Shown: piece by piece, positions 1-64,000 of the stretch
Numbering within the stretch: the stretch's first letter is position 1
Layout: every line of letters starts with the position of its first letter
Assembly (NCBI RefSeq): GCF_900104845.1
Contig: NZ_FNSR01000001.1
Span: 2,418,001-2,482,000, forward strand
Direction: 5' to 3'
Source: Paraburkholderia caballeronis
GTDB lineage: Bacteria; Pseudomonadota; Gammaproteobacteria; Burkholderiales; Burkholderiaceae
DNA length: 64,000 nucleotides
Notes under the pieces: generated by a model
What the model saw: only the letters and a program-made list of their open reading frames with translations
The model's database searches: none
Told to the model about the DNA's origin: nothing
Made by a program: the position numbers and the translations under genes

Positions 1-3000
1 TGTCGACCGCCACGCGCACGGTGTCGTTCTCGTTCAACGACGGCGTCGAGTCGAGCAACGTGGCCACCCGCGCCATCACCGTCACCGCCACCGACCAGAC
101 GCCGATCGTGACCGACGGCGGCGCGGCCAGCACCGGCTACGTCGCCGGCACGGCCGCGGTCAGGATCGACACCAGCCTGCACGTCAGCGACGCGGACACG
201 CCGAAGCTGGTCTCGGGCACCGTCACGATCGGTAGCGGCTACACGGCCGGCGACACGCTCGCGTTCAACAATTCGAACTCGACGCTGTACGGCGACATCA
301 TCGGCTTCTACGACCCGACCTCGCACAAGCTCACGCTGACGTCGGTAACCAACAACGCCACCGTCGCGCAATGGCAGAACGCGTTCGAGGCCGTCACGTT
401 CTCGAGCGCTTCGGGCACGTCGAGCGGCACGCGCGACATCGCGTTCGCGGTCAGCGACGGCACCGATACCAGCGCGCCGCTGCACCACAGCGTGGTGGTC
501 ACGCTCGGCCCGACGATCAGCACCGACACCGGCTCGGCGCAGTTCGCGAGCGGCAACAACGCCACCTCGACGCCGGTCGCGGTCGATCCGGGCATCCTGC
601 TCACCGACGGCAACAGCTCGACGCTGGTCAGCGCGACCATCTCGATCGTCGGCAACTTCCAGGTCAATCATGACGAACTGGTGTTCATCGGCAATCCGTC
701 GACGATGGGCAACATCAGCGGCGTCTACGACAGCGGCACGGGCATCCTGACGCTGACCGCGGCCGGCGGCGCGTCGCTGCTGCAGTGGCGGACCGCGCTC
801 GCCTCGATCCAGTTCACGAACGACCTGGTGGTGCCGTCCGCCCTGACCCGCACCGTCAGCTACCAGATCAACGACGGCACGCTGACCAGCCCGGTGGCCA
901 CGCGCACCGTGACCGTGACGGCCACCGACCAGACCCCGGTGCTCGGCGCCGGCGGCAATACCGTCGCGTTCTTCGCCGGCGACAACGTCGCCTCGACGCC
1001 GGTCACGGTCAACAACGCCATCACCGTCACCGACCGCGACGGCGGCCCGCTGCAGCAGGCCGTGATCACCATCACGAGCCATTACGAGGCGACCGACGTC
1101 CTCGGCTTCAACAACAACAGCACCGCGCTGTACGGCAACATCTCGGCCGTCTACACGAACGGCGTGCTGACGCTGACCTCGTCGGGCAGCCAGGCCACGC
1201 TCGTGCAGTGGCAGAACGCGCTGCGGGCCGTCAGCTACACGTCCACTGCGATCACGCCGGGCAACAGCGCGCGCACCGTGAGCTTCGTGGTCAGCGACGG
1301 CATCGAATCCAGCACGGGGGTCACTTCGACCCTGACGGTGACCGACACCGACCAGACGCCGGTGATCGGCGGCACGGCCGGCAGCGCCGCCTTCACGCAG
1401 GGCGACAACGCCCCCTCCACGCCGATCGCGGTCGATTCCGGCATCGTGCTGGCGGACCGCGACGGCAACACCTTCACGTCGGCCATCATCACGATCGGCA
1501 ACTACGACAGCAACGGCGACGTCCTGCTGTTCGCCAACAACGGCTCGACAATGGGCGACATCGTCGGTTCCTACACGAACGGCGTGCTGACGCTGATCTC
1601 GCAAAGCGGCACGGCCACCCTCCCGCAGTGGCAGGCGGCGCTGCGCTCGATCCGCTTCACCGACACCGCGGCCACGCCGAGCACCACGCAGCGTGCCGTC
1701 GGCTTCACCATCAGCGACGGCGCCAAGACCAGCGCCGCCTGGCAGCGCATCATCAACGTGACGCTGACCGACCAGTCGCCGATCGTCACCGACACCGGCG
1801 GCACCGTCAACTTCAGGTCGGCCGACAATGCCCCCTCCACGCCGATCGTGGTCGATGCCGGCGTGACGCTGACCGACTCCGACACGCTGACCATGACATC
1901 GGCCACCGTGGCGATCACCGGCAACTACCAGAACGGCGAAGACGTGCTCGCGCTCGGCAGCGGCTCGTTCGGCGACATCCAGGCGAATTTCGACGCCGGC
2001 ACCCTTACGCTGACCTCGGCCGGCGCGTCGACCAACGCTCAGTGGCAGGCCGCGCTGCGCTCGGTCACCTACACCGACACGGCCGCCGTCCCGCAGACCG
2101 CGAACCGCACCATCAGCTTCAGCGCCAACGACGGCACCAGGTCCAGCACCGGCTCAAGCAAGGTCATCGTGGTAGAAGCGACCCACCAGACCCCGGTGCT
2201 CGGCAGCTCGGCCAGCAGCGTCAGCCATCTGTCCGGCCAGGCCGCCACCTCGATCGACAGCGGCATCACGCTGACGGATCTGAACGCGAGCGGCTCGACG
2301 CTGGTCTCGATGTCGATCACGGTGCAGATCACCTCGGGGCTGCAGAGCGGCGACGCGCTCGGCCTCAGCCTGCCGACGTCGACGCTGACCAACGGCATGA
2401 ACGTCACCTACGACGGCACCAGCGGCACGCTGACGATCAACTCGACCGGCGGCACCCTCGCGCAATGGCAGACGGTGCTCGACAACATCCAGTTCTCGAC
2501 CGCCCCCAACGCCCCGCTCGGCGCGCGCACGCTCAGCGTGTCCATCAGCGACGGCGTGAAAACCAGCGCGCCGCTCGGCTATACCGTCGACGTGATCAGT
2601 TCCGCGCCGGCCCTCGCCACCTCAAGCAGCGGCAGCGCGAGCTTCGTGGCCGGCGACAATGCGGTTTCGACGCCGGTGGCGGTCGACCCCGGCCTGACGG
2701 TCGCGGATCCGCTCGGTAACGTGGTGGACAGCGCGGTGGTCGCGATCACGGACAACCCGCACATCGGCGAGGACCTGCTCCAGTTCGTCAACGACGGCCA
2801 GTCGATGGGCAACATCGCCGGCAACTACAATCCGTTGACCGGCGTGCTCACGCTCACGTCGATCGACGGCTCGGCCACGCTCGCGCAATGGCAGGCCGCG
2901 CTGCGCTCGGTCACCTATACCGACACCGCCGTCACGCCCGACACGGCCACCCGCACGCTCAGCTTCACGGTCAACGACGGCACGAAGGACAGCACCGCGC

Positions 3001-6000
3001 TCACGCGCACCGTCACCGTGACCGACGCCGACCAGACGCCGGTCATTTCAACCGGCAGCACCGGCAGCGCCTCATTCGCCGCCGGCGACAATGCGGTTTC
3101 GACGCCGGTTGCCGTCGATAACGGCATCATCTTGTCGGACCGCGACAACACCACGCTGGCCTCGGCCACCGTGCAGATCGGCAGCGGTTTCCACGCAGGC
3201 GAGGATGTGCTCGGCTTCATCAACGACGGCACGATGGGCAACATCACGGCCAGCTACGACGCCGCCGACGGCACGCTGACGCTGACGTCGGCGAGCGGCA
3301 CCGCCACGCTTGCGCAGTGGCAGGCCGCGCTGCGCTCGGTCACCTACACCGACACGGCGATCACGCCGGACACGGCTACCCGCTCGATCAGCTTCGCCGT
3401 CAGCGACGGCACGCAGACGAGCGCCGCGCTCACGCGCGACGTCACCGTGGCCGACACCGACCAGACGCCGATCGTGGGCTCCACGAGCAGCGGCGCGACC
3501 TCGTTCGTGTCGGCGGACAACGGGCCGTCGAGCCCCGTCACGGTCGATACCGGCATCGTCGTCAGCGATCTCGACAACACCACGCTCGCCTCGGCCACCG
3601 TGCAGATCGGCGCGGGTTTCCACGCGGGCGAGGACGCGCTCGGCTTCGCCAACGATGGCCTGTCGATGGGCAACATCACGGCCAGCTACGATGCCGCGAC
3701 GGGTACGCTCACGCTCTCCTCGCTCGACGCGAGCGCCACGCTCGCGCAATGGCAGGCCGCGTTGCGCTCGGTCACCTATACCGACACGGCTGTCACGCCC
3801 GATACGGCCACCCGCGCCATCGGATTCAGCGTCAACGACGGCGTGAAGACAAGCGCCCCGCTCTCGCGCGCCGTGACCGTCACGGCCACCGACCAGACGC
3901 CGGTGATCTCCGGCGGCAGCACCGGTTCGGCCGCGTTTGTGGCCGGCGACGATGTCGCCTCCACGCCGGTGGCGGTCGATGCCGGCCTCACGCTGTCGGA
4001 CGCCGACAACACGACGCTCGCGTCGGCCACCGTGCAGATCGGCAGCGGCTTCCACGCCGGCGAGGACCTGCTCGCGTTCACGAACGACGGCGCGACGATG
4101 GGCAACATCGCCGCCAGCTACGACGCATCGACCGGCACGCTGACGCTGACCTCGGCCGGCGCGAGCGCCACGCTCGCGCAATGGCAGACGGCGCTGCGTT
4201 CGGTGACCTACACCGACACGGCGATTACGCCGGATACGGCTGCCCGCACGCTCAGCTTCACGGTCAACGACGGCACGAAGTCGAGCGCCGCGCTCACGCG
4301 CACCGTCACCGTGGCCGACACCGACCAGACGCCGATCGCAGGTTCGTCCAGCAGCGGGTCGGCTTCGTTCGTGTCAGGCGACAACGCACCGTCGACGCCG
4401 GTTACCATCGATAACGGCCTCACGTTGTCCGACCTCGACAACCCGACGCTCGCATCGGCCACCGTGCAGATCGGCGCGGGTTTTCATGCCGGCGAGGACG
4501 TGCTGTCGTTCACCAACGACGGCGCGACGATGGGCAACATCACCGCCAGCTACGACGCATCGACCGGCACGATGACGCTGACCTCGGCCGGCGCGAGCGC
4601 CACGCTCGCGCAATGGCAGGCCGCGCTGCGCTCCGTGACCTATACCGACACGGCAATCTCGCCGGATACGGCTACGCGCACGATCGGCTTCACCGTCAAC
4701 GACGGAATCAAGAGCAGCACGACGCTCGCACGCACCGTGACGGTGACCGATACCGACCAGACGCCGGTGATCTCGACCAGCAACAGCGGTTCGGCCCCGT
4801 TCGTCGCTGGCGACAACAGCCCCTCGACGCCGGTCGCCGTCGATAACGGCATCACGCTGTCGGACCTCGACAACACGACGCTCGCGTCGGCCACCGTGCA
4901 GATCGGCGCGGGTTTTCATGCTGGCGAGGACGTGCTGTCGTTCACCAACGACGGCGCGACGATGGGCAACATCACCGCCACTTACGACCCATCGACCGGC
5001 AGACTGACGCTGACCTCGGCCGGCGCAAGCGCCACGCTTGCCCAGTGGCAGGCCGCGCTGCGCTCCGTGACCTATACCGACACGGCAATCTCGCCGGATA
5101 CGGCTACGCGCACGATCGGCTTCTCCGTCAACGACGGAGTCAGGAACAGCACGACACTCACCCGCGCCGTGACGGTGACCGATACCGACCAGACGCCGGT
5201 CATCTCGACCGGCAGCATCGGTTCGGCCTCGTTCGTATCAGGCGACAACGCACCGTCGACGCCGGTCGCCATCGATAACGGCCTCACGTTGTCCGACCTC
5301 GACAACCCGACGCTCGCGTCGGCCACTGTGCAGATCGGCAGCGGCTTCCATGCCGGCGAGGACGTGCTCGCGTTCACCAACGACGGCGCGACGATGGGCA
5401 ACATCACCGCCAGCTACGACGCATCGACCGGCACGATGACGCTGACCTCGGCCGGCGCGAGCGCCACGCTCGCGCAATGGCAGGCCGCGCTGCGTTCGGT
5501 GACCTACACCGACACGGCGATTACGCCGGATACGGCCGCCCGCACGCTCAGCTTCACGGTCAACGACGGCACGCAGACGAGCGCGGCGCTCACGCGCACC
5601 GTCACCGTGGCCGACACCGACCAGACGCCGATCGCAGGTTCGTCCAGCAGCGGGTCGGCTTCGTTCGTGTCCGGCGACAACGCACCATCGATTCCCGTCG
5701 CCGTCGATAACGGCCTCACGCTGTCGGACATCGACAACACCACGCTGGCCTCGGCCACCGTGCAGATCGGCGAGGGTTTTCATGCCGGCGAGGACGTGCT
5801 CGCGTTCACCAACGACGGCGCGACGATGGGCAACATCACCGCCAGCTACGACCCATCGACCGGCAGACTGACGCTGACCTCGGCCGGCGCGAGCGCCACG
5901 CTCGCGCAATGGCAGGCCGCGCTGCGCTCCGTGACCTATACCGACACGGCAATCTCGCCGGATACGGCTACGCGCACGATCGGCTTCACTGTCAACGACG

Positions 6001-7721
6001 GAGTCAGGAACAGCACGACGCTCACCCGCGCCGTGACGGTGACCGATACCGACCAGACTCCGGTCATCTCGACCGGCAGCATCGGTTCGGCCTCGTTCGT
6101 GTCAGGCGACAACGCGCCGTCGACGCCGGTCGCCATCGATAACGGCCTCACGTTGTCCGACCTCGACAACCCGACGCTCGCGTCGGCCACCGTGCAGATC
6201 GGCAGCGGCTTCCATGCCGGCGAGGACGTGCTCGCGTTCACCAACGACGGCGCGACGATGGGCAACATCGCCGCCCGCTACGACGCATCGACCGGCACGC
6301 TGACGCTGACCTCGGCCGGCGCGAGCGCCACGCTCGCGCAGTGGCAAGCCGCGCTGCGCTCGGTCACCTACGTCGACACGGCGGTCATCCCCGCCACGGC
6401 CACGCGCACGATCGGCTTTTCCGTCAACGACGGCACGAAGTCGGCCGCCCCGCTGTCGCGCAACGTCACGGTCACCGCGACCCACCAGACGCTCTCGATC
6501 GACACCGGCGACACCACCGTGCCGTACACCGCCAGCGGCGACGCGTCCGCGACGGTCGCGGTGGGCGCCGGCATCACGCTGACCGACCTCAACGCAACTG
6601 CGCCGACCTCCGCGACCGTGTCGTTCGGCGGCACGTTCGATCCGCAGCACGACGTGCTCGCGTTCGCGCCCGGCGGCGCGACCGGCAACATCACCGCGAG
6701 CTACGACGCCGCGCGTGGCGTGCTCACGCTCACGTCGAACGGCGCGACCGCGACGCTCGCGCAATGGCAGGCCGCGCTGGCGGCGGTCAGCTATCGCGAC
6801 ACGCAGGTCGAACATGCGGACAGCACCCGCACGCTCGTCTTCGCGTTCGGCGACGGCACCGCATCGAGCGCACCGGCCACGCGAACGCTGGAGATCACCG
6901 GCGTGCCGCAGCCGGTCGGCACGCCGATCCTGCCGCCGTCGCAGCCCGACCGTCTGCGCGAGCCCGCCGTCGTCGCACCGCCGCCCGTACTGCCCCTGGG
7001 CCGCGGCAATCCGCTGATCGTGACCAGCGCCAACGGCAGCAGCGACAACGTCTCGAACCCGCTGATCGTGCTGAACGCATTCGATATGCCGCAGCAGATC
7101 AGCCCGATTGCGCCCCGGACGACCTTCACGTTCGCGGCGCAGGGCGCGCGCGCGGATACCCTGGGCGGCACGCATGTCGCCCAGCTCGACTCGATCGTGC
7201 CACGCGGCGTCGACGTCGCGGTCCCCGCCGCACGCACGCTGCCGGCGGCCGACGTTCATCCGCTGCCCCAGGCCGGCAGCGGATTCGCGCTGAACGTCGT
7301 CCCGCTGCTGCAGGCGCCGGCGGCGCACGACGCCGCGCAAGGCGGAGCGGACATCGCCGTCACGCTGTCCGACGGCGCGCCGCTGCCGTCGTGGCTCCAC
7401 TACGACCCGGTGCGCGGCGTGCTGACCGGCACGCCGCCGAACGGCCTGCACTCGGTGCGCATCACGCTGCTGGTGCGCGATGCGGCCGGCAACGTGACGC
7501 GCCGCGACGTCGTCGTCCGCTTCGATGCACCGGGCGCCCCCGCGACGGCCGCGCCCGCGCGCGACGCGGCAAAACCGGCCGCCCGGCCGCATGCCGCGCT
7601 GCCGCCCGCCAAGGCTTCGCTCGCCGCGCAGTTCGCGAACGCGCACGCCGCACTGCACGTCGCCCGCCAGGAGGCGGCGGCGCCCGACGGGCAGCACGCC
7701 GCCGTGGAGCACCATTCGTGA
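1..7721 (+). CDS. Giant tandem-repeat surface/secreted protein, C-terminal part (5' end outside window)
   Basis: The reading frame is open from the first bases of the window (codons in phase with base 3), so the GTG at 21 is internal and the N-terminus lies outside. About 2,570 residues are visible. They form roughly 16 tandem Ig/cadherin-like modules of about 140-144 residues. Each module has a TDQTP-type linker, a GDNAPSTPV-type strand, GFHAGEDVL, NDG-TMGNI, LTLTSA, and an almost invariant LAQWQAALRSVTYTDTA block, followed by a FTVNDG strand. Near the end is a different module containing PSWLHYDPVRGVLTGTPP, which resembles putative-Ig (He_PIG) domains. The extreme C-terminus is Ala/Pro-rich and ends EHHS. 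I see no RTX nonapeptides, sortase motif or autotransporter barrel. Four export-like genes follow in the same direction, so I infer an exported adhesin or matrix protein. Ligand and exact family are unknown. Confidence 0.85.
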   Translation, partial: STATRTVSFSFNDGVESSNVATRAITVTATDQTPIVTDGGAASTGYVAGTAAVRIDTSLHVSDADTPKLVSGTVTIGSGYTAGDTLAFNNSNSTLYGDIIGFYDPTSHKLTLTSVTNNATVAQWQNAFEAVTFSSASGTSSGTRDIAFAVSDGTDTSAPLHHSVVVTLGPTISTDTGSAQFASGNNATSTPVAVDPGILLTDGNSSTLVSATISIVGNFQVNHDELVFIGNPSTMGNISGVYDSGTGILTLTAAGGASLLQWRTALASIQFTNDLVVPSALTRTVSYQINDGTLTSPVATRTVTVTATDQTPVLGAGGNTVAFFAGDNVASTPVTVNNAITVTDRDGGPLQQAVITITSHYEATDVLGFNNNSTALYGNISAVYTNGVLTLTSSGSQATLVQWQNALRAVSYTSTAITPGNSARTVSFVVSDGIESSTGVTSTLTVTDTDQTPVIGGTAGSAAFTQGDNAPSTPIAVDSGIVLADRDGNTFTSAIITIGNYDSNGDVLLFANNGSTMGDIVGSYTNGVLTLISQSGTATLPQWQAALRSIRFTDTAATPSTTQRAVGFTISDGAKTSAAWQRIINVTLTDQSPIVTDTGGTVNFRSADNAPSTPIVVDAGVTLTDSDTLTMTSATVAITGNYQNGEDVLALGSGSFGDIQANFDAGTLTLTSAGASTNAQWQAALRSVTYTDTAAVPQTANRTISFSANDGTRSSTGSSKVIVVEATHQTPVLGSSASSVSHLSGQAATSIDSGITLTDLNASGSTLVSMSITVQITSGLQSGDALGLSLPTSTLTNGMNVTYDGTSGTLTINSTGGTLAQWQTVLDNIQFSTAPNAPLGARTLSVSISDGVKTSAPLGYTVDVISSAPALATSSSGSASFVAGDNAVSTPVAVDPGLTVADPLGNVVDSAVVAITDNPHIGEDLLQFVNDGQSMGNIAGNYNPLTGVLTLTSIDGSATLAQWQAALRSVTYTDTAVTPDTATRTLSFTVNDGTKDSTALTRTVTVTDADQTPVISTGSTGSASFAAGDNAVSTPVAVDNGIILSDRDNTTLASATVQIGSGFHAGEDVLGFINDGTMGNITASYDAADGTLTLTSASGTATLAQWQAALRSVTYTDTAITPDTATRSISFAVSDGTQTSAALTRDVTVADTDQTPIVGSTSSGATSFVSADNGPSSPVTVDTGIVVSDLDNTTLASATVQIGAGFHAGEDALGFANDGLSMGNITASYDAATGTLTLSSLDASATLAQWQAALRSVTYTDTAVTPDTATRAIGFSVNDGVKTSAPLSRAVTVTATDQTPVISGGSTGSAAFVAGDDVASTPVAVDAGLTLSDADNTTLASATVQIGSGFHAGEDLLAFTNDGATMGNIAASYDASTGTLTLTSAGASATLAQWQTALRSVTYTDTAITPDTAARTLSFTVNDGTKSSAALTRTVTVADTDQTPIAGSSSSGSASFVSGDNAPSTPVTIDNGLTLSDLDNPTLASATVQIGAGFHAGEDVLSFTNDGATMGNITASYDASTGTMTLTSAGASATLAQWQAALRSVTYTDTAISPDTATRTIGFTVNDGIKSSTTLARTVTVTDTDQTPVISTSNSGSAPFVAGDNSPSTPVAVDNGITLSDLDNTTLASATVQIGAGFHAGEDVLSFTNDGATMGNITATYDPSTGRLTLTSAGASATLAQWQAALRSVTYTDTAISPDTATRTIGFSVNDGVRNSTTLTRAVTVTDTDQTPVISTGSIGSASFVSGDNAPSTPVAIDNGLTLSDLDNPTLASATVQIGSGFHAGEDVLAFTNDGATMGNITASYDASTGTMTLTSAGASATLAQWQAALRSVTYTDTAITPDTAARTLSFTVNDGTQTSAALTRTVTVADTDQTPIAGSSSSGSASFVSGDNAPSIPVAVDNGLTLSDIDNTTLASATVQIGEGFHAGEDVLAFTNDGATMGNITASYDPSTGRLTLTSAGASATLAQWQAALRSVTYTDTAISPDTATRTIGFTVNDGVRNSTTLTRAVTVTDTDQTPVISTGSIGSASFVSGDNAPSTPVAIDNGLTLSDLDNPTLASATVQIGSGFHAGEDVLAFTNDGATMGNIAARYDASTGTLTLTSAGASATLAQWQAALRSVTYVDTAVIPATATRTIGFSVNDGTKSAAPLSRNVTVTATHQTLSIDTGDTTVPYTASGDASATVAVGAGITLTDLNATAPTSATVSFGGTFDPQHDVLAFAPGGATGNITASYDAARGVLTLTSNGATATLAQWQAALAAVSYRDTQVEHADSTRTLVFAFGDGTASSAPATRTLEITGVPQPVGTPILPPSQPDRLREPAVVAPPPVLPLGRGNPLIVTSANGSSDNVSNPLIVLNAFDMPQQISPIAPRTTFTFAAQGARADTLGGTHVAQLDSIVPRGVDVAVPAARTLPAADVHPLPQAGSGFALNVVPLLQAPAAHDAAQGGADIAVTLSDGAPLPSWLHYDPVRGVLTGTPPNGLHSVRITLLVRDAAGNVTRRDVVVRFDAPGAPATAAPARDAAKPAARPHAALPPAKASLAAQFANAHAALHVARQEAAAPDGQHAAVEHHS
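3000..6480 (+). repeat. High-identity 432-bp tandem repeat block inside the giant protein gene
   Basis: The LAQWQ anchor codons recur at about 3317, 3749, 4181, 4613, 5045, 5477, 5909 and 6341, an exact spacing of 432 bp (144 codons). The step before 3317 is 429 bp and the one after 6341 is shorter, so the strict period is confined to the middle. Units also copy each other at higher-order shifts: the block near 5045 is almost identical to the one near 5909 (864 bp, two units), and the one near 4181 matches the one near 5477 (1,296 bp, three units). Outer modules are much more diverged. This is the pattern expected from recombination or conversion among internal units. Confidence 0.9.
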
Positions 7722-7771
7722 CCCTCGCTTTCCTTACCCAGCCTGCCATTTTTCATAAGAGACCAGTCGAA

Positions 7772-9361
7772 GTGAAAACCTTGTCGCTCGGGGGACGCGC
7801 ACCGCGCCCCGCACTGCTTGCGGTCGCGGTCGCGGTCGTGTGGCTGTCCGGCTGCGCCGTCAAGCCCGCCCCGTTCTCCGACGCGGAGCGCGCCGAAACG
7901 GCCCGCGCCGATCGCACGGCCATGTTCGCGGACCAGCAGCCGGTATCCGGACCGATCACGCTCGACGAAGCCATGGCGCGCGCGATCCGCTACAACCTCG
8001 ACCATCGCCTGAAGATGATGGAAGAAGCGCTCGCGCAGCGTCAGCTCGATCTGTCGAATTTCGATCTGCTGCCGAAGCTGACCGCGGAGGCCGGCTACAC
8101 GAACCGCAATCACCCGCTCGCATCGGCGTCGGAAGGTCTGTTCACCCGCGAGGAATCGCTGATCCCGTCGTACTCGACCGACCAGAACAGCCGCACCGCG
8201 GACCTGAACCTGTCGTGGAACCTGCTCGACTTCGGCGTCAGCTACTACGAGGCGAAGGAACAGGCGGACCACGTGCTGGTGCTCGAACAGCGTCGCCGCA
8301 AGGTCGTGCAGTTGATGATGCAGCAGGTGCGCGAGGCGTACTGGGAAGCGATCGGCGCGCAACGCCTGCGCGACCGGATCGGGCCGCTGCTCGACGACGC
8401 GCGCAGCGCGCTCGACGATTCGCGCAACGCGCAGCAGCAAGGGCTGCGCTCGCCGGTCGACACGCTGACCTATCAGCGCACGCTGCTCGACCTGATGCGT
8501 CAGCTCGAAGCCGTGCGCGACCAGCTCGAAGAAGCGAAACCGCGCCTCGCGTCGCTGATGAATCTCGAACCCGGCACGAACTTCACGCTCGCGGCGGCCG
8601 ACGCGTTCCCGGTGCCGGCCTTCGACATGCCGATGCCGCAGATGGAAGACATGGCGCTGCAACGCCGTCCCGAACTGGTCGAGGCAAGCTACAACGAGCG
8701 GATCAGCGTCAACGAAACGCACAAGGCCATGGCGAAGCTGCTGCCGGGCATCGAGTTCAGCCTCGGCGCGCATTACGACAGCAACAGCTTCCTCGTCTAC
8801 AACGCGTGGCGCTCCGCCGGCATCAGCGTGAGCTGGAACCTGCTCAATCTGCTGAACGCCCGCAACATCCGCGGCACCGCCCAGGCGCAGCTCGACGTCG
8901 CGAAGGTGCAGCGGATGGCGCTCAGCATGGCGGTGCTCACGCAGGTTCACGTCGCGCGCAGCGAACTCAGCGCGAAGACGCGCCAGTTCGATCTGCTCCG
9001 GCAACTGAACGACGTCGATCAGCAGATCCTCGAACACACGCACAATGCGACGGTCGCGAATGCACAGGGCAAACTCGACGAGATCCGCGTCGCGACCGCC
9101 GCGATGATGTCGGAACTGCGCCTTTATCAAAGCTACGGCGAACTCGAAAGCGCGTACGGCCAGATGCTCGCGACGCTCGGCCTCGATCCGGTGCCGGACC
9201 AGTTGAACGGGCGCGATATCGCGTCGCTGATGCAGTCGATCGGCGACGAGCAGAAACGCTGGGACGAGCTGGCGCGGCATGGCGCGACGGCCGCCGTCGC
9301 GCAGCCGGGTCCGACGATCGCGGCGGCCGCGGCGCTCCCGGCGGGAGCCACGCAGAAATGA
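7772..9361 (+). CDS. TolC-family outer-membrane efflux lipoprotein
   Basis: 529 residues from a GTG start just after the giant gene. I chose this start because it opens directly into a lipoprotein signal peptide: basic start, hydrophobic core, then lipobox LSGC with Cys at about residue 28. The mature part has the two-fold outer membrane efflux protein pattern: an early LDEAMARAIRYNL helix, LDLSNFDLLPKLTAEAGY, strand region NLSWNLLDFGVSYYEAKEQ, and in the second half ISVSWNLLNLLNARN, with long alpha-helical hairpins between. It should form the outer-membrane channel of a tripartite exporter. Its stop overlaps the next start (ATGA), so it is translationally coupled to the HlyD gene. It is likely dedicated to the upstream repeat protein (inference from order). 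Confidence 0.88.
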   Translation: MKTLSLGGRAPRPALLAVAVAVVWLSGCAVKPAPFSDAERAETARADRTAMFADQQPVSGPITLDEAMARAIRYNLDHRLKMMEEALAQRQLDLSNFDLLPKLTAEAGYTNRNHPLASASEGLFTREESLIPSYSTDQNSRTADLNLSWNLLDFGVSYYEAKEQADHVLVLEQRRRKVVQLMMQQVREAYWEAIGAQRLRDRIGPLLDDARSALDDSRNAQQQGLRSPVDTLTYQRTLLDLMRQLEAVRDQLEEAKPRLASLMNLEPGTNFTLAAADAFPVPAFDMPMPQMEDMALQRRPELVEASYNERISVNETHKAMAKLLPGIEFSLGAHYDSNSFLVYNAWRSAGISVSWNLLNLLNARNIRGTAQAQLDVAKVQRMALSMAVLTQVHVARSELSAKTRQFDLLRQLNDVDQQILEHTHNATVANAQGKLDEIRVATAAMMSELRLYQSYGELESAYGQMLATLGLDPVPDQLNGRDIASLMQSIGDEQKRWDELARHGATAAVAQPGPTIAAAAALPAGATQK

Positions 9362-10170
9362 GGCGGTTCGCGAAATACCGCGCGGCGGCCGCGATCGCGC
9401 TGCTCGTCGCGGCGCGGTCCGCCGTCGCGGCACAACCCGCGGCACAACCCGCACCGCCGCCCGCCCCGTCCGCACCCGCCGCATCGCCGGCTCCGGCCAT
9501 CCCGGACAGCGGCGATCCGCGGATCCGGATCCAGCTCGTCTCGCGCGACCAGGTCGACGTGTCGAGCGAGATTTCCGCGAAGATCGCGTCGCTGCCGTTC
9601 CGCGACGGCGACGCGTTCCGCGCGGGACAAACGCTCGTCACGCTCGACTGCTCGCTGTTCAACGCGCAGTTGCACAAGGCCCAGGCCGACGCCGACGGCG
9701 CGCGCGACCTGCTCGACGTGAACCGCAAGCTGCAGGCGCTGCACTCGATCGGCGAACTGGAGGTGCAGCAGGCGCAGGCGAAGCAGAAGGCCAGCGCCGC
9801 CGACGTCGCGTACATGCAGGCCACCGTGCGCAAATGCGCGATCGCCGCGCCGTTCGACGGCCGGGTGTCGAAACGCAGCGCGTCGCCGCAGCAGTTCGCC
9901 GAGCCCGGCAAGCCGCTGCTGACCATCATCGACACGAGCCATCTCGAACTGAAGATGATCGTCCCGTCGAAGTGGCTCGCATGGCTGAAGCCCGGTCACG
10001 CGCTGAACGTGCAGGTGGACGAGGTCGGCAGGACCTATCCGGCGAAGGTGGCGCGGATCGGCGCGCGCGTCGATCCGGTGACGCAGACCGTCGACGTGAC
10101 GGCGTCGCTGACCGGCAGCGCGCCGGAACTGCTGCCGGGCATGAGCGGCTGGGCGACCTTCGCGCGGTGA
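9358..10170 (+). CDS. Periplasmic adaptor, HlyD/RND membrane-fusion family
   Basis: 270 residues; the ATG overlaps the stop of the TolC-like gene. An N-terminal signal peptide (Arg-rich start, AAAAIALLVAARSAVAA) is followed by a Pro/Ala-rich linker to about residue 50. Then come a split lipoyl half-motif (EISAKIASLPFRDGDAFRAGQTLVTLD), a helical hairpin rich in Gln/Ala, the second lipoyl half (IAAPFDGRVSKRSASPQQF..GKPLLTI) and a beta-barrel segment ending PGMSGWATFAR. It lacks a membrane anchor apart from the signal peptide. It is a canonical adaptor that would bridge an inner-membrane component to the TolC-like channel. It is shorter than most RND adaptors (about 370 residues). Confidence 0.87.
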   Translation: MRRFAKYRAAAAIALLVAARSAVAAQPAAQPAPPPAPSAPAASPAPAIPDSGDPRIRIQLVSRDQVDVSSEISAKIASLPFRDGDAFRAGQTLVTLDCSLFNAQLHKAQADADGARDLLDVNRKLQALHSIGELEVQQAQAKQKASAADVAYMQATVRKCAIAAPFDGRVSKRSASPQQFAEPGKPLLTIIDTSHLELKMIVPSKWLAWLKPGHALNVQVDEVGRTYPAKVARIGARVDPVTQTVDVTASLTGSAPELLPGMSGWATFAR

Positions 10171-10174
10171 CGCC

Positions 10175-11620
10175 ATGACGGAAACGCGCACGCCGGAAGG
10201 GACGGCGCAGCAGGCTCGCATCGACGGCCAGCAGCTTGCGCTGTTGTGGCAACTGTCGGCCCGCGCACGCGCGGCGGCCAGCGAGGCGACGCTCGGCTTC
10301 ACGATCGTCAACGAGACGCTGGCGCTCGTTCCGTACCGGCAGGCGGCGTGGTGGCGCGGCGACGCGCCCGGTCACGTCGCCGCCGTGTCCGGCCTGCCGC
10401 AAAGCGACCCGAATGCGCCGTACGTGCAGTGGCTCGGCGCGCTGTGCAGGACGCTCGCGCGCGGCCTGCGGCCCGCGCCGCCCGCGCCGGCCGCCGCGCA
10501 CGTCGAGGGACAGGGCGCGCCGGTGCTGCCGGCGCGGCCGCAGGTGCGAACCTTCACGGCCGCCGATCTGCAGGCCGACGCGCCGCACGTCGCCGCCGAG
10601 TGGAGCGCGTGGTGGCCCGCGCACGGCGCGTGGCTGCCGCTCACCGACCGCGGCGGCCATCCGGCCGGCGGCGTGGTGTTCGCGCGCGACGACGCGTGGT
10701 CCGCAACCGACACGGCATTGCTGACCGAACTGGGTCAGGTGTGGGCGCATGCGTTCGAGGCGTTCTCGCCGCGCGCGTCGTGGCTCGAACGCGCGCGCGC
10801 CGCGCTGCGCCCCGGCCGCCAGCAGCGCCGCGTGCTGATCGGGCTCGCGATCCTGTGCGTGATCCCGATGCGACTGACGGTGCTGGCGCCGGCGGAAGTC
10901 ACGCCGAAAGACCCGTTCGTGGTCCGCTCGCCGCTCGACGGCGTGATCGATCGCCTGTACGTGAAGCCGAACCAGCCCGTGCAGCGCGGCACGCCGCTGC
11001 TCGGCCTCGACGCGACGACGCTGCAGTCGCGTTACGCGGTCGCCCGCAAGGACTTCGACACCGCGCAGGAGGAATACCGGCAGACCGAACAGCTCGCCGT
11101 CACCGACGACCGCACGCGGCTCGACATGGCCGAGCGCCGCGGCAAGCTCGACCAGAGCCGGGTGGAACTCGACTACACCGCGCGGCAGCTTGCGCGCGTG
11201 AACGTGAACGCCACGCGTTCCGGCGTCGCAGTGTTCAGCGATCCCAACGAATGGACCGGCAAGGCGGTGGCGGTCGGAGAAAAGATCCTCGTGCTCGCCG
11301 ATCCGGCCCGCGTCGAGGTGACCGCGTGGCTGCCGGTGGCCGACAACATCGACGTGAAGCCCGGCACGTCGCTCACGCTGTATCCGAAAAGCTCGCCGCT
11401 GTCGAGCTACGACGCGCGGATCGATTCGATCGCGTGGCGCGCGGAGCCGACGCCGGACGGCGTGCTCGCGTACCGGGTCCGCGCGACCTTCGCCGCCGGC
11501 GACACGCACGCGCCGCTCGGCGCGATGGGCACCGCGCGCATCCGCGGCCCCTGGGTGCCGGCGATCTATTACGTGCTGCGCCGCCCGCTGACGCTCGCGC
11601 GTCAATGGCTGGGCTGGTAA
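10175..11620 (+). CDS. Membrane-anchored HlyD-type adaptor with N-terminal GAF-like domain
   Basis: 481 residues, starting 4 bases after the previous stop. The first ~205 residues are cytoplasmic-like and resemble a GAF sensor fold (LALLWQLSARARAA.., WLPLTDRGGHPAGGVVFARDDAW.., LLTELGQVWAHAFEAF). A single hydrophobic segment at about 220-237 (VLIGLAILCVIPMRLTVLAP) crosses the inner membrane. It is followed by a lipoyl/HlyD region (VVRSPLDGVIDRLYVKPNQPVQRGTPLLGLD), a coiled-coil hairpin and a second half (RSGVAVFSDPNEWTGKAVAVGEKILVLADP). A GAF-HlyD fusion would let the export complex respond to a cytoplasmic signal. The GAF assignment rests on overall pattern only; the adaptor domain is clear. 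Confidence 0.82.
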   Translation: MTETRTPEGTAQQARIDGQQLALLWQLSARARAAASEATLGFTIVNETLALVPYRQAAWWRGDAPGHVAAVSGLPQSDPNAPYVQWLGALCRTLARGLRPAPPAPAAAHVEGQGAPVLPARPQVRTFTAADLQADAPHVAAEWSAWWPAHGAWLPLTDRGGHPAGGVVFARDDAWSATDTALLTELGQVWAHAFEAFSPRASWLERARAALRPGRQQRRVLIGLAILCVIPMRLTVLAPAEVTPKDPFVVRSPLDGVIDRLYVKPNQPVQRGTPLLGLDATTLQSRYAVARKDFDTAQEEYRQTEQLAVTDDRTRLDMAERRGKLDQSRVELDYTARQLARVNVNATRSGVAVFSDPNEWTGKAVAVGEKILVLADPARVEVTAWLPVADNIDVKPGTSLTLYPKSSPLSSYDARIDSIAWRAEPTPDGVLAYRVRATFAAGDTHAPLGAMGTARIRGPWVPAIYYVLRRPLTLARQWLGW

Positions 11621-11636
11621 CGCGCCGCGTCGCCCC

Positions 11637-13751
11637 ATGGCCCGACTTCCGCAACTTCGCCAGGAACTGACGCTCACGCCCGGCGCGGCGACGCCCGACG
11701 GCGCGCCGACCTGGATGCTGCACGATCCCGCCGCGAACCGGTTCTTCCAGCTCGGCTGGCCCGCGTTCGAACTGCTGTCGCGCTGGCCACTCGACGATCC
11801 GCTCGCGATCGTCGAGGCCGTCAATCGCGAAACGACGCTGACCGTCACGCCCGACGACCTCGACGCGCTGGTGCGCATGCTGCGCCAGCAGAGCCTGCTG
11901 GTCGCCGCGACCGCGGCCGACACCGCGCGGCTCGAACATCACAAGGCCGCGCAGCGGACGAGCCGCGCGATGTGGCTGCTCAAGCACTACCTGATGATCC
12001 GGGTCCCGCTGTGGCATCCGATGCCGTTCCTGCGGGCCGCCGCGCGCCACGTCGCGTTCGCGTACCGGCCCGCGTCATGGCTGATCGTCGCGGCCGTCGC
12101 GATGACCGGCCTCGTCCTCGTGTCGCGCCGCTGGGACGAATTCGTGCATACCTTCCACGGTTATGCCGACTGGCGCGGCCTGATCGGCGTCGGCATCGCG
12201 CTCGGTTTCGCGAAGGTGCTGCACGAGTTCGGGCATGCGTTCACGGCGCAGCGGCACGGCTGCCGCGTGCCGACGATGGGCGTCGCGCTGCTGGTGATGC
12301 TGCCGGTGCTCTACACGGACACGACGGAAGCGTGGAAGGTGGCGGCGCGCAAGGACCGCCTGTGGATCGGCGCGGCCGGCATGCTGAGCGAGATCGCGCT
12401 CGCCGCGTTCGCGACGCTCGCATGGAGCCTGCTGCCCGACGGCCCGCTGCGCGGGGGCGCGTTCCTGCTCGCGACGACCACCTGGATCGCCACCCTCGCG
12501 ATCAATGCGAGCCCGTTCATGCGCTTCGACGGCTATTTCCTGCTGTCCGACTGGCTCGACATGCCGAACCTGCACGACCGCGCCTTCGCGCTGGGCCGCT
12601 GGTGGCTGCGCGAATGGCTGTTCGGCTTCGGCGATCCGCAGCCCGAACCGTGCAGCGCGTCGCGGCGCCGCTTCCTGATCGCGTTCTCGTTCGCGACGTG
12701 GCTGTACCGGCTTGTCGTGTTCCTGTCGATCGCGCTGGTCGTCTACCATGCATTTTTCAAGCTGCTCGGCATGCTGCTGTTCTGCGTCGAGTTCGGCTGG
12801 TTCATCGTGCGTCCGATCTGGCGCGAGACGCAGGCGACCTGGCAGCGCCGCGACGAACTGCGCTGGTGTCGCGAGACGCGGCGCAGCGCGCTGCTCGGCG
12901 CGGCGGCTGTCGCGTTCTTCGTCGTGCCGTGGCACGCGGGCGTCAGCGCGCCGGCGGTCCTCGCGCCGCAGCGCGCGCAGGGTCTCTATACGGTCGCGGC
13001 CGGTTATCTCGCCGACCAGCCGCCGCCCGCGCGCGACGGCCAGCGGGTTCGCGCAGGCGACACGCTCGCGGTGCTGGCGTCGCCGGACCTCGAAGCCCGG
13101 CTCGCCGCCGCGACCGCCAGCGAGGCGCTGCTGCACTGGGAAGTCGACCAGCAATCGTTCGACGAGCGCCTGCAACAGCAAGGCACCGCGCTCGCGCGGC
13201 GCTGGGACGCGACGCGACAGACCGTGGCCGGCATCCAGGCCGAAATCGCGCAACTGACGATCCGCGCGCCGTTCGACGGCACCGTGCAGACCGGCGACGA
13301 CCCGCCGGCGCCCGGCACGTGGCTGCCGCGCGGCGAACGCGTGTACGACCTGATCGCACCCGGCGGCGTGAAGGGCGACGCGTACGTGGGCGAGGACGAC
13401 GTCGCGCGCCTGAAGGCCGGGCAATCCGCCGTCTTCGTCGCGAGCCTGCCGGAACTCGCGGCGCGCGACTGCCGCATCGATGCGATCGACAAGGTCAACG
13501 TCGCGACGCTCGACGCGCCGTCCGTCGCCAGCACGTATGGCGGCCCGATTCCCGCGGAACCGAACGCGAAGACCCGTCAGCTGGTGCCGCTACAGGCGAC
13601 GTGGCAGGTGCGGTTCGGCGGTTGTGACGGCGAGGCCGGCATCGGGCGCGAAGTCAACGGCACCGTGCAGCTGGGCGCGGGCCGGCAGAGTTTCGTCGGG
13701 GAAGGCCTCCGCTTCGTCGCGGCGGTACTGCAACGGGAGGTCGGGTTCTGA
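11637..13751 (+). CDS. M50-type zinc metalloprotease fused to HlyD/lipoyl-like domain
   Basis: 704 residues. Residues ~1-95 look like a PqqD-type peptide-binding domain (WMLHDPAANRFFQLGWPAFELLSRW). Several membrane helices follow. A zinc motif HEFGH lies at residues 196-200, and a second metal-ligand region NASPFMRFDGY has Asp at about 298, as in site-2 proteases (M50). The last ~250 residues carry an HlyD-like biotinyl-lipoyl unit with a short helical hairpin (GDTLAVLASPDLEARL.., IRAPFDGTVQTGDDPPAPGTWL). In this gene set the protein occupies the inner-membrane slot where a type I system would have its ABC ATPase. It might process or export the repeat protein; that role is inference. It ends the operon. 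Confidence 0.83.
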   Translation: MARLPQLRQELTLTPGAATPDGAPTWMLHDPAANRFFQLGWPAFELLSRWPLDDPLAIVEAVNRETTLTVTPDDLDALVRMLRQQSLLVAATAADTARLEHHKAAQRTSRAMWLLKHYLMIRVPLWHPMPFLRAAARHVAFAYRPASWLIVAAVAMTGLVLVSRRWDEFVHTFHGYADWRGLIGVGIALGFAKVLHEFGHAFTAQRHGCRVPTMGVALLVMLPVLYTDTTEAWKVAARKDRLWIGAAGMLSEIALAAFATLAWSLLPDGPLRGGAFLLATTTWIATLAINASPFMRFDGYFLLSDWLDMPNLHDRAFALGRWWLREWLFGFGDPQPEPCSASRRRFLIAFSFATWLYRLVVFLSIALVVYHAFFKLLGMLLFCVEFGWFIVRPIWRETQATWQRRDELRWCRETRRSALLGAAAVAFFVVPWHAGVSAPAVLAPQRAQGLYTVAAGYLADQPPPARDGQRVRAGDTLAVLASPDLEARLAAATASEALLHWEVDQQSFDERLQQQGTALARRWDATRQTVAGIQAEIAQLTIRAPFDGTVQTGDDPPAPGTWLPRGERVYDLIAPGGVKGDAYVGEDDVARLKAGQSAVFVASLPELAARDCRIDAIDKVNVATLDAPSVASTYGGPIPAEPNAKTRQLVPLQATWQVRFGGCDGEAGIGREVNGTVQLGAGRQSFVGEGLRFVAAVLQREVGF

Positions 13752-13802
13752 CCGGCGCGATACCGCCGGCAGCGGGAAAACGCAGACCGCAATCGACCGG
13801 CC

Positions 13803-14963
13803 TCAGTCGTCCGCCGACGAAGCCACCAGCCCCGCCCCCGTCTGCCCGCGCCGATACTTCAGCGACACCATCCGCCAAACCGGCCCGAACGCATACGACA
13901 CTTTCGCGATGATCTCCTTCTTGCGCCTCAGCACCGGCTTCTCGATGCAGTGCCACGAGAACGCCGCATACGCGAGCCCGAGACAAAGCGAGAACGCGAT
14001 CGACATCCACCCTACGCGATGCTGCGCGAACAGCTGCGCATACGTCTGCTGGATCGGGAACGCGAACAGATAAAGCCCGTACGAATAGTCGCCGCGCATC
14101 AGGAACGTGTACTTGCGCGGATTCAGCAGCCCGAGATACACGGTCACGTAGGCCGTCGGGATCACCGCGAGATACGCGGTCGCGGCGTCGCGCGTGAACA
14201 CCAGTTGCAGCACCAGCGCGACGGCGAACAGGCCGAAGCGCCACGGAATCCGGTCGCGATACAGGAACGCGAGCACGCCGGCCACGAAACTCGCGACCAG
14301 CAGCCGCCCCTGCGGCGCCGCCGACTGCCACACGTCTGGCAGCCGCGCGAGCACCCAGGTCTTGTACGCGACGAGCGCAATCAGTCCGGCCAGCAGCAGC
14401 GCGCGCCGCGAATGCAGCCCGAACAGCACGACCACCGTCAGCAGGATGTAGCACTCCAGTTCGAACGGGATCGTCCACAGCGACACGTTCGTCACGTTCG
14501 GCACCGGGTTCGTCGTGAAGAGCCCCGGCAGCGGATAGGTGATGTAGCCGACGATGTTGTGGAAATACGCCCAGAACTGCGCGCTCGAAAAGTAGTCGGA
14601 CAGCGGCGCCTTCGTCAGCAGCGGCCCAAGTATCAGCGCGGACAGCAGCACTTCGACCGCGAGCGCCGGATAAAGCCGCAGCGCGCGCAACGACAGGAAC
14701 TTGCCGATGCTGCCCGCGCGCACGAGACTGCCGGCGACGAGAAAGCCGCTCAGGATGAAGAACATCGGCAGCAGGCCGCCGAGCACCGCGCGCCATTCGG
14801 CCCAGTAGGTGCGCTCGGCCGCTTCGCCGTGCAGCGTGTAGATCGTGTGCCAGCACAGGATGGCGATCGCGAGGCCGATCCGCATGTAGTCGAAGCCGCT
14901 CGACGCGCCGCCGACCTCCTCGATGCGTTCGGCCAGCGTGACTTTTCGACCTGGAAGCGCCAT
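13803..14963 (-). CDS. Acyltransferase family 3 membrane protein
   Basis: 386 residues from the ATG at 14963, chosen over longer in-frame starts because a GAGGT ribosome-binding sequence precedes it. Features are typical of the acyltransferase-3/OafA-like family: about ten membrane helices, an early His in IAILCWHTIY, an Arg-rich loop (LRALRLYPALAVEVLLSALIL), LPMFFILSGFLVAG, and SLWTIPFELECYI. These enzymes transfer O-acyl groups (often acetyl or succinyl) to surface or periplasmic carbohydrates. The gene converges on the giant-protein/export operon, so it could modify a surface glycan, but no partner genes are adjacent. Confidence 0.85.
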   Translation of the reverse strand: MALPGRKVTLAERIEEVGGASSGFDYMRIGLAIAILCWHTIYTLHGEAAERTYWAEWRAVLGGLLPMFFILSGFLVAGSLVRAGSIGKFLSLRALRLYPALAVEVLLSALILGPLLTKAPLSDYFSSAQFWAYFHNIVGYITYPLPGLFTTNPVPNVTNVSLWTIPFELECYILLTVVVLFGLHSRRALLLAGLIALVAYKTWVLARLPDVWQSAAPQGRLLVASFVAGVLAFLYRDRIPWRFGLFAVALVLQLVFTRDAATAYLAVIPTAYVTVYLGLLNPRKYTFLMRGDYSYGLYLFAFPIQQTYAQLFAQHRVGWMSIAFSLCLGLAYAAFSWHCIEKPVLRRKKEIIAKVSYAFGPVWRMVSLKYRRGQTGAGLVASSADD

Positions 14964-15145
14964 GAGGACCTCGATAAACGTGGGCGGGACGACTGCGGCC
15001 GGCGACGTCGCAAGGCGCGCTCCGCTGCCGGAACGCGCCGCATCGCCATCGTGGCCGTAGTATCGGAAGCGCGCCCCCACCCGTCTGTTCGATAGCGAAC
15101 GGTACGGGCGGCGGGTCATCCCGCGTTACCTCGCGCGCCCTCGCG

Positions 15146-17314
15146 CTACCACGCCCCCACGCCGCCGTCCCACGCCGATGCGCGTTCGTCGCCCGCGCAA
15201 GCCAGCCGCGCGTCGGTCGCGTCGGTCGCGTCGATCGCATCGACGATCCGCACCGCGATCGCATCGACCGGCGAGCCCGGCCCGAACACGTCGCACACGC
15301 CCTCGTCCTTCAACAGCCGCGCATGCGCGTCCGGCACGATGCCGCCGACGATCACCGCCGGCCTGTCGCCTGACGCAGCGAGCCGCGCGAGCACCGCGCG
15401 CACCAGTTCGAGATGCGCGCCGGCCAGCGACGACACGCCGAGCACGTCCGCCCGCCACTCGCGCGCGAGCCGCACCGCGTCGTCCGGCGTCGAGAACAGC
15501 GGCCCGAGCGCGACGTCGAACCCCGCATCCGCGAGCGCGGCCGCGACGGTCTTCGCGCCGCGGTCGTGGCCGTCCTGCCCGAGTTTCGCGAGCAGCACGC
15601 GCGGCTTGCGGCCGAGCCGCGCGCCGAGCGCCGCGACGCGTTCACATGCAGTACGCCACGCGCCATCCTGCGAACGCTCGCGTCCGTACACGCCGTCGCT
15701 GAATCGCGCGACGCTGCGCGCGTGCGCGTCGTCGCGCGGCCACGCCGCTTCGAGCGCCTGCGTGCATTCGCCGAGCGTCGCGCGCGCCCGCACGCAGTCG
15801 ATCGTCAGCGCGAGCAGGTTCGCGTCGCCGCGCGCGCCTTCGGTCAGCGCGGCCAGCGCGCGCCGCACGCGGGTCTCGTCGCGCGTGGCCTTCAGTTCCT
15901 CGATGCGCCGCAGTTGCAGCGCGCGCACGCGGCGTCCGTCGATCTCGCGGCACGCGACGCGTTCGTCGTCGTCCGCCGCCTGAAAGCGGTTCACGCCGAC
16001 GATCACGTGCGAGCCGTCGTCGATGCGCGCCTGCGCGGCGACCGCCGATTCGTGGATCCAGCGATGCACGTCGCCGCTGCGCAGCGCGGCGAGCACGCCG
16101 CCGGCCGCGTCGATCTTCGCGAGCGTCGCCCGCACGCGCGCGGCGACGTCGGCGGTCAGCGACTCCATCATGTACGAGCCGGCCCACGGATCGACCGTGT
16201 CGCACACGCCCGTTTCGTGTTGAAGGATCAGTTGCGTGTCGCGCGCGAGCCGCGCCGCGTCGCGGCCGGGCAGCGCGAGCGCCTCGTCGTACGCGTTCGT
16301 ATGCAGCGACTGCGTGCCGCCGAACACCGCGGCCATCGCCTCGATCGTCGTGCGCACGATGTTGTTCTCCGGCTGCTGCGCGGCGAGCGTGAGGCCCGAC
16401 GTCTGGCAGTGCATCCGCAACGCCAGCGCCTTGCGCGAACGCGCGCCGAGCCGGTGCGCGATCTCCGACCACAGCAGCCGCGCCGCGCGCAGCTTCGCGA
16501 TCTCGCCGAAGAAGTCGCGCCCGACGCCGAAGAAGAAGCTCAGTCGCGAGCAGCAGTCGTCCGCGCTCATCCCGCGCGCGAGCAGCGTCTCGACATAGGT
16601 GCGCGCGTTCGCGAGCGTCAGCGCGAGTTCGAGCACCGCGTCCGCGCCCGCTTCCTGAAGGTGGTAGCCGGAGATCGACATCGCGTTGAAGCGCGGCACG
16701 TGCGCCGCGAGATGCTCGACTACGTCCGCCGCGATCCGCAGCGACGGTTCCGGCGCGAAGATCCACGTATTGCGGACCATGTACTCCTTCAGGATGTCGT
16801 TCTGGATCGTGCCGCTCAACTGCGCGGCCGGCACGCCGCGCTCCCCGGCCGCGACGATGAACGCGGCGAGCACCGGCAGCACCGCGCCGCTCATCGTCAT
16901 CGACACCGATACGCGGTCGAGCGCGATCCCGTCGAACAGGCGCGCCATGTCGTCGACGCTGTCGATCGCGACGCCGGCCATCCCGACGTCCGCGCGCGCA
17001 GCCGGATGATCGGAGTCGTAGCCGCGATGCGTCGGCAGATCGAACGCGACCGACAGCCCCTGCGCGCCGCCGTCGAGCGCGGTGCGAAACGCGAGGTTCG
17101 AGTCGGCCGCGTCCGCATAACCCGCGTACTGGCGGATCGTCCACGGCCGCCCGGTGTACATCGACGGATACGGGCCGCGCACGAACGGCGCGGCGCCGGG
17201 CGCGCCGCCCAGATGCGCGATACCGTCCAGATCGTCCGACGTGTAAAGCGCTTTCAGCGGCACCGCGCGATCGAGCGGCCGATGCGCATCGTCGTGAACA
17301 TCGTGTCTCTTCAT
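15146..17314 (-). CDS. B12-dependent acyl-CoA mutase, methylmalonyl-CoA mutase type (single chain)
   Basis: 722 residues from ATG 17314, which overlaps the upstream stop (ATGA). Residues ~20-540 match the methylmalonyl-CoA mutase barrel: RPWTIRQYAGY, FDLPTHRGYDSDHP, TIQNDILKEYMVRNT, SISGYHLQEAGADA, HCQTSG, NNIVRTTIEAMAAVFGGTQSLHTNAYDEAL. The C-terminus is a cobalamin-binding domain with DGHDRG at 581-586 (His583 would ligate Co), SSLAGAH and VGGIVPD. The active-site stretch reads PSMYTGRPW, where I recall MYAFRPW for classical mutases, so substrate preference may differ. It is last in the Nit1C-type operon, directly after a LnmK-like gene; that combination suggests acyl-CoA chemistry feeding the pathway. 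The enzyme class is secure; the substrate is not. Confidence 0.85.
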   Translation of the reverse strand: MKRHDVHDDAHRPLDRAVPLKALYTSDDLDGIAHLGGAPGAAPFVRGPYPSMYTGRPWTIRQYAGYADAADSNLAFRTALDGGAQGLSVAFDLPTHRGYDSDHPAARADVGMAGVAIDSVDDMARLFDGIALDRVSVSMTMSGAVLPVLAAFIVAAGERGVPAAQLSGTIQNDILKEYMVRNTWIFAPEPSLRIAADVVEHLAAHVPRFNAMSISGYHLQEAGADAVLELALTLANARTYVETLLARGMSADDCCSRLSFFFGVGRDFFGEIAKLRAARLLWSEIAHRLGARSRKALALRMHCQTSGLTLAAQQPENNIVRTTIEAMAAVFGGTQSLHTNAYDEALALPGRDAARLARDTQLILQHETGVCDTVDPWAGSYMMESLTADVAARVRATLAKIDAAGGVLAALRSGDVHRWIHESAVAAQARIDDGSHVIVGVNRFQAADDDERVACREIDGRRVRALQLRRIEELKATRDETRVRRALAALTEGARGDANLLALTIDCVRARATLGECTQALEAAWPRDDAHARSVARFSDGVYGRERSQDGAWRTACERVAALGARLGRKPRVLLAKLGQDGHDRGAKTVAAALADAGFDVALGPLFSTPDDAVRLAREWRADVLGVSSLAGAHLELVRAVLARLAASGDRPAVIVGGIVPDAHARLLKDEGVCDVFGPGSPVDAIAVRIVDAIDATDATDARLACAGDERASAWDGGVGAW

Positions 17315-18156
17315 GGGCGCTCCCACCGTTTCACCGTGACGACGTCCGCGATCTTCTCGCGGTCGCTGCCGCGCAGGATCTCGCACCAGTGCGCGAGTTC
17401 GCCGCCGTCCGCCCGCTGCGCGACCGTGCGCACCGCGAGCGTGTCGCCGACGTTCAGGTTGCCGTGATAAAACAGGTCGCGCCGCGCAAGAGCCGGCGCT
17501 TCGGCCACGCGCCGCGCCGCCCATTCCGCGCGATCGACGAACGCCTGGAAACTCGCGAAATAAAGGAAGTCCGCGCCGTTGAAGTCGCTGTTCGGACACG
17601 GCTCGAAGCGAACCGCCGCGTCGTCGCCGCCATCGAGCGGCAGCGGCCGCGCGACGCCGAGTTCGTCGCTCCACTGCCCTGCGCGCAACAGCTTGCCGAA
17701 CCGCGCCAGCGCGAGCGCGTCGTCCGGCGTCGCCGCGACCGGCGCGTCGAGCGCCGCGAACCGCGCGCGCACGACCGACTGGTTGTTGCCCGCCTCGCGC
17801 CGCCGCACGAACGCGGAGCACATCGACACGCGCGCATGCAGCGCGCCGCCGGCGAGCAGCCAGTGCTCGCTGAAATGCCGCGCGGCGCCGCTGCGCACGA
17901 GCGACGTGTCGATCTCGAACAGGTCGTTCTCGCCGATCCGGTCGAGCCGCGCGTCGCGCACGCTGACCGCCGTGAACGCCGCATACGCGCGCTCGCCGTC
18001 GTCGTCGACGAAGTCCGGCACCGCGCGCCCGGTCGCGGCCGCGAGCGCGTTCCAGTGCCGGTCGCCGCATTCCTTCAGCAGCCAGTTCTCGGACAGCCCG
18101 TTGCGCGCGAGTTGCGGCATCCCGGCCCGATAGCGGTCGCGCGAGTGCTGTGCCAT
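17311..18156 (-). CDS. LnmK/Pnap_2097-like biosynthetic protein (double hot-dog type)
   Basis: 281 residues. The sequence pattern (GLSENWLLKECGDRHW near the N-terminus, GENDLFEIDTSLVR, HFSEHWLLAGG, PCPNSDFNGADFLYFASFQAFVDRAEW, RRDLFYHGNLNVGDTLAVR) matches what I recall of the Pnap_2097 family, relatives of LnmK. LnmK is a double hot-dog acyltransferase/decarboxylase that uses methylmalonyl-CoA in leinamycin biosynthesis. The gene starts 4 bases after the flavin oxidoreductase stop and overlaps the mutase start, so all three are one transcription unit. Pairing with a methylmalonyl-CoA-mutase-type enzyme fits a methylmalonyl-like acyl-CoA substrate. No acyl carrier protein is visible nearby, so the acceptor is unknown. 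Confidence 0.6.
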   Translation of the reverse strand: MAQHSRDRYRAGMPQLARNGLSENWLLKECGDRHWNALAAATGRAVPDFVDDDGERAYAAFTAVSVRDARLDRIGENDLFEIDTSLVRSGAARHFSEHWLLAGGALHARVSMCSAFVRRREAGNNQSVVRARFAALDAPVAATPDDALALARFGKLLRAGQWSDELGVARPLPLDGGDDAAVRFEPCPNSDFNGADFLYFASFQAFVDRAEWAARRVAEAPALARRDLFYHGNLNVGDTLAVRTVAQRADGGELAHWCEILRGSDREKIADVVTVKRWERP

Positions 18157-18160
18157 CCGC

Positions 18161-19462
18161 TCAGACGCCCGCGGTTTCGGTCGCGGCGACGCGCGCCTGC
18201 AACGCGTTGCGAATCCGCGCGACCACGTAGTCCGCGTCGCGCGCGATGCCCGAGAAGCGGCCCGAGCCCCACGTATGCAGCCACGGCAGGCCGATGAAGT
18301 ACAGCCCTTCGACCGGCGTCACGCCGCGCGCGTGCTCCGGGTAACCGCGGCCGTTGAACACCGGCGCGTCGATCCAGCTGAAGTCCGGCCGGAAGCCGAT
18401 GCACCAGATCACCGAGCCGATGCCGCTCGCCGCGACGTCGAGCGTCGTGCGTTCGCCGGCCGGCTGCCACACCGGCTCGTAACGCGACGGCGGCGGCGCG
18501 GAGAGGCCGTTTTTCTCGATGTACGCGTCGATGCCCGCGTTGATCCGGTTGTACGTGTCGTCGGCGGCCTTCAGGTTGTCGATCAGGTTCGGCGCGAATT
18601 GCAGCGCGCCGTCGCGCAGGTCGTCGAGCCGGCCGTACAGTTCCATGCCCTCGGCCGCGAAGCGGCGCAGGTCGATGTCGCGGCCGCCGTCGCGGCCCGT
18701 TACGTAATGGTTGGTGTTGTCGCGCACGCCTTCGCGCAGCGGATGCTGCTCGACCGGCATGTCGTAGTAGCCCATGTCCGCGAGCCAGTCCACCACGTCG
18801 CGGCCGCGATAGAAACGCGCGCAGCGCGGCGCCTCGCCGACCGCGAGCACGACCTTGCGGCCCGCGAGATGCAGGTCCTCCGCGATCTGCGCGCCGGACT
18901 GGCCGGAGCCGACCACCAGCACCGCGCCTTCGGGCAGCGTGTCGGCGCTGCGGTATTCGGACGACTGCATCTGCACGATCGACGCGGGCAGCCGTTCGGC
19001 CAGACGCGGCACGATCGGCGTGTGATAACCGCCGGACGCGACCACCACGTGATCGGCGGTGAACTGGCCGGCCGTCGTCGCGACCGTGTAGACGCCGTCC
19101 GCGCCGCGCTTCACGCGCGTGACCGCCGTGTGTTCGAGCACCGGCGCGTCGACCATCGCGATGAAGCCGTCGAGGTAGTCGATGATCTCGTCCTTCTTCA
19201 TGAAGCCGTGCGGATCGTCGCCGCGATACGGCCAGCCCGGCAGCGCGCACTGCCAGTTCGGCGTGACGAGGCAGAACGCGTCCCAGCGCTGCTCGCGCCA
19301 CGTGTGCGTGACGGTGTTCTTCTCGACCACCAGATGATCGATGCCGGCCTGCTTCAGGTAATAGCTGACCGACAGCCCGGCCTGTCCGCCGCCCGCGACG
19401 ATCACGCTGTAGTGGCGGCCGGCGGCGCTGTCCGCGGTCGTGGGGTTCGGATGGTTCGACAT
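18161..19462 (-). CDS. MSMEG_0569-family flavin-dependent oxidoreductase (Nit1C cluster)
   Basis: 433 residues. An N-terminal dinucleotide fold GGGQAGLSVSYYLKQAG binds FAD. WREQRWDAFCLVTPNWQCALPGWPY resembles class-B flavin monooxygenases of the YUCCA/TrkA-like type. The second Rossmann motif VVGSGQSGAQIAEDL would bind NADPH, and HTWGSGRFSGIARDADYV closes the FAD domain. No membrane segment is present. Family MSMEG_0569 is a standard member of the conserved nitrilase (Nit1) cluster. Its exact reaction is not established as far as I know; oxygenation or oxidation of a nitrogenous intermediate is likely. Confidence 0.85.
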   Translation of the reverse strand: MSNHPNPTTADSAAGRHYSVIVAGGGQAGLSVSYYLKQAGIDHLVVEKNTVTHTWREQRWDAFCLVTPNWQCALPGWPYRGDDPHGFMKKDEIIDYLDGFIAMVDAPVLEHTAVTRVKRGADGVYTVATTAGQFTADHVVVASGGYHTPIVPRLAERLPASIVQMQSSEYRSADTLPEGAVLVVGSGQSGAQIAEDLHLAGRKVVLAVGEAPRCARFYRGRDVVDWLADMGYYDMPVEQHPLREGVRDNTNHYVTGRDGGRDIDLRRFAAEGMELYGRLDDLRDGALQFAPNLIDNLKAADDTYNRINAGIDAYIEKNGLSAPPPSRYEPVWQPAGERTTLDVAASGIGSVIWCIGFRPDFSWIDAPVFNGRGYPEHARGVTPVEGLYFIGLPWLHTWGSGRFSGIARDADYVVARIRNALQARVAATETAGV

Positions 19463-19517
19463 GATTGTTCCTTGCAGGGAGACGGCGCGGACAGCCGGAA
19501 CACGGCTCGCGCGGGGT

Positions 19518-19802
19518 TCAGTTGAATTCGATGACGGTCACGTGCGCGTCCGGCTGGCCGCGAAAACGCGCGGCGTCGTGCTCGATCTGCGCGAGCTGGT
19601 CGAGCGCGGACGAACACGCGTAGCCGTAGCGTTCGCGCACGCGTTCGGACGCCGCGCCGAGCGCGGTGCGCGCGAGCGCGACGAACTCGTCGAGCGGATA
19701 ACGGCGGCCCGGCGTGAAGTGCTCGCGCACGACGGTCGAAGGCGAATAACAGTTGGCTTCGCTGCCGTCGGGCCAGGCGATGCGAAAGTAAAGGACGGGC
19801 AT
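19518..19802 (-). CDS. MSMEG_0570-family small nitrogen-starvation-response protein
   Basis: 94 residues, no signal peptide or membrane segment. The motif order MPVLYFRIAWPDGSEANCYSPSTVV, then YPLDEFVALARTALGAASERV and YACSSALDQLAQIE, matches the MSMEG_0570 family found almost only in Nit1C-type clusters. Function is unknown; it may be an accessory or binding protein for one of the cluster enzymes. It lies 55 bases downstream of nothing coding and directly after the AIR-synthase-like gene (15-base gap). Confidence 0.85.
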   Translation of the reverse strand: MPVLYFRIAWPDGSEANCYSPSTVVREHFTPGRRYPLDEFVALARTALGAASERVRERYGYACSSALDQLAQIEHDAARFRGQPDAHVTVIEFN

Positions 19803-19817
19803 CGTCGTTCCTCGTTG

Positions 19818-20876
19818 TTAGCTTGCGCCGGCGTGCGCGCGGGGTGTGTGGGGCGCGCTCGCCGGCGTATCGACAGGCGGCGCGACGATGAACGCCGCGT
19901 CGCGAAAATTCCATAACGGCGCGGATGCGCCGCGTGCTTCGATCCGAACCTCGCGCGACGCATCGACCACGCCGATCGACGCGCACGCAAGCGAACGTGC
20001 GTGGAAGCGTTCGATCACCGCGTCCGCGTGTTCGTTACGCACCGACAGCAGAAAACCGAAGCTCGGAAACGCGGTGAGCCAGCGTTCGAAGTCGGCCTCG
20101 GACTCGACGCCGTCGGGACGCGGGATCGCATCGAGATCGATCGTCGCGCCCGCTTCCGAGCATTCGAGCAGCATCAGCGCGGTGCCGAGCGCGCCGGCCA
20201 TGCTGATGTCCTTCGCCGCGTCGCACAGCCCGCTTTCCGCGAGTTCGGGCAGCAGTTCGAGGTCGCCGCGCAACCGCTCCGCGGGCGAGCCAACCGACGC
20301 GTTCCAGAACGGAAACGGCTCCTCGTAACGGCCGCGCAGATCGACGGCCATCAGCAGACGGTCGCCGGGCCGCGCGTTGAAGCTCGACAGCAGGCGGCGC
20401 GCGCGGCCGAGAATCGCGACCGCCAGTTGCGGCTGCGCGCTGCGCGCGTTGCTATGCCCGCCGACCACCGGCACGCCGTATGCAACCGACGCGGCCGCGA
20501 TGCCGGCCAGCACGTCGCGGCCCGCATCGACGCCGTCGCTCCACAGCGCATCGACGACCGCGAGCGGCCGGCCGCCCATCGCATAGATGTCGCTGACGTT
20601 CACCATCACGCCGCTGTAGCCCGCGAACCACGGCATCGCGGCGACGAAATCCGCGACCAGCCCTTCGATCGCGAACAGCAGATAACCGTCGCCGCCCGGC
20701 TCGCGAATAGCCGCGCAGTCGTCGCCGACCGCGACCGCCTGCGCGAGATCCGCCGCGCCATGCGGCAGCCCGCGCGCGAGCGACGCGACCACCTCCGCGA
20801 TGTCGGTCTTGTGCGCGAAACCGCGGCTCGCGCGCAGCCGCCCCGCCAGCGCCGCGACGTTCAAGACGCCGTTCAC
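19818..20876 (-). CDS. Sll0787-family AIR synthase-related protein (Nit1C cluster)
   Basis: 352 residues from a GTG start that overlaps the stop of the GNAT gene (GTGA coupling). The ATP-binding pattern of the AIR synthase/selenophosphate synthetase/HypE superfamily is clear: AVAVGDDCAAIREPGGDGYLLFAIEG, then YSGVMVNVSDIYAMGGRPLAVVDALW, VVGGHSNA, and C-terminal DISMAGALGTALMLLECSEAGATIDLD. These enzymes phosphorylate and activate amide- or thiol-like groups using ATP. In related clusters it is often fused to the GNAT protein encoded just upstream; here the two are separate but coupled. Confidence 0.83.
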   Translation of the reverse strand: MNGVLNVAALAGRLRASRGFAHKTDIAEVVASLARGLPHGAADLAQAVAVGDDCAAIREPGGDGYLLFAIEGLVADFVAAMPWFAGYSGVMVNVSDIYAMGGRPLAVVDALWSDGVDAGRDVLAGIAAASVAYGVPVVGGHSNARSAQPQLAVAILGRARRLLSSFNARPGDRLLMAVDLRGRYEEPFPFWNASVGSPAERLRGDLELLPELAESGLCDAAKDISMAGALGTALMLLECSEAGATIDLDAIPRPDGVESEADFERWLTAFPSFGFLLSVRNEHADAVIERFHARSLACASIGVVDASREVRIEARGASAPLWNFRDAAFIVAPPVDTPASAPHTPRAHAGAS

Positions 20877-21436
20877 GACGCGCTCCTCGGCTGCGCGACG
20901 AAGCCGCTCGTCGGCGTCGCGCACGGCGGATAACGGTCGAGCCGCGCCTGCATCAGATGATGCGAGCGGCCATGCAGCGTTTCCTCCGCCAGCACGTCCC
21001 AGTGCAGCCGGCGAAACAGCGGCACGTTCTGGCTCTGCACGTGCGCGAGGAAGGTCTCGCAGCCGAGCGCGTGCGCGCTGCTGACCGCGAGCCGGATCAG
21101 CGTCGCGCCGATGCGCCCGTGGTTGCGGAACGCCGCGTGCACCGCGAGGCGCGAGCCGTACCAGACGCCCGGCGCTTCCTCGTGGATGCGCACGGTGCCG
21201 ACCACCTGGTCCGGCATCCCGGCGATGCACGACAGCGCGACCAGCTGCTGCGCGCGATCGTCGATCTCGTCGCGGTCGTCGCCGACGAAGATCCCCTGCT
21301 CGATGCAGAACACCGCGCGGCGCAGCCGGTGCGCCTCGTTCGCTTCCCACGGCAGCGTGGTCCACTTCACGCGGTACTCGGCGGGCGCGAACGCGAGCGG
21401 CAGCACGTCGTCTTCGATGATCGCCTCGGCCAGCAT
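20873..21436 (-). CDS. MSMEG_0567/Sll0786-family GNAT N-acyltransferase (Nit1C cluster)
   Basis: 187 residues from ATG 21436. It carries the GNAT acetyl-CoA-binding arrangement (VVGTVRIHEEAPGVWYGSRLAVHAAFRNHGRIGATLIRLAVSSAHALGCETFLAHVQSQNVPLFRRLHW). An N-terminal piece, RLRRAVFCIEQGIFVGDDRDEID, resembles the autoinducer-synthase-like GNAT subset. It is sandwiched between the radical SAM gene (2-base gap) and the AIR-synthase-like gene (4-base overlap). Likely role: N-acylation of a pathway intermediate; the substrate is unknown. Confidence 0.84.
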   Translation of the reverse strand: MLAEAIIEDDVLPLAFAPAEYRVKWTTLPWEANEAHRLRRAVFCIEQGIFVGDDRDEIDDRAQQLVALSCIAGMPDQVVGTVRIHEEAPGVWYGSRLAVHAAFRNHGRIGATLIRLAVSSAHALGCETFLAHVQSQNVPLFRRLHWDVLAEETLHGRSHHLMQARLDRYPPCATPTSGFVAQPRSAS

Positions 21437-21438
21437 GG

Positions 21439-22551
<1,113 letters not shown>

Positions 22552-23550
22552 CGACGTTTCCTCCAGTTGAATAAACCGCGGCTGCCGCATCGCAACCGGC
22601 CATCGGCGCGACGGTGACGGCCGGCCGGTCGTTGATCGCGAGACTCAGCAACTCGGGCCGCGCGTAGTGGCCGACCGAGTCCATCATCCGCTTGCGCTTG
22701 GTGATGAGCGACATGTCGAGATCGGCGATCACGATCCCCTCGCCTTCGCGCAGCGGCTCCGCGAGAAGCTGCCCTTCCGGCGACACGATCGCGGTGAAGC
22801 AGCCGCCGCGCAGCGCCTTCTGCAGCTTCGGATCGGTGGTCACCGAGTCGATCTGCGGGTCGGTCAGCCAGCCCGTCGAGTTCACGACGAAACAGCCGGA
22901 CTCCAGCGCGTGATGACGGATCGTCACCTCGATCTGTTCCGCGAAAATCGGCCCGACGAGCGAGCCCGGAAACTGGCTGCAATGGATCTCTTCGTGCTGC
23001 GTCATCAACGCGTAGCGCGCGAGCGGGTTGTAGTGCTCCCAGCACGCGAGCGCGCCGACGCGCCCGATGCCGGTATGCGCGACCTTCAGCCCCGCCGCGT
23101 CGCCCTGCCCCCAGATCATCCGTTCATGGAAGGTCGGCGTGATCTTGCGGCGCTTCAGCACGAGCCGGCCGTCCACGTCGAACACGAGCTGCGTGTTGTA
23201 CAGGCTGCCGTGGTCGCGCTCGTTCACGCCGAGCACGACCACCGTGCGATGCCGCCGCGCGCGTTCGGCGACCGCCTCGGTCACCGGGCCGGGCACGACG
23301 ACCGCCTGTTCGTAGAGCCGCATGTGCTCCGGGCCGGACGCGACCGGCGGCCGGACGAACGAAAAGTACGGGTAGTACGGCACGAACGTCTCGGGGAACA
23401 CGACCAGCTGCGCGCCCTTGGCCGCGGCCTCGTCGATCGCGTCGCAGACGCGTGCGAGCGTGCCGCCCGGCTGCTCGAAGTCCGGCGCGATCTGAACTGC
23501 GGCCGCGCGGACGATACGCTTTTCTGACATGATGATTTCCGCCGCGCCGC

Positions 23551-24033
23551 TCAGACGGTCCAGGTGTGGATGACCAGCGCGTTCTCCTTGCGGTGCAGCA
23601 GCTGGATGTCGAGCACGTCGAGCGGATTGATCGGGCGGATGCCTTCGATCAGCGACGCTTCGCCGTGGCCGTACAGCGCCTGCAACGCGAAACGGCATGC
23701 GTACACCTTGCCGCCTTCCTCCATGAACTTCGTCAGTTGCTTGTTGAAGTTCAGGTGGCCGGGGAACGCCTCGTCGCCGAGGGTCGGGAACCCGCGTTGC
23801 AGGCCGAGCGTGACGCCGGGGCCGTACAGCAGCACCGATGTTTCGAATCCCTTACGTTGCAGACGGGTCGCCTGCAGCATGTTCACGAAGCCGATCGAGC
23901 CTTCGAACGCAACCGTGTGGAACGTGACGAGCGCCTTCTCGCCGGGCTCGGCCTTTACGTCCTCGAACACCTTCTCTTCGTAATCGACGAGGTAGTCGCC
24001 CTTCTTGTGCAGCGGGATATCGACGGCAGGCAT
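23551..24033 (-). CDS. MSMEG_0572/Sll0783-family nitrogen starvation response protein
   Basis: 160 residues. I chose ATG 24033 ([21 protein letters not shown]) because GGAGAG precedes it; an ATG 12 bases upstream is possible. Conserved pattern: [73 protein letters not shown]. It has a DsrE/F-like look but no recognised catalytic site. This is the first gene of the Nit1C operon, 20 bases before the nitrilase. The family name reflects induction of the cyanobacterial orthologue under nitrogen starvation; biochemical function is unknown. Confidence 0.87.
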
Positions 24034-24103
24034 TTCACTCTCCATTCAGATAATCAATTGATCGGTTTTTCGCGGATTAACCGGCACCGCGTGGCCGATA
24101 TAA

Positions 24104-24120
24104 CGCAACGGCCATGCCAA
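24104..24120 (-). promoter_or_regulatory. Candidate sigma-54 promoter for the Nit1C operon
   Basis: Read on the minus strand this is TTGGCATGGCCGTTGCG. It fits the sigma-54 consensus TTGGCACG-N4-TTGCW with one mismatch in each half and the obligatory GG-N10-GC spacing. Transcription would start near 24093, giving a leader of about 60 nt before the first gene. An RpoN promoter fits a nitrogen-scavenging operon. The site lies well outside any coding region. An activator site was not identified with confidence. Confidence 0.6.
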
Positions 24121-24420
24121 ATTCCGGCCCGGAAAATGCAATCACTTGCCGATCAGGCAGGCGATCAGTGCGAAGCGGACGCGAAAAAAATTTTGCGGAG
24201 CCGCGCCGGGCGGGCCTGAGCGGCCGGCCGCACCGTTCACGCCACGCGTGCGACGTTCGCGCACAGGGCATCGCTTGCGCGATGGTGGTGCGCCGCACGC
24301 CGAAACCGTGCACTGATCCGATCAATGCGATCAATAGCGATTTGATTAGCGATCTTTATTTATTTCCTGATCGGATCGCGTGTTATCGTGAATTGCAGGA
24401 CCGATCACGAGGCGAGTTTC
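24121..24420. promoter_or_regulatory. Divergent regulatory region between Nit1C operon and MocR gene
   Basis: No gene is seen here. The right half is unusually AT-rich for this genome and full of GATC-containing elements. TGATCCGATCA (24314-24324) and TGATCGGATCG (24368-24378) form an inverted pair. GCGAT recurs at 24327, 24337 and 24349, and CAATTGATCGG lies at 24055. MocR/GntR-aminotransferase regulators usually bind repeated half-sites in such divergent regions, so these are operator candidates for the regulator starting at 24421. Confidence 0.45.
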
Positions 24421-25809
24421 ATGGACATGTTGTTGCAGCACTGGATCAAGCGGCTGGCGGAAAACCGCAAGCCCGCGTATCTGACGATTCCCGACCTGAT
24501 CGAGGAAGACCTCGCGAGCGGACGGCTGCGGCCGCGCGACAAGCTGCCGGGACTACGCGACCTCGCGCTCGCGCTCGACCTCAACTACACGACGGTCGCG
24601 CGCGGTTACGCGGAGGCGCGCAAGCGCGGGCTGCTCGACGCGCGCGCGGGCAGCGGCACGTTCGTGCGCGGCAAGACGCCGACGCTGCCGCTCGCGGGCG
24701 GCAGCGTCGTCGAGATGTCGATGAACATGCCGCCCGAACCGCCGGAATTCGCCCAGCGGCTGCGCGACGCGTCCGCGCGCCTGTTCGAAGCCGCGGACCC
24801 GTTCCGGCTGCTGCGCTATCAGGACTTCGGCGGCACGCCGGAGGACCGCGCGGCCGGACGCGCCTGGCTCTCGCAGCGCCTGCCCGACTGCGAGAGCGAC
24901 ACGGTGCTGGTATGCCCCGGCATCCACAGCGCGCTCGTCGCGCTGGTGTCGCAACTCGCGCGCGCCGGCGAAACGATCTGCCTCGACACGCTCGCGTATC
25001 CGGGCATCAAGGCGATCGCCGCGCAACTCGGCGTGCGTTTGCAGGCGCTGCCGCGCGACGACGAAGGGCCGCTGCCGCACGCGTTCGAGGCGCTGTGCAG
25101 GACCGACAAGCCGAGCGCGTTCTACTGCAACCCGACCTTGCAGAACCCGAGCACGCTGACGCTGTCGAGCCGCCGCCGCGAAGCGCTCGCGGACGTCGCG
25201 CTGCGCTACAGCGTGCCGATCATCGAGGACGACGCGTATGCGATGCTGCCGCGCGACGCGCCCGCGCCGCTCGCGTCGCTCGCGCCGGAACTCACGTGGT
25301 ACGTGACCGGGCTGTCGAAGAGCTTCGGCGCGGGGCTGCGCGTCGCGTATCTGCGCGCGCCGACCGCGCGGCAGACGCAGCGCGTCGCCGGCGCGCTGCG
25401 CGCGACCACGGTGATGGCGAGCCCGTTCACCGTGCTGCTCGCGACGCAATGGATCAACGACGGCACCGCGCACGACATGCTCGACGCGATCCGCGCGGAA
25501 TCGAACGCGCGCCAGGCGATCGCCGCGCAGGAACTCGACCACTGCCGCTACGACGCGCATCCGGACGGCTTCCACATCTGGCTCGACGTGCCGAAGAACG
25601 GCTGGAGCGCATCGGAACTCGCGCTGCAACTGCGCAACCAGGGCATCGCGGCGGTCGCGGGCGCGGCGTTCTCGACCGACGGCAGCCCGCCGAACGCGAT
25701 CCGCGTGTGCCTCGGCGGCCCGCAGGACCGGCACGACTGCCGCGACATGCTGCGGATGCTCGCGGAGACGCTCGAACATCCGCATCATCTGCACCTGCCG
25801 GTGATGTGA
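24421..25809 (+). CDS. MocR-type regulator (GntR winged helix + PLP aminotransferase domain), divergent to Nit1C operon
   Basis: 462 residues; ATG 24421 follows a GAGGCGAG ribosome-binding sequence. The N-terminal winged helix (~15-80) reads LIEEDLASGRLRPRDKLPGLRDLALALDLNYTTVARGYAEARKRGLLDARAGSGTFV. The C-terminal fold-type-I aminotransferase domain has CNPTLQNPSTLT, IIEDDAYAML and the PLP lysine at about residue 300 in TGLSKSFGAGLR. These regulators sense amino compounds or PLP. Divergent placement from the nitrilase operon makes it the likely local regulator. A strong hairpin terminator follows the stop. Confidence 0.85.
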   Translation: MDMLLQHWIKRLAENRKPAYLTIPDLIEEDLASGRLRPRDKLPGLRDLALALDLNYTTVARGYAEARKRGLLDARAGSGTFVRGKTPTLPLAGGSVVEMSMNMPPEPPEFAQRLRDASARLFEAADPFRLLRYQDFGGTPEDRAAGRAWLSQRLPDCESDTVLVCPGIHSALVALVSQLARAGETICLDTLAYPGIKAIAAQLGVRLQALPRDDEGPLPHAFEALCRTDKPSAFYCNPTLQNPSTLTLSSRRREALADVALRYSVPIIEDDAYAMLPRDAPAPLASLAPELTWYVTGLSKSFGAGLRVAYLRAPTARQTQRVAGALRATTVMASPFTVLLATQWINDGTAHDMLDAIRAESNARQAIAAQELDHCRYDAHPDGFHIWLDVPKNGWSASELALQLRNQGIAAVAGAAFSTDGSPPNAIRVCLGGPQDRHDCRDMLRMLAETLEHPHHLHLPVM

Positions 25810-25829
25810 ACGCGCCCGCGCAACGAAAA

Positions 25830-25865
25830 AAACCCGGCGGCCGAATGAACGGCCGCCGGGTTTTT
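25830..25865. terminator. Bidirectional rho-independent terminator
   Basis: AACCCGGCGGCCG and CGGCCGCCGGGTT pair as a perfect ~14-bp stem around the loop AATGAA. It is flanked by A-runs on the left and T-runs on the right, so it can end both the MocR gene (plus strand) and the cyoABCD operon (minus strand). Confidence 0.92.
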
Positions 25866-25899
25866 CAAGGGTGAACCGAGGCGTGAACGAACGCGCCGC

Positions 25900-26292
25900 T
25901 CAGTCGTGCGCCATCGCCCGATCGACCGACATCTGCGTCGGCATCATGTTCACGTTCGCGTTGTGCATCACCCACAGCGACAGCCCGACGATCACCGCGA
26001 TCAGGAAGCCGGTGCAGATGAAGATGCCGACGTTCGAACGCTGGTCGCGCGCGGTGCCCAGGTGCAGGAAGTACACCAGTTGCACCAGGAGCTGCGCGAC
26101 GCACAGCACGACGATCGCGGCGAGGCCGTAACCGCGCGGCACCGCGTCGGTCATCACCGCGGCGAACGACGCGAGCGTCAGCACGAGCGACAGCACCATG
26201 CCGGTCACGTAGCCCTTCAGGCTGCCATGCGACGCCGCGTGCAGCGTGTCATGGGAAGCGTCATGGGACGAGGATTGAGGCATCTTTTTCAT
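25900..26292 (-). CDS. cyoD: Cytochrome o ubiquinol oxidase subunit IV
   Basis: 130 residues from ATG 26292, which overlaps the cyoC stop (ATGA). A His/Ser-rich N-terminus is followed by three membrane helices: [45 protein letters not shown] and [25 protein letters not shown]. The pattern [12 protein letters not shown] is typical of CyoD/COX4-pro. The subunit assists CuB insertion and assembly of bo3-type quinol oxidase. It is the last gene of the operon; no cyoE (heme O synthase) follows. Confidence 0.92.
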
Positions 26293-26903
26293 ACGAACTC
26301 GCGCAGATAAACGAACGTAAACACGCAGATCCAGACCAGATCCAGGAAGTGCCAGAAGAGGCTCAGGCACGACAACCGGCGGCGCGTGACGCCGGTCAGC
26401 CCGAAGCGGCTCACCTGGTGCGTCATCACCGCGATCCACAACAGGCCGCATGTGACGTGCAGCCCGTGCGTGCCGACCAGCGTGAAGTACGCGGACAGGA
26501 ACGCGCTGGTGCCGGGACCCGCGCCGTCGCGGATCAGCTTCGCGAACTCGAACACCTCCATCGCGATGAAACCCGCGCCGAACAGGAACGTGACGACGAG
26601 CCAGCCGATCACCCGCTCGCGCCGGTGCGCGTGCAGGCTCAGCATCGCCATCCCGAACGTGAAGCTGCTCGCGAGCAGCAGCAGCGTTTCGCCGAGCACG
26701 TACGGCAGCTCGAACAGGCCGTGGCCGGTCGGGCCGCCGGCCGTCGCGTTCGCGAGCACGCCGAACGTCGCGAACAGCGTCGCGAAGATCAGGCAGTCGC
26801 TCATCAGGTAGATCCAGAACCCGATGGTCGTCTTCGAGCCATCGTCGTGGTCGTGGTGGCCAGGCGCATGGCCGTGCGCTTGATGCGTGGACAGGGTAGT
26901 CAT
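26289..26903 (-). CDS. cyoC: Cytochrome o ubiquinol oxidase subunit III
   Basis: 204 residues with a His-rich N-terminus ([15 protein letters not shown]) and five membrane helices, as expected for CyoC. Family motifs are [69 protein letters not shown] and [20 protein letters not shown]. It has no metal centre of its own and stabilises subunit I. Four bases separate it from cyoB. Confidence 0.95.
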
Positions 26904-26907
26904 GATG

Positions 26908-28884
26908 TCAGGCGGCCTCGCCCAGTTGCGCGAAGCGCGCGTTCTCGATCCGGGCGACTTCCGCCGCCGGCACGTAATAGTCGACGTCCTGGTCGTAGCT
27001 GCGCACGATGAACGTGACGATCGCGCCGACGATCCCGACCGCCGCGAACAGCCACATGTGCCACACGAGCGAGAAGCTCAGCAGCATGCAGAACGCCGCG
27101 ATCACGAAACCCGCGCCGGTGTTGCGCGGCATGTGGATGTCCTCGTACTGCGCGGGCTGCACGTACGCGCGGCCGGCTTCCTTGTTGTCCCAGTGCTGCT
27201 CCATCGACGTGATGGCCGGCACCTGCGCGAAGTTGTAGAACGGCGCGGGCGACGCGGTCGACCATTCGAGGCTGCGGCCGTTCCACGGGTCGCCGGTCAG
27301 GTCGCGGTTCGCGTCGCGCTCGCGGATGCTCACCGCGAACTGGATCAGCAGCGACAGAATGCCCGCGCCGACGAACAGCGCGCCGATCAGCGCGACGACC
27401 AGCCACGGATGCCATGCCGGCACCGAATAGTGGTTCATCCGGCGCGTCATCCCGTCGAAGCCGAGGATGTAGAGCGGCGTGAACGCGAGCCAGTAGCCGA
27501 TCAGCCAGCACCAGAACGCGACCTTGCCCCAGAACTCGTTCAGCGTGAAGCCGAACACCTTCGGGAACCAGAAGCTGATGCCGGCCAGCATGCCGAACAC
27601 CACGCCGCCGATGATGACGTTGTGGAAGTGCGCGACGAGGAACAGCGAGTTGTGCAGCACGAAGTCCGCGCCCGGCACCGCGAGCAGCACGCCGGTCATC
27701 CCGCCGACCGCGAACGTGACCATGAAGCCGATCGTCCACAGCGTCGCCGAGTGGTAGCGGATGCGGCCGCGGTACATCGTGAACAGCCAGTTGAACAGCT
27801 TCACGCCGGTCGGGATCGAGATGATCGTCGTCATGATCCCGAAGAACGCGTTCACGTTCGCGCCGGAGCCCATCGTGAAGAAGTGGTGCAGCCACACGAA
27901 GAACGACAGGATGCCGATCGACGACGTCGCGTACACCATCGACTTGTAGCCGAACAGCGGCTTGCCGGAGAACGTCGCGATGATCTCGGAGAACGCGCCG
28001 AACGCGGGCAGGATCAGGATGTACACCTCGGGGTGGCCCCACACCCAGATCAGGTTGATGTACATCATCGCGTTGCCGCCCAGCTCGTTCGTGAAGAAGT
28101 GCATGCCGAGATAACGGTCCATCGTCAGCAGCGCGAGCGTGCCGGTCAGCACCGGGAACACCGCGACGATCAGGATGTTCGTGATCAGCGCGGTCCACAC
28201 GAACACCGGCATCTTCATCAGGTTCATGCCCGGCGCGCGCATGCGCAGGATCGTCACGACGAAGTTGATGCCGGTGAGCGTGGTGCCGAGGCCCGACACC
28301 TGCAACGACCATATGTAGTAGTCGACGCCCGTGGTTGGACTGTAGCCCAGCTCGGACAGCGGCGGATACGCGACCCAGCCGACCGCCGCGAAGTCGCCGA
28401 CGAACATCGACATCATCACGAGCACCGCGCCGACCACGGCCAGCCAGAACGACAGCGAGTTCACGAACGGATACGCGACGTCGCGCGCGCCGATCTGCAG
28501 CGGCACGATCACGTTCATCAGGCCGAGGATCAGCGGCGTCGCGACGAAGAAGATCATGATCACGCCGTGCGCGGTGAAGATCTGGTCGTAGTGATGCGGC
28601 GGCAGGTAGCCGGCCGCGCCGTCGCTGGCGATCGCCTGCTGCACGCGCATCATGATGGCGTCCGCGAAACCGCGCAGCAGCATCACGAGCGCGAGCACGA
28701 TGTACATCACGCCGATCCGCTTGTGATCGACCGACGTGATCCATTCGCGCCACAGGTAGCCCCATTTGCCCGCGCGCGTGATCGCGCCGAGCAGCAGCAG
28801 GCCGAGGAGCGCCACGACCGCGCCGGTGCCCATGATGATGGGCTCGTGCCACGGTACGGCGTCGAGAGTGAGTTTTCCGAACAT
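26908..28884 (-). CDS. cyoB: Cytochrome o ubiquinol oxidase subunit I
   Basis: 658 residues, the usual CyoB length. The catalytic heme-copper set is visible: [11 protein letters not shown] (low-spin heme His), [15 protein letters not shown] (CuB His and the cross-linked Tyr), WLHHFFTMG (two CuB His), and [13 protein letters not shown] (heme ligands). It has fifteen or so hydrophobic segments. It reduces O2 to water with ubiquinol as donor and pumps protons across the inner membrane. Only 2 bases separate it from cyoA. Confidence 0.97.
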
Positions 28885-28886
28885 GA

Positions 28887-29939
28887 TCAGGACTCCGCGG
28901 CGGCGCGCACGGGTTGCGGCGCGCGCGCATGGTCAGGGGTAAGCGCGGGAGACGGCGCGGCGGGCAGCGCCGCGGCGGCGGTGCCGCACATCGGGTCGCG
29001 CGGCATGCCGCGCATGTACTGGTTCACGACGCCGTCGAACAGGCGCGGCATCACCGAGCCGTACAGCGCGACCGGCGCTTTCGCGGACGGCTGTTCGAGC
29101 GCGTTGTACGCGGCCTTGTCGAGCGCGAGCGGCGACGCCTTCGCGCGCGCGATCCACGCGTCGAAGTCCGCGCGGCTGGTCGCGAGCGTGTCGAAGTGCA
29201 TGTCCGAGAAACCCGGGCCGCTGAACGCGGCCGAGCGGCCGGCATAAACGCCCGGCTGGTTCGCGATCAGGTGCAGTTGCGTCTGCATGCCGGACATCGC
29301 GTACACCTGGCTGCCCAGTTGCGGCACGAAGAACGAGTTCATCAGCGACTCGGCGGTGATGCGGAAGTCGATCGGCGTATCGACCGGAATCGCGAGCTGG
29401 TTCACCGACGCGACGCCGTAGTCCGGATAGATGAACAGCCACTTCCAGTTCAGCGCGACGACCTCGACGCGCACCGGCTTCGTCTGCGATTCGATCGGCC
29501 GGTACGGATCGAGGCTGTGCGTGGTGCGCCAGATCAGCACCGCGAGCGTGACCACGATCACGCACGGAATCGACCAGACGACCACTTCGATCGCGGTCGA
29601 ATGCGACCACTTCGGCGCATACGTCGCGCGCGTGTTCGACGCCCGGTAGCGCCATGCGAAGATCAGCGTCAGCGCGATCACCGGGATCACGACGAGCAGC
29701 ATCAGCCCGAGCGCGATCAGGATGAGGTTTTTCTCCTGCACGCCGATGTCGCCCTGCGGACTCATCAGCGCCATGTTGCAGCCGCCTAGCAGCGCGGCCG
29801 CGCCGACGGCCGCCGCGCGGCCGGCGGAACCGGCCAGGCGTAACGCCCGGGTGGGAGGGAAATGCCGCCACGGCGACGGCCGACCTGGAGTGGGATCCGG
29901 CCCGGTGGCCGGCTGTTTTCGAATAGCGGGGTTCCGCAT
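28887..29939 (-). CDS. cyoA: Cytochrome o ubiquinol oxidase subunit II
   Basis: 350 residues from ATG 29939, preceded by AGGA; a start 42 bases upstream is possible. A long N-terminal leader ends in lipobox LLGGC. Two membrane helices ([25 protein letters not shown] and [19 protein letters not shown]) precede the periplasmic cupredoxin domain. The segment [20 protein letters not shown] replaces the CuA ligands, the signature of a quinol oxidase rather than a cytochrome c oxidase. The Ala/Pro-rich tail (~40 residues) is longer than usual. It is the first gene of cyoABCD. Confidence 0.94.
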
Positions 29940-30072
29940 GTGTGTGGTCCTGGTTGGCGATCGCATCCCCCATGCATGCATCCGCCACGCGGGTTGCCGG
30001 TGTCCGCCGGGCGGGCCGGCCCTTGAGGACCGGCCCGCCGCGGCGGCACCGCCAGCCGCGACGCGCGTTTGA

Positions 30073-30161
30073 TGTATGGATCAACGTGCGACCGGGCCGC
30101 ATGTTAGAGTAAGACATCACCCATACAAGTGCGACAAAATGACACCAAAATCACCCATACA
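30073..30161. promoter_or_regulatory. Candidate MocR operator repeats between cyoA and the MocR gene
   Basis: Two perfect 12-bp direct repeats ATCACCCATACA lie at 30116-30127 and 30150-30161 (34 bp start to start). The inverted core TGTATGG lies at 30073-30079. Spaced direct repeats plus an inverted half-site are the known architecture for MocR regulators such as GabR and PdxR. The downstream copy falls just inside the predicted MocR reading frame, so it may serve autorepression, or the true start may be further downstream. Confidence 0.6.
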
Positions 30162-31539
30162 TAGCGGGAGCGGACGTCCTGCGTGGGTCGGCGTGTTCGT
30201 CGCCGACGGCGGTCCGCGTTACCTGCAGATCGTCGCTTTCATCGAGCGCGCGATCGCGGACGGCGCGCTGCGGCCCGGAGACCGGCTGCCGCCGCAGCGG
30301 CAACTCGCAGCGCAACTGGGCGTGGATCTGACGACGGTGACGCGCAGCTTCACCGAGGCGCGCCGCCGCCAGTTGATCGACGCGCGCGGGCCGCTCGGCA
30401 CGTTCGTCGCCGCGCCGAAGGTCGAACTCGCGCAGCGCGTGGACCTCGGCATGAACATTCCGCCGCCGCCCGCCGGTGTCGATCTGGAGGCGCTGCTGCG
30501 CGAAGGCGTCACGCAGGTGCTGATCCGCAGCGACATCGACCTGCTGATGACCTACCACCTCGGCGGCGGCAGCGACGCCGACCGCGACGCGGGCGCGCGC
30601 TGGCTGAAGCCGATGCTCGGCCGCACCGACGCGGCGCGCGTCATCGTGTCCCCGGGCGCGCAGGCGGCGCTCGCCGCGCTGATCCTCGCGGCCACGCAGC
30701 CGGGCGACGTCGTGCTGACCGGGCCGCTCGTGTATCCGGGGTTTCCGCTCGCCGCGCGGCAACTCGGGCGGCGCGTCGAGACGGTCGAAGTCGACGCGGA
30801 CGGCATGCGGCCGGACGCGCTCGAAGCCGCGTGCGGCGCGCACGGCGCGAAGCTCGTTTATCTGAACCCGACGCTGCAGAATCCGACCGCGCACACGATG
30901 CCGGAAGCGCGCCGGCTCGACATCGTGAAGACCGCCGCGCGCTGCAACGCGACGATCGTCGAGGACGACCCGTACTGGCTGTTCGCGCCGGACGCGCCGC
31001 CGCCGCTCGCGCGGCTCGCGCCGCAGCGGGTCTGTTATCTGTCCACGCTGTCGAAGTGCCTGTCGCCGGGGCTGCGCACCGCGTTCGTCGTGCTGCCGGA
31101 GTCGTTCGACGAAGCGGCGTTCGCGGCCGCGCTGCGTTCGTTCTCGCTGATGTCCGCGCCGCTGACGGCCGCGCTCGCGACGCAGTGGATCCACGACGGC
31201 TCGGCGGCGCAACTGCTGGCCGGCGTGCGCGACGAAGCGGCCGCGCGCCAGCGCCTCGCCGCGCAGACGCTCGCCGGCAGCGCGCACGCGACGGACGGCA
31301 TCCACGTGTGGCACGCGCTGCCCGGCTACTGGGCCGCCGAGAACCTCGCGGCCGCCGCGCGCGCCGAAGGGCTCGTCGTCGCGCCGTCGACCGCGTTCCA
31401 TTCCGGCGAGCGCGCGCCGAACGCGATCCGCATCTCGCTCGGCGGATGCAGCGACCGGGCGCAGCTTCGCGCGGCGCTGAACCGGCTGTCGACGCTGCTC
31501 GCGCAGCGGCCGGCCGACCGTCATCGCGTGGTGATCTGA
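30139..31539 (+). CDS. MocR-type regulator divergent to cyoABCD
   Basis: 466 residues from ATG 30139. The GntR winged helix occupies ~25-100 (FIERAIADGALRPGDRLPPQRQLAAQLGVDLTTVTRSFTEARRRQLIDARGPLGTFV). The aminotransferase domain follows with YLNPTLQNPTAHTMP, IVEDDPYWLF and the PLP-binding Lys at about 306 in STLSKCLSPGLRTAF. It is about as long as other MocR proteins and clearly a paralogue of the regulator at 24421. Position and the repeats in the shared promoter suggest control of cyoABCD and of itself. Which PLP adduct it senses is unknown. Confidence 0.84.
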   Translation: MTPKSPIHSGSGRPAWVGVFVADGGPRYLQIVAFIERAIADGALRPGDRLPPQRQLAAQLGVDLTTVTRSFTEARRRQLIDARGPLGTFVAAPKVELAQRVDLGMNIPPPPAGVDLEALLREGVTQVLIRSDIDLLMTYHLGGGSDADRDAGARWLKPMLGRTDAARVIVSPGAQAALAALILAATQPGDVVLTGPLVYPGFPLAARQLGRRVETVEVDADGMRPDALEAACGAHGAKLVYLNPTLQNPTAHTMPEARRLDIVKTAARCNATIVEDDPYWLFAPDAPPPLARLAPQRVCYLSTLSKCLSPGLRTAFVVLPESFDEAAFAAALRSFSLMSAPLTAALATQWIHDGSAAQLLAGVRDEAAARQRLAAQTLAGSAHATDGIHVWHALPGYWAAENLAAAARAEGLVVAPSTAFHSGERAPNAIRISLGGCSDRAQLRAALNRLSTLLAQRPADRHRVVI

Positions 31540-31719
31540 CGGGGGCGGCGGACGCCGCTCAAGTGGCTCGGACCGAGCCTGCATCGGCAGGCGCGGCGGC
31601 GCATCGAACGCGCGCGCCAAACGCGGCGCGGCGGCTCCGCGTCACGAGCCGCCGCCACCGCAAGACCATCGCGGGGCGAACCACCGCCCGCCCCGCGCCA
31701 ACCGCCAATCGCCAACCGC

Positions 31720-33108
31720 CTACGAGTGATACGCGGTCTCGCCGTGCGACGTCACGTCGAGCCCTTCGCGCTCCGCATCGTTGTCGACGCGCAGCCCGAT
31801 CACCAGATCGACCAGCTTGAACGCGATCACGGACACCACGGCGGACCACACCAGCGAGGTGCCGACGCCCCAGCACTGCGCGATCAGTTGCGCACCCATG
31901 TCGTAGTCGCCGACCTTGTTCGCGACATAGTCGTAGACGCCGGTGCCGCCGAGCTTCGGCGACGCGAACACGCCGGTCAGCAGCGCGCCCGCGATCCCGC
32001 CGATGCAGTGCACGCCGAACACGTCGAGCGAATCGTCGACGCCGGTCATCCGCTTCAGGCCATTCACCCCCCAGTAGCACAGCGCGCCCGCGACGAAGCC
32101 CATCACGATCGCGCCCATCGGTCCGACGAACCCGCACGCCGGGGTGATCACGACCAGCCCCGCGATCGCGCCGGACACCGCGCCGAGCATCGACGGCTTG
32201 CCCTTCAGCGTCCATTCGACGAACGTCCACGCGACCGTCGCCGCGCACGTCGCGAGCAGCGTCGTCACGAACGCGAGCGCCGCCGCGCCGTTCGCTTCAA
32301 GATTGGAGCCGACGTTGAAGCCGAACCAGCCGACCCACAGCAGCGAGCCGCCGATCATCGTCATCGTCAGGCTGTGCGGCGCCATCGTCTCCCGGCCGAA
32401 GCCGACGCGCTTGCCGATCATGATCGCGCCGACGAGGCCCGCGATCCCCGCGTTGATGTGCACGACGGTGCCGCCCGCGAAGTCGATCGCGCCCTTCTGG
32501 AACAGGAAACCCGCAGTCGCATTCGCCTTGTCGGCGGCCGCCGCGCTCGTGTACGCGTCCGGCCCCGGCCAGTACCAGACCATGTGCGCGATCGGCAGAT
32601 ACGAGAACGTGAACCACAGCACCATGAACGCGAGCACAGCAGAGAACTTCGCGCGCTCCGCGATGCCGCCGACGATCAGCGCGGGCGTGATCGCCGCGAA
32701 CGTCAACTGGAACGCGACGTAGATGTACTCGGGGATCGTCACGCCCTTGCTGAACGTCGACGCCGTCGTATCCGGCGTGACGCCCGCGAGGAACGCCTTC
32801 GAGAGCCCGCCGAAAAACGCGTTGCCCTCGGTGAACGCGACGCTGTAACCGTAGATCGCCCACAGCACGCCGAGCAGGCAGAAGATCACCAGCGTCTGCA
32901 TCAGCACCGACAGCATGTTCTTCGCGCGGACCATCCCGCCGTAAAAGAGGCCGAGGCCGGGCGCGGCCATCATCACGACGAGCAGCGTCGCGACGATCAT
33001 CCATGCCGTGTCGCCCTTGTTCGGCACCGGCGGTGCGGCGTCGGCGAACGCCGGCGCCGCGAGCGTCGCCACGACGAGCAGCGCGAGGAGTTTGACGTAG
33101 CTTTTCAT
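31720..33108 (-). CDS. amt: Ammonium transporter, Amt family
   Basis: 462 residues from ATG 33108, preceded by GGGA. A signal peptide (MKSYVKLLALLVVATLAAPAFADA) precedes eleven or so membrane helices. Amt motifs are DTAWMIVATLLVVMMAAPGLGLFYGGMVR, FAAITPALIVGGIAER, DFAGGTVVHINAGIAGLVGA, GWFGFNVGSN and FGVHCIGGIAGALLTGVF, with the twin pore His in the HIN and VHCIGG segments. It imports ammonium across the inner membrane. No glnK gene lies beside it, unlike the common amtB-glnK pair. Confidence 0.94.
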   Translation of the reverse strand: MKSYVKLLALLVVATLAAPAFADAAPPVPNKGDTAWMIVATLLVVMMAAPGLGLFYGGMVRAKNMLSVLMQTLVIFCLLGVLWAIYGYSVAFTEGNAFFGGLSKAFLAGVTPDTTASTFSKGVTIPEYIYVAFQLTFAAITPALIVGGIAERAKFSAVLAFMVLWFTFSYLPIAHMVWYWPGPDAYTSAAAADKANATAGFLFQKGAIDFAGGTVVHINAGIAGLVGAIMIGKRVGFGRETMAPHSLTMTMIGGSLLWVGWFGFNVGSNLEANGAAALAFVTTLLATCAATVAWTFVEWTLKGKPSMLGAVSGAIAGLVVITPACGFVGPMGAIVMGFVAGALCYWGVNGLKRMTGVDDSLDVFGVHCIGGIAGALLTGVFASPKLGGTGVYDYVANKVGDYDMGAQLIAQCWGVGTSLVWSAVVSVIAFKLVDLVIGLRVDNDAEREGLDVTSHGETAYHS

Positions 33109-33585
33109 TGCGCATTCCCTTGTCAAAAAAATGCCCCGACGCGCGCGCGATGAGCGGGCGCGACCGTGACGAAACAGTGTGGTTCAACGATCGTGGCCTT
33201 GCTGCGAACTGCCCGCGCGGCCGGCTCTTGCCGGCCGGCTCGCGCGGCGCTTCAGGTGCTGCGTTGCTGCTTTTGCTTCAGTCCCGCGCCGTGGCGCAGG
33301 CTGCCGCGTGTCTCCCGCCCTCATCCCGTCCGGACAGACGCGTGCCGATGCGCCGCCGCGCCCGGATCGGCGTATGCCCCGGAATCCAAAACATGCCCGC
33401 GAGCGGAACGCGCGCTGCGTACGCGTTCCGTTAGCCGAAGCGCGTTGGCGCATGCGCCGCGCCCCGCCGCTTCCGTCGCGCACCGGCGGATTTCCCGCCG
33501 TGCACTTATGATTCCCGCTGTGAAACCTTCGGCGCGCACTGCCGCGCCACTCTCTGCTACGCTGCCTCTTTGCTCAGGACCCGCC
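33109..33585. other. 477-bp intergenic region between amt and XRE regulator genes
   Basis: No convincing gene. It holds the divergent promoters of amt and the XRE-cupin gene. GGCCGGC-TCTT-GCCGGCC (33219-33236) is a perfect 7-bp hairpin without a T-run. I looked for, and did not find, a convincing sigma-54 element for amt. Confidence 0.5.
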
Positions 33586-34188
33586 ATGCAACTCGCCGAC
33601 GACGACAAGACCCCGCTCGAACGCTACCTCGGCTCGACCATCCGCGAACTGCGCCAGCGCCATGGCCTGACGATCGCCCAGGTCTCCGCGCAGGCCGGCA
33701 TCAGCCGGGGCATGCTGTCGAAGATCGAGAACGCGCAGACCTCGACCGGCCTCGACGTGCTGAACCGGATCGCGCAGGCGCTCGGCGTGTCGCTGTCCGC
33801 GCTGTTCCGCAACTTCGACGTGCCGCAGGGCGACGCGCAGCTCGTCAAGAAAGGCGCGGGCATGGAAGTCGTCCGCAAAGGCACCCGTCGCGGCCACACA
33901 TACCACCTGCTCGCGTACGACCAGGGGCCGCGCAAGCTGTTCGAGCCGTTCCTGATCACGATGGACGACGCGTCCGAACGCTTCCCGGTGTTCGAGCATC
34001 CCGGCACCGAGTTCATCCACATGCTCAAGGGCGTGATCGAATACCGGCACGGCCAGCAGACCTACATCCTTCACCCCGGCGACACGCTGACGTTCCAGGG
34101 CGACATCCCGCACGGCCCCGAACGCCTGATCAAGACACCGATCCAGTTCCTGTCGATCTTCGTCTACCCGCAGACGACGCCCGACTAA
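33586..34188 (+). CDS. XRE-family regulator with C-terminal cupin sensor domain
   Basis: 200 residues from ATG 33586 with AGGA upstream. Helix-turn-helix at about 15-70: LGSTIRELRQRHGLTIAQVSAQAGISRGMLSKIENAQTSTGLDVLNRIAQAL. The cupin domain occupies ~110-190: FEHPGTEFIHMLKGVIEYRHGQQTYILHPGDTLTFQGDIPHGPERL. HTH-cupin regulators (PuuR/SutR type) usually control amine, amino acid or sulfur catabolism. The neighbour downstream is convergent, so its target is not clear from position. Confidence 0.87.
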   Translation: MQLADDDKTPLERYLGSTIRELRQRHGLTIAQVSAQAGISRGMLSKIENAQTSTGLDVLNRIAQALGVSLSALFRNFDVPQGDAQLVKKGAGMEVVRKGTRRGHTYHLLAYDQGPRKLFEPFLITMDDASERFPVFEHPGTEFIHMLKGVIEYRHGQQTYILHPGDTLTFQGDIPHGPERLIKTPIQFLSIFVYPQTTPD

Positions 34189-34430
34189 CGCCGCACCCGC
34201 CGTTCTTCAATGCAACGTCCGTGCCATGTTTATCATCGTGAATCAAAAATTCCCATCAATAAACATGCTGGGCGCACCGCGCCGCGGTTCATGCGGCGGG
34301 TTCAGGCCACAGGACCAGCCGTTGCCTGCCCGCGGTGCGATGCGCTCGTGCATCGTGTGCGAAACCGCACCGAAACGGCACCGCAGCTTAACGCGCAGCA
34401 TCAGCGCCGCTTATGCAAATCCGGCGCGGC

Positions 34431-35225
34431 TCAAAGGCTCGTGACGACGTCGAGCGCGCGGCCGACCATCCGTTCGAGCACCGGCTGCACGCGCGCGGCG
34501 AGCCGCGGCTCATACGCGAACGGATAGTCCTCGCTCATGTACGTGGACTGGCACATCTCAAGCTGGATCGCGTGGATGCCGCGCTCCGGCGCGCCGAAGT
34601 GCCGGGTGATGTAGCCGCCCTTGAAGCGCCCGTTCGCGACCCACGTGTAGCTGCTTTCGTTCATCGCGGACTCGGCCGCCGCCTGCACCGCCGGATGCAC
34701 GGTGCGGCCATCCTGGGTGCCGAGGTTCAGGTCCGGCAGTTTGCCGTCGAACAGCCGCGGCAGCAGGCTCGCGATCGAATGCGCTTCCCACAGCAGCACG
34801 TGCGGATGCCGCTCGCGCAACCGCGCGAGTTCTCCCGCGAGCGCGTCGTGATACGGCTGCCAGTAGGTCGCGACACGGCGCGCCTTGTCGGCGGCGTCCG
34901 GCGCGCGGCCGGCGCGATAGACCGGCTCGCCGCGAAACGTCTCGGTCGGGCACAGCCCGGTCGTCGTCTGCCCCGGATACAGGCTCTGGTCGTCGGGCGG
35001 CCGGTTCAGGTCGATCACGTAGCGCGACACCCGCGCGCCGAGCACCGTCGCGCCGAGCGCCGCCGCGAAGTCGTACAGGCGGTCCAGATGCCAGTCGGTG
35101 TCGGCGACCGTCAGCGCGACGTCCGAATACGCCGGCCGCAGCGGCTCGGGAATCGTGCTGCCGAGATGCGGGATCGAGATCAGCAACGGCGCTTCGCCGC
35201 GCTGCAACGCGTACAGGTCTTCCAT
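34431..35225 (-). CDS. hutG: N-formylglutamate amidohydrolase (HutG type)
   Basis: 264 residues, near the usual length. ATG 35225 follows GGAGAG at good spacing. Recognisable motifs are PLLISIPHLGSTIPEPLRP, TDWHLDRLYDF, RYVIDLNRPPDDQSLYPGQTTTGLCPTETFRGEPVY, YWQPYHDALAGELARL, HVLLWEAHSI and FKGGYITRHFGAP. The enzyme hydrolyses N-formyl-L-glutamate to formate and glutamate, the last step of one histidine degradation route. No other hut genes are here, so it may serve another formyl-amino acid pathway. It lies 41 bases downstream of the LysR gene on the same strand. Confidence 0.87.
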   Translation of the reverse strand: MEDLYALQRGEAPLLISIPHLGSTIPEPLRPAYSDVALTVADTDWHLDRLYDFAAALGATVLGARVSRYVIDLNRPPDDQSLYPGQTTTGLCPTETFRGEPVYRAGRAPDAADKARRVATYWQPYHDALAGELARLRERHPHVLLWEAHSIASLLPRLFDGKLPDLNLGTQDGRTVHPAVQAAAESAMNESSYTWVANGRFKGGYITRHFGAPERGIHAIQLEMCQSTYMSEDYPFAYEPRLAARVQPVLERMVGRALDVVTSL

Positions 35226-35266
35226 CGGGACTCTCCATTGGATCAACGGAAACGGGCGCGCGGCGC

Positions 35267-36232
35267 TTAGCGCAGCGCGTCCTCGGGCAGTTGCGGCAGC
35301 GCGCGGGCGAGCGCGGGCTGGATCGTGCGATCGAGCACCGCGCGCGTCAGCGTGACGATCTCGTGCGCGAACTCGTCCCACTCGCCCTGCCGGTGCAGCA
35401 GGAAAAAATCGCGGCGGCCGAGCCGGCTCGACGGCAGCGGCAGCACCGCGATCTCGTCCAGATAATGACGCGCCTGCCACAGGCACAGCGGCGTCGAGAT
35501 CGCGAAACCGAGCCGCGCGGACACGAGGCTCAACAGCGGATCGGTTGCGTCGAATTCGTAGCGGCGCGGGCTGTCGATGCCGAGATGCCGCGCGAAACGC
35601 TCGATCTGCTGGCCGATCACCGAGCGCGCGGTGTAGCGGATCAGCGGCATTTCGGCCGCGAGCGCGCGCCAGTCGAGATTGCGCCGCTCGGCTAACTGGC
35701 TGCGCGCGACGACCGCGACGAATGCTTCGGAAAACAGCGGAATTTCGACGATGCGCGGATCGTTCAGCGTCGTCTGCGTGCAGACCGCGACGTCCAGTTC
35801 GCGGTCGTGCAGTTGTTTCGCGAGGCCCGGCGTGAGGCCGGACCACAACGCGATCTGCCGCGCGGAGCCGGACACCGCGCGGATCAGTTCCGGGCCGACC
35901 GTCGCCGCAAACGAATCGACGCAGCCGAACCGCACCGGCAGCCGGCCGGTATGCGACGCGTCGCCGATCCGGCGGCTCACCATCTGCGCGTGCTCGATCA
36001 GCGGCCCCGCGAGTTCGAGCAGCGCGCGCCCGGCGATGTTCGGGCGCGGCGGGCGGCTGTCGCGGTCGAACAGCGTCAGTCCCTGGTCGCGCTCCAGCGC
36101 GGCGATCGACTGGCTGACCGCGCTCTGGCTCACGCCGAGCTGCTTCGCGGCGCCGGTCATCGAGCCGGTCTCGCAGACGGCGATGAAGGCCTGCAATGCG
36201 CGCAGGTCGATAGGCGGATCGGTTCGTCTCAT
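35267..36232 (-). CDS. LysR-family transcriptional regulator
   Basis: 321 residues from ATG 36232. An N-terminal winged helix (DLRALQAFIAVCETGSMTGAAKQLGVSQSAVSQSIAALERDQGLTLFDRDSRP) is followed by a periplasmic-binding-like co-inducer domain (~95-300). It is in the same orientation as, and just upstream of, the N-formylglutamate amidohydrolase gene. It could therefore be cotranscribed with it rather than acting in the usual divergent arrangement. Confidence 0.88.
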   Translation of the reverse strand: MRRTDPPIDLRALQAFIAVCETGSMTGAAKQLGVSQSAVSQSIAALERDQGLTLFDRDSRPPRPNIAGRALLELAGPLIEHAQMVSRRIGDASHTGRLPVRFGCVDSFAATVGPELIRAVSGSARQIALWSGLTPGLAKQLHDRELDVAVCTQTTLNDPRIVEIPLFSEAFVAVVARSQLAERRNLDWRALAAEMPLIRYTARSVIGQQIERFARHLGIDSPRRYEFDATDPLLSLVSARLGFAISTPLCLWQARHYLDEIAVLPLPSSRLGRRDFFLLHRQGEWDEFAHEIVTLTRAVLDRTIQPALARALPQLPEDALR

Positions 36233-36414
36233 CGTGGGGGCTCCGTGCTCCGTCTTTTGTGAACGCAACGGCGCGACGCCGACGGATGATGCCCGGCTTT
36301 ACGCGGCGCGCGCCCAGCATCGAGATTTGCGGGGACTCAGCATAAGTTTGCCTCATACAAAAAACGCGCACGCACGACGTTCATGGACTCCGGTCCTCCC
36401 ACCGAAGGACTTTC

Positions 36415-36636
36415 ATGAGCCACGATGACTTCGTCGTGATCGGAGCGTCGGTCGCGTATCGTCTCGCGACGCCTGGCGCGGGCGCCACGTCGCAATCGTC
36501 GGGGAGACGATGCGTCGTGCGGGCAGGTGAAGGCGGCTACCTGATCGACGCGCCGGACGGCCACAAGCTGGAACCGCTGTGCGCCTCGCTTGCCGTGCAA
36601 CGTGAAATGGGCACCGACGTGAAGTTGAGAGGGTAA
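36415..36636 (+). pseudogene. Short reading frame resembling the decayed N-terminus of an FAD oxidoreductase
   Basis: 73 codons starting MSHDDFVVIGASVAYRLA after an AGGA site. The beginning looks like an FAD-dependent oxidoreductase Rossmann start (DFxVIGAGIAGASVAYRLA) with the Gly-rich loop missing. A few bases on, a different frame reads GRHVAIVGETMRR, which could be its continuation after a frameshift. The rest matches nothing I know. It may be a broken flavoprotein gene or a chance ORF. Confidence 0.35.
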
Positions 36637-36783
36637 CGACGTGCTGATAAGCGCTTCCGGTAGCGGTGCCCTGTTTCAAACCGGTTCGTACTGCATTGAA
36701 CTCAATGACTTGAATAGCGGCACCAGCACGCTTGTCTCGAAGCGGTACCCGATAGCAAAGAAGATCCTTTCGAGCCGCCTTGT

Positions 36784-37122
36784 TTATAGCTGGAGGAAGC
36801 CTCTGATCGCGAACTTCGCCAGTTCAAGCTCTTCGGGCGTCACCCGCTCGCCGCAGTAGCTTATTTCCCTCTCCGTGAAGCTCCAGCTACGAATCTGATC
36901 GACGAGGGCCACTCCCGGCCGCGCCAGACTGGCAAGCGGAACTTCCGTCTCCCATCCTCGCACGGTACCGGTGACGGGCACGCCGGTGAAACGGCTGGTA
37001 ATTTCGTTCATCACGTCATCGGAGATAACGAGGACAGCCCGGAAGCCGTCCTGCTCATTGCCTTTAGACGGCCCGACGTAGAGCCGCACGATGTCGCCGG
37101 CTTCCGGTATCCCTTCACGCAT
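36784..37122 (-). CDS. MazF/PemK-family toxin (endoribonuclease)
   Basis: 112 residues. PemK/MazF features are GDIVRLYVGPSKGNEQDGFRAVLVISDD near the N-terminus, FTGVPVTGTVRGWETEVPL, and GVALVDQIRSWSF followed by LAKFAIRGFL. The conserved Arg of the GFRAVLVIS strand and the DQIRS segment are present, so it is probably active. The ATG follows the antitoxin stop immediately (TAAATG), a tight two-gene unit with the antitoxin first. Such toxins cut mRNA when the antitoxin is degraded. Confidence 0.88.
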   Translation of the reverse strand: MREGIPEAGDIVRLYVGPSKGNEQDGFRAVLVISDDVMNEITSRFTGVPVTGTVRGWETEVPLASLARPGVALVDQIRSWSFTEREISYCGERVTPEELELAKFAIRGFLQL

Positions 37123-37416
37123 TTACCTGTTCCACTCGTCGTTTCGGGTCGGGTCGGCGGGGCCACCCAGTTCGCTGCCGACCGGATCGCCAAAGTCGAT
37201 CGCCTCGTGCCGCGCGAGTTTGCCTTCCCGGAACTGCTGGACCAGGCGCTCACGCGAAAACCGGCGGACCGTGGTATGCGGCCGCACCGAAATGCGGCCA
37301 TCAATGACCTCCACGTCCACTTCTTGCCCCTCAACCAGCGCCGCTTCGGCAGCAAGGTTCGACGGGATACGCACGGCCAGGCTGTTACCCCACCGCTTTA
37401 CGGTTTGAATCGCCAT
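37123..37416 (-). CDS. MazE-like AbrB-fold antitoxin
   Basis: 97 residues from ATG 37416 (GGAG 6 bases upstream). The N-terminal swapped-hairpin AbrB/MazE DNA-binding domain reads MAIQTVKRWGNSLAVRIPSNLAAEAALVEGQEVDVEVIDGRISVRP. The acidic C-terminal half (DFGDPVGSELGGPADPTRNDEW) would wrap the toxin. It is the first gene of the pair and probably autorepresses through the palindrome overlapping its promoter. Confidence 0.88.
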   Translation of the reverse strand: MAIQTVKRWGNSLAVRIPSNLAAEAALVEGQEVDVEVIDGRISVRPHTTVRRFSRERLVQQFREGKLARHEAIDFGDPVGSELGGPADPTRNDEWNR

Positions 37417-37460
37417 ATCGCACTCCATTGCTTGGCGTATAAACATGTTGCTACGCTCTT

Positions 37461-37500
37461 AGCATAGATGCGGCACCACGACGTGTCAACGTGTTGATAC
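37461..37500 (-). promoter_or_regulatory. Sigma-70 promoter and overlapping palindrome for the mazEF-like operon
   Basis: On the minus strand a perfect TTGACA (37484-37489), a 17-bp spacer and TATGCT (37461-37466) precede the antitoxin start by about 45 bases. The -35 box sits in the near-palindrome GTGTCAAC-GT-GTTGATAC (37483-37500), a good candidate for antitoxin-mediated autorepression. Confidence 0.75.
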
Positions 37501-37969
37501 ATCCCTGTCCGGGAAATCGTCAAATCCCGGCCGTTCGTCAGCGAGCAATACGCGCTGGCCGCCCACCTTCTCTTTCCACGCGAGGTCAATAGCTATCGGA
37601 GATCCTCTACCCGAACTCGCTCACCGGCGGTACTCGCCGCAACAATGAACGTCCTGATGGGCGCCAGCATTCACCGCCAGACCACCCAGGACATGGCCAT
37701 GAACGGTGTAGCGGGATTGTTTTTGGGGAGAGACGCTGGAGAACTGTTTCGGAGAGCGTTATGACAGGCATGTCGAGGCGAAACTGGCACAAACACAAAA
37801 TGCTTCGGCTTTGTCAGCGTCGCCTTTTCCTGTTTAACCTGATGCTTTCGCGGAACCAGCGCCGATCGTGCCGATGGCGATCGAGCCGATGGCGGTACGC
37901 ACGAACGTCGAATGAATCCCACGCGGCGCGCGGACCACAACCACCGCGCGCCGCATGTCTACCGCAGTG
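37501..37969. other. 469-bp intergenic region between the TA promoter and pntB
   Basis: No supportable gene. Composition is less GC-biased than its neighbours, and several short ORFs on both strands lack ribosome-binding sites and family motifs. Together with the TA pair and the decayed ORF at 36415 this suggests a small accessory patch. Confidence 0.5.
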
Positions 37970-39361
37970 TCAAGCCGCTTCGAGATGCTTCAGCAACGCA
38001 TCGACGCTGCCCTTCGCATCGCCAAACAGCATCCGCGTGTTCTCCTTGTAGAACAGCGGATTCTCGACGCCCGCGTAACCGGTCGCCATGCTGCGCTTCG
38101 ACACGACGACCGTGCGCGCCTTCCACACCTCCAGCACCGGCATCCCGGCGATCGGGCTCGACGCGTCTTCGAGCGCGCCCGGATTCACGATGTCGTTCGC
38201 GCCAATCACGAGCACGACGTCGGTGTTCGAGAAGTCGTCGTTGATCTCGTCCATCTCCAGCACGATGTCGTAGGGCACTTTCGCTTCCGCGAGCAGCACG
38301 TTCATATGGCCCGGCAAGCGGCCCGCGACCGGATGGATGCCGAAGCGCACCCGCACGCCCAATGCGCCGAGCCGGCGCGTGATCTCGCTGATCGTGCTCT
38401 GCGCCTGCGCGACCGCCATCCCGTAACCCGGCACGATCACGACTTCGGCCGCGTCGCGCAGCAGCGCGCCCACCTCGTCGACGCTCGTCGGCACCACCTC
38501 GCCCTCGACCGCCGCGCCGCTGCTCGCGGCCGCCGTGCCGAAACCGCCGAAGATCACCGACAGGAAACTGCGGTTCATCGCGCGGCACATGATGTAGCTG
38601 AGGATCGCGCCGCTCGACCCGACCAGCGCGCCGGTCGTGATGAGCAGGTCGTTGTCGAGCATGAAGCCGGTCGCGGCCGCTGCCCAGCCCGAGTAGCTGT
38701 TCAGCATCGACACGACGACCGGCATGTCCGCGCCGCCGATCGCCATCACCAGATGCACGCCGAGCGCCGCCGCGATCGCGCACATCGCAAGCAGCGCGAC
38801 GACCCCGTCGGGGCCGGCCGGCACGCTGACGAAACGCACGCCGAGCGCGATGCAGACGAGCAGCGCCGCGAGGTTCAGCAGATGCCGCGCGGGCAGCACG
38901 AGCGGCTTGCCGCTGACGGTGCCCTGCAGCTTCAGGAACGCGACGATCGAACCGGTGAACGTGACGGTGCCGATGAACGCGCCGATATAGATCTCGGTCT
39001 GGTGGATCGTCCGCTGCACGCCTTCGTGCGCGGCCGGCGACAGATAGTTCGTGAAGCCGATCAAGACCGCCGCGAGGCCGACGAAGCTATGCAGCACCGC
39101 GACGAGTTGCGGCATCTGCGTCATCTCCACGCGCCGCGCGAGCACCGCGCCGACGCCGCCACCGATCAGCGCGGCCGCGAGCGCGATCTGCATCCCCTCG
39201 CCCCCGGTGATCAGCAGCGTCGCGAGCACCGCGATCACCATGCCGGTCACGCCGTACAGGTTGCCGCGCCGCGCGCTCGACGGATGACTGAGGCCGCGCA
39301 GGCTCAGGATGAACAGCGTCGCCGCGCCGAGGTATGAAATATTGCCGATTCCGTTCAGCAT
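37970..39361 (-). CDS. pntB: NAD(P) transhydrogenase subunit beta
   Basis: 463 residues. Eight or nine N-terminal membrane helices start [25 protein letters not shown]. The soluble NADP(H)-binding domain III has [67 protein letters not shown] and [10 protein letters not shown]. With PntA it uses the proton gradient to drive NADH reduction of NADP+. It lies 16 bases downstream of pntA in the same operon. Confidence 0.96.
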
Positions 39362-39377
39362 GTCGTGGTCTCCCCGG

Positions 39378-40949
39378 TCAAGTGCGCTGGAACATCTTCA
39401 GCATCCGCTGGGTCACGAGGAACCCGCCGGCGATGTTGATCGTCGCGACCAGCAGCGCGACGCCCGCGAGCACGCTGACGAGCGTCTCGGTGCTGCCCGG
39501 CCGCAGCAGCGCGCCGATCACGATGATCCCGCTGATCGCATTGGTCACGCTCATCAGCGGCGTGTGCAGCGCGGGCGTCACGTTCCACACGACCTGGTAG
39601 CCGACGAATACCGCTAGCACGAACACCGTCAGGTGCGCGACGAACGACGGCGGCGCGACCGCGCCGAGCGCGAGCAGCCCGACCGCCGCGACCGCGAGCG
39701 CGACGAGCGAGAACGCGCCGCGCCGCCGCGCGCGCGCGGCGGCGTCCAGCGGCGACCCGGCGGCGGCGATCGCCGGGGGCTGCGCTTCGGCAGCCGGCTT
39801 CGCGGGCGTCGGCTGCGGCGCGGGCTGCGCGGGCGGCCAGCACAGCGCGCCGCGCTGCACGACGGTCGTGCCGCGCTGCACGACGTCGTCCATGTCGAGC
39901 TTCAGTTCGCCGTCCTTCGCGGGCGTCAGGTCGGTCAGCAGATGGCGCACGTTCGTCGCGTAGAGCTGACTCGACTGCGTCGCCATCCGGCTCGGCAGAT
40001 CCGTGTAGCCGACCACCGTCACGCCGCCCACGTTGACCACCTCGTTCGCGCGCGTCAGTTCGCAGTTGCCGCCCTGCTCGGCGGCCATGTCGACGATCAC
40101 GCTGCCCGCGCGCATCAACGCGGCGGTCTGCGCGGTGATCAGGCGCGGCGCGGGTTTGCCCGGAATCAGCGCGGTCGTGATGATGATGTCCACGTCCCTT
40201 GCCTGCGCCTCGAACAGCGCCATCTCGGCCTCGATGAACTTCGCGCTCATCTGCTTCGCGTAACCGCCCGCGCCGCCGCCCTCCTCGTCGGCGTCGACCT
40301 GCAGGAATTCCGCGCCCATGCTCTCGACCTGCTGCGCCACTTCGGGCCGCGTGTCGAACGCGCGCACGATCGCGCCGAGCCCGCGCGCCGCGCCGATCGC
40401 CGCGAGCCCGGCAACGCCCGCGCCGATCACCAGCACCTTCGCGGGCGGCATCTTGCCGGCCGCGGTGATCTGACCGGTGAACAGGCGGCCGAAGTGCTGC
40501 GCGGCCTCGATCACCGCGCGATAACCGGCCATGTTCGCCATCGAACTCAACGCATCGAGCTTCTGCGCCCGCGAGATGCGCGGCACGCAGTCCATCGCGA
40601 GCGCCGTCGCGTTGCGCGCGGCGAACGCTTCGAGCAGCGCGGGATTCTGCGCGGGCCACACGAAGCCGATCAGCGTCGCGCCGGGTTTCAGCCGTTGTGC
40701 TTCTTCGAGCGACGGCGGACGCACCTTGATTACGACGTCGGCGTTCGACCACAGCGCGTGCGTGTCGCTGACGACCGTCGCGCCGGCCGCGCGATACGCG
40801 TTGTCGTCGAATGACGCGAGCGCGCCCGCGCCGGTTTCGATCTCGACCGCGTAGCCGAGCTTGAGCAACTGCGCGACGGTGTCCGGCGTCGCGGCGACCC
40901 GCCGCTCGCCGGGATGGGTCTCGCGCGGAACGGCAATCGTCATCGCCAT
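39378..40949 (-). CDS. pntA: NAD(P) transhydrogenase subunit alpha (fused domains I and II)
   Basis: 523 residues; ATG 40949 is chosen because GGAGGT precedes it. Domain I (NAD-binding) shows [62 protein letters not shown] and [18 protein letters not shown]. An Ala/Pro-rich linker (~395-425) leads to four membrane helices of domain II ([20 protein letters not shown]). In many alphaproteobacteria these are split as PntAA and PntAB; here they are one chain as in E. coli. Six hairpin repeats lie just upstream of the gene. Confidence 0.95.
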
Positions 40950-41061
40950 CCCGCACCTCCGCGCACATGGGCGGCGCGTGCATTCACGCACGCGCCGGAC
41001 GGCCTGCCGGTCCCGCCGGCGTGCCTCTGGCATATCCACGACTTCATCGTTTGTCTCCTGT

Positions 41062-41352
41062 CGATCGGAGTTAGCGCTTTAGCGCTTGCTCTGGTCCCAT
41101 GCAAAGCTGTCGACCAGAGTTAGCGCTTTAGCGCTTACTCTGGTCCCATGCAAAGCTGTCGATCGGAGTTAGCGCTTTAGCGCTTATTCCGATCCCATGC
41201 AAAGCTGTCGACCAGAGTTAGCGCTTTAGCGCTTACTCCGGTCCCATGCAGAGCTGTCGATCGGAGTCAGCGCTTCAGCGCTTATTCCGATCCCATGCAA
41301 AGCTGTCGATCGGAGTTAGCGCTTCAACGCTTACTCCGATCCCATGCAAGAT
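41062..41352. repeat. Six tandem 49-bp hairpin repeats
   Basis: Units start at 41062, 41111, 41160, 41209, 41258 and 41307, exactly 49 bp apart. Each has a left arm, the core TTAGCGCTTTAGCGCTTA, a right arm and CCCATGCAAAGCTGT. Arms pair within a unit. Units 3, 5 and 6 have GATCGGAGT pairing with the CCGATC type. Unit 2 pairs GACCAGAGT with ACTCTGGTC, so both sides changed together; units 1 and 4 are mixed. The array lies between the end of the oxalate operon and pntA. Related copies occur at 43515. Confidence 0.92.
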
Positions 41353-41451
41353 GGTTGCCGCCGATGTTGAAATGGTGCGAGCCGCCGCTGGCGTCAGCGC
41401 GCGAGCACCGCGTTTTCGCGGCGGTCCGCGCGACGCGCTCGACGAGAACCG

Positions 41452-41700
41452 CTAGGCGTGCAGGTTGCCCGAGCGCAGGAACGCGAGCGCGACGCGACGC
41501 GCGCCGGCGATCGCCGCCTCCTCGCTTTCGAAGACCGTCTCGTCGACGACCTGCTGGGTCGGAAAAATGGCGCGGTGCGCATCGCATGCGTCTTCGTCCG
41601 GCACTTCATGGATCGTGGCGAACGCCGCCCAGCCGCCGTGATCGATGATCTGCCGCGCGGACAGTTCGACCTGGTAGTGTCCGAGCACTTCGGTATACAT
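41452..41700 (-). CDS. Small conserved protein of the oxalate operon (function unknown)
   Basis: 82 residues with an excellent AAGGAG site before the ATG. No signal peptide or membrane helix. The sequence is acidic and soluble-looking (HYQVELSARQIIDHGGWAAFATIHEVPDEDACDAHRAIFPTQQVVDETVFESEEAAIAGARRVALAFLRSG). It is the last gene of the oxc-frc-PAS run, 19 bases after the PAS gene. I do not recognise a characterised family. Confidence 0.75.
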   Translation of the reverse strand: MYTEVLGHYQVELSARQIIDHGGWAAFATIHEVPDEDACDAHRAIFPTQQVVDETVFESEEAAIAGARRVALAFLRSGNLHA

Positions 41701-41719
41701 CGCGATCTCCTTGCAGGAA

Positions 41720-42145
41720 TCAGGACTGCGCTTCGAGTTCGGCGACGCGCTTGCGCAGCGCGCGCTCCTCCTGGAAGCGGGCGGTTTCGTCGCGGATCAC
41801 CGCGACGATGCCGGTCACGCGACCGTCCGGCGCGGTGAGCAGCGCGACCGTGAATGCGATCGACAGCGAACGGCCGTCCTTGTGCACGGCGGGCACCCGC
41901 AGCACGTCGTTGCCGTAGCGGGTCTGGCCGGTGTCCATCGTCTTGTGATAACCGTCCCAGTGACGGCCGCGCAGGCGCTCCGGGATGATCAGGTCCAGCG
42001 TGTCGCCGAGCGCCTCGTCGCGCGTGAAGCCGAACATCCGCTCGGCCGCCGGGTTCCACAGCGTGATGTGGCCGGTCGCGTCCGAGATCACGATCGCGTC
42101 GCCGATCGCGTTCACGAGTTGCTCGTGATCGATGGCTGTCTGCAT
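41720..42145 (-). CDS. Single-domain PAS protein
   Basis: 141 residues forming one PAS domain (~5-120): LVNAIGDAIVISDATGHITLWNPAAERMFGFTRDEALGDTLDLIIPERLRGRHWDGYHKTMDTG, then VPAVHKDGRSLSIAFTVALL and GIVAVIRDET. A short C-terminal coiled coil follows (ARFQEERALRKRVAELEAQ). No output domain is attached. It probably senses a small molecule, redox state or heme/flavin and acts through a partner. Position within the oxalate operon suggests a role tied to oxalate or formate metabolism. Confidence 0.85.
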   Translation of the reverse strand: MQTAIDHEQLVNAIGDAIVISDATGHITLWNPAAERMFGFTRDEALGDTLDLIIPERLRGRHWDGYHKTMDTGQTRYGNDVLRVPAVHKDGRSLSIAFTVALLTAPDGRVTGIVAVIRDETARFQEERALRKRVAELEAQS

Positions 42146-42227
42146 GGCGTCTGTCTCCGGGGGTTTATGTCGTTTTCAGGTATCGGCGCGGCGCGCGCCA
42201 TGCAGCGCGCCGCGCCCTTTGCGACGA

Positions 42228-43496
42228 TCAGACCGCGCGGATTTCGCGCAGCTCCGCGATCTGCTGCGGCGTGTAGCCGAGGCCGGCCAGCACCTCGTCG
42301 GTGTGCTCGCCGAGCAGCGGCGACGCGCTCACTTCCGGCTTCAGGTCCGAGAACTTGATCGGGCTGCCGATGGTGTAGTAGCTGCCGCGCACCTTGTGCG
42401 GCACTTCGACGATGGAACCGCTCTTGCGCAGCGACTCGTCATGCAGCAGTTCCTTCATCGACAGCACCGGCGCGCACGGAATGTCGTACTTGCGGAAGAT
42501 GTCGACCGCTTCGAACTTGGTCTTGTCCTTGATGAAGTCCTCGATCGTGGCGAAGATCTCGTCGATGTGCGGCTGACGCGCCTTCGCGGTCGTGTAGGCC
42601 GGATCGGTCTTCCACTCCGGCCTGCCGAGCGCGTCGCAGATCGGGTCCCACGCGTGCCCCTGGACCGTGAAGTAGATGTACGCGTTCGGATCGGTTTCCC
42701 AGCCCTTGCACTTCAGGATCCAGCCCGGCTGGCCGCCGCCGCCGGCGTTGCCGCCGCGCGGCACCACCTTGTCTTCGAAGTACTGCATCTCGTGCGGGTA
42801 CTGCGGGTACTCTTCGAGATACCCGACGCGATCGAGGCGCAGCTGGTCGCGCATCTTCACGCGGCACAGGTTGAGCACGGCGTCCTGCATCGACACGGCG
42901 ACCTTCTGCCCCTTGCCGGTTTTCAGGCGGCCGACGTACGCGGTGAGGATGCCGATCGCGAGGTGCATGCCGGTATTCGAGTCGCCGAGCGCGGCGGCCG
43001 AAATCGTCGGGCCGGAATTCTCGCCTTTCCACCAGCCGGTGGTCGACGCCGCGCCGCCCGCGCATTGCGCGACGTTCTCGTAGACCTTGAGGTCCTCGAA
43101 ATGGTGGCCTTCGGAGAAACCCTTCACCGATGCGAGGATCATGCCCGGGTTGAGTTCCTGGATGCGCGCCCACGTGAAGCCCATGCGGTCGAGCGCGCCG
43201 GGACCGAAGTTCTCGACCATCACGTCCGATTCGCGGATCAGCTTCTCCAGCACTTCCTTGCCTTGCTGCGTCTTCGTGTCGAGCGTCAGCGAACGCTTGT
43301 TGCTGTTGAGCATGGTGAAGTACAGCGCGTCGGCGTCGGGGATGTCGCGCAACTGGCTGCGCGTCACGTCGCCTGCGCCGGGACGCTCGACCTTGATCAC
43401 GTCCGCGCCGAACCAGGCGAGCAGTTGCGTGCAGGCGGGACCGGCTTGCACATGCGTGAAGTCGATGATCTTGATGCCTTCGAGGGGTTTGCTCAT
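42228..43496 (-). CDS. frc: Formyl-CoA:oxalate CoA-transferase
   Basis: 422 residues, class III CoA-transferase. N-terminus [83 protein letters not shown], which contains the catalytic Asp; and the flexible Gly-rich loop [12 protein letters not shown], diagnostic of Frc rather than other family III enzymes. It transfers CoA from formyl-CoA to oxalate. It lies downstream of oxc in the same operon, separated by 138 bases holding two hairpin repeats. Confidence 0.94.
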
Positions 43497-43514
43497 TGCC
43501 TATCTCCTGTGTGT

Positions 43515-43600
43515 CGATCGGAGTTAGCGCTTCAGCGCTTACTCCGATCCCATAATTGGTTTCCGGGTTAGCGCTTCAGCGCTTACTCCGATCCCATTCA
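43515..43600. repeat. Two further copies of the TTAGCGCTT hairpin repeat between oxc and frc
   Basis: The first copy (43515-43552) has perfect arms GATCGGAGT / ACTCCGATC around TTAGCGCTTCAGCGCTT, as in the array at 41062-41352. The second (43558-43600) keeps the core and right arm but its left arm has degenerated to TTTCCGGGT. The pair sits in the oxc-frc intergenic gap, so the transcript could fold there. Confidence 0.88.
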
Positions 43601-43634
43601 AGACGGTTGATGTTCTCGATCGGGTCGGTCGGGT

Positions 43635-45386
43635 TTATTTCTTCATCGCCGCGCTTTGCGGATTCAGGTTCGTCAGACGGCCGCTTTCGGTGCCGGCTGC
43701 TTCGTCGATCGCGGCGTTGATCAGCGTGGGCTTGCCCGATGCGATCGCCTCCTTCAGCGCCTTCGTCAGTTCCTCCGGCGTCGTCGCGTGATAACCGACG
43801 CCGCCGAACGCCTCGATCATCCTGTCGTAGCGCGCGTTCTTCACGAACACGGTCGGCGCGACGTCCGCGCCGCCGGTCGGGTTCACATCGGTGCCGCGAT
43901 AGACGCCGTTGTTGTTGAACACGATCGTGCAGACCGGCAGGTTGTAGCGGCAGATCGTTTCCAGCTCCATGCCGCTGAAGCCGAACGCGCTGTCACCTTC
44001 GATCGCGACGACCTGCTTGCCGCTCGTCACCGCCGCGCCGACCGAGAAACCCATGCCGATGCCCATGATTCCCCACGTGCCGGAGTCGAAACGCTTGCGC
44101 GGCAGGTACATGTCGATCACCGCGCGCGCATAGTCGAGCGTGTTCGCGCCTTCGTTCACGACGTTGATGTCCGGATGCTCTTTCAGCACGTCGCGGATCG
44201 CGCGCAGCGCGCTATGGAAGTTCATCGGCGACGGGTTCTTCGCGAGCGTCGCGGCCATCTTTTCGAGGTTCCTGTTCTTGCGCTCCGCGATCGCGCCGAG
44301 CCATTCCGACGACGGCTTCGGGAAACTCGCGTCGATGCCGTCGAGCAGCGAGCCGACGCACGAGCCGATGTCGCCGATCACCGGCGCGGCGATCGCGACG
44401 TTGCTGTCGATCTCGGTCGGCGCGATGTCGATCTGCACGAACTGCTTCGGCCCGTTCGCCGCGCCCCACGTCTTGCCCTTGCCGTGCGACAGCAGCCAGT
44501 TCAGGCGCGCGCCGATCAGCACGACGACGTCCGCCTCCGCGAGCACGAACGAGCGCGCGGCCGACGCGGACTGCTCGTGCGTGTCGGGCAGCAGGCCCTT
44601 CGCCATCGACATCGGCAGATACGGAATGCCGGTGCGCTCGACCAGCTCGCGGATCTCGCGGTCGGCCTGCGCATAGGCAGCGCCCTTGCCGAGCAGGATC
44701 AGCGGACGCTTCGCGCCCTTCAGCACGTCGAGCGCGCGCTTCACCGCGTCGGGCGCGGGAATCTGGCGCGGCGCGGCGTCGATCACCTTCACGAGCGACT
44801 GCTGGCCTTTCACCGCGTCGATCGTCTGCGCGAGCAGCTTCGCGGGCAGGTCCAGATACACGCCGCCCGGACGGCCGGACACCGCCGCACGGATCGCACG
44901 CGCGATGCCGATGCCGATGTCCTCCGCGTGCAGCACGCGATACGCGGCCTTCGCATACGGCCTGGCGGCGTTCAGCTGATCCATCTCTTCGTAGTCGCCC
45001 TGCTGCAGGTCGACGATCTCGCGCTCGCTGGAGCCGCTGATGAGGATCATCGGGAAACAGTTGGTCGTCGCGTTCGCGAGCGCGGTCAAGCCGTTCAGGA
45101 AACCCGGCGCGGATACAGTGAGACAGATGCCGGGTTTCTTCGTCATGTACCCGGCAATGGCCGCGGCGTTGCCGGCGTTCTGCTCGTGCCGGAAGCCGAT
45201 GAAGCGCAGGCCTTCCGCCTGCGCGAGGCGGGCGAGATCGGTGATGGGGATACCGACCAGACCGTAGATCGTGTCGATATCGTTCAGTTTCAGCGCGTCG
45301 ATGACCAGGTGAAAGCCGTCGGTCGTCGGCTGTGCTTCGGGCGCAGGGCTGAGCTGCGGTTCGATGATCCCAACTACTTCTGCCAT
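43635..45386 (-). CDS. oxc: Oxalyl-CoA decarboxylase
   Basis: 583 residues from ATG 45386 (GAGGAGA upstream). Thiamine-diphosphate enzyme fold: N-terminal PYR domain ([68 protein letters not shown]; Glu in RHEQNAG), a central domain with an ADP-binding look, and a C-terminal PP domain with [25 protein letters not shown] (GDx-NN motif). It decarboxylates oxalyl-CoA to formyl-CoA and CO2, and Frc then recycles the CoA. First gene of the operon. Confidence 0.95.
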
Positions 45387-45424
45387 GACGTCTCCTCTTT
45401 GGCGGGGCGTTTGTGAGTCGTGAT

Positions 45425-45454
45425 ATACAATATTCCACACACAATATTAGTCAA
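45425..45454 (-). promoter_or_regulatory. oxc operon promoter with repeated AATATTGT operator candidate
   Basis: On the minus strand TTGACT (45449-45454), a 16-bp spacer and TATTGT (45427-45432) form a good sigma-70 promoter. AATATTGT occurs twice, within and just before the spacer. The 9-mer ATATTGTAT (45425-45433) recurs upstream of the divergently controlled gntR gene (46553-46561), suggesting a shared GntR binding site. Confidence 0.6.
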
Positions 45455-45770
45455 GACGTTTTTTTACGGAGGACTCAGTTGTTGCGCTGCGATGTGGCCG
45501 GGGCCTTTACCGCGCAACACGGGTCGCTCGCGCTTGCTGCGATACACCCGTCACGACGGGCTTCGAACCACTGAAACACGTCGCGAAACGCAGCACCTTC
45601 TTCGCCTTGAGGCAGTCTCCGAAACGACGCGTCGTGCCGATGAAAAGCGCGACGTCGCCCCTGGCGGCCGCGCGGGCGGCGCCATTCGTTCCGGTGGCTG
45701 CTTCGTTACCTTTATCGGCTTGCCGCTCGTGCGCCGCGTCGAAAGTCCGCTGACGCGTCGCGCCGTCCAG
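45455..45770. other. 316-bp non-coding stretch between oxc promoter and gntR stop
   Basis: No gene, terminator or repeat was recognised. ORFs crossing it have no start signal or family motif. It includes the far upstream region of the oxc promoter and the 3' side of gntR, both on the minus strand. Confidence 0.5.
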
Positions 45771-46490
45771 TCAATCCAGAAAATCGCAATTCGCTTCGAC
45801 GAACAGCGCGAGGTCGATCGAGTGCTGCCGCACGAGACGCTCGACGAGTTCGGTGTCGCGCTGCTCCAGCGCGTCGATGATCCGCATGTGATCGACGATC
45901 GAGCGCGCCGCGCGATCGCTCTGCGCGATCGTCATCCGGCGGATCGCGCGCACGTGCATGAAGATGTTCTTGATCGTGTCGATGATGATCGGCGACTTCG
46001 ACAGTTCGACCAGCGCCTGATGAAACGTGATGTTCGCGGCGGAATACTCTTCGATGTGGTCGGCGGGCGTCGCGTCGCCGAAGTGCGCGAACATGCGCCG
46101 GAGTCTCGCGATGTCGTCGTCGGACGCGCGCTGCGTCGCGAGCCGCGCGGCGATGCTTTCGAGCGCGGCCCACATGTAGATCATCTCGACGATCTCCTTC
46201 CTCGTCTTACGCAGGATGTAGACGCCGCGCCGCGGCACCGTGCGCAGGAAACCTTCCTGTTCGAGCAGCGTCATCGCCTCGCGGATCGGCGTGCGGCTCA
46301 CGCCGAGCGCCTCGGTCAGTTCCTTCTCGTCGAGGCGGATCTCGTCGCGCGACCGGTAGATGTCGGTCTGCGCGATCGCCTGCTTCAGCTTCGCATACGC
46401 CTGGTCGCGCAGCGACACCGACGCGTTGATCGGTTCGAGCGCCAGCGTCAGCGGCGCGCTCACCGCACTGTCTTGTATATCGGCGGACAT
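45771..46490 (-). CDS. GntR/FCD-family regulator, probable oxalate operon regulator
   Basis: 239 residues from ATG 46490 (GGGAG upstream); an in-frame TTG 18 bases earlier is less likely. Winged helix LKQAIAQTDIYRSRDEIRLDEKELTEALGVSRTPIREAMTLLEQEGFLRTVPRRGVYILR (~30-95). The all-helical FCD effector domain has the metal-binding His pattern (SAANITFHQALVELSKSP, MHVRAIRR, VDHMRIIDALEQRD). FCD regulators respond to organic acids. It lies just upstream of oxc in the same orientation and shares a promoter motif with it. Confidence 0.9.
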   Translation of the reverse strand: MSADIQDSAVSAPLTLALEPINASVSLRDQAYAKLKQAIAQTDIYRSRDEIRLDEKELTEALGVSRTPIREAMTLLEQEGFLRTVPRRGVYILRKTRKEIVEMIYMWAALESIAARLATQRASDDDIARLRRMFAHFGDATPADHIEEYSAANITFHQALVELSKSPIIIDTIKNIFMHVRAIRRMTIAQSDRAARSIVDHMRIIDALEQRDTELVERLVRQHSIDLALFVEANCDFLD

Positions 46491-46552
46491 CGGTCGTTCG
46501 TCTCCCAACGTTCTGATTGGCCCGGCTCTTCAACAAGAATTAAATATTTTCA

Positions 46553-46561
46553 ATACAATAT
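46553..46561 (-). promoter_or_regulatory. Motif shared by gntR and oxc upstream regions
   Basis: ATATTGTAT on the minus strand, about 60 bases upstream of the gntR start, in an AT-rich stretch (46535-46565). The same 9-mer overlaps the oxc -10 region at 45425-45433. This is consistent with autoregulation plus control of oxc. Confidence 0.5.
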
Positions 46562-46744
46562 ATCAGTGACGCGCAAATACCTATGCGGGGTTTACACCGA
46601 GCGCCCCGCTTCCGCCGCATCGAAGAAAAGCCGGGCGGGCAATCCATTCACGATTGCCTATGCTGATTCGAAAAAACTTTAACTATCGCTTATCCGAGCG
46701 GACTCCTACTCTTGGTTCCATTCAACCGAACCGAGGAGCCGATC

Positions 46745-47128
46745 ATGAGCCACGCCCACGCCGACCGTCTCGCCAACGAAACGGACCGCCATCTGCATAC
46801 GCAACTGTGCGCATACAACAGCGCGTTCGCCGAACTCGGCCTGCGCTTTCGCTGGGACGCGCAGACGGTCCACGCGCTCGCGCCGATCGACGGCGACGAA
46901 GCGCGCCTCGCGACGTACATCGAGACGCATCATCCGCATCTGCTGAAGGCGTATAGCTGCGACTTCCTGTGCAAGGCGATTCTGGAACGCAAGAACGCGC
47001 AGGCGCCGGGCGCGCTGATCGTCGATCGCGGTTTCGCGCCGGCCGATCGGCGCGCGCAGCCGGACACGCCGGCCGGCATGCTGCGCGAATGGAACGAAGC
47101 GGGATTGCCCGCGCTTGCGGGCGCGTGA
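46745..47128 (+). CDS. Conserved small protein, function unknown
   Basis: 127 residues; ATG 46745 follows GGAG. Soluble, His-rich at the start (MSHAHADRLANETDRHLHTQLCAYNSAFAELGLRFRWDAQTVHALAPIDGDEARLATYIETHHPHLLKAYSCDFLCKAILERK). Coding character is convincing and the start is well supported. I do not recognise a characterised family. It is divergent from gntR, so it may share that AT-rich promoter region. Confidence 0.75.
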   Translation: MSHAHADRLANETDRHLHTQLCAYNSAFAELGLRFRWDAQTVHALAPIDGDEARLATYIETHHPHLLKAYSCDFLCKAILERKNAQAPGALIVDRGFAPADRRAQPDTPAGMLREWNEAGLPALAGA

Positions 47129-47157
47129 ACGCGCGAGACGTTAGCGCGGCGCGTGGG

Positions 47158-47191
47158 CGATGCGGCGGCCGGCGAAGCCGGCGCCGCATCG
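47158..47191. terminator. Strong hairpin between two convergent genes (possible terminator)
   Basis: CGATGCGGC-g-GCCGGC-GAA-GCCGGC-GCCGCATCG forms a 15-bp stem with one bulged base, 30 bases after the stop at 47128. No T-run follows, so it is only a possible terminator. It lies between convergent reading frames, and GTTAGCG flanks it on both sides. Confidence 0.45.
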
Positions 47192-47249
47192 TTAGCGTCA
47201 TGCGCGCATCAGCGTCAGGAAGGAAGCCGCGGTGCGCGGCGAAGACGCG

Positions 47250-47468
47250 TTACGTCTTCAATAGCGGACACGTCGATCCGGCGACGCTGTTGAGCGCCTC
47301 GTCGTCTGGAGCCGTCGCGGCGACCTTGCAGTAATCCCAGGGTTTCTTCGACTCGGCTGGCGTCTTCTTCTGCATCAGATACCTGTCGTGCACCATCAGG
47401 CCGTCTTCGCGCACGTCACCCTTCGCGTACAGGTCGTCGATCTTCGTGGACTTCCGCGTCGCCATCAA
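47250..47468 (-). pseudogene. Truncated C-terminus of a branched-chain/urea-type ABC solute-binding protein
   Basis: About 70 codons matching only the last part of Leu/Ile/Val- or urea-type periplasmic binding proteins: IDDLYAKGDVREDGLMVHDRYLMQKKTPAESKKPWDYCKVAATAPDDEAL, then CPLLKT. The family is normally about 400 residues with a signal peptide, all of which is missing. Upstream sequence is non-coding or belongs to the acyl-CoA ligase. No partner permease or ATPase genes are present, so this is a gene remnant. Confidence 0.75.
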
Positions 47469-47539
47469 ACTCGGGCTGCAACACGGCCGCGACCCGGCGG
47501 ATCGCGTCGGTCACGCAGAAGAATTCGCTTGCGGCCTCG

Positions 47540-49252
47540 TCAGCCGCGCGTGCCGGCTCCGCCGTCATGCGCGTGCGCCTCTTCTTCCTGAAGTTTGCGC
47601 CACAGGATCTTGCCGCTGCCCGACTTCGGCAGCGTATCGACGAACTCGACGATCCGCGGCGCCTTGTAGGCGGCCATGTTGTCGTGTGCCCACGCGACGA
47701 CGTCCTCCTCGCGAACCTCGGCCGTGCGGTTCGGATCGAGCACGACGACCGCCTTCACCGTCTCGCCGCGCCGCGCGTCATGCGCGCCGATCACGCACAC
47801 TTCCTTGATCGCCGGATGGCGGTACATCAGCGCCTCGACCTCCGCCGGCCACACCTTGTAGCCCGACGCGTTGATCATCCGCTTCAGCCGGTCGGTCATG
47901 AAGTAATACCCTTCGTCGTCGCAGCGCACGAGGTCGCCGGTGCGCAGGAAGCGCCTGCCGTCGCGCTCGACGAACGCGTCGCGCGTCGCCTTGGGATCGC
48001 GCCAGTAACCCTGCATCACCTGCGGCGCGTGCATGACGAGTTCGCCGGTTTCGCCGGGCGCCACCTCTTCGAGCGTGACCGGATCGATCACGCGCGCATC
48101 GACGTCGAACACCGGAATGCCGAGGCACTGCGGCTTCGGACGCTGCGGCGGATTGATGTGCGTGCCGGCCATCGTCTCCGACATCCCGTAGCCTTCGACG
48201 AACTCCAGCCCGGTCAGATCGCGCAGCTTCTTCACGACCGCGTCCGGCATCGTCGCGCCGCCGCCGCGCACCCATGCGAGGCTCGACAGGTCGTAGTCGC
48301 CGAGCCGCGGATTCGACACGAAGTCCACGACCATCGTCGAGATCGCCTGCCAGCCGTTGATCCGGTAATGCCCGATCGCGCGCGCGGCCGCGTCGCGGTC
48401 CCAGCGCGGCAGCAGCACGATCGTCGAGCCGCTGAAAAGCGGCCCGTTCATGCCGCCCTGCATGCCGGTCACGTGAAAGAGCGGCAGCACCGACAACTGG
48501 ATCGAGTCCTGGCAGCCGGAGAACCAGTTCACGCCGCCGACCGCCGTGCTCATCACGCTGCGATGCGTGTGCATGCAGCCCTTCGGCTTGCCGGTCGTGC
48601 CGGACGTGTACGGCATCACGCACAGGTCGTCCGGGCCGGCCGTCAGCGGCCCCGGCGCGTGCCGCGCGGCGAGCGCGTCGGCCCAGTGCAGCACGCCCGG
48701 CCCGTCGACGTGGCGCGGCGCGCTGACGAACTCCGGCGGCGCGAGGTGCGGCGTGGTCTTCAGATAATCGCTATAGGTCGCGACGATCAGATGGCGCAGA
48801 CCGGCCCCTTCTTCGCTGCCGCCGACGAGCGGCGCGATGCGCGGATACAGGTCCTGCGCGACGAACGCGGTCGTCGCGCCGCTGTCCTCGACGTAATGCG
48901 CGAGTTCGTCGGTCAGGTTCATCGGGTTCACCGGCACGACGACCGCGTTCGCGCGCAGGATCCCGTAATAGGCGATCACCCATTGCGGGCTGTTCTGCAT
49001 GTACAGCAGCACGCGGTCGCCGGCCTGCACGCCGCACTCGTGTTGCAGAAAACCCGCGATGCGCTCGGCCTCGTCCTTGAACTCCGCGAACGACACCGGC
49101 GTGTCGTAGAACACGATGAACGGCTTGTCGGGATAACGGACCGCCGACACCTCGGCGTTGTAGAACAGGTTGGTTTCGGGCAGCGTCAGATGCGACGCGA
49201 GATGGCGGGGCCAGTGAGGCGACTGCGGACGGCGTTCGGCGGTCGTGGGCAT
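47540..49252 (-). CDS. AMP-forming acyl-CoA ligase (long-chain-fatty-acid/aryl-CoA ligase type)
   Basis: 570 residues from ATG 49252. ANL superfamily motifs: YTSGTTGKPKGCMHTHRS (P-loop-like A3), GYGMSETMAGTHINPP (A5), TGDLVRCDDEGYYFMTDRLKRMINASGYKVWP (A7-A8) and the C-terminal catalytic Lys in PKSGSGKILWRKL. It activates a carboxylic acid to acyl-AMP then acyl-CoA. It follows an SDR gene on the same strand with an 83-base gap, a plausible small catabolic unit. Substrate is unknown; the divergent neighbour is a thioesterase. Confidence 0.9.
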   Translation of the reverse strand: MPTTAERRPQSPHWPRHLASHLTLPETNLFYNAEVSAVRYPDKPFIVFYDTPVSFAEFKDEAERIAGFLQHECGVQAGDRVLLYMQNSPQWVIAYYGILRANAVVVPVNPMNLTDELAHYVEDSGATTAFVAQDLYPRIAPLVGGSEEGAGLRHLIVATYSDYLKTTPHLAPPEFVSAPRHVDGPGVLHWADALAARHAPGPLTAGPDDLCVMPYTSGTTGKPKGCMHTHRSVMSTAVGGVNWFSGCQDSIQLSVLPLFHVTGMQGGMNGPLFSGSTIVLLPRWDRDAAARAIGHYRINGWQAISTMVVDFVSNPRLGDYDLSSLAWVRGGGATMPDAVVKKLRDLTGLEFVEGYGMSETMAGTHINPPQRPKPQCLGIPVFDVDARVIDPVTLEEVAPGETGELVMHAPQVMQGYWRDPKATRDAFVERDGRRFLRTGDLVRCDDEGYYFMTDRLKRMINASGYKVWPAEVEALMYRHPAIKEVCVIGAHDARRGETVKAVVVLDPNRTAEVREEDVVAWAHDNMAAYKAPRIVEFVDTLPKSGSGKILWRKLQEEEAHAHDGGAGTRG

Positions 49253-49335
49253 GGAGCGTTCGATCCGGTTGAGAGGGAGTGCGCGGCGCGGACCGCGCGG
49301 CGGCGACGTGCACGCCGCGCGCGTTCCGGCCGGAA

Positions 49336-50109
49336 TCAGACGATGCTGGCGCCGCCGTCCACCGCGAGATACTGGCCGGTCACGTGGCGCGACGCTTCGC
49401 TCGCGAGATAGACGATCGCGCCCTTCAGGTCCTCGTCGCCGCCGAGCCGATGCAGCGGCGCCTGCTCGACGATCGTCTGCTCCAGTTTTTCGAGCAGGCC
49501 CGCGGACATCTTCGACGGGAAAAAACCCGGACAGATCGCGTTCACGTTGATCCCGTAACGGCCCCACTCGGATGCGAGCGCGCGCGTGAAGTTGATCGCG
49601 GCGGCCTTCGACGTGTTGTACGCGATCGTCTGCATACCGGCGGGCGAGCCCTTCAGCCCCGCGATCGACGCGATGTTCACGATCTTGCCGGTGCGGCGCG
49701 CAATCATGCTGCGCTTGCCGACCTCGCGCGCGAGCCGGAACGGCGCGGTGACGTTCAGGTTCATCACCTTGTGCCACGCTTCGTCCGGATAGTCCTCGGC
49801 CGGCGCGCCCCACGTCGCGCCCGCGTTGTTCACGAGGATGTCGATCTGGCCATACGCGGCGAGCGCGGCGTCGACGATGTTCGGCACCGCGTCCGCATGC
49901 TGAAGGTCGCCGACGATGGTCGTGGCCTCGATGCCGAGCCCGCGCAGATGGCTCGCCGCTTCCGCGAGTTCGTCGGCCTTGCGCGCGGTGATCGCGACGC
50001 GCGCGCCCATCTGCCCGAGCGCCTCCGCCATCTGCAGGCCGAGCCCGCGCGAGCCGCCGGTCACGAGCGCGACGCGCCCGCCCAGTTCGAATAATTCCCT
50101 TACATGCAT
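49336..50109 (-). CDS. Short-chain dehydrogenase/reductase
   Basis: 257 residues from ATG 50109 (GAGGAGA upstream). Classical SDR: VALVTGGSRGLGLQMAEALGQMGARV (cofactor loop), NNAGATWGAP, IASIAGLKGS with the catalytic Ser, and YNTSKAA (YxxxK). C-terminal ICPGFFPSKMS and ASRHVTGQYLAVDGG. Closest in flavour to gluconate 5-dehydrogenase or 3-oxoacyl-ACP reductase-like members; NADP(H) preference is likely from TARKA. It leads the unit with the acyl-CoA ligase gene. Confidence 0.9.
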   Translation of the reverse strand: MHVRELFELGGRVALVTGGSRGLGLQMAEALGQMGARVAITARKADELAEAASHLRGLGIEATTIVGDLQHADAVPNIVDAALAAYGQIDILVNNAGATWGAPAEDYPDEAWHKVMNLNVTAPFRLAREVGKRSMIARRTGKIVNIASIAGLKGSPAGMQTIAYNTSKAAAINFTRALASEWGRYGINVNAICPGFFPSKMSAGLLEKLEQTIVEQAPLHRLGGDEDLKGAIVYLASEASRHVTGQYLAVDGGASIV

Positions 50110-50202
50110 GCTTTCGTCTCCTCGATGTCGTCGAGCGTTTCGTGCGCAACAGTCGTGCTGTGCTTCACTGTGCGGCGATTCTAGCGACGGCCGTCCGCTG
50201 CT

Positions 50203-50253
50203 GTAAATAAGGAATAGCACGATCGTTCAATATTTACCCATTTCGCGTATAGT
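50203..50253. promoter_or_regulatory. Divergent promoter/operator region between SDR and thioesterase genes
   Basis: GTAAATA (50203-50209) and TATTTAC (50231-50237) form a 7-bp inverted repeat with a 21-bp spacer in an AT-rich stretch. A TATAGT -10-like box lies at 50248-50253 on the plus strand, about 95 bases before the thioesterase start. The matching -35 box is weak. Confidence 0.4.
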
Positions 50254-50348
50254 GGCGTGCGGCACCGCAAAAAACGGCTCGAAACGCACAGGCCGCAGAT
50301 CGCCATGCGGTGCGCATCGCGACGAAGCCCCTCCTCTACGGACCCCGC

Positions 50349-50801
50349 ATGGATCGACCCATCACGTTGTCTGCCGCCGAGGCGGATCGCCCAATCCCGG
50401 AAGGGTTCGCGCCGTTGCGGCGCGGCGGCCCGTACTTTCTCGCGCTCGGCGCGCTGTATCACCGCATCGGGACGGACGGCGGTCTCGTGATCGCGCTGCG
50501 CGTCACCGACGCGCACGCGAACATGATCGGCATCGCGCACGGCGGCATGCTCGCGACGCTCGCGGACAGCGCGATGGGCGCATGCGTGAGCCTCATGCGG
50601 CAGACGGCCGGCGAGTCGCCTGCGATGGTCACCGTGTCGCTGACGAGCGAGTTCCTGTCCGCCGCGCGCGTCGGCGACTGGCTGGAAGCGCATGCGCGGG
50701 TGCGCAAGCCGGGAAGGCGCGTCGTGTTTGCGGAATGCACGCTGCGCGCGGGCGGGCGCGACGTGCTGCATGCGAGCGGGGTGTTCGTGCCGGCTTCGTG
50801 A
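50349..50801 (+). CDS. PaaI-family hot-dog thioesterase
   Basis: 150 residues from ATG 50349. The hot-dog fold signature ANMIGIAHGGMLATLADSAMGACVSL carries the conserved HGG and Asp/Ser positions of PaaI-type acyl-CoA thioesterases. MVTVSLTSEFLSAARVGDWLEAHARVRKPGRRVVFAECTL completes the fold. It hydrolyses acyl-CoA thioesters. It is divergent from the SDR/acyl-CoA ligase unit and may discharge the CoA esters that the ligase makes. Confidence 0.86.
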   Translation: MDRPITLSAAEADRPIPEGFAPLRRGGPYFLALGALYHRIGTDGGLVIALRVTDAHANMIGIAHGGMLATLADSAMGACVSLMRQTAGESPAMVTVSLTSEFLSAARVGDWLEAHARVRKPGRRVVFAECTLRAGGRDVLHASGVFVPAS

Positions 50802-50948
50802 AGCCGTGAAGAACGGATGCTTGACGAGCGCCTGACGTTGGGTGCGGCAATGCGCGATCGCTTCGCGCCGCGTGCAACCCGTCCGACGATGTGAGGTGCT
50901 ATCTGCGTCGATGCGATGCGCCGATGCGGGCGCAACGCGCCGGCCTGA

Positions 50949-52352
50949 TTACGCCGCGCTGCGTTTCGCGCCCGAGATCCCCTCGCCCGCATCGGCGGAC
51001 AGCCGCGCGAACATCGGCCACGACACGAGCACGACCACGGCCGTCACGAGAAACGCGCACGAAAAATCGACGTGGGTCGCCTGCACGCGGCCGCCGGCCA
51101 GCATCGTCAGTTGCATCGACCCGGCCGCGATCGCGACGCCGACCGCCTTCATCATCTGCTGCGCGGTCCCCTGGAACGACGTCGCCGCCGACAGCCGCTC
51201 CTGCGGCACATCCGCGAACGCGAGCGCGCCCATCGACGCGAACGACAGCGACCGGCTCAAGCCGCCCGCGAGCAGCAGCGCGAAGATCGCCATGTCGGGC
51301 CATGCGGGCGACAGCAGCGTGCACGCGGACAGCATCGCCGCGAACGAGATGCTGCCGCCGATCAGCACCGCGCGCACCGAGAACCGGCGCAGCGCGAAAC
51401 GCGTCATCGGCCGCATGCAGAACGAGCCGAGCGCGCTCGCGAGCGAGATCAGCCCGCTCGTCGACGCGCTGAGGCCGAAACCGACCTGCAACGTCAGCGG
51501 CACCAGAAACGGCAGCGCGCCCGCGCCGGCGCGAAACAGGCTGCCGGCGATCGTCGCCGCATGGAAGGTCGGAATGCGCAGCAGCGAGAAGTCGATCGCC
51601 GGATGACGCGCGCGGCGGCAATGGCGGACCGTCAGCCAGAACAGCGCGAGCCCCGCTGCGATGCACGCGATCGGCGCCGCGGCGGGCAGCACGCCGCGCC
51701 CGAGCGTCTCGACGCCGACCATCAGCGCGGTCAGCGAAGCGCCGATCAGCGCCATGCCCGGCAGGTCCGGCGCGGGCGGCCGCTCGCCGTCGGACGGCGG
51801 GATCAGCCACGCGCACAGCAGCATGCCGACCGCGCCGACCGGCACGTTGACCCAGAACACGCTGCGCCACGACAGCGCGTCGGTCAGGAAGCCGCCGAGC
51901 GGCGGCCCGAGCACCGGCCCGACGAGCGCCGGCATCGTGAGCCACGTGGTCGCCGCGAGCAGTTCCTCGCGCTGCACGCGGCGAAACAGGATCAGCCGCC
52001 CGACCGGCACCATCATCGCGCCGCCGACGCCCTGCAACACCCGCGCGGCGATCAGTTCGGGCAGGCCGCGCGACAGCGCGCAGGCGACCGACGCGAGCGT
52101 GAACGTCGCGATCGCCGCGAGGAACACGCGCTTCGCGCCGAAGCGGTCCGCGATCCAGCCGCTCACCGGAATGAACACGGTCAGCGCGATCAGATACGAC
52201 GTGATCGCGCTGCTCAGATGCACGGGGTTGACGTTCAGATCGCGCGCCATGCTGGGCAGCGCGGTGGCCACGACGGTCGCGTCGATGTTCTGCATGAACA
52301 GCGCGCTCGCGACCACGGCCGCGATCACGCGGAAATTGTTGTGGCTATTCAC
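50949..52352 (-). CDS. MFS drug-resistance exporter, DHA2 (14-helix) type
   Basis: 467 residues and about 14 hydrophobic segments. Motifs are ASALFMQNIDATVVATALPSMARDL (DHA2 start), TVFIPVSGWIADRFGAKRVFLAAIATFTLASVACAL (motif A), and VLQGVGGAMMVPVGRLIL with PALVGPVLGPPLGG (motif C, antiporters). It is expected to export toxic compounds using the proton gradient. No TetR/MarR regulator is adjacent. Confidence 0.9.
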   Translation of the reverse strand: MNSHNNFRVIAAVVASALFMQNIDATVVATALPSMARDLNVNPVHLSSAITSYLIALTVFIPVSGWIADRFGAKRVFLAAIATFTLASVACALSRGLPELIAARVLQGVGGAMMVPVGRLILFRRVQREELLAATTWLTMPALVGPVLGPPLGGFLTDALSWRSVFWVNVPVGAVGMLLCAWLIPPSDGERPPAPDLPGMALIGASLTALMVGVETLGRGVLPAAAPIACIAAGLALFWLTVRHCRRARHPAIDFSLLRIPTFHAATIAGSLFRAGAGALPFLVPLTLQVGFGLSASTSGLISLASALGSFCMRPMTRFALRRFSVRAVLIGGSISFAAMLSACTLLSPAWPDMAIFALLLAGGLSRSLSFASMGALAFADVPQERLSAATSFQGTAQQMMKAVGVAIAAGSMQLTMLAGGRVQATHVDFSCAFLVTAVVVLVSWPMFARLSADAGEGISGAKRSAA

Positions 52353-52591
52353 GGGACGGGGCGAAAACGGCGGAGCGGTCGATTATACGGCGGCCGTCGC
52401 TGCGCACCCGGATGCGCCCCGAGGCCCGCGCTGCCCGCATCGACCGTTGCAATCGCGCGACAGCCGGCCTTTTTGCCGGCGAACCCGCGGGTCTATCATC
52501 GCGGCACCGCGGGCCACCCGCTTGCGGACCCATGCCGCGCCGCACACAAGACGGCGTCACGACAACACGCCAATACCAACAGGGACTCCAC

Positions 52592-53719
52592 GTGAGACAC
52601 ATCAAGATCGCATCCGCCATCGGCGGCATCGCACTCGCGCTGGCGGGCCAGCACGCGTTCGCACAAAGCTCGGTCACGCTGTACGGCGTCGCGGACGTCG
52701 GCATCCGCTACCTGACCAACTCGAACGCGCAGAACGACGGCAAGCTGTTCATGACGAACGGCGCCATCACGAACAGCCGCTTCGGCGTGCGCGGCACCGA
52801 GGACCTCGGCGGCGGCCTGAAGGCGATCTTCGATCTCGAAAGCGGGATCAACCTGCAGGACGGCTCGTTCGCGGACAGCCACCGGCTCTTCAACCGCAAC
52901 GCGTACGTCGGCCTCGACAGCCGCTACGGCACGCTGACCCTCGGCCGCCAGAAGACGCCGCTGTTCGATCAGCTCGCCAACACGTACGACCCGCTGACGG
53001 TCGGCAACTACCTCGAAAACGCCTGGCTGCCGGTCGCGCTCGGCGCGGGCCTGTATGCGGACAACGCGGTCAAGTACAACGGCACGTTCGCCGGCCTGAA
53101 CGTCGAGGCGATGTACTCGTTCGGCACGGACTCCACGGTGACGGGCGACAACGGCTTCTCGGGCCAGCTTCCGGGCCACCTCGGCGCGGGCAACATGTAC
53201 GGCTTCACCGCGTCGTACACGACCGGCCCGATCAGCATCATGGCCGGCGTGCAGCAGAACAGCGACAACTCGAACAACAAGCAGACCATCTACAACGCCA
53301 ACCTCGTGTACGCGTTCAGCACCGCGAAGATCTACGTCGGTTATCTGCGCTCGCAGGACGACACCGGTTTCGTCGACAGCCTGCTCGCGCAACGTCCGTA
53401 CCCGACCGGCACGTCGCTGAAGAACACGAACCGCATCGACGACGGCCCGTTCGCCGGCGTGAGCTGGCAGATCACGCCGCCGCTGACGCTGACCGGCGCG
53501 TTCTATTACGACCACATGCGCAACGCGACGACCGGGGACGGCACGCTCGGCAGCGGCAACCGCTACGCGATCGTCGCGATCGCCGAGTACGCGCTGTCGA
53601 AGCGCACCGAGGTCTACGGCACCGTCGATTTCAACAAGGTGAGCGGCGCGGCGACCGTGCAGCTGCCGGGCCGCAGCAACCAGACCGGCATCTCGATCGG
53701 CCTGCGCAACATCTTCTGA
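52592..53719 (+). CDS. General outer-membrane porin (Burkholderia trimeric type)
   Basis: 375 residues from GTG 52592 with AGGGA upstream. Signal peptide (RHIKIASAIGGIALALAGQHAFA) then QSSVTLYGVADVGIRYL, the typical first strand. NSRFGVRGTEDLGGGLKAIFDLESG, RNAYVGLDSRYGTLTLGRQKTPLFD and an aromatic C-terminus GISIGLRNIF define the gram-negative porin-4 family. It forms a 16-stranded trimeric channel. It is followed by a hairpin terminator and then a transporter gene, so it may admit that transporter's substrate. Confidence 0.94.
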   Translation: MRHIKIASAIGGIALALAGQHAFAQSSVTLYGVADVGIRYLTNSNAQNDGKLFMTNGAITNSRFGVRGTEDLGGGLKAIFDLESGINLQDGSFADSHRLFNRNAYVGLDSRYGTLTLGRQKTPLFDQLANTYDPLTVGNYLENAWLPVALGAGLYADNAVKYNGTFAGLNVEAMYSFGTDSTVTGDNGFSGQLPGHLGAGNMYGFTASYTTGPISIMAGVQQNSDNSNNKQTIYNANLVYAFSTAKIYVGYLRSQDDTGFVDSLLAQRPYPTGTSLKNTNRIDDGPFAGVSWQITPPLTLTGAFYYDHMRNATTGDGTLGSGNRYAIVAIAEYALSKRTEVYGTVDFNKVSGAATVQLPGRSNQTGISIGLRNIF

Positions 53720-53743
53720 CGGGTCGTCCGACGATCGGCTTCC

Positions 53744-53770
53744 AGCAGGCGCCGCATGGCGCCTGCTGCC
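53744..53770 (+). terminator. Porin gene terminator hairpin
   Basis: AGCAGGCGCC-GCAT-GGCGCCTGCT is a perfect 10-bp stem 24 bases after the stop, followed by a C/T-rich tail (CCCCCCTTT) rather than pure T. Confidence 0.6.
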
Positions 53771-54061
53771 CCCCTTTCTCCGTGCCTTTCCGCTTCATTC
53801 CCGCAACATCGATTCACATCCGCCGCACTCCCCATCCGCATTAATCTTTCTTTATTGATTCAATTAATTTACGTTTAACTTACCAATAAGCGGATTTCTT
53901 TCGCCGGTGATTAATTCCAGGGATTAGCACGGGTTGCGCTGGATATTCATGCAAATGTTTAATCCGGGGCGTACACTCGCACGAAGCCCGCAGCGGGGCG
54001 TACCAGGCACACCGACTGCACGCCGTTCGCGGCGAAGCAGGAATGACAGGAGAACAATTCA
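53771..54061 (+). promoter_or_regulatory. Promoter region of the MFS transporter gene (AT-rich)
   Basis: No gene. Positions 53840-53960 are strikingly AT-rich for this genome (ATTAATCTTTCTTTATTGATT and similar), the usual look of a regulated promoter here. AGGAGA precedes the transporter ATG. I did not identify a specific operator. Confidence 0.4.
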
Positions 54062-55282
54062 ATGAGCTGGACGCGAGACCAGAAAAACGTCACCATCGCC
54101 GCCTATCTCGGGTGGACACTCGACGCGTTCGATTTCTTTCTGACCGTTTTCGTGCTGAAAGACATCGCCGCCGAATTCAACGTGAAAATCCCCGCGGTCG
54201 CATTCGCGATCACGCTGACGCTCGCCATGCGCCCGCTCGGCGCGCTGATCTTCGGCCGTCTCGCGGACAAGTACGGCCGCCGTCCGACGCTGATGCTCAA
54301 CATCGCGTGTTACTCGCTGCTCGAACTGCTGTCCGGCTTCTCGCCGAACCTCGCGACGTTCATCACGCTGCGCGCGCTGTTCGGCATCGCGATGGGCGGC
54401 GAATGGGGCGTCGGCGGCGCGCTGACGATGGAGACGATTCCGCCGAAGTCGCGCGGCATCGTGTCGGGCCTGCTGCAAGCCGGTTATCCGAGCGGCTACC
54501 TGCTCGCATCGATCGTGTTCGGCGTGCTGTTCCAGTACATCGGCTGGCGCGGGATGTTCTTCGTCGGCGTGCTGCCGGCGCTGCTCGTGCTGTACGTGCG
54601 CTCGCACGTGCCGGAATCGCCGGCATGGAAGGCGATGGAAAAGCGCACGCGCCCGTCGCTGCTGACGACGCTCAAGCACAACCTGAACCTGTCGATCTAC
54701 GCGATCGTGCTGATGACCGCGTTCAACTTCTTCTCGCACGGCACGCAGGATCTGTATCCGACGTTCCTGCGCGAACAGCATCACTTCGATCCGCATACGG
54801 TGTCGCTGATCACGATCGTGCTGAACATCGGCGCGATGGCCGGCGGCCTGTTCTTCGGCGCGATGTCCGAGCGGATCGGCCGCCGCCGCGCGATCTTCAT
54901 CGCGGCGCTGATCGCATTGCCGGTGCTGCCGCTGTGGGCGTTTTCGACCGGCCCGGTGCTGCTCGCGCTCGGCGCGTTCCTGATGCAGATCTCGGTGCAG
55001 GGCGCATGGGGCGTGATCCCGGTGCACCTGAACGAAATCTCGCCGGACGAAATCCGCGCGACGTTCCCGGGCCTCGTGTACCAGCTCGGCAACCTGTTCG
55101 CGTCGGTGAACGCGACGTTGCAGGCATCGCTCGCGGAATCGCGCGGCGGCGACTACGCGAGCGCGATGGCGATCGTCGCCGGGACCGTCGCGGTCGTGAT
55201 CGCGGTGCTGATCCTGTTCAGCCGCGAACGCCGCGGCATCGACATGACGCAGTCCGCGAAGCAGGTCGCGTCGAACGCCTGA
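54062..55282 (+). CDS. MFS transporter, carboxylate/lactate (JEN- or sialate-like) type
   Basis: 406 residues, 12 hydrophobic segments, with AGGAGA before the ATG. YLGWTLDAFDFFLTVFVLKDIAAEF and FAITLTLAMRPLGALIFGRLADKYGRRPTLMLNIACYSLLELLSGFSP (motif A) are typical of the metabolite:H+ symporters near the JEN/lactate and NanT-like groups. IAMGGEWGVGGALTMETIPPKSRG follows. Likely a proton-coupled importer of a small organic acid; the substrate is unknown. A clear terminator follows. Confidence 0.87.
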   Translation: MSWTRDQKNVTIAAYLGWTLDAFDFFLTVFVLKDIAAEFNVKIPAVAFAITLTLAMRPLGALIFGRLADKYGRRPTLMLNIACYSLLELLSGFSPNLATFITLRALFGIAMGGEWGVGGALTMETIPPKSRGIVSGLLQAGYPSGYLLASIVFGVLFQYIGWRGMFFVGVLPALLVLYVRSHVPESPAWKAMEKRTRPSLLTTLKHNLNLSIYAIVLMTAFNFFSHGTQDLYPTFLREQHHFDPHTVSLITIVLNIGAMAGGLFFGAMSERIGRRRAIFIAALIALPVLPLWAFSTGPVLLALGAFLMQISVQGAWGVIPVHLNEISPDEIRATFPGLVYQLGNLFASVNATLQASLAESRGGDYASAMAIVAGTVAVVIAVLILFSRERRGIDMTQSAKQVASNA

Positions 55283-55343
55283 CGGTTCCCGGGAACGGCG
55301 CTTCGTCAATGACGCCCGGTTGAGAATCGCAGTTGCAGGCAAG

Positions 55344-55376
55344 GCCGCGCCGGAGCGATCCGGCGCGGCTTTTTCT
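55344..55376 (+). terminator. Rho-independent terminator after MFS gene
   Basis: GCCGCGCCGG-AGCGAT-CCGGCGCGGC, a perfect 10-bp GC stem, is followed by TTTTTC about 60 bases after the stop. Confidence 0.92.
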
Positions 55377-55516
55377 TTACACGCTTCGATGCGCATTGCG
55401 CACGCTGAATCGAGCGACGCGGAACTACGGAACAAAACGCCGGCCTGACTCGTTTATGCAGTATCGGCGCGATGTCCCGCGCCGGGTCACTGCCGACGAA
55501 CCGTGGGAGAGCGTCG

Positions 55517-56512
55517 ATGGCATCCCGCACACCGACCGTATCGACCGTATCGCTTCGCACTGCGCTGCATCTGTGCGCGTGCGCGGCGCTGTTCGCCGCC
55601 GCGCCGCCGCCGGCCCGCGCGCAGCACGACGCCCGCGCCGGCACCGAGCTCGCGGCCGCGCGCTTCGACTATTCGACCATCCCCCTCCCCCGTTTCGACG
55701 CGCACGTCCGGCCGATGACCGCGGCCGCGCCGGCGAACACGTCGCCGGTCGGCGCATTGCCGCTCGACGCGCAGGTCGCGTGGCTGCAACGCGCGGCGCA
55801 GCACGGCGACCTGGAACGGCTCGACGACGCGCAACTGATCGCGCTCTTTTCTTCGCTCGATCCGCTCGCGGTGCCGCGCTACATCGCGGCCGGACCGAAC
55901 GGCTACGACTCGTACGAGTTCACGATGCGCCGGCGCGAGCGCATCCACGGGCAATGGCCGGCGCGGCCCGATCACATGCTGGTGCGGGTCTCGCACGATC
56001 CGCTGCGGATCTACGCGAAGTGGCTGCCGGACGGCGCGCATGCGGGGCAGGAAGTGATGTACGACGCGACCACTCGCGGCGACGCCGTGTACGGCCACCT
56101 CGGCGGCCTGCTGCGGGCGGTGTCGATCTGGACGAGCGTCGACGGTTTTCTCGCGCGCACGCAGTCGCGCCACCGCGTGACGGATCTTGGCACCGAATAC
56201 ATCGCGCGGCGCTTTCTCGCCGAAGGGGAACGCTTCGCGCAGGCGGGCGTCGCCGAGCCGCCGCGAATTGGCGTCGAGACGGTCGACGGCGTGCGCGTCG
56301 TCACGTTCACGTACACCGCGCCGACCGGATCGACCGGCTTTTATGCGGACAAGGAAACGCTCGGCCTCGATCTGCGGCATCCGTGGTTTCGCGTCGCGCG
56401 CTCGTATGACGGCGACGGCCGGCTGTTCGAGGACGTCGTGTTCGAGCAGGTCGAGCCGAAGACGTTCGACGCGCTGACGTTCGATCCGAAGAACCCCGCT
56501 TACCGGTTCTAG
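55517..56512 (+). CDS. DUF1571-family exported protein
   Basis: 331 residues from ATG 55517 (GGGAGAG upstream). Signal peptide to about residue 35 (TALHLCACAALFAAAPPPARA). The domain from ~115 shows YDSYEFTMRRRERIHGQWPARPDHMLVRVSHDPLRIYAKWLPDGAHAGQEVMYDA, then a C-terminal AEPPRIGVETVDGVRVVTFTY and TLGLDLRHPWFRVARSYDGDGRLFEDVVFEQVE. This matches my recollection of DUF1571, which has a lipoprotein-carrier-like (LolA) look. Periplasmic; function unknown. Monocistronic, convergent with the ECF operon. Confidence 0.8.
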   Translation: MASRTPTVSTVSLRTALHLCACAALFAAAPPPARAQHDARAGTELAAARFDYSTIPLPRFDAHVRPMTAAAPANTSPVGALPLDAQVAWLQRAAQHGDLERLDDAQLIALFSSLDPLAVPRYIAAGPNGYDSYEFTMRRRERIHGQWPARPDHMLVRVSHDPLRIYAKWLPDGAHAGQEVMYDATTRGDAVYGHLGGLLRAVSIWTSVDGFLARTQSRHRVTDLGTEYIARRFLAEGERFAQAGVAEPPRIGVETVDGVRVVTFTYTAPTGSTGFYADKETLGLDLRHPWFRVARSYDGDGRLFEDVVFEQVEPKTFDALTFDPKNPAYRF

Positions 56513-56533
56513 GCGGCTTATTGCGGCACGGCG

Positions 56534-56905
56534 TTATGCGTCGATCAGCGTGCAGTCGAGCGTCGCCGCGAGACGCGCGAGCACGAACGCATCGGCGGGA
56601 CGCAGCGCGACGCGCAGCGATGCGCCGCGTTCGACGCACGGCGCGAGTTGCGTGTGCCATAACAAGCCGATGTCCGCGTGTTCGTCGAGCGCGAACGCGT
56701 GTTGGGCGAAACGCGCGGCGTCGTGCGCGAGCCGGCGTCCCGCTTCGAGCGACGGATCGAATACCGCGATGCCCGTCAACGGCTCCGGGTCCGCCCCCGC
56801 CGCCGCCGTGCCACGCGCCTCCGCGCACGACGCAAGGGTCATCGGCCAGCCCACCGCCAGCAGCACTACGCCGCCGGCATCCCGAATGAACCCGCGCCTG
56901 TCCAT
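56534..56905 (-). CDS. Small exported protein with twin-arginine-like signal (function unknown)
   Basis: 123 residues from ATG 56905. N-terminus MDRRGFIRDAGGVVLLAVGWPMTLASC has a twin-arginine-like RRGFI and ends near a Cys that could be a lipobox (LASC). The remainder (LTGIAVFDPSLEAGRRLAHDAARFAQHAFALDEHADIGLLWHTQLAPCVERGASLRVALRPADAFVLARLAATLDCTLID) resembles no family I know. It is the last gene of the ECF operon, 25 bases after the flavin oxidase, and probably belongs with it. Confidence 0.65.
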   Translation of the reverse strand: MDRRGFIRDAGGVVLLAVGWPMTLASCAEARGTAAAGADPEPLTGIAVFDPSLEAGRRLAHDAARFAQHAFALDEHADIGLLWHTQLAPCVERGASLRVALRPADAFVLARLAATLDCTLIDA

Positions 56906-56930
56906 CGCCTGCCTCCTGCGTCGCCGCCGG

Positions 56931-58619
56931 TCATGTATAACCACGCTGGTCGCGCCACGCGGCCGGCCAGATGCCCTGCTTGCCCGGCGACAGCACGCCA
57001 TGCGGGTCGAGCGCGTCCTTCAGCGTCTCGGCCAGCCGCAGCAACGCGCCGTCGTTGAAACCGTACTGCGCGGCCGCGTAGTCCATGTAGAGCAGATGCG
57101 ACCGGTACACGCCATAACCCGCCGCGCGCGCATCGCTCATCAGCGCGCGCAGCAGGTCGCCGGCGCGCGCGGCGTCGGCGCGGTTCTCGCGCGCAAAGAT
57201 CGCCGCGAACACGTGATGCAGATGACGCCCCGCCGCCGTGAAGCCGCCGTAATAGTCGAACCCGTACTCCGCCGCGCGCGTTTTGACGAGATGGTACTGA
57301 CGCAGCGCGTCGGCGCCGGTCGCCGGACATAGCGGCGAAAAATCGACGTGCGCGCCGGGGCCGCTCAGCCAGTCGAGCATCCGGAACGCGGTCATCGCCG
57401 GAATGCCGGCCAGGTTGCGGTCGCCGCCGCCCTGCGGCTGCGCGTCCCCCGCGTACTGCTTGGCCGCGAAGCGCACGCCGCGCACCGGCGCGAACGCGCG
57501 CTCGACGATCCGGCGCTGGGCGTCGATCACCGACGGCTCGCCGTACAGCGCGTAATGCAGGTTCCAGCGGCCGACGCCGAGGTCGCGCTGGATCGCGGCG
57601 ACGACGTCCTCGGGCAGCGGCCCCGCGCCGTCGTACCAGCGCGCACGCGGCGCGATGCTCGCCGCGCGACGGATCGCGCCTTCGATCACCGCGTGATGGC
57701 GGATCGTCCCGTCGAGTTGCAGCGCGCGCAGCGTATCGACCAGCACGCCAAGATCGTCGTCGCGCTCGAACTGGATCTCGCCGAGCAGATACGCGGGCGG
57801 CGCGGGCATCAGCCATACACCCATCTTCGTGACGATCCCGTAGTTCGACTGCATGAACATCGGGTCGAACGACGGGCCGTAACCCGGACGGAACAGTTGC
57901 CACGCGGTGCCGGTCTCGATCGCGCCCATGCCGGTGCGGACCACGTCGCCGTTCGCGAGCACGACTTCCATCCCGCACTGCGTCGCCGCGTGATCGCCGT
58001 ACGGCGTATAACCGAAGCCGCGTTCGAGCGCGTTGCCGACGACGCTGCCCCAGCCGGCCGCGGGCGGATCGACCCACAGCTTCGAGCCGCTGCTGCGCAG
58101 ATGCGCGTACAGGTCGTAATAGCTGACGCCCGGCTCGACGAGCGCATACGCGAGCGACTCGTTCACTTCGAGCACGCGGTTCATCCGTTGCAGGTCGAGC
58201 ACGACCGAGCCGGCGAGTCGCGGCGCGGCGCCGCCGTACGCGAAGTTGCGGCCGGTCGAGACGGTCCACAGCGGCAGGCGCGCGTCGTTCGCGACGCGCA
58301 GGATCGCGCGGATTTCGTCGACATTTGCCGGCAACAGCGCCGCCGACGCCGCGAAGAGGCGCGGGTCGGCGGCCGGCATGAACGGGTCGTCGTAGCTGTC
58401 CGCCGCCGCGCCGGACCGCACGTTGTCCGCGCCGACGATCGCCGCGAATTGGGCCATCGCCTGTTCGAAGCGGGCCGGCGAAAAACCCGGCGGCAGCGGG
58501 CGCGGCAGGACGGACGGATCGGCGTCGCTCGACCCAGCGGACTTGCTTTCGCCGCTGGCCGAACCATCCGGCGGCGAAGGCGATCCGGCCGCGCCCGGAC
58601 GCCCGGCGGGCTTCACCAT
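56931..58619 (-). CDS. VAO/4-cresol dehydrogenase-type FAD-linked oxidase
   Basis: 562 residues; ATG 58619 overlaps the anti-sigma stop. A Ser/Pro-rich N-terminal ~45 residues precede the FAD-binding PCMH domain: LPLWTVSTGRNFAYGGAAPRLAGSVVLDLQRMNRVLEVNE, YVEPG-like ALVEPGVSYYDLYAHL, PAAGWGSVVGNALERGFGYTPYGDHAATQCGMEVVL, GYGPSFDPMFMQSNYGIVTKMGVWLMP. The C-terminal cap domain ends LDPHGVLSPGKQGIWP. Closest in pattern to 4-cresol dehydrogenase flavoprotein, vanillyl-alcohol or eugenol oxidases. No signal peptide and no cytochrome partner gene are seen. Coupling to an ECF sigma/anti-sigma pair is unusual. Confidence 0.85.
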   Translation of the reverse strand: MVKPAGRPGAAGSPSPPDGSASGESKSAGSSDADPSVLPRPLPPGFSPARFEQAMAQFAAIVGADNVRSGAAADSYDDPFMPAADPRLFAASAALLPANVDEIRAILRVANDARLPLWTVSTGRNFAYGGAAPRLAGSVVLDLQRMNRVLEVNESLAYALVEPGVSYYDLYAHLRSSGSKLWVDPPAAGWGSVVGNALERGFGYTPYGDHAATQCGMEVVLANGDVVRTGMGAIETGTAWQLFRPGYGPSFDPMFMQSNYGIVTKMGVWLMPAPPAYLLGEIQFERDDDLGVLVDTLRALQLDGTIRHHAVIEGAIRRAASIAPRARWYDGAGPLPEDVVAAIQRDLGVGRWNLHYALYGEPSVIDAQRRIVERAFAPVRGVRFAAKQYAGDAQPQGGGDRNLAGIPAMTAFRMLDWLSGPGAHVDFSPLCPATGADALRQYHLVKTRAAEYGFDYYGGFTAAGRHLHHVFAAIFARENRADAARAGDLLRALMSDARAAGYGVYRSHLLYMDYAAAQYGFNDGALLRLAETLKDALDPHGVLSPGKQGIWPAAWRDQRGYT

Positions 58620-59725
58620 CGCGCGGGATCGCCGCCGAGCGCGCTGCATACGTCGGCCGCGATCGTGCGCAGTTTGCCCTCGGAGATCGTGCCGGACAAC
58701 GCGTAACCGGTGCGGCCCGTCACCCAGTAGAAGGTGCGGCGTTCGCCGTCGCGCAGCGAGCCGTACGACGCGCTGTCGCGCTTCGCCGCGCTCACGTACA
58801 GCGTGAGCCGCTCGCCCGCATCGTTTTCGTACATCAGCTGCGCGGCCGGCCCCGACGCGCCGGGCAGCAGACGGCCGCCGACCAGCCCGTAGCCGTACTC
58901 CTGAAGCGACGGCACCGACAGCGTGCGGCCGAGCCGCTTCGAGAGCCACGCGACCAGATGCGCTTCGTCGGCCGCGCCGACTTCGACCGGATGCCGCCGC
59001 TCGGGCGAATACACCGCATACGCGACGTCCGCGCGGCGCGCGAACGCAGCGCCGTCGTCCGCGAAGAACAGGCCGCCGCCGTCTCCGCGCGGGATCAACG
59101 TGCTCGCCGCGAATGCGATGCCGATGCCGGCCGACACCCAGCCCGCCGCGATGCCCGCGCGCCACCACCACGGCTCGCGCGGACGCAGCACGATACAGGT
59201 CGGCCCGGCCGACGACAGGCCGTCGCCGGCGGTCAGGTCGGCCAGCGCCCGCAACGCCGCTTTCTGCGAGCGATACGCGGAGGCGCGGCCCGCGGCGAGC
59301 GGATCGCCGGCGATGCGCTCGCGAACCGCCGCGGCGTCGGCCAACGGCAGTTCGCCGTCGATGAACGCGGACAGGGCTTCTAGCACGTCGTCCGCGAGCG
59401 GTTCGCCGCTCGCCCCGCTGTTGCGCGCATCGGTGCTGGTTGTCCCGGCGGCTCGATGCGCGCCGCCCGGCACGCTGTCGGCGCCCGGCGCGGCGGCGTC
59501 GGGATGCGAAGCGGACTGGCCCATTCCATGTGAAGCCTCCCCGGACCGCAAAGCGGATTCGTTGACGGCATCCGGAACCGCTTCGGAACGCGAAGCAGTG
59601 TCGCTGCCGTTATCCGCGGACGCGCGCGCGGACTGCGCGTCGCCCGCTGCCGGCGGCACGTTCTCGCCCGCGCGGCCATCGCCGCGCGCAGCGTCATCAT
59701 GACGATCGATGTCGTCGTGGCTCAT
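58613..59725 (-). CDS. Anti-sigma factor with long acidic N-terminus
   Basis: 370 residues; ATG 59725 overlaps the sigma stop (ATGA). A ~115-residue low-complexity N-terminus is followed by the anti-sigma/zinc-finger-like segment DDVLEALSAFIDGELPLADAAAVRERIAGDPLAAGRASAYRSQKAALRAL. One membrane helix follows at about 210-230 (WWRAGIAAGWVSAGIGIAFAASTLI), then a periplasmic domain. The HisXXXCysXXCys zinc signature is absent. It should hold the cognate ECF sigma at the membrane. The long disordered start is atypical for RsiW-like proteins (about 250 residues). Confidence 0.83.
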   Translation of the reverse strand: MSHDDIDRHDDAARGDGRAGENVPPAAGDAQSARASADNGSDTASRSEAVPDAVNESALRSGEASHGMGQSASHPDAAAPGADSVPGGAHRAAGTTSTDARNSGASGEPLADDVLEALSAFIDGELPLADAAAVRERIAGDPLAAGRASAYRSQKAALRALADLTAGDGLSSAGPTCIVLRPREPWWWRAGIAAGWVSAGIGIAFAASTLIPRGDGGGLFFADDGAAFARRADVAYAVYSPERRHPVEVGAADEAHLVAWLSKRLGRTLSVPSLQEYGYGLVGGRLLPGASGPAAQLMYENDAGERLTLYVSAAKRDSASYGSLRDGERRTFYWVTGRTGYALSGTISEGKLRTIAADVCSALGGDPARW

Positions 59726-60261
59726 CGTGCCGTCCCCACTACCTTGAGCGTCGCGGTTCTCCGCGCCGGATCCTGACCGAGCAACACCCGCAGATGCTCG
59801 CGCGCACGCGACAGCCGCGACATCACGGTGCCGCACGGTACGCCGAGCACCGCCGAAGCCTCCTCATAGCTCAATTCCTCGACGCACACCAGCAGCAGCA
59901 CTTCGCGCTGTCCCGCCGGCAACTGGTAAAGCGCGCGCTGCAGATCGCGCAGCACGAGTCCGTCGACCTCGCCGCGCGGCGCTTCGAGGGTGCGCCACGG
60001 CGCGCTTTCGTCGTCGACGGCGATCTCGCGGCGGCCGCGCAGCTGATCGATATACAGATGCCGCAGGATCGTCAGCAGCCATGCGCGCAGATTGCTCTGC
60101 GGACGGAACGACGCCGAGCGCGACAACGCGCGCTCGGCCGCGTCCTGCACGAGATCGTCCGCCCACGCGGCGTCGCCGGTGAGCGTGCGGGCATAACGGC
60201 GCAACTGCGGCAACTGCGCGACGACCTGGGCCTCGAACTCCGGCGACGGATTGCGGAACAC
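59722..60261 (-). CDS. ECF-type RNA polymerase sigma factor
   Basis: 179 residues from GTG 60261. Region 2: LPQLRRYARTLTGDAAWADDLVQDAAERALSRSASFRPQSNLRAWLLTILRHLYIDQLR. Region 4: LQRALYQLPAGQREVLLLVCVEELSYEEASAVLGVPCGTVMSRLSRAREHLRVLL. No extra C-terminal domain. Followed by its membrane anti-sigma with ATGA overlap. It probably drives its own operon from the promoter region near 60521-60552. Confidence 0.93.
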   Translation of the reverse strand: MFRNPSPEFEAQVVAQLPQLRRYARTLTGDAAWADDLVQDAAERALSRSASFRPQSNLRAWLLTILRHLYIDQLRGRREIAVDDESAPWRTLEAPRGEVDGLVLRDLQRALYQLPAGQREVLLLVCVEELSYEEASAVLGVPCGTVMSRLSRAREHLRVLLGQDPARRTATLKVVGTAR

Positions 60262-60272
60262 GCCCCCGCCCG

Positions 60273-60404
60273 TCAGTAGCCGCCGCCGCTCGAACTGCCG
60301 CTGCTCGACGATCCACCCGAATTCATGTCACCGCACGCGGACACCGACGTTGCCGTCACGGCCGTGAGCACCAGCCACGCAAGAAACATGCAAAACCGTT
60401 TCAT
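60273..60404 (-). CDS. Tiny secreted lipoprotein at the head of the ECF operon
   Basis: 43 residues from ATG 60404 with a strong AGGAG. MKRFCMFLAWLVLTAVTATSVSAC is a lipoprotein signal (lipobox VSAC). The mature part is only ~19 residues: GDMNSGGSSSSGSSSGGGY. It ends 11 bases before the sigma gene, so it is the first gene of the operon. Ser/Gly-rich tail; unknown role, perhaps an envelope sensor or filler peptide. Confidence 0.7.
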   Translation of the reverse strand: MKRFCMFLAWLVLTAVTATSVSACGDMNSGGSSSSGSSSGGGY

Positions 60405-60520
60405 GATCTGCTCCTGCAAGAAAAGAACGACCGACTGCCGTTTACCTGGGACACCTCGCGACACACGAAACGCAGCGCAAGGCGGCCGGCGCGCGGCAGC
60501 GTCGCCGCGTCGTCGTACCG

Positions 60521-60552
60521 GGAATAAACGGACGGTGCGAACGCTTTATTCC
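60521..60552. promoter_or_regulatory. GGAATAAA inverted repeat, candidate ECF promoter/operator
   Basis: GGAATAAA (60521-60528) and TTTATTCC (60545-60552) are exact inverse complements separated by 16 bases. On the minus strand GGAATAAA would be an ECF-type -35 box (GGAA core), followed 10 bases later by CGTC, a common ECF -10, about 120 bases upstream of the tiny lipoprotein start. The symmetry also allows a promoter on the plus strand or a dimer binding site. Confidence 0.45.
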
Positions 60553-61051
60553 GTACGGGGCAAAATCGGTGAATGGTGCTATTGGCCGGAGCGGATGCCG
60601 CATGGGTGGTGCAGCGGATGCACCCAGCGTGGGCCGTCGAACGGAACGCCTGTACACAACGCGCGAAGATGAACGGGAATCAGCGGCCCGATGTCCGATT
60701 GCCCGATTGCCCGATGCGTCGCGATGCGCGCAAAATCGGCCCGCATGCATCGTCGGTTTGGTCTACGCTGTGAAATCAGCGGCGCGCGATTGTGCGCCGC
60801 GGCCAGGGCCGATCCGGCACGTCACGGGTATCGCTGCGAAACAGCAACCGAACAGCAGCTGAACCCGATCCCCATCAACATCGGGACGCAACAATGCGTT
60901 ACAACCACCGCGCTGCCGACCTGGCCGCGAGCCGTTATAGTGTTAGGGTTTATGCCCATTCACGCGCGCTTCTCCCACACAGGGTAGAATCCGGGCGAGC
61001 AAACGTTACCAACTGAACGCGGCTCCGTGCCGCCAGGCCAAAATTTCGTCC
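60553..61051. other. 499-bp intergenic region upstream of the hfq-like gene
   Basis: No convincing gene. It contains a short tandem run CCGATTGCCCGATTGCCCGATG near 60695-60716. A TATAGT -10-like box lies at 60936-60941 on the plus strand, about 110 bases before the hfq-like start, with a weak -35. Confidence 0.4.
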
Positions 61052-61522
61052 ATGCCTTCCGCAGAATCGCATCCGCAAAACGACTTCATGAACGCCGCGC
61101 GAAAAGAAAGAAAGCGCGTCGAGATTTATCTGGTCAACGGCATTCGCCTGACCGGATGCATCGAGTCGTTCGATCAGTACCTGGTGATGCTGCGCACGCC
61201 TGTCGGCCTGCAAGGCATCTACAAGCGCGCCATTTCCACGATCCAGCTCGACACCGGCACGCGTCCGGGTCCGCGCACCAGCCGCCCGTCGCACGGCGAA
61301 CACACGAGCCGCGGTCCGCATGGCGGACATGGTCCGCGCGAACAGCGTGAACCCCGCGAGCCGAGAGAACCGCGGGAGCCGCGCGAATCGTATCCGTCGT
61401 CGGGAACGGGCTCCGACCGGCCGTCGTCGTCGGACGGTCCGGTCGTCGTGACGCGCCGGCGCCGCCTGTATGGTTCGGTGAACGGCGGCAACAACGGCGG
61501 CGGCGAAGGATCGAACAACTGA
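61052..61522 (+). CDS. Hfq-family RNA chaperone paralogue with disordered C-terminal tail
   Basis: 156 residues. The Sm domain (~10-75) reads [60 protein letters not shown]. Compared with E. coli Hfq, the Sm2 motif YKHAIST is YKRAIST (His57 position is Arg) and GQIESFDQ is GCIESFDQ. The tail has REP repeats ([14 protein letters not shown]), Gly/Ser runs and an Arg cluster [12 protein letters not shown]. Some Burkholderia carry two Hfq proteins, one long-tailed (Hfq2); this fits the long-tailed type. No hflX gene lies beside it, unlike canonical hfq. Confidence 0.85.
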
Positions 61523-61555
61523 CGACGCCGGTTGCGTCATCGTCGCGTCATCCAG

Positions 61556-61577
61556 GGCGGACTTCGTGTCCGCCTTT
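61556..61577 (+). terminator. Terminator of the hfq-like gene
   Basis: GGCGGAC-TTCGT-GTCCGCC followed by TTT, 34 bases after the stop. The stem is 7 bp and the T-run is short. Confidence 0.65.
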
Positions 61578-61720
61578 GCACATCATCGCGTCGGACTTTG
61601 GAAATGTTGCGGCGGCGTCGCTGCGATTCAGGTCGCGAGAAGGTTCGACTGACGAGCGCCCTTCGCGGGCCGCATCTTTGCGTTATGCTGACGGGGATGT
61701 CCCATCCCACGGAGAAAGAC

Positions 61721-61909
61721 ATGAGCGCCAGCACGCCGAAGCCCCCCGCCGAACCGCTTGACGAGCAACTCGACGAGGCGCTTGAAGAAACCTTCCCGGC
61801 AAGCGACCCGATCGCGGTCGATCCGCCCGAGTCGAAACCCCAGCCCCCGCACGACGAAAAGAAAACCGGCGACACGCACGGTCACGGTCACAGTCGCGAC
61901 AAACATTGA
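61721..61909 (+). CDS. Small TFPASDP-motif protein
   Basis: 62 residues with GGAGA before ATG 61721. The core LDEQLDEALEETFPASDPIAVDPPE matches the short (D/E)xLxETFPASDPP element found in many small proteobacterial proteins of unknown function. The C-terminus is charged and His-rich (HDEKKTGDTHGHGHSRDKH), possibly metal-binding. No signal or membrane segment. Confidence 0.75.
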   Translation: MSASTPKPPAEPLDEQLDEALEETFPASDPIAVDPPESKPQPPHDEKKTGDTHGHGHSRDKH

Positions 61910-62142
61910 GCCCGGACCGCGTCGGTCGCAGTGGATGGGCGGCGATGCGGCACCACGCGCGCGGCGCCTGTCGGCAGATGACAACGAGTCGGGAATCGAC
62001 TGGGGACCACGCCTGATTTCCCGCCCGCTTTATTGATGAACTCCGCTCATCGGTATTGACGGCCCATGCGTCGACCGATTGCACGAGCCGGCGTCGCGCA
62101 CTCGCTCCGCCGTTTGTTCGACTGCGAAGACGACCATCGACA

Positions 62143-62169
62143 CGAACGGGCGGACAATCCGCCCGTTCG
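62143..62169. repeat. Perfect 12-bp inverted repeat
   Basis: CGAACGGGCGGA-CAA-TCCGCCCGTTCG, a perfect 12-bp stem with a 3-base loop, in the 334-bp non-coding gap between the TFPASDP gene and DUF2968. No T-run on either side. Possible factor-assisted terminator between the two convergent genes. Confidence 0.6.
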
Positions 62170-62214
62170 CTACGTGCATACCGAACACGAACAGCAGAAG
62201 CCGCGGAAGCTCGC

Positions 62215-62236
62215 GGCAGGCCGTCAGCGGCCTGCC
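62215..62236. terminator. Hairpin just after the DUF2968 stop
   Basis: GGCAGGCCG-TCAG-CGGCCTGCC, a perfect 9-bp stem 8 bases beyond the DUF2968 stop on the minus strand. It lacks a T-run, so termination is uncertain. Confidence 0.45.
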
Positions 62237-62243
62237 CGCGCGC

Positions 62244-62984
62244 TCAGCGAACCGCCAGCCCGCTCTCGACCTGGCGTTGCAGTTCGCGAACCTGGCGCTG
62301 CATCGAGCGCAACTGGTTCTGCGCCGCGGCCTTCTGGGTCTGCAGCGAGTTAGCCTCGTCGCGCGTCTGCTTCTGCTGATCCGCGACCACCGCCTGCTGC
62401 TGCCGCGCGATCGTCAGGTCGGCCTGCAGCCGGTTCGCGTGATCCTGCGACAGCGCGATCATCCGCTCGGTGAACGCCTTCTGCGCTTCGAGACGGGTAC
62501 GGCGAATCTCGATGTCCGATAGATGGAAGGTCTGCCGCACGAAGTCGCGATAGATCGCCTCGGCACGCACTTCGTCGGTACTCTTGATCACGCGCCAGAA
62601 CGTCCCCTGCTGGGACAGCGTGACGTAGTAGACCATTTCCTTGCCGTAGAACAGCAGGCTCGCACTGTAGCTGCCGTTGGACGTCTTGCGCAGCTCGGCG
62701 AGGTCCGGACTATTGATCATCTGCTGGAGTTCCGCGACGTTGCCGGTCGCGCTCTGCTTCGCCTCGTCGGGCGTGAGCGCGGCGGTCTGATCGGCCGCTG
62801 CCGCCGCCGACGCCTGAAGCGTCGGCACCTGCGCGAGCGCGGTCACGGTCGGCTGACTGTCGGCCGCCGGTGCAGCGGTATTCCCCGAATTGTCTGTCAA
62901 AGCCTGTGCGCAACCGGCTTCTGCGCCCCCGATCAATATCAGCGCTGCGAGCGCGATCTGTCGAACTTTCGACTTGTGGTCCAT
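62244..62984 (-). CDS. DUF2968-family exported protein
   Basis: 246 residues; GCAGGA before the ATG. A signal peptide (RQIALAALILIGGAEAGCAQA, possibly lipoprotein-like at GC) and Ala/Thr-rich spacer lead to ELQQMINSPDLAELRKTSNGSYSASLLFYGKEMVYYVTLSQQGTFWRVIKSTDEVRAEAIYRDFVRQTFHLSDIEIRRTRLEAQ, the DUF2968 pattern. A long C-terminal coiled coil follows (RLQADLTIARQQQAVVADQQKQ..QLRSMQRQVRELQRQV). The family is mostly confined to Burkholderiales; function unknown, periplasmic. Confidence 0.87.
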   Translation of the reverse strand: MDHKSKVRQIALAALILIGGAEAGCAQALTDNSGNTAAPAADSQPTVTALAQVPTLQASAAAAADQTAALTPDEAKQSATGNVAELQQMINSPDLAELRKTSNGSYSASLLFYGKEMVYYVTLSQQGTFWRVIKSTDEVRAEAIYRDFVRQTFHLSDIEIRRTRLEAQKAFTERMIALSQDHANRLQADLTIARQQQAVVADQQKQTRDEANSLQTQKAAAQNQLRSMQRQVRELQRQVESGLAVR

Positions 62985-63311
62985 GTAGTTCCTGCTTGAA
63001 CAGTTTTACTTTTTTGACAAACCGGCCTAATTATTACTCACTTTTTTTGGTTTTCGGACTCTTCCTGGAAATTTTGGCGTATGCGCAACTTTTCGGTTGC
63101 GCCAGACGCCGACAGCCTGATAGCCCGAAGCTTCGCGCCAAGGCTAGAGGCGCCCCTCTCAAACGGCGCACACGCTTTCGCGTATGCTGCCCGTCAGCGT
63201 CCAGATGGGCCGCCAGGCGGCGCGCGGCGGCCCCACCGACACGCTACGCCCCACGCGGGTCAACCCTGTGGCGGCCACCGACAACAATGACGGACATCAA
63301 GGAGGAAGACA
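62985..63311. other. 327-bp divergent intergenic region (DUF2968 / DUF2147)
   Basis: No gene. The left part is AT-rich with T-runs (63005-63060). GCGCAAC-TTTTCG-GTTGCGC (63083-63102) forms a 7-bp hairpin. Promoters for both flanking genes must lie here; I could not place them with confidence. Confidence 0.45.
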
Positions 63312-63797
63312 ATGCATCACCTGACCGGACGCCGCGTCGCGTCCGCCTTCCGCACGGCCCGCCGGGCCGTTTTCGCCGGGCTGCTGCTCGGCAGCGCCCT
63401 CACCGCGTTCGCGCAGACGGCCACGCCGGTCGGCGTCTGGCAGACCGTGGACGACCATACGGGCCAGCCGAAGGCGCTGGTGCAGATCACCGAGGGCAGC
63501 GACGGCACGCTGAGCGGCAAGGTCATCAAGGGGCTCGGCCCGACCGACCAGCCCGGCCGCCGCTGCACCGCGTGCACGGACGAGCGCAAGGATCAGCCGA
63601 TCCTCGGCATGACGATCATCGACGGAATGAAGAAAACGGACGACGGCTGGGACGGCGGACACATCCTCGATCCGGAGAACGGCAAGACGTACCGCTGCAA
63701 GATGCACGTCGAGGACGGCGGGCAGAAGCTGGTGGTGCGGGGGTACATCGGTGTATCGCTGCTCGGGCGTTCGCAGACCTGGAGCCGGCAGCAGTAA
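63312..63797 (+). CDS. DUF2147-family exported protein
   Basis: 161 residues; AAGGAGGAAGACA directly before the ATG is an excellent ribosome-binding site. Signal peptide to about residue 35 (AVFAGLLLGSALTAFAQ). Mature protein: PVGVWQTVDDHTGQPKALVQITEGSDGTLSGKVIKGL, CxxC in RRCTACTDERKDQPILGMTIIDGMKK, GGHILDPENGKTYRCKMHVEDGGQKLVVRGYIGVSLLGRSQTWSR. This is the DUF2147 beta-barrel-like family; periplasmic, function unknown. Confidence 0.9.
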   Translation: MHHLTGRRVASAFRTARRAVFAGLLLGSALTAFAQTATPVGVWQTVDDHTGQPKALVQITEGSDGTLSGKVIKGLGPTDQPGRRCTACTDERKDQPILGMTIIDGMKKTDDGWDGGHILDPENGKTYRCKMHVEDGGQKLVVRGYIGVSLLGRSQTWSRQQ

Positions 63798-63915
63798 ATC
63801 AGCGGTGTTCGGTCGCACATCGCGCCGCGCGATGAACCGGCAGTCGCCAACCGGGGACGAGCCGGCGTCCTGGATCGGCCGCGCGCACGTTGCGCGGGCC
63901 GACCCGCGAATTCAC

Positions 63916-64000
63916 CTACGCCGGCTGGCGCAGCAACACGCGATAGCCGAGCGACGGCGGCGCATTCGGCGCCGTCGGAGCGAAAGGCGCAGCCGGCGCG
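63916..64000 (-). CDS. C-terminal tail of a gene entering from beyond the right edge
   Basis: An open minus-strand frame of 27 codons ends at TAG (63916-63918): APAAPFAPTAPNAPPSLGYRVLLRQPA. Pro/Ala-rich followed by a plausible folded end. The codon usage (GC third positions) looks coding, but the product cannot be named from this length. Confidence 0.4.
   Translation of the reverse strand, partial: APAAPFAPTAPNAPPSLGYRVLLRQPA

What the first reader, a model, noticed from the sequence alone, without database searches (positions are those of the whole stretch)
1..13751. Giant repeat protein with an ABC-less export set: TolC lipoprotein, HlyD, GAF-HlyD and M50-HlyD fusion
Seen: five same-strand genes, nearly all overlapping or within 50 bases, combine a >2,500-residue repeat protein with an outer-membrane channel, two adaptors and an M50-type zinc membrane protease that itself carries a PqqD-like start and a lipoyl-like end. 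Known: type I secretion of repeat adhesins needs an ABC ATPase plus HlyD plus TolC. Here the ATPase position is taken by the metalloprotease fusion. Inference: a distinct secretion or maturation machine in which the protease drives processing or gating and the GAF domain senses a cytoplasmic cue. I do not recall a characterised system of this composition.
Basis: partly seen in the sequence, partly recalled or inferred. Interest (0 to 1): 0.8.

Follow-up and report, generated by a model that had tools for sequence, protein, structure and literature searches.

The report
ABC-free export machine for giant proteins
A Burkholderia-like bacterium carries a five-gene set, also found in many other bacteria, that looks like an undescribed machine for exporting very large surface proteins without the usual ABC pump; if that is right it would be a new kind of bacterial secretion.

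Summary
The giant gene starts 1,678 bases before the window: 3,132 residues, with an N-terminal LEPR motif, a caspase-fold DUF4347 domain holding the protein's only cysteine, repeats of ~140 residues and a short C-terminal motif. Behind it lie TolC lipoprotein, HlyD, GAF-HlyD and PqqD-like/M50/HlyD genes. No ABC gene was found in 84 kb.

The module recurs in Proteobacteria, Nitrospira and others. Of 29 homologous loci with full flanks, GAF-HlyD is in 29, HlyD 27, TolC 24, a giant ORF 26, and an ABC ATPase (none of exporter size) in 3. DUF4347 and the M50 fusion share 23 of 274 genomes (p about 1e-15); 20 of 21 LEPR-type DUF4347 proteins come from M50-bearing genomes. Thirteen of 16 M50-bearing genomes tested hold no type I ATPase over three family cut-offs.

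A sister clade of the M50 fusion sits beside a short SecA-like ATPase, so "the protease takes the ATPase's place" is only part of the story.

Best reading: LEPR is an export signal read by the PqqD-M50 fusion; SecA powers the inner-membrane step; HlyD and TolC form the conduit. Export itself is unproven.

The parts
1..7721 (+). Giant repeat protein, 3' part of a 3,132-aa gene that begins 1,678 bases before base 1 (C1:2416323; whole in L006:323-9721). Before base 1: LEPR motif LEPRVVYDA at residue 35, DUF4347 caspase-fold domain at residues 125-288 with His178 and Cys222.
   Evidence: ORF; DUF4347 PF14252 190.3 bits, cut-off 24.6; LEPR-8K NF012209 13.9 bits, below its cut-off of 17; single Cys at 222
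369..6900 (+). Repeat array, units of about 138-144 residues; 15 copies of the landmark QW[QR][ATN]A[LF] at residues 683-2814 (window coordinates about 369 to 6,762 for the landmarks; the end given is approximate)
   Evidence: weak Cadherin-like PF16184 (23.9 bits, cut-off 25.5)
7608..7634 (+). C-terminal motif AKASLAAQF, 37 residues from the end, shared by type-A giants
7772..9361 (+). TolC-family outer-membrane channel with lipobox (WLSGC); start 7772 (GTG) or 7781 (TTG)
   Evidence: PF02321 105.8 bits; start candidates
9358..10170 (+). Small HlyD/RND-type periplasmic adaptor with a signal-peptide-like start
   Evidence: TIGR01730 RND_mfp 122 bits, cut-off 94.9; PF13437, PF16576; sequence
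10175..11620 (+). GAF-like domain (cytoplasmic by topology), one transmembrane segment near residues 218-242, HlyD adaptor
   Evidence: PF13437 62 bits; hydropathy; profile comparison with GAF of relatives
11637..13751 (+). PqqD-like start, M50 (site-2-protease type) membrane metalloprotease, HlyD tail
   Evidence: PF02163 29.1 bits, PF13437 41.5 bits; PqqD-like; His196, Glu197, His200, Asn290, Asp298 invariant in 81 of 81 aligned proteins
12222..12236 (+). Zinc motif HEFGH (residues 196-200) of the M50 protease

Best explanation
The locus is a self-contained module that exports its giant protein to the cell surface without an ABC exporter. Shown by sequence: the module (giant + TolC + HlyD + GAF-HlyD + PqqD-M50-HlyD) is conserved as a unit across distant bacteria, its giants share an N-terminal LEPR motif, the protease active site is invariant, and a sister form carries its own SecA-like ATPase. 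Inferred: (1) the LEPR region is an export leader, recognised by the PqqD-like domain (by analogy with leader-binding domains of peptide-modification systems) and cut by the M50 protease; (2) the inner-membrane step is driven by SecA, by the dedicated SecA-like protein in the sister form and by housekeeping SecA in this one; (3) the M50-HlyD and GAF-HlyD proteins carry periplasmic adaptor arms that, with the small HlyD, dock the TolC channel so that the chain leaves in one step; (4) the caspase-fold domain, whose cysteine is the only one in the protein, cleaves the giant or holds it back after passage; (5) the GAF domain gates the machine on a cytoplasmic signal.
Against: No experiment shows export, cleavage or SecA use. 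The window's own clade has no SecA-like gene in any locus examined, so its energy source is a guess. The window's genome does hold one LssB-type type I ATPase on another replicon (C3:987197), and 20 of 50 cassette genomes hold one. The giants have no typical Sec signal peptide by eye; the most hydrophobic 15-residue window of the first 125 residues is only 1.59 on the Kyte-Doolittle scale. The DUF4347 histidine is missing in 3 of 22 aligned relatives. The PqqD match is modest for the window protein. One LEPR protein (G245) has no M50 fusion in its genome, and one giant beside a window-type M50 gene (L108) starts with a Sec-like signal instead of LEPR. Three full-flank loci had no giant ORF (L123, L126, L156).
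Confidence: 0.5

Rival explanations
1. The M50 fusion itself is the inner-membrane passage: its membrane domain with the two HlyD arms conducts the chain, driven by the proton-motive force or by folding outside, and SecA plays no part in the window's clade.
For: No motor gene in the window's clade; three HlyD arms of which two are fused to membrane proteins; EmrA/RND-type adaptors score best on the small HlyD.
Against: No known M50 protease is recalled to conduct whole proteins; the sister clade keeps a SecA-like ATPase with intact motifs.
Confidence: 0.2
2. A type I ABC exporter encoded elsewhere supplies the ATPase in trans, and this locus supplies only adaptors, channel and a processing protease.
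For: The own genome has an LssB-type ATPase on C3 (830 bits, cut-off 693); 20 of 50 cassette genomes have one over cut-off; the giants share a C-terminal motif, where type I signals lie.
Against: 13 of 16 M50-bearing genomes tested have none over the cut-offs of LssB, PrtD and HlyB (below-cut-off ABC exporters exist in them, and several are drafts); no RTX GGxGxD/N motif in the giant; LEPR follows the M50 gene, not an ABC gene.
Confidence: 0.15
3. Not an exporter: the set is a multidrug-type efflux operon or a site-2-protease signalling cascade that happens to lie next to a surface protein exported by the general route.
For: HlyD and TolC families are common in efflux; the small HlyD passes the RND_mfp cut-off; M50 proteases often act in signalling (recalled).
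Against: Conserved linkage to LEPR giants over phyla and in two M50 clades; DUF4347 proteins without LEPR carry Sec-like signal peptides or lie by a type I system instead, and mostly lack the M50 gene.
Confidence: 0.08
4. The cassette only processes, anchors or releases the giant after another system has exported it, as LapG/LapD do for LapA-type adhesins.
For: M50 protease and a caspase-fold domain are both cleavage devices; a PAS/GGDEF gene lies between giant and cassette in one genome (L067-L068).
Against: A full outer-membrane channel and three adaptors are more than release needs; no other exporter is linked.
Confidence: 0.07

Closest known systems
Type I secretion (HlyB-HlyD-TolC; LapBCE of LapA-type adhesins)
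   Same: TolC channel, HlyD-family adaptors, one giant repeat adhesin-like substrate, genes in one run
   Different: No ABC ATPase in the locus; adaptors and TolC far below the type I models' cut-offs; signal candidate at the N-terminus; no RTX repeats
Accessory Sec systems (SecA2 type; recalled)
   Same: The sister clade carries an extra SecA-like ATPase with a dedicated large surface protein
   Different: Here it lies with HlyD/TolC/M50 genes in diderms, lacks the wing-scaffold domain that the own genome's SecA has, and is absent from the window's locus
PqqD/RRE leader-peptide systems with M50 proteases (daptide HExxH protease NF041824, 149.4 bits, cut-off 300; YydH recalled)
   Same: M50 membrane protease; PqqD-like domain; leader-like N-terminus on the partner
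   Different: Protease is fused to a HlyD arm; the substrate is a giant protein, not a small peptide
LEPR-XLL proteins (NCBIfam NF012209)
   Same: N-terminal LEPR motif on very long proteins; a type-B giant is annotated so by NCBI
   Different: The family model gives no export partner; the window's motif scores 13.9 bits, below the cut-off of 17
DUF4347 proteins, incl. the T6SS effector Tce1 (PDB 9qpe)
   Different: Tce1 is solved in complex with Hcp3; here the domain heads a giant repeat protein

Membership tests
Type I secretion system | ABC exporter ATPase encoded with the set | tested here: not met
   No Walker A frame and no tblastn match to three ABC proteins in 84 kb; controls positive
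Type I secretion system | HlyD-type adaptor of type I (TIGR01843) | tested here: not met
   18.1, 20.7 and 22.4 bits against a cut-off of 208.65
Type I secretion system | TolC of type I (TIGR01844) | tested here: not met
   53 bits against 225.15, though PF02321 is met
Type I secretion system | C-terminal secretion signal, often with RTX repeats | tested here: inconclusive
   No GGxGxD/N; a shared C-terminal motif exists whose role is unknown
LEPR-XLL proteins (NF012209) | Score over the curated cut-off | tested here: not met
   13.9 bits, cut-off 17; the motif LEPRVVYDA is plain to see
DUF4347 proteins (PF14252) | Score over the gathering cut-off | tested here: met
   190.3 bits, cut-off 24.6
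Clan CD (caspase-like) peptidases | Caspase/CHAT fold | tested here: met
Clan CD (caspase-like) peptidases | His-Cys catalytic dyad | tested here: inconclusive
   Window giant has His178 and Cys222; in 22 relatives Cys 22 of 22, His 19 of 22 by reading the alignment; no activity test
M50 (site-2 protease) peptidases | HExxH and the second zinc-ligand motif | tested here: met
   H196 E197 H200 N290 D298 invariant in 81 of 81; PF02163 29.1 bits, cut-off 27.2
PqqD/RRE leader-binding domains | PqqD-type domain | tested here: inconclusive
   Over Pfam cut-off in two type-B relatives; profile match 32.9% for the window's clade
Accessory Sec systems | Second SecA | tested here: not met
   The own genome has one SecA; a second match is weak, 20.3 bits, below cut-off. 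Met in the sister clade only

The most novel reading that the evidence does not exclude
A new secretion type: an N-terminal LEPR leader is read by a PqqD-M50-HlyD fusion and the giant is driven by a SecA-family motor straight through a HlyD/TolC conduit to the outside, with a dedicated SecA in one branch and housekeeping SecA in the other.
Probability: 0.45. Interest if true: 0.95.

Novelty: categorically new. Interest (0 to 1): 0.85.

Why it matters
Known ways to send proteins through TolC use an ABC exporter. A module that pairs TolC and HlyD arms with a leader-reading membrane protease, and in one branch with a SecA-type motor, would add a distinct secretion route and give a function to three orphan labels at once: LEPR-XLL, DUF4347 and the PqqD-M50-HlyD fusion. 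It would explain how many soil, water and plant-associated bacteria put proteins of 3,000 to over 10,000 residues outside the cell. It is testable by simple gene removals in harmless hosts.

Tried and rejected
Considered and set aside: (a) BPSL1661-type RTX adhesin: passages of PMC8760936 describe a hemolysin-type calcium-binding domain; the window giant has no GGxGxD/N. (b) An ABC gene just upstream: not there. (c) My first gene calls were poor in GC-rich loci; I replaced them, and the automatic counts are superseded. (d) LEPR as a genome-wide search model: not tried, the window's hit is below cut-off. (e) SecA-like genes in window-type loci: none among the ORFs of 80 named loci.

Results against or weakening the reading: 20 of 50 cassette genomes have an LssB ATPase; the 16 genomes for searches were picked from the 30 without one because their best scores were low, 14 others (with mid scores up to 604 bits, likely other full-length exporters) were not tested further; 3 of the 16 have PrtD; G310 has a 733-aa C39-like exporter below cut-off. 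The C-terminal motif was found by eye and then counted on the same loci: 42 of 56 against 31 of 558 other ORFs; some of the 56 are unrelated large ORFs, one hit (L118, 816 aa) is in such an ORF. Of six proteins outside that set, five with an intact end have it, two of them near kin of known ones; the sixth ends at a contig edge. Three named type-B giants lack it. The LEPR table includes a truncated protein (G193) and a variant (G258) as LEPR-less, and leaves out G068; background rate of the pattern is 62 of 1,406 ORFs, some of which are true members. My pattern missed LEPRIAFDA in L151; five of seven 'no LEPR' rows are unrelated ORFs by my reading. Tree: the SecA-adjacent label is not a clean clade, as four neighbours without a seen SecA (short flanks) fall inside.

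Fold: only DUF4347 was modelled; no structure of the M50 fusion or of the complex. The list comes from Foldseek's own ranking; families not listed are not excluded.

Papers: ten searches. DUF4347 4 papers, of which passages of 3 read, the fourth seen as a listing; LEPR-XLL 2 papers, passages of one, the other a listing; combinations of M50, HlyD, SecA, PqqD gave 0, and once 1 listing (PMC8745256, not read). None seen describes the set; subscription papers and preprints are not in the library.
Full report
What is there. Five + strand genes nearly abut. The window is C1:2418001-2482000 of a 7.1-Mb genome in three contigs; the closest listed homologues of the M50 fusion are from Burkholderia species, and no name is given for the genome. 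The giant begins 1,678 bases before the window at C1:2416323 and has 3,132 residues. Its N-terminus reads ...PLLLALEPRVVYDAS..., followed by DUF4347 (190.3 bits), then 15 landmarks spaced mostly 138-144 residues apart, and a tail with AKASLAAQF 37 residues from the end. It has exactly one cysteine, residue 222, inside DUF4347, and 0.6% lysine.

Downstream genes. TolC lipoprotein (PF02321), a small RND-type HlyD adaptor (TIGR01730 over cut-off), a GAF-like/one-helix/HlyD protein and the PqqD-like/M50/HlyD fusion. The M50 site is invariant: H196, E197, H200, N290 and D298 in 81 of 81 aligned proteins and 19 of 19 in a wider set.

No ABC gene. No Walker A frame (150 aa or more) in the 20 kb upstream or the 64-kb window, and no tblastn match to an exporter and two small ABC proteins; both methods found ABC genes in control loci.

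Conservation. A database search gave 4,944 relatives of the M50 fusion at E <= 1e-10 among 8,000 scored candidates (capped). In all 80, many cut by contig ends: TolC 55, small HlyD 65, GAF-HlyD 75, giant ORF 62, ABC 5. In the 29 with at least 9.8 kb on both sides: TolC 24, small HlyD 27, GAF-HlyD 29, giant 26, ABC 3; the ABC ORFs seen are 230-367 aa, shorter than exporters. Plasmids of Azospirillum argentinense and Burkholderia anthina carry the annotated run DUF4347 - TolC - RND adaptor - HlyD - HlyD. An E. coli plasmid carries giant (4,459 aa) - TolC - adaptor - adaptor - M50 fusion; its giant starts MTTIKNRRLRPRAHRFALESRQLFDGAA and has DUF4347 (159.2 bits). That M50 gene is in 24 of 5,426 E. 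coli genomes, 22 over at least 80% of its length, 21 of 25 places on plasmids.

Co-occurrence. In 274 genomes of the class, the M50 fusion is in 42, DUF4347 in 31 (30 over cut-off), both in 23; hypergeometric p 1.1e-15, not corrected for kinship. Of 30 DUF4347 proteins read, 21 have the LEPR pattern and 20 of those 21 come from genomes with the M50 fusion; of 9 without, 3 do (one truncated, one a LEPR variant), 6 do not; Fisher p 8.8e-4. LEPR-less ones begin with Sec-like signal peptides by eye in G034, G128, G165 and G186, and in G249 lie near a canonical ABC exporter with HlyD. So the same head domain comes either with LEPR and this cassette or with another route. LEPR giants without DUF4347 also flank the cassette (L120, L121, L127, L138, L150), so LEPR, not DUF4347, is the common mark.

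A SecA-linked sister form. Domains: SecA_DEAD 310-347 bits, SecA P-loop and preprotein-binding domains, but no wing-scaffold domain, which the window genome's own SecA has. Walker A TGEGKT is in 7 of 7 looked at; the DEAD-box motif in 6 of 7 by pattern. Order in Methylosinus: giant - DUF3467 - adaptor - 'PqqD family' M50 fusion - SecA-like - adaptor - TolC. Three named giants of this form have LEPR (MEPRVLLSAD, LEPRVLLNAD, LEPRLLLSAD); one is annotated LEPR-XLL. The tree puts all 22 window-type M50 proteins on one side of a branch (98/97) and all SecA-adjacent ones in the other half (100/100), with four others without a seen SecA among the latter. The window's genome has a single SecA.

Type I ATPases in cassette genomes. 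LssB over cut-off: 20 of 50, including one on C3 of the window's genome. I picked 16 of the 30 others with low best scores: PrtD over cut-off in 3, HlyB in 0, leaving 13 without any of the three; they include window-type (G119, G123, G162, G194, G310, G319) and SecA-type genomes. Shorter ABC exporters exist in them as everywhere.

How it probably works. Shown: parts, order, conservation, active-site residues, the SecA-linked sister form. Inferred: the LEPR region is a leader bound by the PqqD-like domain and cut by the M50 site; the chain crosses the inner membrane by SecA, dedicated or housekeeping; the three HlyD arms and TolC form the conduit; the caspase-fold domain acts on the giant itself; the GAF domain regulates. 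The weakest link is energy in the window's clade.

Novelty. Type I secretion fails the ABC, HlyD and TolC model tests, so the locus is not filed there, though it may work like it. Ten literature searches found no description of the set; only an open-access library was searched.

Noticed in passing
L193:8830-28581 (NZ_CP081687.1): Complete window-type cassette on IncFIA/IncFIB E. coli plasmids; M50 gene in 24 of 5,426 E. coli genomes.
   Followed up: partly
   Followed up: no
L162:12210-13737; L192:1454-2068: Between cassette and giant in Pseudomonas ovata lie GNAT, DUF6916-like and phage-tail-collar genes; a tail fiber gene also directly precedes the giant on the B. anthina plasmid.
   Followed up: no
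L209:6605-6910, L210:9553-9873, L211:7689-7970: A small DUF3467 gene follows the giant in three SecA-type cassettes; role unknown.
   Followed up: no
L108:4438-13305: Thiotrichaceae giant ORF beside a window-type M50 gene has a Sec-like start and no LEPR: an exception.
   Followed up: no
G249, loci L182-L183: DUF4347 giant without LEPR near a C39-like ABC exporter and HlyD.
   Followed up: partly
B. thailandensis BTH_II1339 (PMC12322963, one passage): A DUF4347 protein is listed among the most raised proteins in stationary phase; whether it has this cassette was not checked.
   Followed up: no
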